Shown here: one piece after another, positions 1 through 39,124 of the stretch
Position numbering within the stretch: position 1 is the first letter of the stretch
Layout: the number at the start of each line of letters is the position of its first letter
Assembly: GCF_001044255.1 (NCBI RefSeq)
Contig: NZ_JYNX01000036.1
Span: 86,339 to 125,462 of the forward strand
Direction of reading: 5' to 3'
Source: Mycolicibacterium chubuense
GTDB taxonomy: Bacteria; Actinomycetota; Actinomycetes; Mycobacteriales; Mycobacteriaceae
Length of the DNA: 39,124 nucleotides
Translations under genes and position numbers: made by a program
Notes under the pieces: model-generated
Told to the model about the DNA's origin: nothing
Databases searched by the model: none
The model's input: only the letters and a program-made list of their open reading frames with translations

Positions 1-47
1 TCACGAAGGTCCGCAACATCGGCATCATGGCGCACATCGATGCCGGT
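1..47 (+). pseudogene. fusA: fragment of the fusA (EF-G) N-terminus at the contig edge
   Basis: Bases 3-47 read TKVRNIGIMAHIDAG, the conserved start of the G1 loop of elongation factor G. In an intact gene this continues directly into the lysine and threonines of the P-loop (GKTTTTERIL). Here the match stops at base 47 and the frame runs into unrelated sequence. No ribosome-binding site or start codon is in the window, and the segment lies antisense over the 3' end of the WcbI-like gene. The family match is seen directly. That it marks an artificial or rearranged junction is inference. LepA and TypA share the AHIDxGK motif but not the VRNIGIM lead-in. Confidence 0.7.
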
Positions 48-717
48 CGAGAATGCGTTGAGCGAGGGCTTCCAGCAAAGGGTTTCCCGGGTGATTGACG
101 GTGTGTGCCGCATCCGCGCCGAACGTCGGCAGCAGATCCGCGACGCCGACGTCACAATCTCGGTCCTCCCGGCGGGCGAGTTCGTCCCGGCTGAGCGCGG
201 CCACCGCGCTGATCTGACCGGCGCTGACGTCGACGTTCCACGGGTCCTCGGGCGACCGTCCGGCCCGCGCCGCCGACACCGTCCGCAGGTCGTGGTAGGG
301 CACCACCGGAGGGTTCAGCGACCGGTCCGCGGGACGGCGGACGATCGCCTGGAAGGGGTAGAGACCCGCATAGCGAATCACCGGCCAGCGAATGCACATC
401 GCGCCGGGTGCGAGGCGGTCGACGAGTTGATCGGTGCCCAGCGGGAGATCGCGATAGTCGGGCCGGATCGGCTGACTCAACAGCACTGACGTCCGCGCGA
501 GAAGGGCGTCCAGATAAGGCAGGTCGCGGGCCGTGAGCTCGTGCACCGGGGGGATGCGCGCCGTCCGGTACGGCCGGCCCGGCACGGTGTCGAGGACCCG
601 CCGCAGCGCCTCAGCCTGGCAGTTGCCGACCACCAGCCACAGCGGGGAATCCGACCCACCGGCGGGCGGTGAGTAGAAGTCGCGGTAGTGCCGCGTACGG
701 CCGTCGAGGGGGTCCAC
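25..717 (-). CDS. WcbI-like polysaccharide biosynthesis acyltransferase, 3' end lost at a junction
   Basis: The predicted 230-residue protein has a VVGNCQAEALRRVL motif near residue 30 and an HTVNHPGNPLL motif near residue 210, both typical of the WcbI family. Burkholderia WcbI binds coenzyme A and takes part in acetylating a capsular sugar. The GTG start at 717 is supported by a TAACCT -10 box seven bases upstream, with no Shine-Dalgarno. The gene faces away from the glycosyltransferase run that starts 95 bases away, suggesting a shared envelope-glycan or glycolipid role. The last ~10 residues and the stop lie in the fusA-like segment, so the native C-terminus is missing. The exact substrate is unknown. 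Confidence 0.72.
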   Translation of the reverse strand: MDPLDGRTRHYRDFYSPPAGGSDSPLWLVVGNCQAEALRRVLDTVPGRPYRTARIPPVHELTARDLPYLDALLARTSVLLSQPIRPDYRDLPLGTDQLVDRLAPGAMCIRWPVIRYAGLYPFQAIVRRPADRSLNPPVVPYHDLRTVSAARAGRSPEDPWNVDVSAGQISAVAALSRDELARREDRDCDVGVADLLPTFGADAAHTVNHPGNPLLEALAQRILDRHRCAP

Positions 718-724
718 TGCCGCG

Positions 725-730
725 AGGTTA
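725..730 (-). promoter_or_regulatory. TANNNT -10 box for a near-leaderless start of the WcbI-like gene
   Basis: On the minus strand TAACCT is followed by seven bases and then the GTG at 717. This fits the mycobacterial SigA -10 consensus at the distance expected for a transcript beginning at, or one base before, the start codon. No -35 box is clear. Inference from spacing only. Confidence 0.45.
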
Positions 731-812
731 CTTGTCGCCGATGCGTGGTATACCTGTCCCGCACATTCGTCCAGACAGCGGCGAGATCAAACGTCGTTGC
801 CGAAGGGATTGT

Positions 813-1883
813 GTGAATGTGATTCGTGTCGCCTCAGTTCCGGCTGCACACCCCTATGTCTCCGCGATCGTCGATCCCACGTTGATCGCGTTGCTGCCCG
901 ATCCGATTCCCCTCGACGCCACCGTGCCCGGCCAGTGGTGGCCGCCGCGATGGCTGGACCCCGACTATCTGCTGAGCCACATCGACGACATCGATGTTCT
1001 GCACGTCCATTTCGGGTTCGAGGGCGTCGAGCACGACGACCTGGTCGCCGTCGCCGACGTGCTCGCCGCGCACGGGATCCCCCTCGTCGTCACCGTGCAC
1101 GACCTGGTGAACCCCCACTTGGACGACCAGTCGCACTATGTCGCAAAACTCGGGACACTCGTGCGCCGGGCCGATGCGCTCACCACACTCACCGCGGGGG
1201 CGGCCCGCCGGGTGGCCGATCGCTGGGACGCTGTCCCCGCGGTGCTGCCCCACCCTCATCTGTTGCCGATCGGCCGCGTCGGCGTGCGGCGCACGCCCGC
1301 GTCCCGACCCCGCGTCGCGGTGCACGCGAAGTTCCTGCGGGCGAACATCGACCCGTGGCCCGTCGTCGACGCTCTCGTCGACAGTCACCTTGTGCCGGAG
1401 TCGACCTCGCTTCGCGTCGACCTCGACGCGAACGCGTTGACGTCCCCGAGGGCAGACGCGCAACTTCCTGACCGGCTCGCGGACTATCGGTCCCGCGGCG
1501 TCGACGTCCGGATACACCCGCCCTTCACCGACCGCGAGCTGGTCGACTACCTGCACGAGATCGACATCCTGGTTCTGCCGTACCGCTTCGGAACGCACTC
1601 CGGCTGGATCGAGGCGTGCTTCGACAGCGGGGTGCTGCCCGTCGTCCCCGATTGCGGTCTGTTCCATGAGCAGTTGGCGTGCAACACTTTTGGTTACGGC
1701 ACCGACCGCTTCGACGAGGCCGGCCTGCTCTGTGCCGTCGACCGCGCTGCCGCTCAGGTGCGGGCGCTGCCGGGCGGAGACGACCTCGATCGGCGACGGA
1801 TGCGGGCGACCCAGCGCCGTGAGGTCCGGCGCGCGACCGCGCAGCTGTATCGGCGCCTGCTGGACACGGCGAGGATCGCATGA
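813..1883 (+). CDS. GT-B fold glycosyltransferase (GT4-like), first gene of the glycan operon
   Basis: About 356 residues. The N-terminal half has the Rossmann pattern of GT-B enzymes (IDVLHVHFGFEGVEHDD, then IPLVVTVHDLVNP). The C-terminal half carries a GT4-like donor-site segment (DILVLPYRFGTHSGWIEAC, then GVLPVVPDCG). No signal peptide or membrane span is seen, so it probably acts in the cytoplasm. I chose GTG 813 because AAGGG lies five bases upstream; GTG 819, six bases on, is equally possible. The reading frame is open upstream, but that part crosses the divergent promoter region and has no family likeness. The stop overlaps the next ATG (ATGA), indicating translational coupling. Donor and acceptor sugars cannot be told. 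Confidence 0.78.
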   Translation: MNVIRVASVPAAHPYVSAIVDPTLIALLPDPIPLDATVPGQWWPPRWLDPDYLLSHIDDIDVLHVHFGFEGVEHDDLVAVADVLAAHGIPLVVTVHDLVNPHLDDQSHYVAKLGTLVRRADALTTLTAGAARRVADRWDAVPAVLPHPHLLPIGRVGVRRTPASRPRVAVHAKFLRANIDPWPVVDALVDSHLVPESTSLRVDLDANALTSPRADAQLPDRLADYRSRGVDVRIHPPFTDRELVDYLHEIDILVLPYRFGTHSGWIEACFDSGVLPVVPDCGLFHEQLACNTFGYGTDRFDEAGLLCAVDRAAAQVRALPGGDDLDRRRMRATQRREVRRATAQLYRRLLDTARIA

Positions 1884-2980
1884 GCGCGCGTCCGCTTCGC
1901 ATCGCCATGCTGGCGTCCTCGCGCTATCCGGTGCGGCAGCCGTTCGCCGGTGGCCTGGAAGCCTTCGTCTTCGAGCTCGCCCATGGCCTCACGGCGGCCG
2001 GGCACAGCGTCACGGTGTTCGCCGCACCGGGGTCGGACATCGACGCTCCGTGGAATGTCATGCCTCTGCGCACCTTTCGGATGAGCGAGGCGACCCGTCG
2101 CCTCGAACCCACGACACCGGAGTGGGTGGTGGAGGAGACCCACGCCTACCTGTCGGTGATGCTGGAACTGGCTCGCGCCGAACTGGGTTCGTTCGACATC
2201 ATCCACAACCACAGCCTGCATTACCTGCCGCTGGCCATGGCCCACACCATCGACGCGCCGATGCTGACGACGCTGCACACACCACCGTTGCCGTGGCTCG
2301 AGCAGGCGGTTGCCCTGCCCGGCGGGGTCGCCAGCAGCTTCGTCGCCGTCAGCGAATTCACCGCCCGCCAATGGGAACCGATCAACGGGCCGGTGCCGGT
2401 GATCCTCAACGGAGTCAACATGGCCTACCGGCCGGTGGGATCGGGCGGCGGGCGCTATGCGGTGTGGACGGGCCGGCTCGTCCCCGAGAAGGGGGTCACC
2501 TCGGCCATCGCTGCCGCCCGGCGGGCAGGCGTCCCGCTGCGCATCGCGGGCCCGGTCGGCGACCGGGAGTACTTCGACACCGCCGTGCGTCCGCTGCTCG
2601 GCGCCGGGGCCGTCTACGAGGGTCACCTGCGCCGCGATGAGCTCAACGCCCTGGTGGGCGACGCTGCGGTGGCCCTGGTGACGCCGCACTGGGACGAACC
2701 GTACGGGCTGGTGGTCGCCGAGGCGCTGGCGGCGGGCACACCGGTCGCGGCGTTCGCGCGCGGCGGCATCCCCGAGATCGTCGACGACTCCTGCGGACGG
2801 CTGGCCACGCCGGGAGACATCGGCGGGCTGAGCCGTGCGATCAGAGAGGCGATGACGCTGCGCAGAGCCGACGCCCGCGCGCGCGCCGAGCGCCGCTGCT
2901 CGCACGAGGTGATGGTGCAGTGCTATCTCGACTACTACCGGCAGCTGATCTTCCCTCCGATGGAAGGGGTTTCGGCGTGA
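1880..2980 (+). CDS. family 4 glycosyltransferase
   Basis: A 366-residue GT4 enzyme of normal length. The start has the acceptor-side pattern of the family (IAMLASSRYPVRQPFAGGLE, with a glycine-rich loop near residues 22-26). A FDIIHNHSLHYLPLAM segment lies near 100. The donor-binding motif DEPYGLVVAEALAAGTPV is near 270-290, followed by GGIPEIV. This family transfers sugars from NDP-sugars with retention of configuration; it is likely cytoplasmic or on the inner membrane face. The ATG overlaps the previous stop by four bases and its own stop overlaps the next GTG the same way. The specific sugar is not recognisable. Confidence 0.85.
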   Translation: MSARPLRIAMLASSRYPVRQPFAGGLEAFVFELAHGLTAAGHSVTVFAAPGSDIDAPWNVMPLRTFRMSEATRRLEPTTPEWVVEETHAYLSVMLELARAELGSFDIIHNHSLHYLPLAMAHTIDAPMLTTLHTPPLPWLEQAVALPGGVASSFVAVSEFTARQWEPINGPVPVILNGVNMAYRPVGSGGGRYAVWTGRLVPEKGVTSAIAAARRAGVPLRIAGPVGDREYFDTAVRPLLGAGAVYEGHLRRDELNALVGDAAVALVTPHWDEPYGLVVAEALAAGTPVAAFARGGIPEIVDDSCGRLATPGDIGGLSRAIREAMTLRRADARARAERRCSHEVMVQCYLDYYRQLIFPPMEGVSA

Positions 2981-3948
2981 TCGGGTACTACGTGCACCAT
3001 CAGGGCCGCGGCCACGCCGCCCGTGCCCGATCGATCTGCGCACGGCTGGACGAGCCGGTGACATTCTTCTCCTCGCTCCCCCAACCGGTGTCGATGCGCG
3101 CTCGGGACACCTGGGTCCAGCTGCCCCTCGACGTCCCCGCCGATCACGACGAACCGGCCGATGCCCAGTGCCGGGGCCGCATGCACTGGGCCCCTCTGCA
3201 TGTCGCGGGCCTGGCCCAGCGTGCCGCCGAACTGCTGCAGGTCGCGGCGGACGCCGGACTGCGCCGTCTGGTCGTCGACGTGTCGGTGGAGATCGCGACG
3301 CTGGGCCGGCTCGCGGGCATACCCGTGACCGTGATGGCGATGCCCGGCGAGCGCACCGATCCGGCGCACCGACTGGCCTACGACATCGCCGATCAGATCG
3401 TCGCACCCTGGTCGGCCGAGGTGTACCAACCCCATTGGCTGCGTGACCATCTGGACCGCACGCACTTCGTCGGATCGATCAGCCAGTTCGAGGGCCGGAA
3501 CGGTGCGGCACCGTCCGCCGGCACCGGCGTGCTCCTTGGCGGCGCCGGCGGCGACGACCTGCCCGCGGACGCGCTCGAGCAACTGCGCGGCGCGCTGCCG
3601 CAGTACCGGTGGATCTGGCTGGGTGTGTCCTCCTGGGTCGACGACCCGTGGCCGATCCTCGCATCGGCCGACGTCGTCGTCACCCACGCCGGCCAGAACG
3701 CCATCGCCGATGTCGCACTCACCGGCGCCGCGGTGATCGTCATCCCGCAGCAGCGCCCGTTCGGGGAGCAGGCCGCCACCGCCGGTGCGCTGGCCCGCGC
3801 CGGCCTCACCGTCGAGGTCGACCGCTGGCCCGCCCGCGAGGCGTGGCCGGCGCTGCTCGCGCAGACACGGGCGCTCGACCGGTCGAACTGGTCACGGCTG
3901 CAGGTGCAGGGAGCGGCCGCACGCGCCGCGGCGGTGATCGCCGCATGA
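2977..3948 (+). CDS. MurG/GT28-like GT-B glycosyltransferase
   Basis: A 323-residue protein beginning VIGYYVHHQGRGHAARA, with the glycine-rich N-terminal loop of MurG-type enzymes. The C-terminal donor site is near residues 232-265 (ADVVVTHAGQNAIADVALTG, then VIVIPQQRPFGEQ), which resembles the UDP-sugar site of GT28 and MGT-type enzymes. GTG 2977 is preferred over the upstream in-frame ATG at 2920. It lies in a GTGA overlap with the preceding stop, has GGAAGGGG just upstream, and places the motif at the usual N-terminal position. The gene is coupled on both sides within the five-gene run. Probably cytoplasmic; substrate unknown. Confidence 0.8.
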   Translation: MIGYYVHHQGRGHAARARSICARLDEPVTFFSSLPQPVSMRARDTWVQLPLDVPADHDEPADAQCRGRMHWAPLHVAGLAQRAAELLQVAADAGLRRLVVDVSVEIATLGRLAGIPVTVMAMPGERTDPAHRLAYDIADQIVAPWSAEVYQPHWLRDHLDRTHFVGSISQFEGRNGAAPSAGTGVLLGGAGGDDLPADALEQLRGALPQYRWIWLGVSSWVDDPWPILASADVVVTHAGQNAIADVALTGAAVIVIPQQRPFGEQAATAGALARAGLTVEVDRWPAREAWPALLAQTRALDRSNWSRLQVQGAAARAAAVIAA

Positions 3949-4793
3949 GAACCCTCCGCACGTCGGTGATCACCGCGGTGCACGGACGTCACGATCACTT
4001 CACCCGCCAGCAGGCCGGGTTCTCCACCTGCCGTCCCGCACCGGATGACCGATGCGTGGTGGCCATCGACGACCCGGTGATCCGCACCGTGGCCGCTCCG
4101 GGCGTGCACGTCGTCGAGTGCGCCTCGACCTCCGCCGGCCTTCCGCTGGCACGGGCACGCAACCAGGGTGCGCACGAGGCGATCGAACGTGGCGCGGACC
4201 TGCTGATCTTCCTCGACGTCGACTGCATCCCCGGCCCCGCGCTGATCGACCGGTACGTCGACGCGCACCGACGCGTGGACGGCGACGCGCTGCTGTGTGG
4301 GCCGGTCACCTACCTGCCGCCCGCCCCCGATGGCTATCCACTCGACGCTCTCGAGTCCCTGACAGACCCGCATCCTGCCCGGCCGGCGCCACCGCCGGGC
4401 GTGCTGCAGACCGAGTCGAACCACGACCTGTTCTGGTCGCTGTCTTTCGCCGTCTCGACGGCGGCGTGGCGCCGCCTCGGCGGATTCTGCGAGACCTACG
4501 CCGGCTACGGCGGCGAGGACACCGATTTCGCCGCCGTCGCCGCGGCCAAGGGCGTTCCCCTCGTCTGGGTGGGCGGGGCGCACGCCTATCACCAGCATCA
4601 CCCGATCTCCGATCCGCCGGTGGAACATCTCGGCGCGATCGTGGCGAACGCCCGCGTGTTCCGTCGACGATGGGGGCGGTGGCCGATGACGGGCTGGCTG
4701 GACGCGTTCGAACGCGACGGACTGATCACCCGCGACGGCGACCGGATCGCCGTCGCGGCCCAAGAAACGAGGAGTGTGATCACAGGTGCCTGA
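3945..4793 (+). CDS. family 2 glycosyltransferase with galactosyltransferase-type C-terminal domain
   Basis: A 282-residue GT-A enzyme. It opens with SVITAVHGRHDHF, carries the metal and nucleotide-sugar DxD motif as FLDVDC (D91, D93), and has a Glyco_transf_7C-like segment around 165-215. That segment includes WRRLGGFCETYAGYGGEDTD, which in this family supplies the catalytic acid and acceptor contacts. It is soluble by eye. The ATG overlaps the previous stop (ATGA), and the gene overlaps the following methyltransferase by eight bases. It may add a galactose-like residue, but that is family-level inference only. Confidence 0.82.
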   Translation: MRTLRTSVITAVHGRHDHFTRQQAGFSTCRPAPDDRCVVAIDDPVIRTVAAPGVHVVECASTSAGLPLARARNQGAHEAIERGADLLIFLDVDCIPGPALIDRYVDAHRRVDGDALLCGPVTYLPPAPDGYPLDALESLTDPHPARPAPPPGVLQTESNHDLFWSLSFAVSTAAWRRLGGFCETYAGYGGEDTDFAAVAAAKGVPLVWVGGAHAYHQHHPISDPPVEHLGAIVANARVFRRRWGRWPMTGWLDAFERDGLITRDGDRIAVAAQETRSVITGA

Positions 4794-5406
4794 TCCCATG
4801 GCCGGCTTCGACGAGCCCGTGCAGACCTGGCGGGATATCCCGGGCTGGTTCCAGTGGCGCTCCGGGCAGGAGGAGGCCGTCGAGCACTTCGGCAGCGGCG
4901 ATCGCTTCGTCGAAGTGGGCTGCTACCTGGGTCGCAGCCTGTGCTCGCTGGCCGAGGTGGCCCGCGACCACGCGCTCGACGTCGCGATCATCGGCGTGGA
5001 CACCGCCCGCGGGAGCGGCCCCGAGGGCAGGGGCGGCACCGACGCGCACGGTCCCGCGGTGGCGCACGGCGGCGGGACGCTCGCGGGGCTGCTGCACCGC
5101 AACGTACTGGCGTGCGGTTTCGCCGACCGGATCCAGCTCCTGCTCAGCGACTCGGTGTCGGCGGCCGCGCTGTTCGCCGACGATTCGCTGGCGTGGGTCC
5201 ATCTCGACGCCCGGCACGACTACGACAGCGTGCGCGCGGACATCGCGGCCTGGCTGCCGAAGGTGCGCCCGGGTGGCTGGCTGTCCGGTGACGACTACGA
5301 CGAGTGGCAGTGGCCCGGGGTCGTGCAGGCGGTCGCAGACAGCCTCGACGGCGCCGACGCGTGGTCGAAGGGCCAGTGGCGGTGGATCAAACCGGCGGAC
5401 CGGTGA
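4786..5406 (+). CDS. class I SAM-dependent methyltransferase (Methyltransf_24-like)
   Basis: A 206-residue protein with SAM-binding motif I as FVEVGCYLGRSLCSLA (residues 41-56), an acidic post-motif (IIGVDTARG near 69-76), and the family signature WVHLDARHDYDSVRADIAAW followed by LPKVRPGGWLSGDDYDEW. Methyltransf_24 and cephalosporin-hydroxylase-like members often act on sugars or polyketide sugars. GTG 4786 has a GGAG twelve bases upstream and overlaps the glycosyltransferase stop; ATG 4798 is an alternative. As the last gene of the run it probably O-methylates the glycan made by the upstream enzymes (inference). Its 3' end overlaps the convergent VOC gene by 20 bases. Confidence 0.8.
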   Translation: MPDPMAGFDEPVQTWRDIPGWFQWRSGQEEAVEHFGSGDRFVEVGCYLGRSLCSLAEVARDHALDVAIIGVDTARGSGPEGRGGTDAHGPAVAHGGGTLAGLLHRNVLACGFADRIQLLLSDSVSAAALFADDSLAWVHLDARHDYDSVRADIAAWLPKVRPGGWLSGDDYDEWQWPGVVQAVADSLDGADAWSKGQWRWIKPADR

Positions 5407-5791
5407 CCGCCGGACCGCCGCCGTGGAACACGGCCTCGACGTTGTTGCCTTCCGGATCGCGCACGAACGCGCCGTAGTAGTTCGGGTGGTACTCCGGCCA
5501 CAGCCGCGGCGCGTGCAGCGGCTCGACGCCGAGCGCGAGCGCGGTGCGGTAGAACGCCTGCACTGATTCGGCGTCTTTCGCGACGAACGCGATGTGCGTC
5601 TCGCGGTTGGGCCCGGCCACCTGGCCGGCGGACGCATCCGCGATCCAGAACGCGGGATGGCCGTCGGCGCCGTATCCGATGGCGACCTCCATGTCCATCT
5701 GCCGCGTGTACCCGAGCACGCCGAGGACCTTGTCGTAGAACGTCTTCGACTCGTCCCAGTTCGAGCAGTTGATTCCGAAGTGGTCGATCAC
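5387..5791 (-). CDS. VOC (glyoxalase/bleomycin-resistance) family protein
   Basis: A 134-residue single-fold VOC protein: VIDHFGINCSNWDESKTFYD at the start, VAIGYGADGHPAFWI in the middle and GAFVRDPEGNNVEAVFHG near the end, the two beta-alpha-beta-beta-beta modules. Members bind a divalent metal and act on small electrophiles or bind drugs; the substrate cannot be read here. GTG 5791 is preferred because a TACGGT -10 box lies exactly six bases upstream, which would make a leaderless mRNA. ATG 5806 (five residues longer) is the alternative but sits inside the promoter overlap. It is divergent from the amidohydrolase gene with only 22 bases between start codons. Confidence 0.85.
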   Translation of the reverse strand: MIDHFGINCSNWDESKTFYDKVLGVLGYTRQMDMEVAIGYGADGHPAFWIADASAGQVAGPNRETHIAFVAKDAESVQAFYRTALALGVEPLHAPRLWPEYHPNYYGAFVRDPEGNNVEAVFHGGGPAVTGPPV

Positions 5792-5797
5792 GCCCTC

Positions 5798-5807
5798 ACC
5801 GTACATT
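5798..5807. promoter_or_regulatory. overlapping divergent leaderless -10 boxes
   Basis: On the minus strand TACGGT (5803 to 5798) is followed by six bases and the GTG at 5791. On the plus strand TACATT (5802-5807) is followed by six bases and the ATG at 5814. The two boxes share bases 5802-5803. Both spacings are exactly those of leaderless mycobacterial promoters, with the first transcribed base being the first base of the start codon. Confidence 0.6.
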
Positions 5808-5813
5808 CGGGGG

Positions 5814-7553
<1,740 letters not shown>

Positions 7554-7635
7554 CATGTCTAGTTGAAATAGCAAGCGCAGGAACGGTTTTGTCGCTCTCG
7601 TCGATGAAAATCCGACCCGCGCCGCACCGCGGTTC

Positions 7636-7641
7636 TAGACT
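7636..7641 (+). promoter_or_regulatory. TANNNT -10 box for a leaderless epimerase gene
   Basis: TAGACT is followed by exactly six bases and GTG 7648, the spacing expected for a leaderless transcript. There is no Shine-Dalgarno before this GTG. The rest of the 94-base gap shows no clear terminator or -35 box. Confidence 0.55.
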
Positions 7642-7647
7642 CGACCC

Positions 7648-8676
7648 GTGAAGGTGCTCGTCACCGGTGGTACGGGCTTCACCGGTTCTCACGCGGCGGC
7701 CGCACTGGCCGCCGCGGGGCACGAGGTCCGGCTCATGGTGCGCGATCCCGCCAAGGTCGGGCAGGTCTTCCCCCTGTACGGTTTCCTTCCCGACGATGTG
7801 GTCGTGGCGGACATGACCGAGCCCGATGCTGTCGAGGCAGCGTTCGACGGCTGCGACGGTGTCGTTCACACCGCCGCGCTGGTCGACCTGCGGCGCCGGT
7901 CCGCCCGTGCCGTCGAGGAGGCCAACACGCGGGGGGTGGAGGTGGTCATCGGCGGCGCAGTGCGGCGCGGGATTCCGAGCATCATCCATGTCTCGTCCCT
8001 GTCGGTGTTCCTCGCTCCCAACGGCCCCATGATGTCGGCGTCGTCGCCCATCGTCGACGGCGCGTCGGCCTACGCCCGGTCGAAGGCCGCCGCAGAACGG
8101 TATGTCCGCGGATTGCAGGACGCCGGCGCACCCGTGGGCGTCTGCTATCCCGCCGGCATCATCGGCCCCGACGATCCGGGCTTGAGTGCGATGACCGCGG
8201 GATTGGTGTCCATCATGACGTCGGTGTTCGTGGTGACCTCGGGTGGAATGCAGATCGTCGATGTGCGGGACCTCGCCGCCCTGCTCGTCACCCTGCTCGA
8301 GTTGCCGCCCGGGCCGCACCGGTATGTGGCGGCGTCGGACATGCTGTCGTGGCCCCGGCTCTACGATCTCTGCTGCACCCTGACCGGGACACGGCCGCGG
8401 CGTATCCGGGTACCGGGCTCCGCGCTGCGGGTCGCGGGCAGCGTGGGCGACATGGTGAAACGCTTGTACGACTTCGACTTTCCGCTCACCCGCGAGAGCA
8501 TGGACGTCACCACGGGATGGCCGGGTGCCGATTCCTCGAGCACCACCCGCGAACTTGGCGTCACGTTTCGCGACCCCGCCGAATCCCTGCGCGACACCCT
8601 GACATGGCTCTTCGTCGCGGGCCACCTCACTGCCGAGCAGGTCGGCACTCTTGCCCAGGAGGCGATGAGTCCATGA
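7648..8676 (+). CDS. NAD(P)-dependent extended SDR (epimerase/dehydratase or 3-beta-HSD-like)
   Basis: A 342-residue extended SDR. The nucleotide-binding motif TGGTGFTG is at residues 6-13, a GVVHTAA segment lies near 71-77, and the catalytic pair is Tyr142 and Lys146 (YARSK). Family members act on nucleotide sugars, flavonoids or 3-beta-hydroxysteroids. The C-terminal region does not allow a choice, though similar mycobacterial proteins are usually called sterol-dehydrogenase-like. GTG 7648 has the leaderless -10 box described separately. The stop overlaps the ATG of the luciferase-like enzyme (ATGA), so the two are probably one operon and may act on the same lipid or xenobiotic. Confidence 0.8.
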   Translation: MKVLVTGGTGFTGSHAAAALAAAGHEVRLMVRDPAKVGQVFPLYGFLPDDVVVADMTEPDAVEAAFDGCDGVVHTAALVDLRRRSARAVEEANTRGVEVVIGGAVRRGIPSIIHVSSLSVFLAPNGPMMSASSPIVDGASAYARSKAAAERYVRGLQDAGAPVGVCYPAGIIGPDDPGLSAMTAGLVSIMTSVFVVTSGGMQIVDVRDLAALLVTLLELPPGPHRYVAASDMLSWPRLYDLCCTLTGTRPRRIRVPGSALRVAGSVGDMVKRLYDFDFPLTRESMDVTTGWPGADSSSTTRELGVTFRDPAESLRDTLTWLFVAGHLTAEQVGTLAQEAMSP

Positions 8677-9593
8677 AGTTCAGCTTCAACATGCCCCACT
8701 CCATGGAGCTCAAAGCCCTTGTGCAGCAGTGGGAGTATGACGTCACCGGAGCCGACCAGGCGACGATGGCCCGCCGCGCCGAGGAGCTGGGTTACGACAT
8801 GATCGCGGTGCCGGAGCACTTCCTCGTGCCCGACAGCCATGTCGAACTGAGCGGTCCGCATTATTTTCACTCGACGGTCGCACAGTCTTTCCTCGCCGGC
8901 GCGACCACACGCATCCCGGTCAATTCGTGCGTGACGCTGCTTCCCCTGCAGCACCCGGTCGTGTTGGCCAAGGCGCTGGCGACCGCGGACTGGATGAGCG
9001 GCGGTCGCATCATGGTGACCTTCGGCGTCGGTTGGGACCCCGAGGAATTCCGACTGCTCGGCGTCGACTTCCACAAGCGCGGCGAGATCGCCGACGAGTA
9101 CCTCGCAGCGATCATCGAGCTGTGGACAAGTGACTCGCCGCGCTTCGAGGGCACGCACGTCCACTTCAGCGACGCAGCGTTCGCACCCAAACCGGTCCAG
9201 CGCCCGCATATTCCGATCTGGATCGGCGGCGACGCCGATGCGCCGCTGCGGCGCGCCGCGCGCTTTGCGTCCGGGTGGATCCCGTTCCTGACACCGCTGA
9301 AGCAGATCCCCGCGAGGGTCGACTACATCAAGTCGCAGCCGACCTTCGACGGCCGACCCTTCGAGGTCTGCTACGGACTGGGCACGTCGATGATCGGTGA
9401 AGGACACGTGGTGCTCGACGATCCCGAACAGCGCCCGGGAATGGGTACCGAACAACTCGTCGACGCCGTCGGCCGGCTCGGCGAACTCGGAGTGACCATG
9501 ACGTCAGTGCCGATCCCCGCCGTCCGCGGTGTCGACGCCTATCTGGACTACGCGCAGTGGGTGATGGAGGACATCAAGCCCCGCGTTGCGTGA
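8673..9593 (+). CDS. luciferase-like (LLM class) oxidoreductase, probably F420-dependent
   Basis: A 306-residue bacterial luciferase-like TIM-barrel protein. It has EELGYDMIAVPEHF near residues 32-45, TRIPVNSCVTLLPLQHPVVLAK near 76-97, and SGGRIMVTFGVGWDPEEF near 109-126, the usual cofactor-facing segments. IPIWIGGDADAPLRRAARFA follows near 180-200. In mycobacteria such proteins mostly use F420 and sometimes FMN; the sequence alone does not decide. The ATG overlaps the SDR stop and CAGGAGG lies about ten bases upstream. The 3' end overlaps the convergent SDR by 20 bases. Confidence 0.82.
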   Translation: MKFSFNMPHSMELKALVQQWEYDVTGADQATMARRAEELGYDMIAVPEHFLVPDSHVELSGPHYFHSTVAQSFLAGATTRIPVNSCVTLLPLQHPVVLAKALATADWMSGGRIMVTFGVGWDPEEFRLLGVDFHKRGEIADEYLAAIIELWTSDSPRFEGTHVHFSDAAFAPKPVQRPHIPIWIGGDADAPLRRAARFASGWIPFLTPLKQIPARVDYIKSQPTFDGRPFEVCYGLGTSMIGEGHVVLDDPEQRPGMGTEQLVDAVGRLGELGVTMTSVPIPAVRGVDAYLDYAQWVMEDIKPRVA

Positions 9594-10398
9594 GCCGCCC
9601 TCGCAGGGCGGGGTGCTGGCTCTTGAGCAAGGGCAGCAGCAGGGGCAGCAACTCGAAGATCTTCGTGCTGATCTTGTTCGGCACGCCGGGTATCACGCCG
9701 CCCCGGTCGTGTACCAGGGCCTCGATGCCCTCGCGGGCCACCTCACGGGACGGCACCCACATGAACTTCGGGAACGCGTCGGCGAACGTTCGCTCGTCCA
9801 TGCCGGCGACCTGGAGGAACTCGGTGCGCACCGGGCCGGGGTGCAGGGCGGCGACGGTCACGCCGGTGCCGGCGAGTTCGCCGCGCAGCCCGTCAGTGTA
9901 GGAGCGGACGAACGCCTTCGTCGCGGCGTAGCCCGACTGGCCGGGAAACGGCTGAAAACCCGCCGTCGAACCGACGTTGAGGATCGCGCCGCGGCCACGC
10001 GGGACCATCTGCTGCACCGCGCGCGTGGTCAGGTCGATCAGCGCCTCGACGTTGACGCGGACTTGGGCCACCTCGGCCTCGGGCGTCGACTCCACGACCG
10101 GCCCGATGGTGCCGACGCCGGCGTTGTTGACGAGGATGTCGACGGTCAGGCCCCGCCGCTCGATGTCGGGGAACAGCTCGGCGCGCGCCGTGGGATCGGC
10201 GACGTCGCAACCGATCACGTCGACGCGCACGGATCCGGACAGTTCGTCGGCGAGTGCGCGCAGGCGCTCTTCCCGACGGGCCACGAGTGTGACGCCGTGC
10301 CCGCGCTCGACGAGCTCACGGGCCAGATCGGCCCCGATGCCCGAGGACGCTCCGGTGACGACCGCGGTGGACGAGGATGAGGGTTCAGGGAGGGCCAT
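9574..10398 (-). CDS. classical short-chain dehydrogenase/reductase
   Basis: A 274-residue SDR with cofactor motif TGASSGIG (residues 15-22), LVNNAGVG, a catalytic serine in LNVGSTAG, and GYAATKAF as the Tyr-x-x-x-Lys motif. The C-terminal extension (ISTKIFELLPLLLPLLKSQ) is hydrophobic and could be a membrane-associating or dimer helix. I chose ATG 10398 because GGATGG lies a few bases upstream; ATG 10410 would add four residues. The substrate is unknown; related proteins are often annotated as acyl or steroid dehydrogenases. It is convergent with the preceding luciferase-like gene and probably monocistronic. Confidence 0.82.
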   Translation of the reverse strand: MALPEPSSSSTAVVTGASSGIGADLARELVERGHGVTLVARREERLRALADELSGSVRVDVIGCDVADPTARAELFPDIERRGLTVDILVNNAGVGTIGPVVESTPEAEVAQVRVNVEALIDLTTRAVQQMVPRGRGAILNVGSTAGFQPFPGQSGYAATKAFVRSYTDGLRGELAGTGVTVAALHPGPVRTEFLQVAGMDERTFADAFPKFMWVPSREVAREGIEALVHDRGGVIPGVPNKISTKIFELLPLLLPLLKSQHPALRGRLTQRGA

Positions 10399-10443
10399 GT
10401 GTCCATCCAACAGCGACCACCGCCGCCCGTGTTCCCCGCGTGC

Positions 10444-11115
10444 TCACGACGGCGCCGGCCGGTGCTGACGGAACGTCACGATCCGTGCGCCCGCGTCGTC
10501 GTGTCCGATGGTGGCGTCCACTACCCGGCGCGCGTGGTCGGCCACCGGCAGGTCGGGTTCGAGCTCCCGCAGATATCGCGCGTGGGCGCCGATCGCCTGC
10601 GCCGCGACGTCGAGGAACCCGTCCACCACTTCGGCGTGCGTTCCGTCCGGTCCCACTGCGAACAGCCACCGGGGCGGGTGGGTCATGCGATCGTAGGCGT
10701 CTCGCACGGCATCGAAGAACTCGATGTGGTCGCGGTGGTTCGGCTGTCCGGGCGCCCACTGGGCACCGCCGAACTCCGTCACTGCCACGTCCGGCCGCAT
10801 AACATCCAGCCAGTCACCGATGTCGCGTCGCAGTCCTTCAGTCGCGCGGATCCGGCCGTCGGGATGATCCCCGAAGTGCACTTCGTCCACCCCCACGATC
10901 GCCGCGGCCCGCCGCTGCTCGCTGTCGCGAATGCGCGCGGTCTCCACCGGTGACAGCGACGGGATCCCGGCTTCGCCGCGCGAGGCGATGAAGTAACGGA
11001 CGACTTTGCCGGTAGCCGTCCACTTCGCCACCGCCGCCGCGCAACCCCATTCGGGGTCGTCGGGGTGCGCGACCAGTACCGCTGCGGTCACCCAGTCGTC
11101 GGGAAACGGGTCCAC
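10444..11115 (-). CDS. PIG-L/LmbE family deacetylase
   Basis: A 223-residue zinc deacetylase. The AHPDD motif is at residues 16-20 (His17 and Asp20 as zinc ligands, Asp19 as likely catalytic base), and NHRDH at 126-130 supplies the third ligand region. The family removes acetyl groups from GlcNAc-type sugars (MshB, Mca, PIG-L, LmbE). This one is shorter than MshB and lacks its usual C-terminal part, so it is not called mshB. GTG 11115 lies nine bases after the stop of the NTF2-like gene, making it the third gene of a minus-strand operon with that protein and the SDR upstream. Confidence 0.8.
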   Translation of the reverse strand: MDPFPDDWVTAAVLVAHPDDPEWGCAAAVAKWTATGKVVRYFIASRGEAGIPSLSPVETARIRDSEQRRAAAIVGVDEVHFGDHPDGRIRATEGLRRDIGDWLDVMRPDVAVTEFGGAQWAPGQPNHRDHIEFFDAVRDAYDRMTHPPRWLFAVGPDGTHAEVVDGFLDVAAQAIGAHARYLRELEPDLPVADHARRVVDATIGHDDAGARIVTFRQHRPAPS

Positions 11116-11124
11116 GCTGAGCCG

Positions 11125-11517
11125 CTAGATCTGCTCGGTGTTCTGCCCGGCGCGGATGCGCAGGCCGTCAGCCGTCGAGGCGATCAGGAACGTGATGACA
11201 CCGTGGCGCTCCGGGACGTGCGAACCGTCGGGCTGCTCGTGTGCTGCAATCGTCCACAGGCCGTGGCAGACGAGCAGACCGTGGCCGGGATCGTCCACCG
11301 TCACGTCGCGCCATGTCGTCGTGCCCGCGGCCAGGAGACCGTCGAACGCCCGGATGTGGCCGTCGCGGATCGCGGGCCGCCCCCGCAACCAGTGGCCGCG
11401 GAAGTCGACGAAGTCCGCGTCCTCGGTGAACAGCGACGCCAGCGCGGAGGCGTCGCGCCGGTTGAGGGCCTCGGCGAAGGAGTTGATGAGCGCCCGCGCC
11501 TGCTCTGCCGCCGTCAC
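11125..11517 (-). CDS. NTF2-like/SnoaL-fold protein
   Basis: A 130-residue protein with the cone-fold pattern of the SnoaL/DUF4440 group: an N-terminal helix (ALINSFAEALNRRDASALASLF), the TEDADFVDFRG strand, and RGRPAIRDGHIRAFD in the middle. Members are small hydrolases, isomerases or ligand binders. GTG 11517 overlaps the TGA of the upstream SDR (GTGA), which argues for coupling and against the longer ORF from 11559, whose extra residues would lie inside the SDR. Function unassigned. Confidence 0.75.
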   Translation of the reverse strand: MTAAEQARALINSFAEALNRRDASALASLFTEDADFVDFRGHWLRGRPAIRDGHIRAFDGLLAAGTTTWRDVTVDDPGHGLLVCHGLWTIAAHEQPDGSHVPERHGVITFLIASTADGLRIRAGQNTEQI

Positions 11518-12248
11518 AGCACGCCGCCGTTGACCCGGATCAGCTGCCCGTTGACCCATCCGCCTTCGTCGCTGGCGAGGAAGGCGAACGCCTCGGCGAC
11601 CTCCTGGGGTTGTCCGAGCCGCGCCAGCGGCGTCTCGGCGATCAGTCGCTCCCGCAGGGCGTCGGAGGCGACCAGACCGTCGGTCTGCGTCACGCCCGGA
11701 GAGACCACGTTGACGGTGATCCGGCGGGGGCCGAGTTCCTTGGCGAGGGCGAACGCGATGCGTTCTGCGGCGGCCTTGGATGCCGCGTAGAGGCCGCCGC
11801 CGGCGTGCGGAGCTTCCGTCGCACCGGACGACGTGTGCAGGATCCGACCCCCCTCACGGACCCTGCGGGCCGCCTCGCTCAACACGTAGAGCGCGCCACG
11901 CAGATTGATGCCGAGGACCCGGTCGACGTCGTCGTCGGTGATCTCGACGACAGGTTTCTCGATGAAGTCGGCGGCCATGTTCACGACGATGTCGACGCCT
12001 CCGAACGCCTCGTCCGCGGCATCGAAGAGACGCACGACATCATCGCGATGGGCGACCGAACCCTGGACGGCCACCGCGGCGCGGCCGGACGCTTCGATCG
12101 CTTCGACGACTTCCTGTGCCTTGCCGGCGTTCCCGTGATAGTTGACCACCACCGACGCGCCGCGCCGTCCGAGAGTCAGGGCCACCGCCCGGCCGATCCC
12201 ACGACTGGCTGCGGTCACGATCGCGACCTTGCCGATCACACCTGCCAT
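11514..12248 (-). CDS. short-chain dehydrogenase/reductase with altered NNAG motif
   Basis: A 244-residue SDR resembling FabG-type enzymes. It has VTAASRGIGRAVA near residues 11-23, a YAASKAAAERIA catalytic motif, and SPGVTQTDG. The usual NNAG after the fourth strand reads NMAA, a divergence in a structural motif rather than in the catalytic residues. ATG 12248 is favoured over 12266: it gives the standard N-terminus, and a TATCGT -10 box lies seven bases upstream. It heads the operon SDR - NTF2-like - PIG-L, opposite the MarR gene, and so is probably a MarR target. Substrate unknown. Confidence 0.82.
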   Translation of the reverse strand: MAGVIGKVAIVTAASRGIGRAVALTLGRRGASVVVNYHGNAGKAQEVVEAIEASGRAAVAVQGSVAHRDDVVRLFDAADEAFGGVDIVVNMAADFIEKPVVEITDDDVDRVLGINLRGALYVLSEAARRVREGGRILHTSSGATEAPHAGGGLYAASKAAAERIAFALAKELGPRRITVNVVSPGVTQTDGLVASDALRERLIAETPLARLGQPQEVAEAFAFLASDEGGWVNGQLIRVNGGVL

Positions 12249-12255
12249 GCCCGTC

Positions 12256-12261
12256 ACGATA
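12256..12261 (-). promoter_or_regulatory. TANNNT -10 box for the near-leaderless SDR operon
   Basis: On the minus strand TATCGT is followed by seven bases and the ATG at 12248. This would give a leader of zero or one base. Confidence 0.45.
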
Positions 12262-12270
12262 CTCACAGAT

Positions 12271-12299
12271 AGTCACTCGCACTGATCGTTTGTGTTACT
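12271..12299. promoter_or_regulatory. candidate MarR operator between divergent genes
   Basis: AGTCAC (12271-12276) and GTTACT (12294-12299) form an imperfect inverted repeat, five of six positions matching, around a 17-base centre. It lies between the SDR and MarR promoters, where an autoregulating MarR would bind. The arms are short, so this is weak. Confidence 0.25.
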
Positions 12300-12316
12300 G
12301 AGGATCTAGGGGACGA

Positions 12317-12322
12317 TAGGGT
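12317..12322 (+). promoter_or_regulatory. TANNNT -10 box for leaderless marR-type gene
   Basis: TAGGGT is followed by exactly six bases and ATG 12329, with no Shine-Dalgarno in between. This fits a leaderless transcript. Confidence 0.55.
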
Positions 12323-12328
12323 GCTGCG

Positions 12329-12778
12329 ATGGCGACGGCACATCCCGCGGATCCAGTCATCGACCGGCCCGAGACGGCGCTGGGCTTCCTGCTCAACCAG
12401 GCCGCCGCCATCGTGCGGGACCGCACCGCGGCCGCGCTCGCCCCGGTGAACCTGCATCCGCGCGTCTTCGGGGTGCTCCTGCTCATCGGCCACCAGCCCG
12501 GTGTCACACAGACCGAGGCCAGCCAACGGCTCCGTATCGACCGCACGACGATGAGCCAATTCGTCACCGACCTGTCGAACCGGAAGCTCATCAAGCAGGC
12601 GGTGTCCCCCGACGATCGACGCAACCGCCGTCTGCAGCTCACCGCTCAGGGCAGCCGAACCCTGCGCCGTGCCGCCGCCCTGGCCGAACAGGTCGAGCAC
12701 GACGTCACCGCCGGCCTGTCCCGTGCCGACAACGCCGCGCTGAAATCCACACTCGCTCAGCTGTTGCGGAGCCTCTGA
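12329..12778 (+). CDS. MarR family transcriptional regulator
   Basis: A 149-residue winged-helix regulator. The DNA-binding region spans about residues 58-105 (GVTQTEASQRLRIDRTTMSQFV, then the wing SPDDRRNRRLQLT with the conserved DxRxNRRL pattern). It is flanked by N- and C-terminal dimerisation helices. MarR proteins are usually repressors released by small phenolic or lipophilic ligands. The gene is divergent from the SDR - NTF2-like - PIG-L operon with 80 bases between starts, so control of that operon and of itself is the simplest reading. It converges with the dehydrogenase gene 32 bases downstream. Confidence 0.88.
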   Translation: MATAHPADPVIDRPETALGFLLNQAAAIVRDRTAAALAPVNLHPRVFGVLLLIGHQPGVTQTEASQRLRIDRTTMSQFVTDLSNRKLIKQAVSPDDRRNRRLQLTAQGSRTLRRAAALAEQVEHDVTAGLSRADNAALKSTLAQLLRSL

Positions 12779-12810
12779 CCCGATGAACGTGACCGTCGAT
12801 CTGACGTCTC

Positions 12811-13806
12811 TCAGCGGGTGACCACGACCTTGCCCGTCATTCGGCCCGACTCGACATCGCGGTGCGCCTCGATCAGACCGGCCGCCGAGAAGTCGGTGAT
12901 CGTCTTGGTGACCGTGGTGCGCAGCAGTCCTTGATCGACCAGCTCTGCGGTGCGGGCCAGCAGCCGCTGCTGCTCGATCATGTCGGGTGTCTCGAACATC
13001 GCCCGGGTGAACATCAGCTCCCAGTGCCAGGCGATGCTCTTGGCCTTCAGCCCGACCAGCTCGAGGCCCTCGGGTTCGTCGATCGCGGTGATGTGGCCGA
13101 ACGGTTTGACGATCGCCTCGTAGTCGTCGATGTTGCCCGCAGAGTGCGGCGAAAACAGATACTCGACGCCGCCGGGCGCCGCGGCGAGCGTCTCGTCACG
13201 CAGATGATGGTGGTTCACCACCAAGTCGGCGCCCATCTGCTGCGCCCACGCCCGGGACTCGTCGCGGCTTGCGGTAGCGATCACCCGCACGCCCGTCAGC
13301 GCCTTCGCCAACTGGATCATGATCGAGCCCACGCCGCCGGCGCCGCCGAGCACCAGCAGGTCGCCCGTCGACTCCGCGGTCAACCCGAAGCGGTCGAACA
13401 GCGACTCCCACGCGGTGATCGTGGTCAGCGGCAGCGCCGCCGCGTCCGCGAACGACAGCGACGCGGGCTTGCGCGACACGATCCGTTCGTCGACCGCCTG
13501 CAGTTCGGCGTTGCTGCCGGGCCGGGTGATGTCCCCGGCGTACCAGACCTCGTCGCCGACCGACAGGGTCGTCACGTCCGGCCCGACCGCCTCGATCACG
13601 CCGGCGGCGTCGTACCCGAGGATCTTCGGCCGGCTCGACGTGGTCAGTGCGGCGCGTTGTTTCACGTCCACCGGGTTCACCGACACGGCGTGCACGCGCA
13701 CCAGCACGTCGCGCGCACGCAGTTCGGGGACGTCGACGGTGACGTCGCGCAGGCTGTCGTCGAGGGAGTCGGCCGCGAAGGCCCCGATCGCCGTCATCGT
13801 GGTCAT
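12811..13806 (-). CDS. zinc-type/quinone-reductase-like alcohol dehydrogenase (MDR superfamily)
   Basis: A 331-residue MDR protein. The GroES-like part has VNPVDVKQR near residues 45-55 and ILGYDAAGVIEAVG near 62-75. The cofactor domain carries LVLGGAGGVGSIMIQLAKAL near 150-170, an AxxGxxG-type NADPH loop. The catalytic and structural zinc cysteines of true alcohol dehydrogenases are absent, which places it with the YogA/quinone oxidoreductase-like group. ATG 13806 is used; ATG 13797 is also possible. No clear ribosome-binding site or -10 box precedes it. The hairpin repeat A begins about 50 bases upstream and could affect its expression. Confidence 0.83.
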   Translation of the reverse strand: MTTMTAIGAFAADSLDDSLRDVTVDVPELRARDVLVRVHAVSVNPVDVKQRAALTTSSRPKILGYDAAGVIEAVGPDVTTLSVGDEVWYAGDITRPGSNAELQAVDERIVSRKPASLSFADAAALPLTTITAWESLFDRFGLTAESTGDLLVLGGAGGVGSIMIQLAKALTGVRVIATASRDESRAWAQQMGADLVVNHHHLRDETLAAAPGGVEYLFSPHSAGNIDDYEAIVKPFGHITAIDEPEGLELVGLKAKSIAWHWELMFTRAMFETPDMIEQQRLLARTAELVDQGLLRTTVTKTITDFSAAGLIEAHRDVESGRMTGKVVVTR

Positions 13807-13854
13807 GTCAGAGGTGAACCCACCGGCGCGGCGAATTCATCCACGCGGTACTTA

Positions 13855-13912
13855 CGACTGTGGGCCTTGTGCACGCTTTTCCGCCCAAACCTGTGCACAG
13901 GACCCACAGTCG
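13855..13912. repeat. hairpin repeat copy A
   Basis: A 50-bp core at 13859-13908 matches copy B (14781-14830) at 48 of 50 positions in the same orientation. Each copy folds on itself: the first 16 bases of the core pair with the last 16 around an 18-base loop. In copy A the stem extends outward by four more pairs (CGAC/GTCG) to 20 bp. The right arm contains the perfect palindrome CCTGTGCACAGG (13890-13901). The element begins four bases after the stop of the nuclease-like gene. It has no T-run, so it is not a standard terminator. Confidence 0.9.
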
Positions 13913-13916
13913 CGGT

Positions 13917-14750
13917 TCAGACAGGGCACCCCGCGGCACGGAGTCGCGACCGGATGCGCTCGACTAGGACGTCGGGGCGACCGAGCATCTCTGCGCTCAC
14001 GCGAATCACCACCCAACCGGCCTCTTCCAGCAGGGCGATCCGGTCGATGTCCCAGGAGCGCTGCCGGCGATCGGTCCAGTGCTGAGCACCGTCGTACTCA
14101 ACGGCGACCTTCCAGTCGGGCCAGCCCATGTCGACCCGGATCCGCAGATCGCGGAACTCGATCTGGGTCTCCGGCCGCGGCAGCCCACCGCGGATCAGGA
14201 TCAGCCGCAGCCGCGTCTCTTGAGGCGACTCGGCGCCGCCGTCGATGAGGGCCAGGACCTTTCGCAGCCTCGCCGAGCCGCGAACGCCCGGGTGGACGTC
14301 TGCGACGGCGAGCACCTCGGCGACGCTGACCCGTGTCGCGTTCATCAGCGCGTCCACCATCGGAATCGCGTGCCGCTCCGGAAGCGTTCGGCCGAGGTCG
14401 AACGCCGTGCGGGCCGGTGTGGTTGTGTCCACGCCACCCCAGATGCACACCTCGTCGGGCGCAACACTCCAGGTGTGGACCGTGATGCCGGGCGGCGCAT
14501 GGCGATCGGCGCGCAGGATCTGCACCGGGGTCGAGGGATCGATCCACTTCGTGCCCAGCGCCGCTGCCGCAGATACGCCACACAACGGCGCACCGGTGGC
14601 GAGCCAGGCGGCGTGCGCCCTGATCTGAGCAGTCATTTCGACGTCGTTCGGGACGTAGACGTCGCGGTACAACGCTTGATGACCACGGGCCAGCGCGCGA
14701 CGACTCAACTGACCGCCGCGCACCGCGACGCTGCCGAGAAAGGGTTCCAT
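13917..14750 (-). CDS. AbiEi-like/DUF559 (Vsr-type nuclease fold) protein, flanked by hairpin repeats
   Basis: About 277 residues. The N-terminal half resembles the winged-helix and AbiEi-type region common in actinobacterial proteins of this kind (GGQLSRRALARGHQALYRDVY near 12-32). The C-terminal ~100 residues have the DUF559/Vsr-like PD-(D/E)xK pattern: Glu178 in SPQET, Asp207 in RVDMGWPDW, then VAVEYDGAQHW with Glu218, Asp220 and His224. The catalytic set therefore looks intact. ATG 14750 is chosen; the open frame continues upstream to GTG 14831, but that part is translation of repeat B. Neither a Shine-Dalgarno nor a -10 box is obvious. The family is multicopy in mycobacteria; its role (antitoxin-like, defence or mobility) is unproven. 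Confidence 0.78.
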   Translation of the reverse strand: MEPFLGSVAVRGGQLSRRALARGHQALYRDVYVPNDVEMTAQIRAHAAWLATGAPLCGVSAAAALGTKWIDPSTPVQILRADRHAPPGITVHTWSVAPDEVCIWGGVDTTTPARTAFDLGRTLPERHAIPMVDALMNATRVSVAEVLAVADVHPGVRGSARLRKVLALIDGGAESPQETRLRLILIRGGLPRPETQIEFRDLRIRVDMGWPDWKVAVEYDGAQHWTDRRQRSWDIDRIALLEEAGWVVIRVSAEMLGRPDVLVERIRSRLRAAGCPV

Positions 14751-14780
14751 GAGGCCACCGTCGCCACCATGACCGACCAA

Positions 14781-14830
14781 TGTGGGCCTCGTGCACGCTT
14801 TTCCGCCCAAACCTGTGCATAGGACCCACA
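14781..14830. repeat. hairpin repeat copy B
   Basis: This is the 50-bp partner of copy A, in direct orientation, differing only at positions 10 (T to C) and 40 (C to T). Both changes fall in the stem and weaken pairing: position 10 becomes C against A, and position 40 becomes T against G. It starts 30 bases upstream of the nuclease-like start codon and ends 14 bases before the groEL2 terminator. With copy A it brackets exactly one gene. Confidence 0.9.
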
Positions 14831-14844
14831 CTGGGGATGGACAA

Positions 14845-14879
14845 CGAAAAGCCCCGGCTCGCCAAGCGAGCCGGGGCTT
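14845..14879 (-). terminator. intrinsic terminator of groEL2
   Basis: AAGCCCCGGCTCG (14849-14861) and its exact complement (14867-14879) form a perfect 13-bp stem with a five-base loop. On the minus strand it is followed by a short T-run (TTTTCG). It lies about 20 bases after the groEL2 stop. Confidence 0.85.
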
Positions 14880-14897
14880 CCCGTAGTAGAGCAGGAC

Positions 14898-16619
<1,722 letters not shown>

Positions 16620-16632
16620 TCACCGACCCGAC

Positions 16633-16659
16633 CTAGCACTCGCCGGTCGCGAGTGCCAA
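16633..16659 (-). promoter_or_regulatory. CIRCE operator 1 (HrcA site) upstream of groEL2
   Basis: CTAGCACTC - nine bases - GAGTGCCAA matches the CIRCE consensus TTAGCACTC-N9-GAGTGCTAA at eight of nine bases in each arm. HrcA binding to CIRCE represses groEL2 in M. tuberculosis (established). Confidence 0.9.
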
Positions 16660-16667
16660 CTGCATTC

Positions 16668-16694
16668 TTAGCACTCGACCTGGGTGAGTGCAAG
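16668..16694 (-). promoter_or_regulatory. CIRCE operator 2 (HrcA site) upstream of groEL2
   Basis: TTAGCACTC - nine bases - GAGTGCAAG has a perfect left arm and seven of nine in the right arm. Its centre is 35 bases from that of operator 1, with eight bases between the elements. The TetR stop codon lies only a few bases beyond it. Confidence 0.85.
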
Positions 16695-16699
16695 GCTGT

Positions 16700-17254
16700 T
16701 CACCCAGCGCGTAGGCCGTCGAGCACGACGTCGATGAGCCGTCCCGCGGCGGCGTCGTTGTAGCCCTGCATCGCCTGCAACCCGACCAGCAGCGCCTTGA
16801 CGTCGGCGACGTCGACATCCCGGCGCACGGTTCCGGCGTCCTGGGCGGCGCGCAGCAGCGCGCCGAGCATGTCCAGGAAGTCGCTCTCGGCCTCGGGAAT
16901 CGCGGCGTTCACATCGATGCCGACCCCGGCGAGCGCCTCGCTGAGCCCGCGGTCGGTCGCCCCCCACTGCAGCACCATGGACCGCAGGAAGCTGAACAAC
17001 GCCTCTCCGGGTGCGGCGTCGTCAAGCAGGGCCCGACCCGACGCGACGATGCCGCGGATGCGGTCCTCGACGACGGCGCGGAACAGATCTTCCTTGGTGG
17101 GGAAGTGCCGGTAGACGGTGCCGGCGCCGACGCCCGCCCGACGGGCGATCTCGTCGATCGGCACCGCGAGTCCGTCGGCGGCGAACGTGTCGTAGGCGAC
17201 CTCGAGCACGCGGGCGCGGTTGCGTGCGGCGTCTGCGCGCAGTGGCCGGGTCAT
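16700..17254 (-). CDS. TetR family transcriptional regulator
   Basis: A 184-residue TetR protein. The helix-turn-helix spans about residues 14-58 (VLEVAYDTFAADGLAVPIDEIARRAGV, then GTVYRHFPTKEDLFRAVV, a textbook recognition helix region). The variable C-terminal ligand domain includes a TetR_C-type helix near the end. ATG 17254 has GGAGAT about seven bases upstream. The gene is divergent from an SDR gene with 97 bases between starts, and that gap holds a large double palindrome described separately. It therefore most likely represses the SDR and itself. Its stop lies five bases from the second CIRCE element. Confidence 0.9.
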   Translation of the reverse strand: MTRPLRADAARNRARVLEVAYDTFAADGLAVPIDEIARRAGVGAGTVYRHFPTKEDLFRAVVEDRIRGIVASGRALLDDAAPGEALFSFLRSMVLQWGATDRGLSEALAGVGIDVNAAIPEAESDFLDMLGALLRAAQDAGTVRRDVDVADVKALLVGLQAMQGYNDAAAGRLIDVVLDGLRAG

Positions 17255-17277
17255 CGCGACATCTCCAGGAATAGATA

Positions 17278-17331
17278 AACGGGGCGTACGTTCCGTATAG
17301 TGATCGACAACCGGAGCGAACGCCCCGTTTC
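17278..17331. promoter_or_regulatory. double TetR operator around the SDR -10 box
   Basis: AAACGGGGCGT (17278-17288) and ACGCCCCGTTT (17321-17331) are perfect 11-bp inverted repeats. Allowing two mismatches, the arms extend to 19 bases each around a 16-base centre. Each arm holds its own imperfect palindrome of the form GGnnCGnnCGnnCC. The centre begins with TATAGT (17297-17302), a TANNNT -10 box facing the SDR, whose transcript would start near 17309. Binding of TetR dimers to the arms would cover this promoter (inference). Confidence 0.65.
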
Positions 17332-17351
17332 ACCCCATTCTAGGAGACGAC

Positions 17352-18254
17352 ATGACGAACTGGACCACAGCCGACATCCCCGACCAGACCGGCCGCACCG
17401 CAGTGATCACGGGCGCCAACACCGGGCTCGGTTACGAGACCGCCGCGGCGCTGGCCGCCAAGGGCGCCCGCGTCGTCATCGCGGTGCGCAATCTGGACAA
17501 AGGCAAGGACGCGGTCCGTCGTATCCAGGAGACGGCGCCCGCGGCGACCGTGGAATTGCAGGAGCTCGACCTCAGCTCGTTGGTCTCCGTCCGCGCCGCG
17601 GCCGAGCAGCTCACCGCCGACCACGCCACCATCGACCTGCTGATCAACAACGCCGGCGTCATGTACACGCCGCGCCAGGAGACCGCCGACGGCTTCGAGC
17701 TGCAGTTCGGCACGAACCACCTGGGTCACTTCGCGCTGACGGGGCTGCTCCTCGACCGGGTCATGGCGGCGCCGGCCGGGCGCGTCGTCACCGTGAGCAG
17801 CATCGGGCACCGCATCCGGGCCGGCATCCACTTCGACGACCTGCAGCTCGAGCGCAACTACAACCGCGTCGTCGCCTACGGCCAGTCCAAGCTCGCCAAC
17901 CTGCTGTTCACCTATGAGCTGCAGCGGCGACTGAGCGGCGCTCGCTCGTCGACGGCCGCGCTGGCGGCCCATCCCGGCGGGTCGAATACCGAACTCGGCC
18001 GACACCTGCCGCTGCTGAATCCGGTGTTCCGGGCGGTGTCGCAGAGCGCGGCGATGGGAGCCCTGCCGACCCTGCGAGCCGCCACCGATCCTGCCGCCCA
18101 AGGCGGGCAGTACTACGGCCCGTCGGGACCTTTCGAGCTCCGCGGCTACCCGAAGGTGGTCTCGTCGAGTCGGCAGTCGCACGACGAGGCGCTGCAGCGT
18201 CGGTTGTGGACGGTGTCCGAGGAGCTGACGGGCGTCGCGTACCCGCTGTCGTGA
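17352..18254 (+). CDS. SDR family oxidoreductase, paralogue of the moeA-linked SDR
   Basis: A 300-residue SDR of the retinol-dehydrogenase/WW-oxidoreductase-like group. It has GANTGLG at 21-27, LLINNAGVM near 100, a catalytic Tyr in AYGQSKLANL near 176, and the C-terminal signature QYYGPSGP plus LWTVSEELTGVAYP. It closely resembles the SDR at 25811 along its whole length. ATG 17352 has AGGAGA five bases upstream. The TetR gene and double operator upstream make it a regulated stand-alone unit. In M. tuberculosis the groEL2-adjacent SDR is Rv0439c; here that slot is taken by this TetR-linked copy. Substrate unknown. Confidence 0.88.
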   Translation: MTNWTTADIPDQTGRTAVITGANTGLGYETAAALAAKGARVVIAVRNLDKGKDAVRRIQETAPAATVELQELDLSSLVSVRAAAEQLTADHATIDLLINNAGVMYTPRQETADGFELQFGTNHLGHFALTGLLLDRVMAAPAGRVVTVSSIGHRIRAGIHFDDLQLERNYNRVVAYGQSKLANLLFTYELQRRLSGARSSTAALAAHPGGSNTELGRHLPLLNPVFRAVSQSAAMGALPTLRAATDPAAQGGQYYGPSGPFELRGYPKVVSSSRQSHDEALQRRLWTVSEELTGVAYPLS

Positions 18255-19149
18255 CGTCGGGGATCCGCGGGGCGCGGTGGAGCCTGCCGTCCGACAGGTA
18301 CGGACGACGATCGCCGGGCTGATCGTGGCGGCGGTAGCCCGCGTCGATGAGCGGACGAAGGAGGTGATCGGCCGCGTCCACGAGGCGGTCGGGGACACCG
18401 AGATCACGCAGCGGGCGGGTCAACGGCAAGTGCTCGGTCGGCACGAAGTACGTGGTGATCGTGCCGTCGACGGTGATGTTCTCCGGGGGGATGTCAGCCA
18501 GGACCACGTCCCAACTGGGCGGTCCGTGGACGTAGATCATTCCCATCAGTGCATTGGCGTCGGCGATGAGGTTCCACGGGCGATCGGGCGGATCGGCCCA
18601 CGGGTCGTACTCGCCCGTCACCACCGCGGTCGGATACGGCGTCACCGGGATGCGACGGTCGGTGTAGCGCACCAGCGGGATGCGCGCGCCCTCCCGGAAC
18701 CACGTCGCGACACCGGCCTCCGGGGAGGCGATGAGCACGAACCTGACGTCACTCGGCGGCGGCGGATCCTCCCCGGCGGCCAGTTCGGCAGCCACCCGCG
18801 CGGCGACCATGCTGCCCATCGATTCACCGATCACGACGACGGGACCGCCGGCGGCGCGCACCGCCGCGACCGCCCGCTCGACCCCCTCGGCCAGTGCGCG
18901 GTCGGTGGCCAGTGGGTTCTGCGAGTAGTCGACAATCGACGGGTCGCTGTCGTCGTGCAGGTTGATGCCGATCTTCCGGTAGCTCCTGGCGATGATCGGG
19001 TAGAACGGATCGATCCTCTTGAAGAGCGTGGCTCCCGGGATCAGGACCGCTTCCTCGGCGGCACTGACGGGCCTACCGACGGCGCCACCGACCAGCAGCA
19101 CCGCCGCCACGGCGATGACCGCGACAAAGGTCCTGCGTGCTCCGGCCAT
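17908..19149 (-). CDS. secreted PE-PPE-domain alpha/beta hydrolase with antisense C-terminal extension
   Basis: The frame encodes 413 residues. Residues 1-30 form a signal peptide (FVAVIAVAAVLLVGGAVG, then an AxA-type site). The PE-PPE (PF08237) serine-hydrolase domain follows from about residue 35 to 272, with the nucleophile elbow GESMG (Ser110), an IASPEAGVATW segment and VTGEYDPWAD. This fold gives cutinase- or lipase-like esterases, here probably exported. No PE or PPE N-terminal domain is present. Residues 299-413 are low-complexity, Arg/Ser/Pro-rich, and lie wholly antisense to the end of the SDR gene. The domain therefore ends about where the overlap starts, and the tail looks like read-through after a lost stop. 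ATG 19149. Confidence 0.7.
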   Translation of the reverse strand: MAGARRTFVAVIAVAAVLLVGGAVGRPVSAAEEAVLIPGATLFKRIDPFYPIIARSYRKIGINLHDDSDPSIVDYSQNPLATDRALAEGVERAVAAVRAAGGPVVVIGESMGSMVAARVAAELAAGEDPPPPSDVRFVLIASPEAGVATWFREGARIPLVRYTDRRIPVTPYPTAVVTGEYDPWADPPDRPWNLIADANALMGMIYVHGPPSWDVVLADIPPENITVDGTITTYFVPTEHLPLTRPLRDLGVPDRLVDAADHLLRPLIDAGYRRHDQPGDRRPYLSDGRLHRAPRIPDVTTAGTRRPSAPRTPSTTDAAAPRRATADSTRPPSGSRGARKVPTGRSTARLGRQDRWRLAGSAGLPSPRSATPPGTPDSAAAGVGRVRYSTRRDGPPARPSTSERRSVAAAAHR

Positions 19150-19191
19150 TCCAAGATCAGCGTGGCACGGCCCGCCTCGTCAAGAGCTCGT

Positions 19192-19197
19192 TATCCT
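19192..19197 (+). promoter_or_regulatory. TANNNT -10 box for the near-leaderless cupin gene
   Basis: TATCCT is followed by seven bases and GTG 19205, with no Shine-Dalgarno. It lies in the 55-base gap between the divergent hydrolase and cupin starts. Confidence 0.45.
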
Positions 19198-19204
19198 GCA
19201 AAGT

Positions 19205-19714
19205 GTGTCGTTGTGGGATGTCAGGCAGGTGCCGCCCTATCCCCCGCCGCGCTACACCGCCGACCAGCCCGAGGCGAGCGCCTGGCTCAAGCGAGGTGAC
19301 GAGCCGCCCGACCACGACTCGTTCGGTGTCGTGCAGTATCACTACCTGGCCGGCCAGGAGGCGACGAACGGCGACTACGGCCTGTACCGCGTGCGGATCG
19401 CCCCGCGGGGCGGCGGTCCCGGCCCGCACTTTCACCGCGGAATGTCCGAGGCGTTCTACGTCCTCTCCGGCACGGTGTCGCTGTACAACGGCACCGAATG
19501 GACCGACGGCGGAGCGGGAGACTTTCTGTATGTGCCGCCGGGCGGCATCCACGGCTTCCGCAACGAGGCCGACGAGGCCGCGACGATGTTGATGCTGTTC
19601 GCCCCCGGTGCGCCGCGCGAGCACTACTTCGAGGGATTGGCCCAGCTCGGCGAGCTCACCGAAGAGGAACGCCGCGAGTGGTTCGTCAAGAACGACAACC
19701 ACTTCGTCGAGTAG
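19205..19714 (+). CDS. cupin domain-containing protein
   Basis: A 169-residue single-cupin protein. Cupin motif 1 is GPGPHFHRGMSEAFYVLSG (metal ligands His75, His77, Glu82), and motif 2 is GDFLYVPPGGIHGFRN (His116). The metal site looks complete, so it could be a small dioxygenase, isomerase or ligand sensor; the substrate is not recognisable. GTG 19205 is chosen because it starts the conserved part and has a TATCCT box seven bases upstream; longer in-frame starts would run antisense through the divergent hydrolase. The helicase start follows 91 bases after the stop. Confidence 0.8.
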   Translation: MSLWDVRQVPPYPPPRYTADQPEASAWLKRGDEPPDHDSFGVVQYHYLAGQEATNGDYGLYRVRIAPRGGGPGPHFHRGMSEAFYVLSGTVSLYNGTEWTDGGAGDFLYVPPGGIHGFRNEADEAATMLMLFAPGAPREHYFEGLAQLGELTEEERREWFVKNDNHFVE

Positions 19715-19805
19715 CCGACAGACACGCCGACCCGCGGACACGCCGCGAAGATGCGGCCACGGAAGAGCCTGCCCTAGACTGCGATTCGATCGAAAGGAGT
19801 CGTGG

Positions 19806-21506
19806 GTGCGGGCTGACGCAGCGCCCAGCACCCAGACGCTTCGAGGTTGGCAGCGACGGGCGCTGGTCAAGTACCTGTCCGCGCAACCCCGCGATTTCCT
19901 GGCCGTCGCCACGCCCGGCTCGGGTAAGACCACCTTCGCTCTGCGCATCGTCGCGGAGCTGCTGGCGCAGCGCACCGTCGAGGCCGTCACGATCGTCGTA
20001 CCCACCGAGCACCTCAAGATCCAGTGGGCGCAGGCGGCCGCGCGGCAGGGCATCGCGCTGGATCCGAAGTTCTCCAACTCGAACTCCCAGACGTCCTCGG
20101 AGTACCACGGCGTCGTCGTCACCTACGCCCAGGTGGCCAGCCATCCGTCGCGGCACCGGGTGCGCACCGAGAACCGCAAGACGCTCGTCGTGTTCGACGA
20201 GATCCATCACGGCGGCGACGCCAAGAGTTGGGGCGACGCGATCCGGGAGGCATTCGACGATGCCACCCGCCGGCTCGCGCTGACCGGGACGCCGTTCCGC
20301 AGCGACGACAGCGCGATCCCGTTCGTCACCTACGAGCCCGACCACGAAGGCCTGATGCGTTCGAAGGCCGACCACATCTACGGCTACTCCGACGCGCTGG
20401 CCGACGGCGTGGTGCGGCCCGTGATGTTCATGGCGTACTCCGGTGAGGCCCGGTGGCGCGACAGCGCGGGCGAGGAGCATGCCGCGCGCCTCGGGGAGCC
20501 GCTGACCGCCGAGCAGACCGCGCGGGCGTGGAAGACCGCGCTCAACCCGGCGGGACAGTGGATGCCCGCGGTGATCGCCGCCGCCGACACCCGGCTGCGC
20601 GGCCTGCGCCAGCACGTGCCCGACGCCGGCGGCATGATCATCGCCTCGGATCAGACGGCGGCCCGCGCCTACGCCGATCTGCTGACCACGATCACCGGCG
20701 AGGCGCCCACGGTGGTGCTCTCCGACGACAAGGGCGCGTCGGACCGGATCTCGCAGTTCTCCGCCGGCACGTCGCGGTGGCTGGTGGCCGTGCGCATGGT
20801 CTCCGAAGGCGTCGACGTGCCGCGGTTGGCGGTCGGTGTCTACGCGACCAGCGCGTCGACGCCGCTGTTCTTCGCGCAGGCGATCGGCCGCTTCGTGCGC
20901 TCCCGCCGGCCCGGTGAGACGGCGAGCATCTTCCTGCCCTCGGTGCCCAATCTGCTGCTGCTCGCCTCGGAAATGGAGGCGCAGCGCAACCACGTGCTGG
21001 GCAAGCCGCACCGCGAGACGCTCGACGACCCGCTCGACGCCGAACTGGCCGAGCAGAAGCGTGACGAGCCCGACGACGGCGAGGGCAAGATCGAATATCT
21101 CGGCGCCGACGCCGAACTCGATCAGGTGATCTTCGACGGCGCCTCGTTCGGGACGGCGACGCCTGCGGGCAGCGACGAGGAGGCCGACTACCTCGGTATT
21201 CCGGGCCTGCTCGATGCCAACTCGATGCGAGACCTGTTGCGCCGCAGGCAAGATGAGCAGCTGCAGAAGCGCACGGAGTCGGGCGCGGTGGTGCCGCCGA
21301 CCACCCACGGGCAGTTGCGCGAGTTGCGCCGCGAACTCAACACGCTGGTCTCGCTGGCGCACCACCGCACCGGCAGGCCGCACGGCTGGATTCACAACGA
21401 ACTGCGCCGGCGGTGCGGGGGCCCGCCCGTCGCCGCGGCCACCCGCGAACAACTGGCGGAGCGCATCGAGGCGGTGCGGGTGCTACAGCGCGAACTGACG
21501 GCCTGA
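19806..21506 (+). CDS. superfamily 2 DNA/RNA helicase (DEAD/DEAH, XPB-like arrangement)
   Basis: About 566 residues. Motif I (Walker A) is ATPGSGKT at 35-42, motif Ia VVPTEHL near 64-70, motif II DEIHH at 131-135, motif III LTGTPFRSD near 159-167, motif V VRMVSEGVDVPRL near 330-342, and motif VI QAIGRFVRSRRPGE near 360. Both RecA lobes look intact. The ~150-residue C-terminal region has no recognised fold but contains a coiled-coil-like stretch rich in Arg/Glu/Leu. GTG 19806 has AAAGGAG six bases upstream. A role in nucleic-acid repair or remodelling is family-level inference. The 3' end overlaps the convergent SRPBCC gene by 24 bases. Confidence 0.85.
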   Translation: MRADAAPSTQTLRGWQRRALVKYLSAQPRDFLAVATPGSGKTTFALRIVAELLAQRTVEAVTIVVPTEHLKIQWAQAAARQGIALDPKFSNSNSQTSSEYHGVVVTYAQVASHPSRHRVRTENRKTLVVFDEIHHGGDAKSWGDAIREAFDDATRRLALTGTPFRSDDSAIPFVTYEPDHEGLMRSKADHIYGYSDALADGVVRPVMFMAYSGEARWRDSAGEEHAARLGEPLTAEQTARAWKTALNPAGQWMPAVIAAADTRLRGLRQHVPDAGGMIIASDQTAARAYADLLTTITGEAPTVVLSDDKGASDRISQFSAGTSRWLVAVRMVSEGVDVPRLAVGVYATSASTPLFFAQAIGRFVRSRRPGETASIFLPSVPNLLLLASEMEAQRNHVLGKPHRETLDDPLDAELAEQKRDEPDDGEGKIEYLGADAELDQVIFDGASFGTATPAGSDEEADYLGIPGLLDANSMRDLLRRRQDEQLQKRTESGAVVPPTTHGQLRELRRELNTLVSLAHHRTGRPHGWIHNELRRRCGGPPVAAATREQLAERIEAVRVLQRELTA

Positions 21507-21968
21507 CGCCAGCTTCGCCAGGTTCGCCAGCGAGTTCTCCAGGTGGCTGGTCGGGAACGGCGGGAACGTGATGTGCTGCCGCAATTCCCCGGGCACGCCC
21601 GACCAGTCGTAGCTGAGCACGACACGGGTCTGTCCGGGTCCGGTGTCCTCGAGATCGTATCGCCATGTCCAGCCGCCGAATTCGAGCCGTCCGTCCTCGC
21701 CCTCCTGTCCCGGCTCCCAGGCGATGGTCCGGTCCTGTTCGTAGGCGATCACCTTGTTGGCCATCTCATAGCGCCCGTCGGGGTGGTTGTCGTGATACAT
21801 CGCGATCCGGAAGATCTGCCCCTCCCCGGTGAGCGGTTCCCCGTCGAGGGATTCGCGCACCCACCCGGTGCCGTCGATGGCGGCATGGTTCGCGGGGTCG
21901 GCCAGCACCGCGAACACCGCGGCGGGTTCGACGTCGACAACGGTGGTGACGATGAGTGTTTCGGTCAT
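21483..21968 (-). CDS. SRPBCC (START/polyketide-cyclase-like) family protein
   Basis: A 161-residue protein with the helix-grip pattern: LIVTTVVDVEPAAVFAVLADPANH at the start, GWTWRYDLEDTGPGQTRVVLSYDW in the middle, and a long C-terminal helix (HLENSLANLAKLA). Members bind hydrophobic ligands or act as cyclases or co-chaperones (AHSA1-like). ATG 21968 is used; the longer open frame to 22058 would overlap the upstream luciferase-like gene. It is probably the last gene of the HAD - luciferase-like - SRPBCC run, 29 bases after the previous stop. That gap contains a small GC-rich inverted repeat (CCGAC/GTCGG) that may reduce read-through. Confidence 0.8.
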   Translation of the reverse strand: MTETLIVTTVVDVEPAAVFAVLADPANHAAIDGTGWVRESLDGEPLTGEGQIFRIAMYHDNHPDGRYEMANKVIAYEQDRTIAWEPGQEGEDGRLEFGGWTWRYDLEDTGPGQTRVVLSYDWSGVPGELRQHITFPPFPTSHLENSLANLAKLASGRQFAL

Positions 21969-21997
21969 GCAGGTCCGACCCCGCGGAGTCGGGGAAC

Positions 21998-22960
21998 TCA
22001 TCGCAGCAGCGTGATGACCTCGGCGATGTCCGAGAGTGCCGACGGCCGGCCCGCCCACTCGTCGAACACCGTCCAGTAGCTGACGCCGAAGGCGCGCCGG
22101 CGACCGAGCAGCTGCTCGGCCATCTGTTCGTGGGTGCCGATGAGGACAAAGGGTGAGTTCAGCAGCGTCTCGGGTGGGACCCCGAACTGCCCGGCCAGCT
22201 CGGTGGCCGCGCGCCGGCGGTCGTCGGTGACGACGACGGCCTGGACGAGCGCGTTGAGTTCGATCCGGTCGAAGCGCTCCCCCGCGGCGTCGCGGACCAC
22301 CGCGATCCGGTCGGCCAGCCCTTCGCCGCCGAAGTGGGTCAACCGGACCGCGGTGGCGTCGCGGTTGTGCGAGATGCCCGCGAAACCCGCGATGTCGGCG
22401 ATCCGGCCGGCAAGCTGCAGCACTCGGTCACCGTTGCCGCCGATGAGCATCGGCACCGGTTGCGGGGGCGGCGCGATCAGCTCACCGGCGGACGCCCGCA
22501 CCCGGTAGTGGTCGCCGGCGACGTCCACGGCGTCACCGTCGAGCAGCGCCCGGATCAGCACCGCCGCCTCGGCCAGTCGCGACACCCGTGTCCGGGCGTC
22601 ATCGAACGCGATCCCCGCCATGTCGTATTCGGACTTCATGTGTCCGGCGCCGAGGCCCAGTTCGAACCGCCCGTCCGAGAGCGCCGCGATGCCCGCGGCC
22701 TCGCGCGCCGTCTCGATCGGATGCCGGAAGTCGTTGTTGAGCACCAGGGTTCCGACCCGCAACCGTGTCGTCGCCACAGCGGCCGCGGTGGCACCGGCGA
22801 ACGGCGCGGCCGACGGCACCAGGTGGTCGGCGAACGTGAGCACGTCGATGCCGGCGGCCTCGACACGCTGGGCGAACGCCCGCGACGGCGCGCCGCCGCG
22901 GGGCAGCCCCGCGGTCAGTCCGAATCGCAGCGGTCGTGAGCGGTGCGCCGCGGTGGTCAC
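21998..22960 (-). CDS. luciferase-like (LLM class) F420-type oxidoreductase
   Basis: A 320-residue LLM protein. RFGLTAGLPRGGAP is near the start, followed by FADHLVPSAAPFAGATAAA, the strand TTRLRVGTLVLNNDFRHP, then LSDGRFELGLGAGHMKSEYD, the cofactor-facing core of the F420-binding subgroup. PVPMLIGGNGDRVLQLAGRIAD follows near 165-185. The substrate is unknown. GTG 22960 lies ten bases after the HAD gene stop and is preceded by GAGGAC, so the two are likely cotranscribed. It is related only distantly to the other luciferase-like enzyme at 8673. Confidence 0.82.
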   Translation of the reverse strand: MTTAAHRSRPLRFGLTAGLPRGGAPSRAFAQRVEAAGIDVLTFADHLVPSAAPFAGATAAAVATTRLRVGTLVLNNDFRHPIETAREAAGIAALSDGRFELGLGAGHMKSEYDMAGIAFDDARTRVSRLAEAAVLIRALLDGDAVDVAGDHYRVRASAGELIAPPPQPVPMLIGGNGDRVLQLAGRIADIAGFAGISHNRDATAVRLTHFGGEGLADRIAVVRDAAGERFDRIELNALVQAVVVTDDRRRAATELAGQFGVPPETLLNSPFVLIGTHEQMAEQLLGRRRAFGVSYWTVFDEWAGRPSALSDIAEVITLLR

Positions 22961-22970
22961 GTCCTCGACG

Positions 22971-23786
22971 TTACAGGCCGAGCAGCTCCGGCAGGTCGGC
23001 CACCGAATCGATGACGTGGTTGGGCTGCATCGCGAATTCGTCTGCGGCCCAACGGTCCAGCGTGTCCTGCCGGAACTTGCCGGTGCGCACCAGCACGCCG
23101 GTCATCCCCACCACCTGGGCGGCGAGCACGTCGTTGTTCAGGTCGTCGCCGATCATGTACATCTCGTCCGGGTCGACGCCGAGCCGGCCCGCGGCCGACA
23201 GGAAACCCTCGGGTGCCGGCTTGCCCACCGCGGTGGCCTTGCGTCCGGAGGTCTCCTCCATGCCGATCAGGTACATGCCGGTGTCCACCCGCAGCCCGTC
23301 GGTCGTGGTCCACGCGGTGCTGCGGTGCATGGCGACCACCGGCACCCCCTGGGCCATCCAGTCGTACACCCATGACAGCGTCAGGTGGGTGTACTCGGGT
23401 CCGGCGCCGCCGAGCAGCACGACGTCCGGCGCCTCGGGTGCCCGCGGACCGGTGAACTCGGTCGAGTAGACGAGATCGAGGCCGGGCATGTCCTCGCCGA
23501 TCTGCCCGCTGTTGACCAGGAAGCACCGCGCGTCGGGGTAGCGGTCGCGGACGTAGTCGGCGGTCAGCACGGCGGCGGTGATCACCTCGTCGGCGCGCAC
23601 CGCCATGCCCGCCTCGGTCAGCAGTTCGGCGATCTGAACCCGGGTGCGGGTCGTCGTGTTGGTCAGATAGGCGCACGCCACCTGGTTGTCGGCGAGCGTG
23701 CGCAAGGTGTCGGCCGCGCCGGGGATCGGCTGCCACGAGGTCACCAGAACGCCATCGATGTCGAAGAGCACTCCACCGATCGCCAT
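22971..23786 (-). CDS. HAD superfamily subfamily IIA (NagD/LHPP-like) phosphatase
   Basis: A 271-residue HAD hydrolase. Motif I is FDIDGVL (Asp9 nucleophile, Asp11), motif II is LTNTTTRT near 41-48, motif III is the lysine in VGKPAPEGF near 187-195, and motif IV is MIGDDLNNDVLAAQ near 210-225. The C2-type cap lies between motifs II and III, as in NagD and LHPP. These enzymes dephosphorylate nucleotides, sugar phosphates or phosphoamino acids; the target is not evident. ATG 23786 has a TACTGT -10 box exactly six bases upstream, indicating a leaderless start. It heads the minus-strand run with the luciferase-like and SRPBCC genes. Confidence 0.87.
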   Translation of the reverse strand: MAIGGVLFDIDGVLVTSWQPIPGAADTLRTLADNQVACAYLTNTTTRTRVQIAELLTEAGMAVRADEVITAAVLTADYVRDRYPDARCFLVNSGQIGEDMPGLDLVYSTEFTGPRAPEAPDVVLLGGAGPEYTHLTLSWVYDWMAQGVPVVAMHRSTAWTTTDGLRVDTGMYLIGMEETSGRKATAVGKPAPEGFLSAAGRLGVDPDEMYMIGDDLNNDVLAAQVVGMTGVLVRTGKFRQDTLDRWAADEFAMQPNHVIDSVADLPELLGL

Positions 23787-23792
23787 GGTGCG

Positions 23793-23798
23793 ACAGTA
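23793..23798 (-). promoter_or_regulatory. TANNNT -10 box for the leaderless HAD gene
   Basis: On the minus strand TACTGT is followed by exactly six bases (CGCACC) and ATG 23786. No Shine-Dalgarno is present. Confidence 0.55.
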
Positions 23799-23837
23799 AA
23801 CCGCCGCCGATGCAGCGCAACTCGGGCCCGGCGGTTC

Positions 23838-25310
23838 TCATCCCGCGGCGCGGGCCCAATCGGACGAGGTCAGCCACGGCGACGCCGTCGCCGCGATCGA
23901 CCACGCGGTGTCGGCGGGCACGTCGACGAGCTCGTAGCGCTTGTCGCCGGCCGCGGTTGCGGCGACCAGGGTGGCCACTCCCGCGCGACGTTGCATGACG
24001 GTCTGACGAACGGTCCACGCGACGATGCCCGCCGCCGCCACACAGTCGCGGTGCCGCGCCACGCTACCCGCGCGCGTCACCAGCCAGCCGTCACCGACGC
24101 GGTGCCCGAGGGAGCGCGACCGGTCGGCGGCGAGCAACGCGCCGGCCACCGTCACGACCGCGAGTACCGGCCACACCCACGACGGCACCCCGAATGTCAG
24201 CGCGGTCACCGACAGCGCTGCCGCCAGGACCGCAGGCAGCGCCATCGCCCTCGACCAGCGCCGCCGAGTCGCCGCCGGCCCGTGCGCGGTGAGCGGGCCG
24301 CTCACCGCGTCGGGCTGGTCGATCAGCCGGGCCAGCACGGCCTCGGCGGTCGCCCGCGGGCACGCCGGGAGCAGTTGGGACGCCTCGCCCCCACCACCGA
24401 CACCCGTCATCACGGCGTCGAGCCGCGCGCCGCCGAACAGCCGCACCAGCACCGGTTCCCGGAGGGTGCCGCCGCGCAGCCTGCGCATGTCGAAGGTGTG
24501 CTCCCGCACGCGCAGTAGGCCGTGGGACAGATGAAGAACGTCGCCGTCGCGGCGCAGTTCCAGGTTCGCGTACGTCAGCAGTGACCGTGCCACCGACACC
24601 ACCACCGCGGCGACCAGCACCACCAGCCCGGCGGCTACCGCCGTGCCGATTGCGCCCAACGCGAGCGCAGCACCCTCACCGAACCGCGCCACCCGCGAGT
24701 CACGCAGCGCAGCAAGCACTCCCGTCTGCGCGAGAACGCCGAACGCGGCGGCGATCATCGCCAGTCCGGTGACGGTCAGCGGGCTGTACCGCAACCAGGA
24801 CGCTTGCCACCGTGCCAGCACCTGCCCGGGCGGACTCCCTGCGAGGTCGCCCGCGAGCGGGGCCAGAGAGTCCGCGAGCAGAAGGGCGCGCAAGCGTGGC
24901 ACGTTCTGTGCGGGCACGGCATCCAGCGCGAACACCGTGTCACCGGCGGCCTGCTGTCCGGTGCCGACCTCGAGCACGCTGAGGCCGAGGAGCCGGTGCA
25001 GCAATCGCGCGTCGGTGGATACCGAACGAATACGACTGCGGGGCAATGTGAGCGTGGAACGCCGCAGCACGCCGGAGCGCAGCCGGACCTCTTCCGCGTC
25101 GATGCGATAGGACGTGGTGAACCACCGCGCGATGCCGTAGCCGACCACCAGACCGACACCGGCCAGCGTCCAGAACGGGTTGCCCGTGGCCGACCCGAGC
25201 ACCAATGACCCGATCAGCACCGGCAGCTGGCGAAGCACCTCGTGCACCGGGTGTACCAACAGCATGCGCGGGCTCAGCCGCACCCAGCCGTCTCCGCCCG
25301 CGCCGGTCAC
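23838..25310 (-). CDS. bacterial PH-domain membrane protein, YdbT-like
   Basis: A 490-residue membrane protein with several bPH2 (DUF304) domains separated by paired transmembrane helices. The first unit is YRIDAEEVRLRSGVLRRSTL near 58-78, then RSRIRSVSTD. A second is LELRRDGDVLHLSHGLLRV near 260. Membrane pairs lie near 20-50, 185-240 and 370-405. GTG 25310 overlaps the stop of the small bPH2 gene (GTGA). Size and pairing match Bacillus ydbS/ydbT (about 159 and 493 residues), whose products protect against a bacteriocin. The frame is open much further upstream, but that part lies inside the partner gene in another frame. Function in mycobacteria is unknown. Confidence 0.8.
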   Translation of the reverse strand: MTGAGGDGWVRLSPRMLLVHPVHEVLRQLPVLIGSLVLGSATGNPFWTLAGVGLVVGYGIARWFTTSYRIDAEEVRLRSGVLRRSTLTLPRSRIRSVSTDARLLHRLLGLSVLEVGTGQQAAGDTVFALDAVPAQNVPRLRALLLADSLAPLAGDLAGSPPGQVLARWQASWLRYSPLTVTGLAMIAAAFGVLAQTGVLAALRDSRVARFGEGAALALGAIGTAVAAGLVVLVAAVVVSVARSLLTYANLELRRDGDVLHLSHGLLRVREHTFDMRRLRGGTLREPVLVRLFGGARLDAVMTGVGGGGEASQLLPACPRATAEAVLARLIDQPDAVSGPLTAHGPAATRRRWSRAMALPAVLAAALSVTALTFGVPSWVWPVLAVVTVAGALLAADRSRSLGHRVGDGWLVTRAGSVARHRDCVAAAGIVAWTVRQTVMQRRAGVATLVAATAAGDKRYELVDVPADTAWSIAATASPWLTSSDWARAAG

Positions 25311-25789
25311 GTCGCGTCCTCGGCGCCGAGCGCGGCGATGTCGGTCAACCGCTCCACCACCTGGTCGGCGACGTCGGCGTCCAGCGCGACGATGCGCACC
25401 GCACCGGCTGACGACGCCGTCGTCACGGTGACGTTGGACAGCCCGAACAGCCGGTCCAGCGGCCCACGGTACGAGTCGACCGTCTGCACTCGTGAAATCG
25501 GCGCGATCCGGCGCTCCTGCACCCACCACCCGGACCTGACATAGACGGCTGTGGAGTCCAGATCCCATCGGTGCACCCGGTAGCGCCACAGCGGCGCCAC
25601 CACCACCGAGACCACGATCCCGACGGCGGTGCCCGCGGCGACCACTACGTGCAGCCACAGCAGGCGCGCATCGACGACCATCCACACGACCTGCGCCACG
25701 ACCACCGCCGCCCACGGGAGGGCAGCCCCGATTGCCCACACCGCCGGCGCTTTCCTGCTCGGAGGGTGCGCGGGCTCGAGAAGTTCCAT
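25307..25789 (-). CDS. bacterial PH-domain membrane protein, YdbS-like
   Basis: A 160-residue protein with two transmembrane helices (residues ~14-35 and 42-68) followed by one bPH2 domain: YRVHRWDLDSTAVYVRSGWW, then RRIAPISRVQTVDSYRGPLDRLFGL, the conserved family core. It matches B. subtilis YdbS in size and position, directly upstream of and overlapping the YdbT-like gene. ATG 25789 has GAGGAC immediately upstream, and a partial -10 box (GATACT) six bases before the start. The SDR start is 22 bases away on the other strand, so the two promoters overlap. Confidence 0.8.
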   Translation of the reverse strand: MELLEPAHPPSRKAPAVWAIGAALPWAAVVVAQVVWMVVDARLLWLHVVVAAGTAVGIVVSVVVAPLWRYRVHRWDLDSTAVYVRSGWWVQERRIAPISRVQTVDSYRGPLDRLFGLSNVTVTTASSAGAVRIVALDADVADQVVERLTDIAALGAEDAT

Positions 25790-25797
25790 GTCCTCAG

Positions 25798-25803
25798 TAT
25801 CTT
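25798..25803 (+). promoter_or_regulatory. TANNNT -10 box for the SDR - moeA operon
   Basis: TATCTT is followed by seven bases and ATG 25811, giving a leader of zero or one base. No Shine-Dalgarno is present. Confidence 0.45.
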
Positions 25804-25810
25804 GATCCCC

Positions 25811-26728
25811 ATGAGCGCGAAATGGACCGCTGACAACGTGCCCGACCAGTCCGGCCGGATCGCCGTGGTCACCGGAGCGAACTCCGGCATCGGCTACGAA
25901 GCCGCCCACGTCCTCGCCGGCCGCGGCGCACGGGTCGTGCTGGCGGTACGCGACCTCGACAAGGGCCGCCGCGCCCAGGAGTCGATCCTGCGGGCGCACC
26001 CGCGTGCCGAGGTGACGGTGCAGGAACTCGACCTGTCCTCGCTGGCGAGTGTCCGCAACGCCGCCGAGGCCCTGCGCGAGGCGCATCCCACGATAGATCT
26101 GCTGATCGACAACGCGGGGGTGATGTACCCGCCCAAACAAGTCACCGCCGACGGCTTCGAATTGCAGTTCGGCACGAACCATCTGGGCCACTTCGCGCTG
26201 ACCGGCCTTCTTCTTGACCGTCTGCTGCCCGTCGCCGGGTCCCGCGTGGTCGTCGTCGCCAGCATCGCCCACAACATCCAGGCCGACATCCACTTCGACG
26301 ACCTACAGTGGGAACGCGGTTACAACCGCGTCGCGGCGTACGGCCAGTCCAAGCTGGCGAACCTGATGTTCACCTACGCGTTGCAGCGCAAGCTCGCGGC
26401 CGCGGGGGCCCCCACCATCGCCGTCGCCGCCCATCCCGGCATCTCCAACACCGAGCTGATGCGCCACGTGCCCGGCTCCGGGCTGCCCGGTTTCTCCAAG
26501 CTCGCCGGCCTGGTCACCAACAGCCCGGCCGTCGGCGCCCTGGCCACCCTGCGCGCGGCCACCGATCCCGGCGTGCGCGGCGGCCAGTACTACGGACCGT
26601 CGGGGTTCCGGGAGCTGGTCGGGCATCCGGTGCTGGTGGAGTCTACCCGCAAATCCCACGACGAAGCGGTGCAGCAGCGACTGTGGGCGGTGTCCGAAGA
26701 ACTCACCGGCGTCAGCTACCCGGTCTGA
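25811..26728 (+). CDS. SDR family oxidoreductase (Rv0439c-like)
   Basis: A 305-residue SDR with GANSGIG near residues 22-28, LLIDNAGVM (Asp in place of the usual Asn of NNAG), AYGQSKLANL with the catalytic tyrosine and lysine near 177-181, and the tail GGQYYGPSGF plus LWAVSEELTGVSYPV. It shares the whole plan with the SDR at 17352. Its place before moeA, psd and pssA is that of M. tuberculosis Rv0439c. ATG 25811 starts the conserved part and fits a near-leaderless start; upstream in-frame starts run through the YdbS-like gene. The TGA overlaps the moeA ATG by one base. Substrate unknown. Confidence 0.88.
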   Translation: MSAKWTADNVPDQSGRIAVVTGANSGIGYEAAHVLAGRGARVVLAVRDLDKGRRAQESILRAHPRAEVTVQELDLSSLASVRNAAEALREAHPTIDLLIDNAGVMYPPKQVTADGFELQFGTNHLGHFALTGLLLDRLLPVAGSRVVVVASIAHNIQADIHFDDLQWERGYNRVAAYGQSKLANLMFTYALQRKLAAAGAPTIAVAAHPGISNTELMRHVPGSGLPGFSKLAGLVTNSPAVGALATLRAATDPGVRGGQYYGPSGFRELVGHPVLVESTRKSHDEAVQQRLWAVSEELTGVSYPV

Positions 26729-27930
26729 TGCGCAGCGTCGAGGAGCACCGCCGGGTGGTCGCCGGTCTGATCACCGCGCGGCCGCCGGCGGCGCTGCCGC
26801 TGGCCGATGCCCTCGGCCTGGTGCTCGCCGAGGAGGTGGTCGCGGGGGTGTCGCTGCCCGGCTTCGACAACTCCGCGATGGACGGGTACGCGGTGCTGGC
26901 CGCCGACGTCGCGGGCGCCTCCGACGCAACGCCGGTGCGGCTGCCCGTCACCGAGGACATCCCGGCCGGTCGCACCGACATCCCGACGCTGCAGCCCGGC
27001 ACCGCGCACCGCATCATGACCGGCGCGCCGCTCCCCCACGGCGCGACGGCGGTCGTCCCGGTCGAGGCGACCGACGGCGCCGTCGACACCGTCACGATCC
27101 GCGCCCGCGCCGCCGAGGGGCAGCACGTCCGGCGCGCCGGCGAGGACGTCACCGCCGGGACGACGGTGCTGCAGGCCGGTCAGGTGCTCACGCCGGCGGC
27201 GCTCGGTCTGGCCGCGGCGCTGGGGTTGCGGGAGCTCACCGTGACGCCCCGGCAGCGCGTCCTCGTCGTCTCCACCGGCACCGAGCTGGTGTCCCCGGGC
27301 ACCGCGCTGGCGCCGGGACAGATCTACGAGTCCAACGGCGTGATGCTGGCGGCCGCGGTGCGCGATGCGGGCGCGGAGGTGATCGCGTCGCCGACCACGG
27401 GCGACGACGTCGACGCGTTCCGGGAGACGCTGCAGCGCCACATGGACGACGCGGACCTGGTGCTCACCACGGGCGGGGTCAGCGCCGGGGCGTACGAGGT
27501 GGTCAAGGACGCGCTCGGCGGGCCGTCGGGGGGCGTCGAGTTCGTCAAGGTCGCCATGCAGCCGGGCATGCCGCAGGGCGCCGGCTCTTTGGAGGGCACC
27601 CCGACGATCACGCTTCCCGGCAACCCGGTCAGCGCGCTGGTGTCCTTCGAGGTGTTCGTCCGCCCGGCGTTGCGCGCAGCGATGGGCCTGACGCATCCGG
27701 ACCGGCCGCGACGCACCGCGATGCTGACCGAGGACCTCACCTCCCCGCGGGGGAAGCGGCAGTTCCGGCGCGGCGTGCTCGACCCGGTCACCGACACCGT
27801 CACCAGCTACGGCCCGCCCGCCTCCCACCATCTGCGGTGGCTGGCGTCGGCGAACTGCCTGCTCGAGATCGACGAGGACACCTCGGAGGTGGCGTCGGGC
27901 TCGCGGGTGCAGGTGTGGGACCTGCGCTAG
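26728..27930 (+). CDS. moeA: molybdopterin molybdenumtransferase MoeA
   Basis: A 400-residue MoeA, which inserts molybdate into adenylylated molybdopterin in Moco synthesis. Visible marks are DNSAMDGYAV near residues 47-56, RIMTGAPLPHGATAVVPVE near 92-110, VVSTGTELVSPG near 178-190, LTTGGVSAGAYE near 245 and LPGNPVSALVSFEVFVRP near 296-312. The C-terminal domain IV is present. ATG 26728 lies in a TGATG overlap with the SDR stop, implying translational coupling. The position matches Rv0438c, called moeA2 in M. tuberculosis. Confidence 0.95.
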   Translation: MRSVEEHRRVVAGLITARPPAALPLADALGLVLAEEVVAGVSLPGFDNSAMDGYAVLAADVAGASDATPVRLPVTEDIPAGRTDIPTLQPGTAHRIMTGAPLPHGATAVVPVEATDGAVDTVTIRARAAEGQHVRRAGEDVTAGTTVLQAGQVLTPAALGLAAALGLRELTVTPRQRVLVVSTGTELVSPGTALAPGQIYESNGVMLAAAVRDAGAEVIASPTTGDDVDAFRETLQRHMDDADLVLTTGGVSAGAYEVVKDALGGPSGGVEFVKVAMQPGMPQGAGSLEGTPTITLPGNPVSALVSFEVFVRPALRAAMGLTHPDRPRRTAMLTEDLTSPRGKRQFRRGVLDPVTDTVTSYGPPASHHLRWLASANCLLEIDEDTSEVASGSRVQVWDLR

Positions 27931-27943
27931 GAGCGGGTCACCG

Positions 27944-27949
27944 TAGAAT
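27944..27949 (+). promoter_or_regulatory. possible internal -10 box before psd
   Basis: TAGAAT in the 28-base moeA-psd gap lies nine bases before ATG 27959. It would give a leader of about two to three bases. There is no convincing Shine-Dalgarno for psd, so an internal short-leader promoter is plausible. Confidence 0.35.
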
Positions 27950-27958
27950 CGGCCCACG

Positions 27959-28657
27959 ATGGCCAGACGCCCCGACCTCAAAACAGGCCCCGCGCGGCTG
28001 GCGGCCCTGATCCGTACGTCCGTTCCCCCGATGCACGCCGCGGGTCTGCCGTTCGTCGGCGCGAGCCTCGCGGTCGCCTTGGCCGGACGCCGGAATCGCT
28101 GGATTCGCCGTGCCGGGCTCACCTCCGCGGCCGCCAACGCCGCGTTCTTCCGTCACCCGCCCCGGACGCCACCGACGCGACCCGGTGTCGTCGTCGCCCC
28201 GGCCGACGGCCTGATCTGCCTGGTGGACGAAGAGGTGCCGCCGAGCGAACTCGGCCTGCCCGCAAAGCCGCTGCCGCGCATCAGCATCTTCCTGTCGCTG
28301 CTGGACGCGCACGTCCAGCGGGCGCCGATCGGCGGTGAGGTGGTCACCGTCCGGCACCGCCCGGGCCTGTTCGGGTCCGCGGACCTGGAGGCGGCCAGCG
28401 CCGACAACGAGCGCAACAGCGTGGTGATCCGTACCCCCGAGGGTGTGCAGGTGATCGCGGTGCAGATCGCCGGGCTGCTCGCCCGTCGCATCGTGTGCAC
28501 CGCCAAGCCGGGCGACAAGATCGGCATCGGGGACACCTACGGCCTGATTCGCTACGGCTCGCGGCTCGACACCTATCTGCCCGCCGGCTCGAACGTGCTG
28601 GTGACCGTCGGGCAGCGCACGCTGGCCGGCGAGACCGTGCTGGCCGAGCTGCCATGA
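27959..28657 (+). CDS. psd: phosphatidylserine decarboxylase proenzyme
   Basis: A 232-residue archaeal/actinobacterial short-type Psd, which makes phosphatidylethanolamine from phosphatidylserine at the membrane. Key sites are Asp83 in APADG, His118 in LDAHVQRAP, and the self-cleavage motif RYGSR with Ser201, which becomes the pyruvoyl group of the alpha chain. This type has GS where E. coli Psd has LGST. One or two weak hydrophobic helices lie near the N-terminus (residues 28-60). The ATGA overlap with pssA couples the two consecutive steps of the pathway. It corresponds to Rv0437c. Confidence 0.95.
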
Positions 28658-29517
28658 TCAAACCCCGCAAGCCGCTGCTCAAGACGCCGGTGGTCAGCGC
28701 GAAGATCCTGCCCAGCGCGATGACGGTCGCGGCGATCTGCCTCGGGCTGAGCTCGGTGAAGTTCGCGTTGGACGACCGGCCCACCGAGGCGATGGCGTTC
28801 CTGGCGATCGCGGCAATCCTCGACGCGCTCGACGGCCGCATCGCCCGCGCCCTCAACGCCACGTCGCGGATGGGCGAGGAGATCGACTCATTGGCCGACG
28901 CCGTGAATTTCGGTGTGGCACCGGCGTTCATCGTCTACGGGACGCTGCTGTCCACCTCGCGGGTGGGGTGGATCGTCGTGCTGCTCTACGCGGTGTGCAT
29001 CGTGCTGAGGCTGGCCCGCTTCAACGCGATGCTCGATCTCGAGAGACCCGACTACGAGAAGAAGTACTTCGTCGGGATGCCCGCCCCGGCCGGCGCGATC
29101 GGGGCGATCGGTCCGCTGGCCGCCAAGATGCAGTTCGGCGACGGCTGGTGGACGTCCGAGCCGGCCGTCGTGATCTGGATGATCGGCATCTCGCTGCTGG
29201 TGGTCAGCACGCTGCCGATGCGCAAGATCCACACGTTCTCGGTGCCGCCCAACATGGTCGCTCCGCTGCTGGCCCTGCTCGCGATCGGCGTGGCGGCATC
29301 GATTCTCTACGGCTACATCGTGATCCTGGTGATCATCTTCGGCTACATGCTGCACATCCCGTTCGCGATCCGCACCCGACGGTTCCTCGCGGCGCACCCG
29401 GAGGTCTGGGACGACAAGCCGCGCCAGCAGCGCGCAGCACGCCGGGCCATCCGGCGCGCCCAGCCCCACCGCCGGTCGATGGCGCGCCTGGGTCTGAGAA
29501 GACCGCCCCGGCGCTGA
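28654..29517 (+). CDS. pssA: CDP-diacylglycerol--serine O-phosphatidyltransferase
   Basis: A 287-residue integral membrane enzyme that makes phosphatidylserine from CDP-diacylglycerol and serine. The CDP-alcohol phosphotransferase motif D-x2-D-G-x2-A-R-x8-G-x3-D-x3-D is complete (Asp57, Asp60, Gly61, Arg65, Gly74, Asp78, Asp82). About six to eight hydrophobic helices follow, and the tail after residue 250 is strongly basic. ATG 28654 overlaps the psd stop; the product feeds Psd directly. It corresponds to Rv0436c. The ATPase ATG lies two bases after the stop. Confidence 0.95.
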
Positions 29518-29519
29518 CG

Positions 29520-31715
29520 ATGGCACCGACTACGGCGCATCTGACGCTGACCGCGCGGCTGAACACCTCGGCCCTGGACTCCCGCCGCGGCGTCATCCGG
29601 CTGCACCCCGAAGCCATTGCCGCCCTCGGCATCCGGGAGTGGGACGCGGTGTCCCTGACCGGGTCGCGCACGACCGCCGCCGTGGTGGGCATCGCCCCCG
29701 ACGGCACACCGACGGGTACCGCACTGCTCGATGACGTCACGCTGTCCAACGCCGGCCTGCGTGAGGACGCCGCGGTGCTGGTCGCCCCGGTCACCGTTTT
29801 CGGAGCCCGCTCGGTGACGTTGACCGGCTCCAATCTGGCGACCCGGTCGATCACGCCGGCCACCTTGCGTCAAGCGCTGCTGGGCAAGGTGATGACGGTC
29901 GGCGACACGGTGTCACTGCTGCCACGCGACCTCGGTCCGGGCACCTCGACGTCGGCGGCGAGCGCCGCGCTGGCCGCGTCGGTCGGCATCACGTGGACCT
30001 CGGAGTTGCTCACGGTCACCGAGGTCGACCCTGCGGGACCGGTGAGCGTGCAACCCAATTCGCTCGTCTGCTGGGGCACCGCACAGGCGGGCGCGGCGGC
30101 CCCCGAGCGCGCGGCGACCGGGACGCACGTCGTCACCGAGGAGGCCGCGCCGACGCTGAACTTCGACGACCTCAAGGGCGCACACACCCAGGCCGGCCGG
30201 CTCGCCGAATGGCTCAAGCTCGCCCTCGATCAGCCCGAGCTGCTCCACAAGCTCGGCGCCGCACCCAATCTCGGCGTGCTGGTGTCGGGTCCGGCGGGCG
30301 TCGGGAAGACCAAGCTGGTCCGGACGGTGTGCAGTGGCCGCCGACTGGTCGAGCTCGACGGCCCGGAGGTGGGGTCGCTGCGTCCCGAGGACCGGCTGGC
30401 CAACGTGTCCTCGGCGGTCGCCTCGGTGCGTGACGGCGGCGGGGTGCTGCTGATCACCGACATCGACACGCTGCTCCCGGTGCCGCCCGATCCGGTCGCG
30501 ACGCTGATCATCGCCGAATTGCGTTCCGCGGTGGGAACTCCCGGTGTCGCGTTCGTCGCGACGACCGCGGTGCCCGACGCCGTGGACCCCCGGCTGCGGG
30601 CGCCCGATCTGTGTGACCGCGAACTCGGTCTGAGCCTGCCCGACGGCGCCGTACGTGGGCAGTTGCTCGAGGTGCTGCTGCGCGACGTACCGTCGGCCGA
30701 CCTCGATCTCAGCGAGATCGCCGAGCGCACACCGGGTTTCGTGGTGGCTGATCTGGCCGCGCTGGTGCGCGAGGCGGCGCTGCGGGCGGCGGCCAGGGCC
30801 AGCGAGAACGGCGACGCGCCCGAGTTACGGCAGGAGGACCTCGCGGGCGCACTGAGTGTGATCCGGCCGCTGTCGCGGTCGGCCACCGAGGAGGTGTCGG
30901 TCGGCTCGGTCACCCTCGACGACGTCGGCGACATGGTCGAGACCAAGCAGGCGCTCACCGAGGCGGTGCTGTGGCCGCTGCAACACCCCGACACGTTCGC
31001 GCGGCTGGGGGTGGAGCCGCCGCGCGGCGTGCTGCTGTACGGGCCGCCGGGTTGCGGCAAGACCTATGTCGTGCGGGCGCTGGCCAGTTCGGGCCGGCTG
31101 AGCGTGCACGCGGTCAAAGGGGCTGAGCTGATGGACAAGTGGGTCGGCTCGTCGGAGAAGGCGGTACGGGAGCTGTTCCGCCGGGCCCGCGATTCGGCCC
31201 CGTCGCTGGTGTTCCTCGACGAGATCGACGCGATGGCGCCGCGGCGCGGGCAGAGCTTCGACTCCGGGGTCACCGACCGTGTGGTGGCCGCGCTGCTGAC
31301 CGAACTCGACGGCATCGAGCCGCTGCGCGACGTCGTCGTGCTGGGTGCGACGAACCGCCCGGACCTGATCGATCCGGCCCTGCTGCGGCCGGGCCGACTG
31401 GAGAAGCTGGTGTTCGTCGAACCGCCCGACGCCGAGGCGCGGGCGCAGATCCTGCGCACGGCGGGCAAGTCGGTGCCGCTGGCCCGCGAGGGCGCCGACG
31501 CCGTGGATCTCGATGCGCTGGCCGCCCAACTCGACGGGTACAGCGCCGCCGACTGCGTAGCGCTGCTGCGGGAGGCCGCGCTGACCGCGATGCGACGGTC
31601 GATCGACGCCGCCGACGTCACTGCCGCCGACGTCGCCGCAGCCCGTGAGACGGTGCGCCCGTCGCTTGACCCCCTGCAGGTCGAATCCTTGCGCGCCTTC
31701 GCCGAGGGCCACTGA
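29520..31715 (+). CDS. Cdc48-like tandem AAA ATPase (Rv0435c-like)
   Basis: A 731-residue protein. Residues ~8-185 resemble the double-psi barrel N-domain of Cdc48/VAT. D1 has a Walker A GPAGVGKT at 257-264, but its Walker B region reads LLITDID where LDEID is expected. The arginine-finger segment (DPRLRAPDLCDREL) is also altered. D2 is canonical: GPPGCGKT at 508-515, VFLDEID at 564-570 and GATNRPDLIDPALLRPGRLE near 609-628. A hexameric unfoldase is expected from the family, probably driven by D2. The C-terminus lacks the HbYX proteasome motif. Its place after pssA matches Rv0435c; the start is two bases past the pssA stop. Confidence 0.92.
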   Translation: MAPTTAHLTLTARLNTSALDSRRGVIRLHPEAIAALGIREWDAVSLTGSRTTAAVVGIAPDGTPTGTALLDDVTLSNAGLREDAAVLVAPVTVFGARSVTLTGSNLATRSITPATLRQALLGKVMTVGDTVSLLPRDLGPGTSTSAASAALAASVGITWTSELLTVTEVDPAGPVSVQPNSLVCWGTAQAGAAAPERAATGTHVVTEEAAPTLNFDDLKGAHTQAGRLAEWLKLALDQPELLHKLGAAPNLGVLVSGPAGVGKTKLVRTVCSGRRLVELDGPEVGSLRPEDRLANVSSAVASVRDGGGVLLITDIDTLLPVPPDPVATLIIAELRSAVGTPGVAFVATTAVPDAVDPRLRAPDLCDRELGLSLPDGAVRGQLLEVLLRDVPSADLDLSEIAERTPGFVVADLAALVREAALRAAARASENGDAPELRQEDLAGALSVIRPLSRSATEEVSVGSVTLDDVGDMVETKQALTEAVLWPLQHPDTFARLGVEPPRGVLLYGPPGCGKTYVVRALASSGRLSVHAVKGAELMDKWVGSSEKAVRELFRRARDSAPSLVFLDEIDAMAPRRGQSFDSGVTDRVVAALLTELDGIEPLRDVVVLGATNRPDLIDPALLRPGRLEKLVFVEPPDAEARAQILRTAGKSVPLAREGADAVDLDALAAQLDGYSAADCVALLREAALTAMRRSIDAADVTAADVAAARETVRPSLDPLQVESLRAFAEGH

Positions 31716-31724
31716 AACTCCATC

Positions 31725-31753
31725 TTGACAGTGCCTAGTTCAGTCGGCATGCT
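31725..31753 (+). promoter_or_regulatory. candidate promoter for the DUF1707 gene, framed by inverted repeats
   Basis: TTGACA (31725-31730), a 17-base spacer, and CATGCT (31748-31753) would start transcription near 31760. Inverted repeats CATCTTG (31721-31727) and CAAGATG (31769-31775) enclose the promoter, and a second TTGACA lies at 31765. This suggests an operator. Confidence 0.45.
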
Positions 31754-31786
31754 CTGACTAGTCATTGACAAGATGAGGGAGGACGC

Positions 31787-32335
31787 ATGACAGCACCGCT
31801 GACGGCGCGGGCCGGCGATCGCGACCGCGAGGCCACCGCCGATCTCCTCGGGCAGGCACTGGCTCAGGGTTACCTCGACCTCGACGAGTTCGACGCCCGG
31901 CTGCGGCAGGTCTACGACGCGCACACCGCCCCCGACCTACGGCAGCTGACCGCCGACCTGCCGGTGGCGGAGCTGCGACGCAACGATCCGCGCCGGCATG
32001 CCGCCCGACGCGCCGCGGCCCGCCGCGGGGTCGCCCTCCATGCGGCCGGGTACCTGACGATGGTCGTCATCGTGCTCACCGTCTGGTTGGCCGTCGGGAT
32101 CGGCACCGGAGCCTGGTACTTCTGGCCCATCTGGCCCATCCTCGGCGCGGGTATCGGTGTGGTCTCCCATGCCCTCCCCGTGCGCCACGCCCTCACGCGA
32201 GGGGTTTCCCCTATTGCTCCCGGGTTCGCTCCCTCTCTAGCGTCAGCAGTACGCCCTTGCGCACGCCGCGCGGGGCATGGGGGGCACTCATGGAGTTCTT
32301 CGCACGAACCAGCGCCGCCGTGGCGGTGGCGGTAG
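31787..32335 (+). CDS. DUF1707 protein with C-terminal membrane helices
   Basis: The DUF1707 (SHOCT-like) domain is at residues ~8-60 (AGDRDREATADLLGQALAQG, then LDLDEFDARLRQVYDAHTAPDLRQL). A basic linker follows, then two transmembrane segments (~80-105 and 110-130, with YFWPIWPILGAGIG). Such proteins are common in actinobacteria, often near stress or differentiation genes, with unknown roles. ATG 31787 has a strong GGGAGGA. The last ~45 residues are low-complexity and overlap the start of the next gene by 46 bases, so the native end may be nearer residue 140 and lost through a frameshift or missing stop. Confidence 0.78.
   Translation: MTAPLTARAGDRDREATADLLGQALAQGYLDLDEFDARLRQVYDAHTAPDLRQLTADLPVAELRRNDPRRHAARRAAARRGVALHAAGYLTMVVIVLTVWLAVGIGTGAWYFWPIWPILGAGIGVVSHALPVRHALTRGVSPIAPGFAPSLASAVRPCARRAGHGGHSWSSSHEPAPPWRWR
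32214..32243 (+). promoter_or_regulatory. candidate SigA-type promoter for the secreted hypothetical
   Basis: TTGCTC (32214-32219), an 18-base spacer, and TAGCGT (32238-32243) would start transcription near 32250, about 40 bases before the ATG. It lies inside the doubtful 3' part of the DUF1707 frame, which supports an earlier true end for that gene. Confidence 0.35.
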
Positions 32336-33096
32336 TCGCCGGGACGTCCGTCCTGGCTCAACCCGTCGACACAGCCGAACGGGCCGCACCGGTGCGTGTC
32401 ACCGCTGCCGTCGAGTACACGGCCTCGTCCACCCCGTTGAGACCCCGGCCTGCCGTCGCACCGAACTCCGCCGCGGACGTCAGCACTCCGTTCGCCGACG
32501 CGATCGACGACGCGTTCATCGACCTCACGGTCGTCGTGCGCACGGGCATCACCCCGGTCCTCAATCGACTCGGGTTCGTCGGCAAGCAGATCTACATCGG
32601 CCTCAACCTCATCGAGAGTCTCACGGCCAGTGCGGTGTTCAACGGCACGGACATCCTTCGCGGCGAAGGTGTGGTCGCGAATCTGCGCGACGTCGCCACC
32701 GATGTCGGTTACTCGGCCCTGTTCGTCGCCATCGACGAGGTGTCCACCGTCATGTCGCCCGAAGCGATAGCGATCAACCGCCCGCCGCTCGACCGACCGG
32801 TGCGGTGGGAGGACGCCGACCCGCCCTTCAAGGGCAGACCGCTGTCGGTGCCCGACAGGGATCGCGAGGAGGTCGCCGCGGACGAGACCGAGAACGCGGC
32901 AACCGACGAGCGACCCTCGCGGGACGGCGTGTTCACCGCGTGGAAGGCGAAGAAAGCCGAGAGGGCCGAAAAGGCCGCCGAGGCGAGAAAAGCACGGCAG
33001 GAGCGCAGGGACGCCGTGAAGGTCGAAAAGGGCGACAGGGCAGACACTTCCGCGCCGGACGGCCAGGGGCCGGACACCTCCGGCGGCGACGAGTAA
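32290..33096 (+). CDS. secreted hypothetical protein with charged C-terminal tail
   Basis: Not recognised. The 268-residue product starts MEFFARTSAAVAVAVVAGTS and has a signal peptide likely cleaved near VLAQPVD. The central part (~75-165) is moderately hydrophobic and conserved-looking (FADAIDDAFIDLTVVVRTGI, VGKQIYIGLNLIESLTASAV). The last ~70 residues are highly charged and probably form a coiled coil or disordered tail (WKAKKAERAEKAAEARKA). A Gly/Asp-rich end follows. ATG 32290 is chosen because it gives the signal peptide; ATG 32257 would add 11 residues. It converges with the antiporter gene six bases downstream. Confidence 0.65.
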   Translation: MEFFARTSAAVAVAVVAGTSVLAQPVDTAERAAPVRVTAAVEYTASSTPLRPRPAVAPNSAADVSTPFADAIDDAFIDLTVVVRTGITPVLNRLGFVGKQIYIGLNLIESLTASAVFNGTDILRGEGVVANLRDVATDVGYSALFVAIDEVSTVMSPEAIAINRPPLDRPVRWEDADPPFKGRPLSVPDRDREEVAADETENAATDERPSRDGVFTAWKAKKAERAEKAAEARKARQERRDAVKVEKGDRADTSAPDGQGPDTSGGDE

Positions 33097-33102
33097 CCGC
33101 GT

Positions 33103-34599
33103 CTACCCGGGCTCGCCGTACTCGTCGAACCAGTAGGCCAGCTTGCCGCGGCGGCTCACCGCCCGCAGCCGGCGCTCGGCCGCCTCCCGCGTCGCCGTCG
33201 TCGTCACGATCATCACCTCGTCGCCGATCTGCAGCCGGGTCAGCGGCTCCGGAACGAACGCCCGCCCGGCCCGGATGATCAGCGTGATCACACTCGGATC
33301 GGGCAGCCGCAACTCCAGCACCGTGACGTTGTGCAGCCGCGAGCCCGGGGCGACGGTCGTCGTCAGCAGCTCGGCCCCCAGCACGTCCAGGGGTGCCGCG
33401 TCCACATGGACCTCGCGGGTGGTGTCCCGCGGGATCAGGTCCAGCCACTCGGCGACCCGGCGCAAACTCGGCCCCTGCACCAGGGTGAACAGCACGACGA
33501 GGATGAACACGATGTTGAGCAGCCGGCCGCTGCCGGGCACACCCGCCACGATCGGATAGGTCGCCAGCACGATGGGCACCGCGCCGCGCAGCCCGGCGTA
33601 GGACAGGAACGCCTGCTCCCGCCACGGCACGCGAAAACCCCACAGCGACAGCACCACCGACAGCGGCCGGGCCAGCACCAGCAGCACCACGCCCGTCACG
33701 ACCGCGGGGATCAGCTCGTCGAGCAGCTCGTCGGGCGACACCAGCAGGCCCAGGATGACGAACAGCCCGATCTGCGCCAGCCAGCCCGAGCCCTCGGCGA
33801 ACGAGCGCGTCGCCGAGCGGTGTGGCAGCCCGGAATTGGCGAGCACCACACTGGCCAGGTAGGCCGCCAGGAACCCGCTCGCGTGCGCCGTCCCCGCGGC
33901 GGCGAACGCCAGCATGCCGAGCCCGAACGTCGCCAACGGGTACAGGCCCGCGGCGGGCAGCGCGGTGCGGCGCAGCGCGATCGCGCCGAGGAACCCGCAC
34001 GCCAGCCCGATCAGCGCACCGACCACCAACTCGTAGACCAGGGTGCCGACGATCGTCACCGGCTCGAGCACCAGCGGCGTCACGCTGAACAGCAGCACCA
34101 GGATCACCGCGGGCGCGTCGTTGAAGCCGGATTCGGCCTCCAGCAGGCCGCCCAGCCGCCGGGGCAGCGGCACCACCCGCAGCACCGAGAACACCGCCGC
34201 CGCGTCGGTGCTCGACACGATCGCGCCCAGCAGCAGGGCCAGCTGCCAGTTCATCCCGAGTAGCAGATGCGCGGCCACCGCGGTGATCAGCGTGCTGACC
34301 ACCACACCCACCGTGGCGAGCACCGCGGCCGGCGCGAGCACTCTGCGGATGTCGGCGAAGCGCGTCGTCAGACCGCCCTCGACCAGGATGACGCCCAGCG
34401 CCGCGGTGCCCAGATCCTGCGCCAGTTGCGCGTTGTCGAAGTGCAGACCGAGGCCGTCCTCGCCCACCAGCACGCCGACGCCGAGGAACAGCAGAAGGCT
34501 CGGCAACCCGGCTCCGGTGGCCAGCCTGGTGGCGGCGATGCTCGCCAGCAGCACCAGGCCCCCGATGAACAGCGCCACGTACAGCTCGTGCAGTGTCAC
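33103..34599 (-). CDS. CPA1-type cation/proton antiporter (NhaP2-like) with TrkA_C domain
   Basis: A 498-residue membrane antiporter. About 12 hydrophobic segments span residues 5-395. The exchanger core motif is SSTDAAAVFSVLR near 127-139, and LEAESGFNDAPAV follows near 153-165, carrying the acidic residues of the ion site. A cytosolic TrkA_C/RCK_C domain lies near 405-480 (HNVTVLELRLPDPSVITLII), as in CvrA/NhaP2 K+/H+ antiporters. In other bacteria such domains bind c-di-AMP or nucleotides. GTG 34599 has GAGGAAA five bases or so upstream. It is divergent from the TrkA gene with 56 bases between starts, suggesting joint control of potassium or sodium homeostasis. Confidence 0.88.
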   Translation of the reverse strand: MTLHELYVALFIGGLVLLASIAATRLATGAGLPSLLLFLGVGVLVGEDGLGLHFDNAQLAQDLGTAALGVILVEGGLTTRFADIRRVLAPAAVLATVGVVVSTLITAVAAHLLLGMNWQLALLLGAIVSSTDAAAVFSVLRVVPLPRRLGGLLEAESGFNDAPAVILVLLFSVTPLVLEPVTIVGTLVYELVVGALIGLACGFLGAIALRRTALPAAGLYPLATFGLGMLAFAAAGTAHASGFLAAYLASVVLANSGLPHRSATRSFAEGSGWLAQIGLFVILGLLVSPDELLDELIPAVVTGVVLLVLARPLSVVLSLWGFRVPWREQAFLSYAGLRGAVPIVLATYPIVAGVPGSGRLLNIVFILVVLFTLVQGPSLRRVAEWLDLIPRDTTREVHVDAAPLDVLGAELLTTTVAPGSRLHNVTVLELRLPDPSVITLIIRAGRAFVPEPLTRLQIGDEVMIVTTTATREAAERRLRAVSRRGKLAYWFDEYGEPG

Positions 34600-34655
34600 T
34601 GTTTCCTCGCTGCAGGCACTTGTGTCGCTGTCAGTAAATCAGCACAGTCACTTCT

Positions 34656-35339
34656 ATGCGGATCGCGATAGCCGGTGCCGGTGCGGTCGGCCGCTCCGTG
34701 GCCCAGGAGCTGGTCGACTACGGCCACAAGGTGCTGCTCATCGAGAAGGAGTACCACCGCTACGAGCCGGCGACCGTGCCCGGCGCGGAATGGTTCCTGG
34801 CCGACGCGTGCGAGGTGTCCTCCCTCGAGGAGGCGGAGATGCACATCTGCGACGTCGCGATCGCGGCCACCGGCGACGACAAGGCGAATCTGGCGATGGC
34901 GCTGCTGGCCAAGAGCGAGTTCGGCATCGGCCGGGTGGTGGCCCGCATCAACGACGCCCGCAACGAATGGCTGTTCACCGACGGCTGGGGCATCGACGTC
35001 GCGGTGTCGACACCGGTGGCCATGGTCGCCGCCGTCGAGGGCGCCATCGACGTCGGCCACGTGGTGCGACTGATGGCGCTGGGTCGCGGACCCCGCGAAC
35101 TGCGCGGCGAAGGCAGCGCCAACGTCGCCTCCTTCACGCTGCCCCCGGACAGCCCGCTCGTCGGCCGGCGGGTCGGCGAGCTGGCGATGCCGCGGGACAG
35201 CGCGCTGGTCACGGTGCTGCGCGGCAACCGGCTGATCGTCCCGGAGGCCACCGATGTGCTGCGCGACGGCGACGAGATCCTGTTCGTCTGCGGCCCCGAC
35301 GGCGAGGACCGCATCGAGGTGATGGTCACCGGCCGCTGA
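34656..35339 (+). CDS. TrkA family potassium uptake regulatory subunit (RCK protein)
   Basis: A 227-residue RCK protein. RCK_N has the NAD-binding loop GAGAVG at residues 7-12 and the acidic strand end IEKE near 29-32. The TrkA_C domain follows from about 140 (LPPDSPLVGRRVGELAMPRD). It gates or regulates a membrane potassium transporter. No TrkH/KtrB pore gene is adjacent, so its partner is either the divergent antiporter or a distant pore. ATG 34656 has no Shine-Dalgarno, and a CACAGT element lies seven bases upstream, so a leaderless start is possible. Called trkA-like rather than a named ceoB/ceoC orthologue because the neighbourhood differs. Confidence 0.85.
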   Translation: MRIAIAGAGAVGRSVAQELVDYGHKVLLIEKEYHRYEPATVPGAEWFLADACEVSSLEEAEMHICDVAIAATGDDKANLAMALLAKSEFGIGRVVARINDARNEWLFTDGWGIDVAVSTPVAMVAAVEGAIDVGHVVRLMALGRGPRELRGEGSANVASFTLPPDSPLVGRRVGELAMPRDSALVTVLRGNRLIVPEATDVLRDGDEILFVCGPDGEDRIEVMVTGR

Positions 35340-35371
35340 CGCAGCCCGGGGGGCGGACGCCCGCGTCCCGC

Positions 35372-35377
35372 TAGACT
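35372..35377 (+). promoter_or_regulatory. -10 box for the mrp operon
   Basis: TAGACT lies 57 bases before ATG 35435, in a 95-base gap. The expected start near 35384 gives a leader of about 50 bases with an ACGGAG Shine-Dalgarno. No -35 box is clear. Confidence 0.4.
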
Positions 35378-35434
35378 GGGCGGCGGCTCTGACGCCCCAC
35401 GACGAAACCGCCCGGACCGAGACGAAACGGAGCC

Positions 35435-38320
35435 ATGCTCGCCATCCTCGCTGCGCACGCAGTGGCCACCGTGCTGGCGCCGGTTCTCGTCCACCGCTGG
35501 GGCCGCCGAGCGTTCTATCCGCTGGCGCTGGTCCCTCTCGGCTCGCTGATCTGGGTCGCCGGACACTGGCCGGGCAGCGGACCCGGGCAGCGGCTCACCG
35601 TGCCGTGGGTGCCCGATCTGTCGATGGACATCACGCTGCGCTTCGACGCGCTCGCGGCGATCATGAGCGTGCTGGTGCTCGGTGTCGGGGCGCTGGTGCT
35701 GTTCTACTGCGCCGACTACTTCCACCACCACGACGGGCACACCGAGAAGCGGCTGCCCAGCTTCGCCGCCGAGCTGGTCGCGTTCTCGGGCGCGATGTTC
35801 GGCCTGGTCACCAGCGACAACATGCTCGTGCTGTACGTGTTCTGGGAGATCACGACGGTGCTGTCGTTCCTGCTGGTGGGGCATTACGCCGAGCGTGCGA
35901 CGAGCCGGCGCGCCGCGACGCAGGCGCTGCTGGTGACGACGCTGGGCGGGCTGGCGATGCTCGTCGGCATCGTCGTGATCGGCAACCGCGCCGGCACCTT
36001 CCTGATCTCCGAGCTGGTCGCCGATCCGCCCACCGGGGTCGCGGCCTCGGTGGCCGTGGTGCTGATCCTCGTCGGCGCGCTGTCGAAGTCGGCGATCGTG
36101 CCGCTGCACTTCTGGCTGCCGGGCGCGATGGCCGCCCCCACCCCGGTCAGTGCGTACCTGCACGCCGCCGCGATGGTGAAGGCCGGTGTCTACCTGATCG
36201 CCCGGCTCACCCCCGGGTTCTCCGACGCCCCCGAATGGCGGCCGACCGTCATCTCCCTCGGGCTGCTGACCATGCTGCTCGCCGGGTGGCGGGCCATGCG
36301 CGAGTACGACCTCAAGCTGATCCTGGCGTTCGGCACGGTCAGCCAGCTCGGCCTGATCACGGTGATGGTCGGGGCGGGCGGCAGCGAGATGATGCTCGCC
36401 GGTCTGGCGATGCTGTGTGCGCACGCGATGTTCAAGGCCGCGCTGTTCATGGTCGTCGGCATCATCGACCACGCCACCGGCACCCGCGACATCCGCAGGC
36501 TGGCCTGGCTCGGCGACCGGAGCAGGCCGCTGCTGGTCATCGCCTGCTGCGCCGCGGCGAGCATGGCCGCGTTGCCGCCGTTCCTCGGGTTCATCGCGAA
36601 AGAGGCCGACTTCGAGACCGTGCTGCACAGCCCCACTCTGGGCGCGGCGGCGCCGGTGGTGCTCGCCGGCATCGTCAGCGGTTCGGTGCTGACGACGGTC
36701 TACACCCTGCGCTTCGTGTTCGGCGCGTTCGGCCGCAAGGGTCTGCCGAAGCCGAGCACCCGGGTGAGCGAGATGCACCGTCCCGAGACGCTGTTCCTCA
36801 TTCCGCCCGCGATCCTGGCCGGTGCCGGGTTGCTGTTCGGGCTGTGGCCCACCGGCCTCGATCATGTGCTGAGCGACTACGCCGAGACGGTGCCCGACCC
36901 GGCCGGCTACGACGCCGACTACCACCTGGCCCTCTGGCACGGGGTGAACCTGCCCCTGCTGCTGTCGCTGGTCGTGCTCGGCGCCGGTATCGCGGTGTAC
37001 GTGAGCCGCGGCAGGCTTCGCCGGGCCCGGATCGGGTTCCTGCCGCTGGCCAACGCCGATCGGATCTACGACGCGGTGCTGCGCGGGGCCGACATCATGT
37101 CCGTGCGGCTGACCGCGGTCACCCAGCGCGGCTCGATCCCGGCCACGCAGTCGGTCATCCTGACCACCCTCGTGCTGGTGCCGCTGGCCGTGCTGGCGCT
37201 CGGGGCGCGCGACCGGCCGCACTTCGAGCTGTGGGAGTCCCCGCCCCAGGCGGTGATCGGCGTGCTGATGCTCGCCGCGGCGTTCGCCGCCACGGTGATG
37301 CGCAACCGGCTGGCCGCGGTGCTGCTCGTCGGTGTCACCGGTTACGGATGCGGGGTGATCTTCGCGTTCCACGGCGCACCCGACCTGGCGCTGACGCAGT
37401 TCCTGGTGGAGACGCTGACGTTGGTGGTCTTCGTGCTCGTGCTGCGGGTGCTGCCGGCCGAGACGGGCGGCGCGGACATCCAGCGCTTCCGGGTGCCGCG
37501 TGCCGTGCTGGCCGTGGCCGTCGGCGCGACGGTCACCACCCTCGCGGCGTTCGCCATGGCGGCGCGCTCGGGCCGGCCGATCGCCGAGCTGCTGCCCGAC
37601 GCGGCCTATCTGCGCGGCCACGGGTCCAACACCGTCAACGTGCTGCTCGTCGACATCCGCGCCTGGGACACCCTGGGCGAGATCTCGGTGCTGCTGGTGG
37701 CGGCCACCGGGGTGGCGTCGATGGTGTTCCGCAACAGGCGCTTCGGTGCGGCTCCCAGGGTCGCCGACGTACGCGATGCGGGTCAGCCGGACATCGGCAA
37801 GCTCGCGGTCCACTCCGTCAACAGCCCGGCCGCCGGGGACGTCACCTGGTTGCGCGGCAGCGAACTGCGCGATCCCCGCAACCGCTCCCTGGTGCTCGAA
37901 GTGGCCACCCGACTGATCTTCCCGGTGATGATGGTGTTGTCGGCCTACTTCTTCTTCGCCGGCCACAACGTTCCCGGCGGCGGCTTCGCCGGCGGGTTGA
38001 TGGCCGGTCTCGCGCTGGTGCTGCGCTACCTGGCGGGCGGCCGCTACGAACTCGGCGAGGCGTTGCCCCTCGACGCCGGCAAGATCCTCGGCGCCGGGCT
38101 GATGCTCTCAGCCGGCACGGCGGCCGCGTCGCTACTGGCGGGCGCCCCCGTCCTGTCGTCGGCGCTGATCGAGTTCGACGTGCCGGTGCTGGGCACGGTC
38201 AAGTTCGTCACCGCGCTGTTCTTCGACATGGGCGTCTACCTGATCGTCGTGGGCCTGGTTCTCGACGTGCTGCGCAGCCTCGGAGCGCAGATCGACGAGG
38301 AGTTGGGCAGGACACGATGA
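35435..38320 (+). CDS. mrpA: Na+/H+ antiporter subunit A with fused subunit B (MrpAB)
   Basis: A 961-residue polytopic protein. Residues ~1-650 are the NuoL-like MrpA core, with YVFWEITTVLSFLLVGHY near 130-147 (conserved membrane glutamate) and KSAIVPLHFWLPGAMAAPTPVSAYLHAA near 208-235 (conserved lysine and proton-path histidine). An MbhE/MbhD-type segment follows near 600-690. From about residue 810 comes a fused MrpB/MnhB domain (LEVATRLIFPVMMVLSAYFF, then GHNVPGGGFAGGLMAG). The Mrp complex (A-G) exports sodium against protons. AB fusion is usual in actinobacteria. ATG 35435 has ACGGAG upstream, and the stop overlaps mrpC (ATGA). Confidence 0.92.
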   Translation: MLAILAAHAVATVLAPVLVHRWGRRAFYPLALVPLGSLIWVAGHWPGSGPGQRLTVPWVPDLSMDITLRFDALAAIMSVLVLGVGALVLFYCADYFHHHDGHTEKRLPSFAAELVAFSGAMFGLVTSDNMLVLYVFWEITTVLSFLLVGHYAERATSRRAATQALLVTTLGGLAMLVGIVVIGNRAGTFLISELVADPPTGVAASVAVVLILVGALSKSAIVPLHFWLPGAMAAPTPVSAYLHAAAMVKAGVYLIARLTPGFSDAPEWRPTVISLGLLTMLLAGWRAMREYDLKLILAFGTVSQLGLITVMVGAGGSEMMLAGLAMLCAHAMFKAALFMVVGIIDHATGTRDIRRLAWLGDRSRPLLVIACCAAASMAALPPFLGFIAKEADFETVLHSPTLGAAAPVVLAGIVSGSVLTTVYTLRFVFGAFGRKGLPKPSTRVSEMHRPETLFLIPPAILAGAGLLFGLWPTGLDHVLSDYAETVPDPAGYDADYHLALWHGVNLPLLLSLVVLGAGIAVYVSRGRLRRARIGFLPLANADRIYDAVLRGADIMSVRLTAVTQRGSIPATQSVILTTLVLVPLAVLALGARDRPHFELWESPPQAVIGVLMLAAAFAATVMRNRLAAVLLVGVTGYGCGVIFAFHGAPDLALTQFLVETLTLVVFVLVLRVLPAETGGADIQRFRVPRAVLAVAVGATVTTLAAFAMAARSGRPIAELLPDAAYLRGHGSNTVNVLLVDIRAWDTLGEISVLLVAATGVASMVFRNRRFGAAPRVADVRDAGQPDIGKLAVHSVNSPAAGDVTWLRGSELRDPRNRSLVLEVATRLIFPVMMVLSAYFFFAGHNVPGGGFAGGLMAGLALVLRYLAGGRYELGEALPLDAGKILGAGLMLSAGTAAASLLAGAPVLSSALIEFDVPVLGTVKFVTALFFDMGVYLIVVGLVLDVLRSLGAQIDEELGRTR

Positions 38321-38787
38321 CGACATATCTGGTTCCCCTGGCCATCATCGGCGGGCTCACCACCGCCGGGGTGTACCTGTTGCTGGAACGGCACCTGACC
38401 CGAATGTTGCTGGGGCTGTTGCTGATCGGCAACGCGATCAACCTGCTGATACTCACGGTGGGTGGACCGTCGGGCAATCCCCCGGTGCGGGGCCGCACCA
38501 GCGCCGGCAACACGACGACGGCAGACCCCCTGGCGCAGGGCCTGATTCTCACCGCGATCGTGATCACGATGGGGGTGGCGGCGTTCGTGTTGGCCCTGAC
38601 CTACCGGTCGTACCGGCTGAACACCCGCGAAGAGGTGAGCAACGACCCCGAAGACATCAGGGTGTCCCAGCAGTCCGGCACCGAGGTCGGCGAAGCGATC
38701 GAGGGCCGTCTGGAACCCGACCGCACCCGCGACACCGACCTGCCCGACGAACTCGACGCGCTGCCCGGACACGAGGGGTCGCGGTGA
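38317..38787 (+). CDS. mrpC: Na+/H+ antiporter subunit C (MrpC, NuoK-like)
   Basis: A 156-residue protein with three transmembrane helices (~3-22, 28-50, 75-97). The NuoK-like signature is LGLLLIGNAINLLIL near 32-46, followed by DPLAQGLILTAIVITMGVAAF near 69-89, with the conserved membrane residues of the family. The hydrophilic C-terminal tail (~55 residues) is longer than in Bacillus MrpC, as is common in mycobacteria. ATG 38317 overlaps mrpA, and its TGA overlaps the mrpD GTG (GTGA). Confidence 0.92.
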   Translation: MTTYLVPLAIIGGLTTAGVYLLLERHLTRMLLGLLLIGNAINLLILTVGGPSGNPPVRGRTSAGNTTTADPLAQGLILTAIVITMGVAAFVLALTYRSYRLNTREEVSNDPEDIRVSQQSGTEVGEAIEGRLEPDRTRDTDLPDELDALPGHEGSR

Positions 38788-38972
38788 TCGGCGGTCATCT
38801 CGCAACGGTGCTGACGCCGCTGCCCGTGCTGGTGCCGATGGTCGCTGCGGCGCTCACGCTGCTGGCGGGCCGCAAGCCACGTCTGCAGCGCGGCATCGCG
38901 GTGCTGGCACTGCCGTCGTGGTGCTGCTCCTCACCCTCGGCGGTGAAGCTTCCCCTGCGGATGATCACCTAG
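38784..38972 (+). pseudogene. mrpD: mrpD (antiporter subunit D) 5' fragment, frameshifted and truncated
   Basis: GTG 38784 overlaps the mrpC stop. The first ~41 codons read as MrpD (LTPLPVLVPMVAAALTLLAG, then RGIAVLAL). After base ~38908 the hydrophobic sequence continues only in another frame (TAVVVLLLTL), consistent with one missing base. After ~38940 likeness to MrpD stops. An intact MrpD has roughly 500 residues. Because the break lies ~180 bases from the contig end, a sequencing or assembly fault is more likely than a true pseudogene. Confidence 0.7.
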
Positions 38973-39036
38973 TTGTATAAATTATTTGATGCGGGGCTCG
39001 CATCGACTGCTGGCGCAACAGGCGAACTGGAGTTGG

Positions 39037-39124
39037 ATGAAGACCTACGAACGGAACGAGGCGGTCGACGTAGTGATCGTCGGGGCCGGCCCCGCGAGCG
39101 CCACCGCCGCCAAGCGGCTCCCGG
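39037..39124 (+). CDS. start of an FAD-dependent oxidoreductase (partial)
   Basis: The 29 codons before the window end read MKTYERNEAVDVVIVGAGPA and on. This is an N-terminal dinucleotide-binding motif (VVIVGAGPASATAAKRL) like that of GMC oxidoreductases and other flavoproteins. GGAG lies a few bases before the ATG. The upstream 60 bases include an AT-rich stretch (38973-38990) unlike the rest of the window. An origin from a different locus or organism is likely (inference). The family cannot be fixed from so short a piece. Confidence 0.5.
   Translation, partial: MKTYERNEAVDVVIVGAGPASATAAKRLP

Follow-up and report, generated by a model that had tools for sequence, protein, structure and literature searches.

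What is the relation between a nuclease gene and the two long palindromes that bracket it in Mycolicibacterium chubuense? The window examined here, a stretch of 39,124 nucleotides from this species, contains the arrangement in the form of the following features.

13855–13912, minus strand: 58-bp palindrome downstream of the gene (copy A), 4 bp past the stop codon (pairwise match, repeat search)
13917–14750, minus strand: AbiEi-Vsr-like (DUF559/MTES_1575) nuclease gene, 277 amino acids
13920–14240, minus strand: Vsr / EDxHD homing-endonuclease-like catalytic domain, residues 171–277 (predicted model)
14241–14750, minus strand: AbiEi-like part, residues 1–170 (predicted model)
14777–14834, minus strand: 58-bp palindrome upstream of the gene (copy B), 27–84 bp ahead of the start codon
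14832–14840, minus strand: DnaA-box-like motif CCATCCCCA (read from the sequence; relatives surveyed)
14841–14887, strand undefined: groEL2 terminator-like inverted repeat, a neighbor of the cassette that lies outside it (repeat search)

Direct comparison of the 50-mers at 13859–13908 and 14781–14830 confirms the 48 of 50 match (two differences) reported in the initial annotation, and a repeat search extends the similarity to 55 nt at 93% identity. Copy A has 20-nt arms (13855–13874 and 13893–13912) that are 90% complementary and separated by an 18-nt spacer, and therefore the repeat is better taken as 58 bp. Over this length, the two copies are identical at 52 positions. The same annotation had described stems of 16 to 20 bp with an 18-base loop of constant sequence. 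The loop is in fact constant only between the two window copies. Its statement that exactly one gene is enclosed holds for the 277-amino-acid frame at 13917–14750 on the minus strand.

The frames that adjoin the cassette read as groEL2 and, at the opposite end, a dehydrogenase-like gene. No AbiEii-type nucleotidyltransferase toxin gene is found beside the nuclease, where the neighboring frames are these same two. Homing endonucleases are defined by genes whose insertion interrupts their own target site, whereas a 58-bp site is present on each side of the window gene. Among the matches listed, the nearest named relative at this gene is from Mycolicibacterium chlorophenolicum (92% identical).

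The window protein is predicted to consist of an AbiEi-like DNA-binding part joined to a Vsr/EDxHD homing-endonuclease-like domain. Pfam reports DUF559 (24.3 bits versus a cut-off of 20.6), MTES_1575 REase under its 38.2-bit cut-off (E = 3.8e-7, 30.5 bits), and a weak AbiEi_1 match (E = 0.066). Transposase_17, the HUH tyrosine transposase family, is absent from the Pfam results, and NCBIfam gives nothing above cut-off. The structure model (pLDDT 92.8) matches the Vsr and I-Bth0305I structures and predicts an AbiEi-like two-domain DNA-binding fold, although the list of structures used offers hardly any test of the part ahead of residue 133. Foldseek alone gives no match to the model at E ≤ 0.001. 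The active-site set proposed earlier (Glu178, Asp207, Glu218, and Asp220) is well preserved among 52 aligned sequences, with the first three residues invariant in 52 of 52 and Asp220 kept in at least 90%. The predicted model and these conserved residues together point to an EDxHD/Vsr catalytic fold with an acidic active site. Vsr endonuclease (PDB 1cw0) repairs T-G mismatches, and we know of no palindromes of its own.

Across much of the family, the gene is bracketed by two palindromes, and each gene has matching private sites. We surveyed 91 loci, comprising the 11 own-genome matches to the window protein (E ≤ 0.001) and the best 80 of 212 relatives from named genomes, with gene starts placed at tblastn match starts and with upstream (U) and downstream (D) palindromes chosen independently by stem score. 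At stem ≥10, U is present at 53, D at 62, and both at 38 of these 91 loci, compared to 21 of 248 (8.5%) upstream and 36 of 265 (13.6%) downstream control windows. At stem ≥12, the counts are 33, 48, and 16, versus 3 of 248 and 7 of 265 in controls; a first scan with a narrower downstream window had given 35 U and 30 D.

The U and D arms of the same gene share 11.66 of 14 positions, compared to 8.36 of 14 between genes, a value above the maximum of 9.50 seen in 20,000 permutations. Arm similarity also grows with protein identity (rho 0.50), where U and D were picked partly by mutual similarity, which favors similar pairs. The palindromes in the 91 loci are alike in build and differ in sequence by lineage (TGTGGG, TGTGCAGG, GTGGCCA, GATGACAT, TTCGCACTTGTGC, and others), and D overlaps the stop codon at many loci. 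The architecture extends beyond the genus to Rhodococcus, Rhodococcoides, and Antrihabitans (L078, L088, and L095).

The 52 of 58 identity of the window pair is unusual, given that paired copies in 22 close relatives average 38.8 of 58. Concerted evolution as a rule was set aside as weak, with same-gene U-D pairs in these relatives at 38.8, U-U pairs at 38.5, D-D pairs at 37.2, and different-gene U-D pairs at 35.5.

A separate observation concerns a DnaA-box-like motif, both at 14832–14840 and upstream of the genes in L005–L095. The form T[TC][AG]TCCACA occurs upstream in 37 of 91 loci and a relaxed form in 67, compared to 0 and 3 of 91 downstream, and 1 and 3 of 521 controls. This motif may link expression to replication, or it may be another operator.

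One possibility is that the palindromes are AbiEi-type operators only, with a nuclease serving defense or another purpose, with solo sites acting as regulated promoters or decoys, and with no movement. Proteins of the AbiEi type attach to pairs of 23-bp inverted repeats ahead of the genes that encode them, and the position of the upstream site, 27–84 bp ahead of the start codon, would fit this function. For Rv2827c, one of the AbiEi/Rv2827c antitoxins (PDB 6y8q, 1zel), the repeat pairs measure 23+13+23 bp (PMC7319586). However, the gene is also followed by a site, which spans the stop codon at many loci. Compared to AbiEi and Rv2827c, the genes examined herein lack a partner toxin gene, carry a fused nuclease, and have sites that are also downstream and dispersed. 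Regulation alone is an unlikely explanation, and two further observations given below also speak against it.

The search for the 50-bp core in other Mycobacterium genomes that the initial annotation had suggested returns nothing when run as plain sequence. The full 50-mer with up to three mismatches recovers only the two window copies in the whole own genome, and its 29-nt core is found in 0 of 197 other Mycobacterium genomes. A dispersed repeat looks absent on this basis, and only a pattern with free middle positions reveals the family. This pattern (TGTGGG-N4-GTGCAC-N18-GTGCAC-N4-CCCACA, up to three mismatches) occurs in 35 of 198 genomes, and its reversed control in none. The own genome has six TGTGGG copies, two at the window gene and four solo, and genome G027 has 14. 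The dispersed copies keep the outer arms and GTGCAC boxes, as the search pattern requires, and vary in the middle.

Other lineages of sites behave in the same manner. The GGAATAGCATTCC family, which matches the resident gene L009, has four own-genome copies and occurs in 3 of 98 genomes, and no family gene lies within 1.5 kb of any of these four copies. None of the eight own-genome solo sites (four TGTGGG and four GGAATAGCATTCC) is within 5 kb of the 11 family genes, with six of the eight additionally checked by tblastn. The GTGGCCA family occurs in 10 of 118 genomes; among 16 of its loci that were fetched, 3 have a related nuclease adjoining the site and 13 do not. Likewise, 23 TGTGGG loci (L232–L254, one per listed genome) include 3 with the gene and 20 without, 3 of the latter being coding-like.

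In 400 kb sampled from the own genome, 79 hairpins reach a score of ≥12, of which 4 match the flanks of resident genes at 26–35 (the families of L005, L009, L013, and L015), compared to a maximum of 19.5 for the reversed control. For three of these four, foreign flanks reach only 14–17.5, whereas the L005-type hairpin is matched better by a foreign relative (36). Three further hairpins scoring 20–22 were judged by eye to be coding sequence and rejected. The four matched hairpins appear intergenic on the basis of stop-to-stop frames, and three of them lie, by eye, between convergent frames. This placement outside promoters is the first of the two observations that argue against regulation alone. 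Flank searches for empty counterparts of solo palindromes gave no usable synteny. At about 8025–8191 of L217 (own genome, C58), two L015-like palindromes appear by eye to lie a few dozen bases apart, an adjacent pair that recalls paired REPs (BIME/REPIN).

Whether the palindromes accompany DUF559 genes beyond chance was also examined between genomes, and sites and enzyme tend to occur together in two tests, both of which are inflated by shared ancestry and use thresholds chosen once the data were known. All 13 genomes with a nuclease of ≥65% identity to that of the window (at most 12 candidates scored per genome) have two or more TGTGGG copies, compared to 11 of the remaining 185 (Fisher p = 3e-14, with the gene's own flanking palindromes included in the copy counts). 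A nuclease of ≥59% identity to L076 is present in 10 of 10 GTGGCCA-positive genomes versus 1 of 10 negative genomes selected by hand (p = 1e-4). In the 8 of the 13 genomes with listed places, copies away from the gene number 4 in G000, at least 11 in G027, 8 in G077, 6 each in G004 and G053, 5 in G176, and 1 each in G098 and G154. Sites without a close enzyme are found in genomes G140, G167, G093, and G152.

Related genes (E ≤ 1e-40) number 3 to 12 per genome in 20 mycobacterial genomes checked. No relative was found in the plasmid collection at E ≤ 1e-20 or in the phage collection at 1e-10, and none of seven pattern stretches in viral contigs was confirmed.

These distributions also bear on whether the palindromes are transcription terminators or RNA-stability hairpins that flank the gene by chance. 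Several copies do lie at gene 3′ ends, as is often true of intergenic stem-loops (PMC1590033). However, sites are found upstream as well, their sequences are private to nuclease lineages, and solo copies tend, as partly seen, toward genomes with the cognate nuclease. Moreover, groEL2 already has a separate terminator-like repeat, and Rfam gives five matches that are all far below gathering scores. We regard this explanation as very improbable.

The initial annotation had proposed to look for empty sites in related strains, and genomes that lack the cassette are found. Behind groEL2, a relative is present within the DNA read in 16 of 70 genomes, and 54 are without one (tblastn, 1e-5). A hairpin of stem ≥10 lies close behind groEL2 in 22 of these 54 loci versus 18 of 162 control windows, the 22 including L112 and a window picked in L097 that look coding. 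Loci L123, L128, and L155 are apparently beside another DUF559-like gene, and therefore the 22 are not all clean solo sites; hairpins seen by eye in L130, L158, and L161 fall outside the threshold. Between matching flanks, genome G027 carries palindrome-gene-palindrome and genome G140 just one palindrome, which belongs to another family. In L106 and L141, the nuclease gene behind groEL2 runs in the opposite direction.

Two additional features of these loci deserve mention. A different palindrome with a TATAT center is seen behind groEL2 in L096, L111, L123, L128, L129, L155, and L157, where by eye it precedes an apparent reversed DUF559-type gene that was missed by tblastn with the window protein. 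Also, the nuclease gene seems interrupted in L109 (G082, behind groEL2) and in L068 of the family survey, the evidence for which, described jointly, is a best match ending at residue 158 and an early stop codon.

A pattern anchored in the dehydrogenase-like gene was found in 33 of 60 genomes, and 30 loci were read. A cassette adjoins the gene in 11 of the 30, in one direction at 8 (L346, L349, L360, L362, L365, L368, L373, and L374, with L362 partial) and in the other at 3 (L357, L363, and L364); L352, whose relative is more than 1.1 kb away, was left uncounted. Cassettes of several lineages thus occur repeatedly, and in both orientations, at the 3′ end of this gene.

The far-side gene is recognizable at five loci, namely L349 and L360 with the cassette in one direction, L363 and L364 with the other, and the empty L354, which has the same flanking genes and no palindrome-gene-palindrome unit. 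By eye, the inserted DNA in L360, L363, L364, and L374 begins near CGCCGA and ends near TCGGCG, which are the outer ends of the palindromes. The unit is thus present or absent with its ends at the palindromes, and it is found in both orientations, which is the second observation that disfavors regulation alone. Opposite directions may represent separate insertions of different lineages. L354 has no palindrome, which makes it less likely that the unit simply entered a solo site already present at that location.

A further question is whether the palindrome is recognized as a folded strand or as a duplex. A true REP/RAYT-like system, in which the nuclease nicks folded single strands at replication and spreads hairpins, would be in keeping with the long palindromes, their bracketing of the gene, the solo copies, and the one adjacent pair in L217. 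It is also favored by downstream copies in the 22 close relatives, most of which sit behind groEL2, where pairing is 0.814 versus 0.729 shuffled (z 5.8), and slightly by the inner stem of the GTGGCCA family (0.719 versus 0.646 shuffled, with 122 of 5,000 shuffles as high). In contrast, upstream copies in the same relatives show no covariation (0.668 versus 0.667 shuffled), and the predicted fold is Vsr-like rather than HUH. Dispersed TGTGGG copies frequently lack pairing in the middle, where the four pairs are formed at 0.61 versus 0.51 shuffled (z 3.5), and their loop shows no clear pairing excess (z 1.1). The set of 66 copies used for this comparison omits G022, G150, and G153, which resemble coding sequence, as well as several second copies at genes and those outside the listing.

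We had considered whether conserved stems might prove an RNA or single-stranded DNA hairpin, and we abandoned this argument as unsupported for upstream copies. With folds of the AbiEi and EDxHD types, a double-stranded palindrome is no less suitable as the target than a hairpin. Half-sites that are kept around a free middle resemble the target of a protein more than a stem selected for pairing, although the downstream copies temper this view. Hairpin nicking is, in our estimation, even less likely than regulation alone.

We favor the reading, with a probability of roughly 0.6, that the palindromes are the cognate targets of the nuclease and the ends of a mobile unit. The initial annotation had listed a self-recognition site of the nuclease among its alternatives, and this idea gains support from the recurrent pairing with private sequences, the solo copies, and the cassette-free relatives. 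For the enzyme we infer binding, dimerization, autoregulation, cutting, and cutting-driven movement. Specifically, the protein would recognize the palindromes on either side of its gene as its DNA target, with two molecules binding the two inverted half-sites (about 20–23 bp each) of the 58-bp site and possibly cutting near its center. The upstream palindrome would double as an autoregulatory operator, as for AbiEi and Rv2827c. The palindrome-gene-palindrome unit would be gained and lost at intergenic sites in either orientation, and solo palindromes would be its gene-less relatives.

A bolder version, which we advance tentatively at a little under even odds, is that Mycobacteriales chromosomes harbor, in these cassettes, selfish elements of a new class, wherein an AbiEi-EDxHD enzyme cuts 58-bp palindromes that serve as operator and unit ends, and the unit joins breaks either way. 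Because a unit joined into a break would have a complete target on both sides, sites would spread and diversify, and each genome would keep several separate enzyme-palindrome specificities.

The closest analogue of the cassette among known systems appears to be REP/RAYT, with an unrelated enzyme. In REP/RAYT units (REPtrons), a chromosomal nuclease gene lies between palindromes, several families exist per genome, and solo copies are intergenic (PMC2817692, PMC3733652), all of which are shared with the units described herein. However, RAYT is an HUH tyrosine transposase rather than an AbiEi plus Vsr/EDxHD enzyme, REPs are 20–40 bp rather than 58 bp, and REPs usually exceed 100 copies, compared to 1–14 per family in matching genomes here, where strict patterns miss diverged copies. 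The GTAG head is also missing in the palindrome families read here. The resemblance to REP/RAYT with a different nuclease that was noted at the outset is retained in the recurrent pairing, solo copies, and cassette-free relatives, but stem pairing is only partly conserved.

The EDxHD homing endonuclease I-Bth0305I (PDB 3r3p) dimerizes on nearly 60 bp (PMC3943268), and relatives of both protein parts use long two-part targets of 49–60 bp (PMC3943268, PMC7319586). In contrast to I-Bth0305I, the DNA-binding part here is AbiEi-like, the gene is free-standing and chromosomal, and the target copies bracket the gene rather than being interrupted by it. The long I-Bth0305I target and the 58-bp palindromes agree in length only.

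We found no description of the palindrome-nuclease pairing in the open-access literature, as judged on titles and abstract openings, and the cassette has the look of a small mobile unit of a kind not yet described. If this is true, REP-like palindromes would have a second enzymatic origin, unrelated to the first, and a large protein group annotated only as DUF559 would acquire a role. The dozens of matched enzyme-site pairs would then offer a ready-made series in which to study the recognition of long DNA targets.
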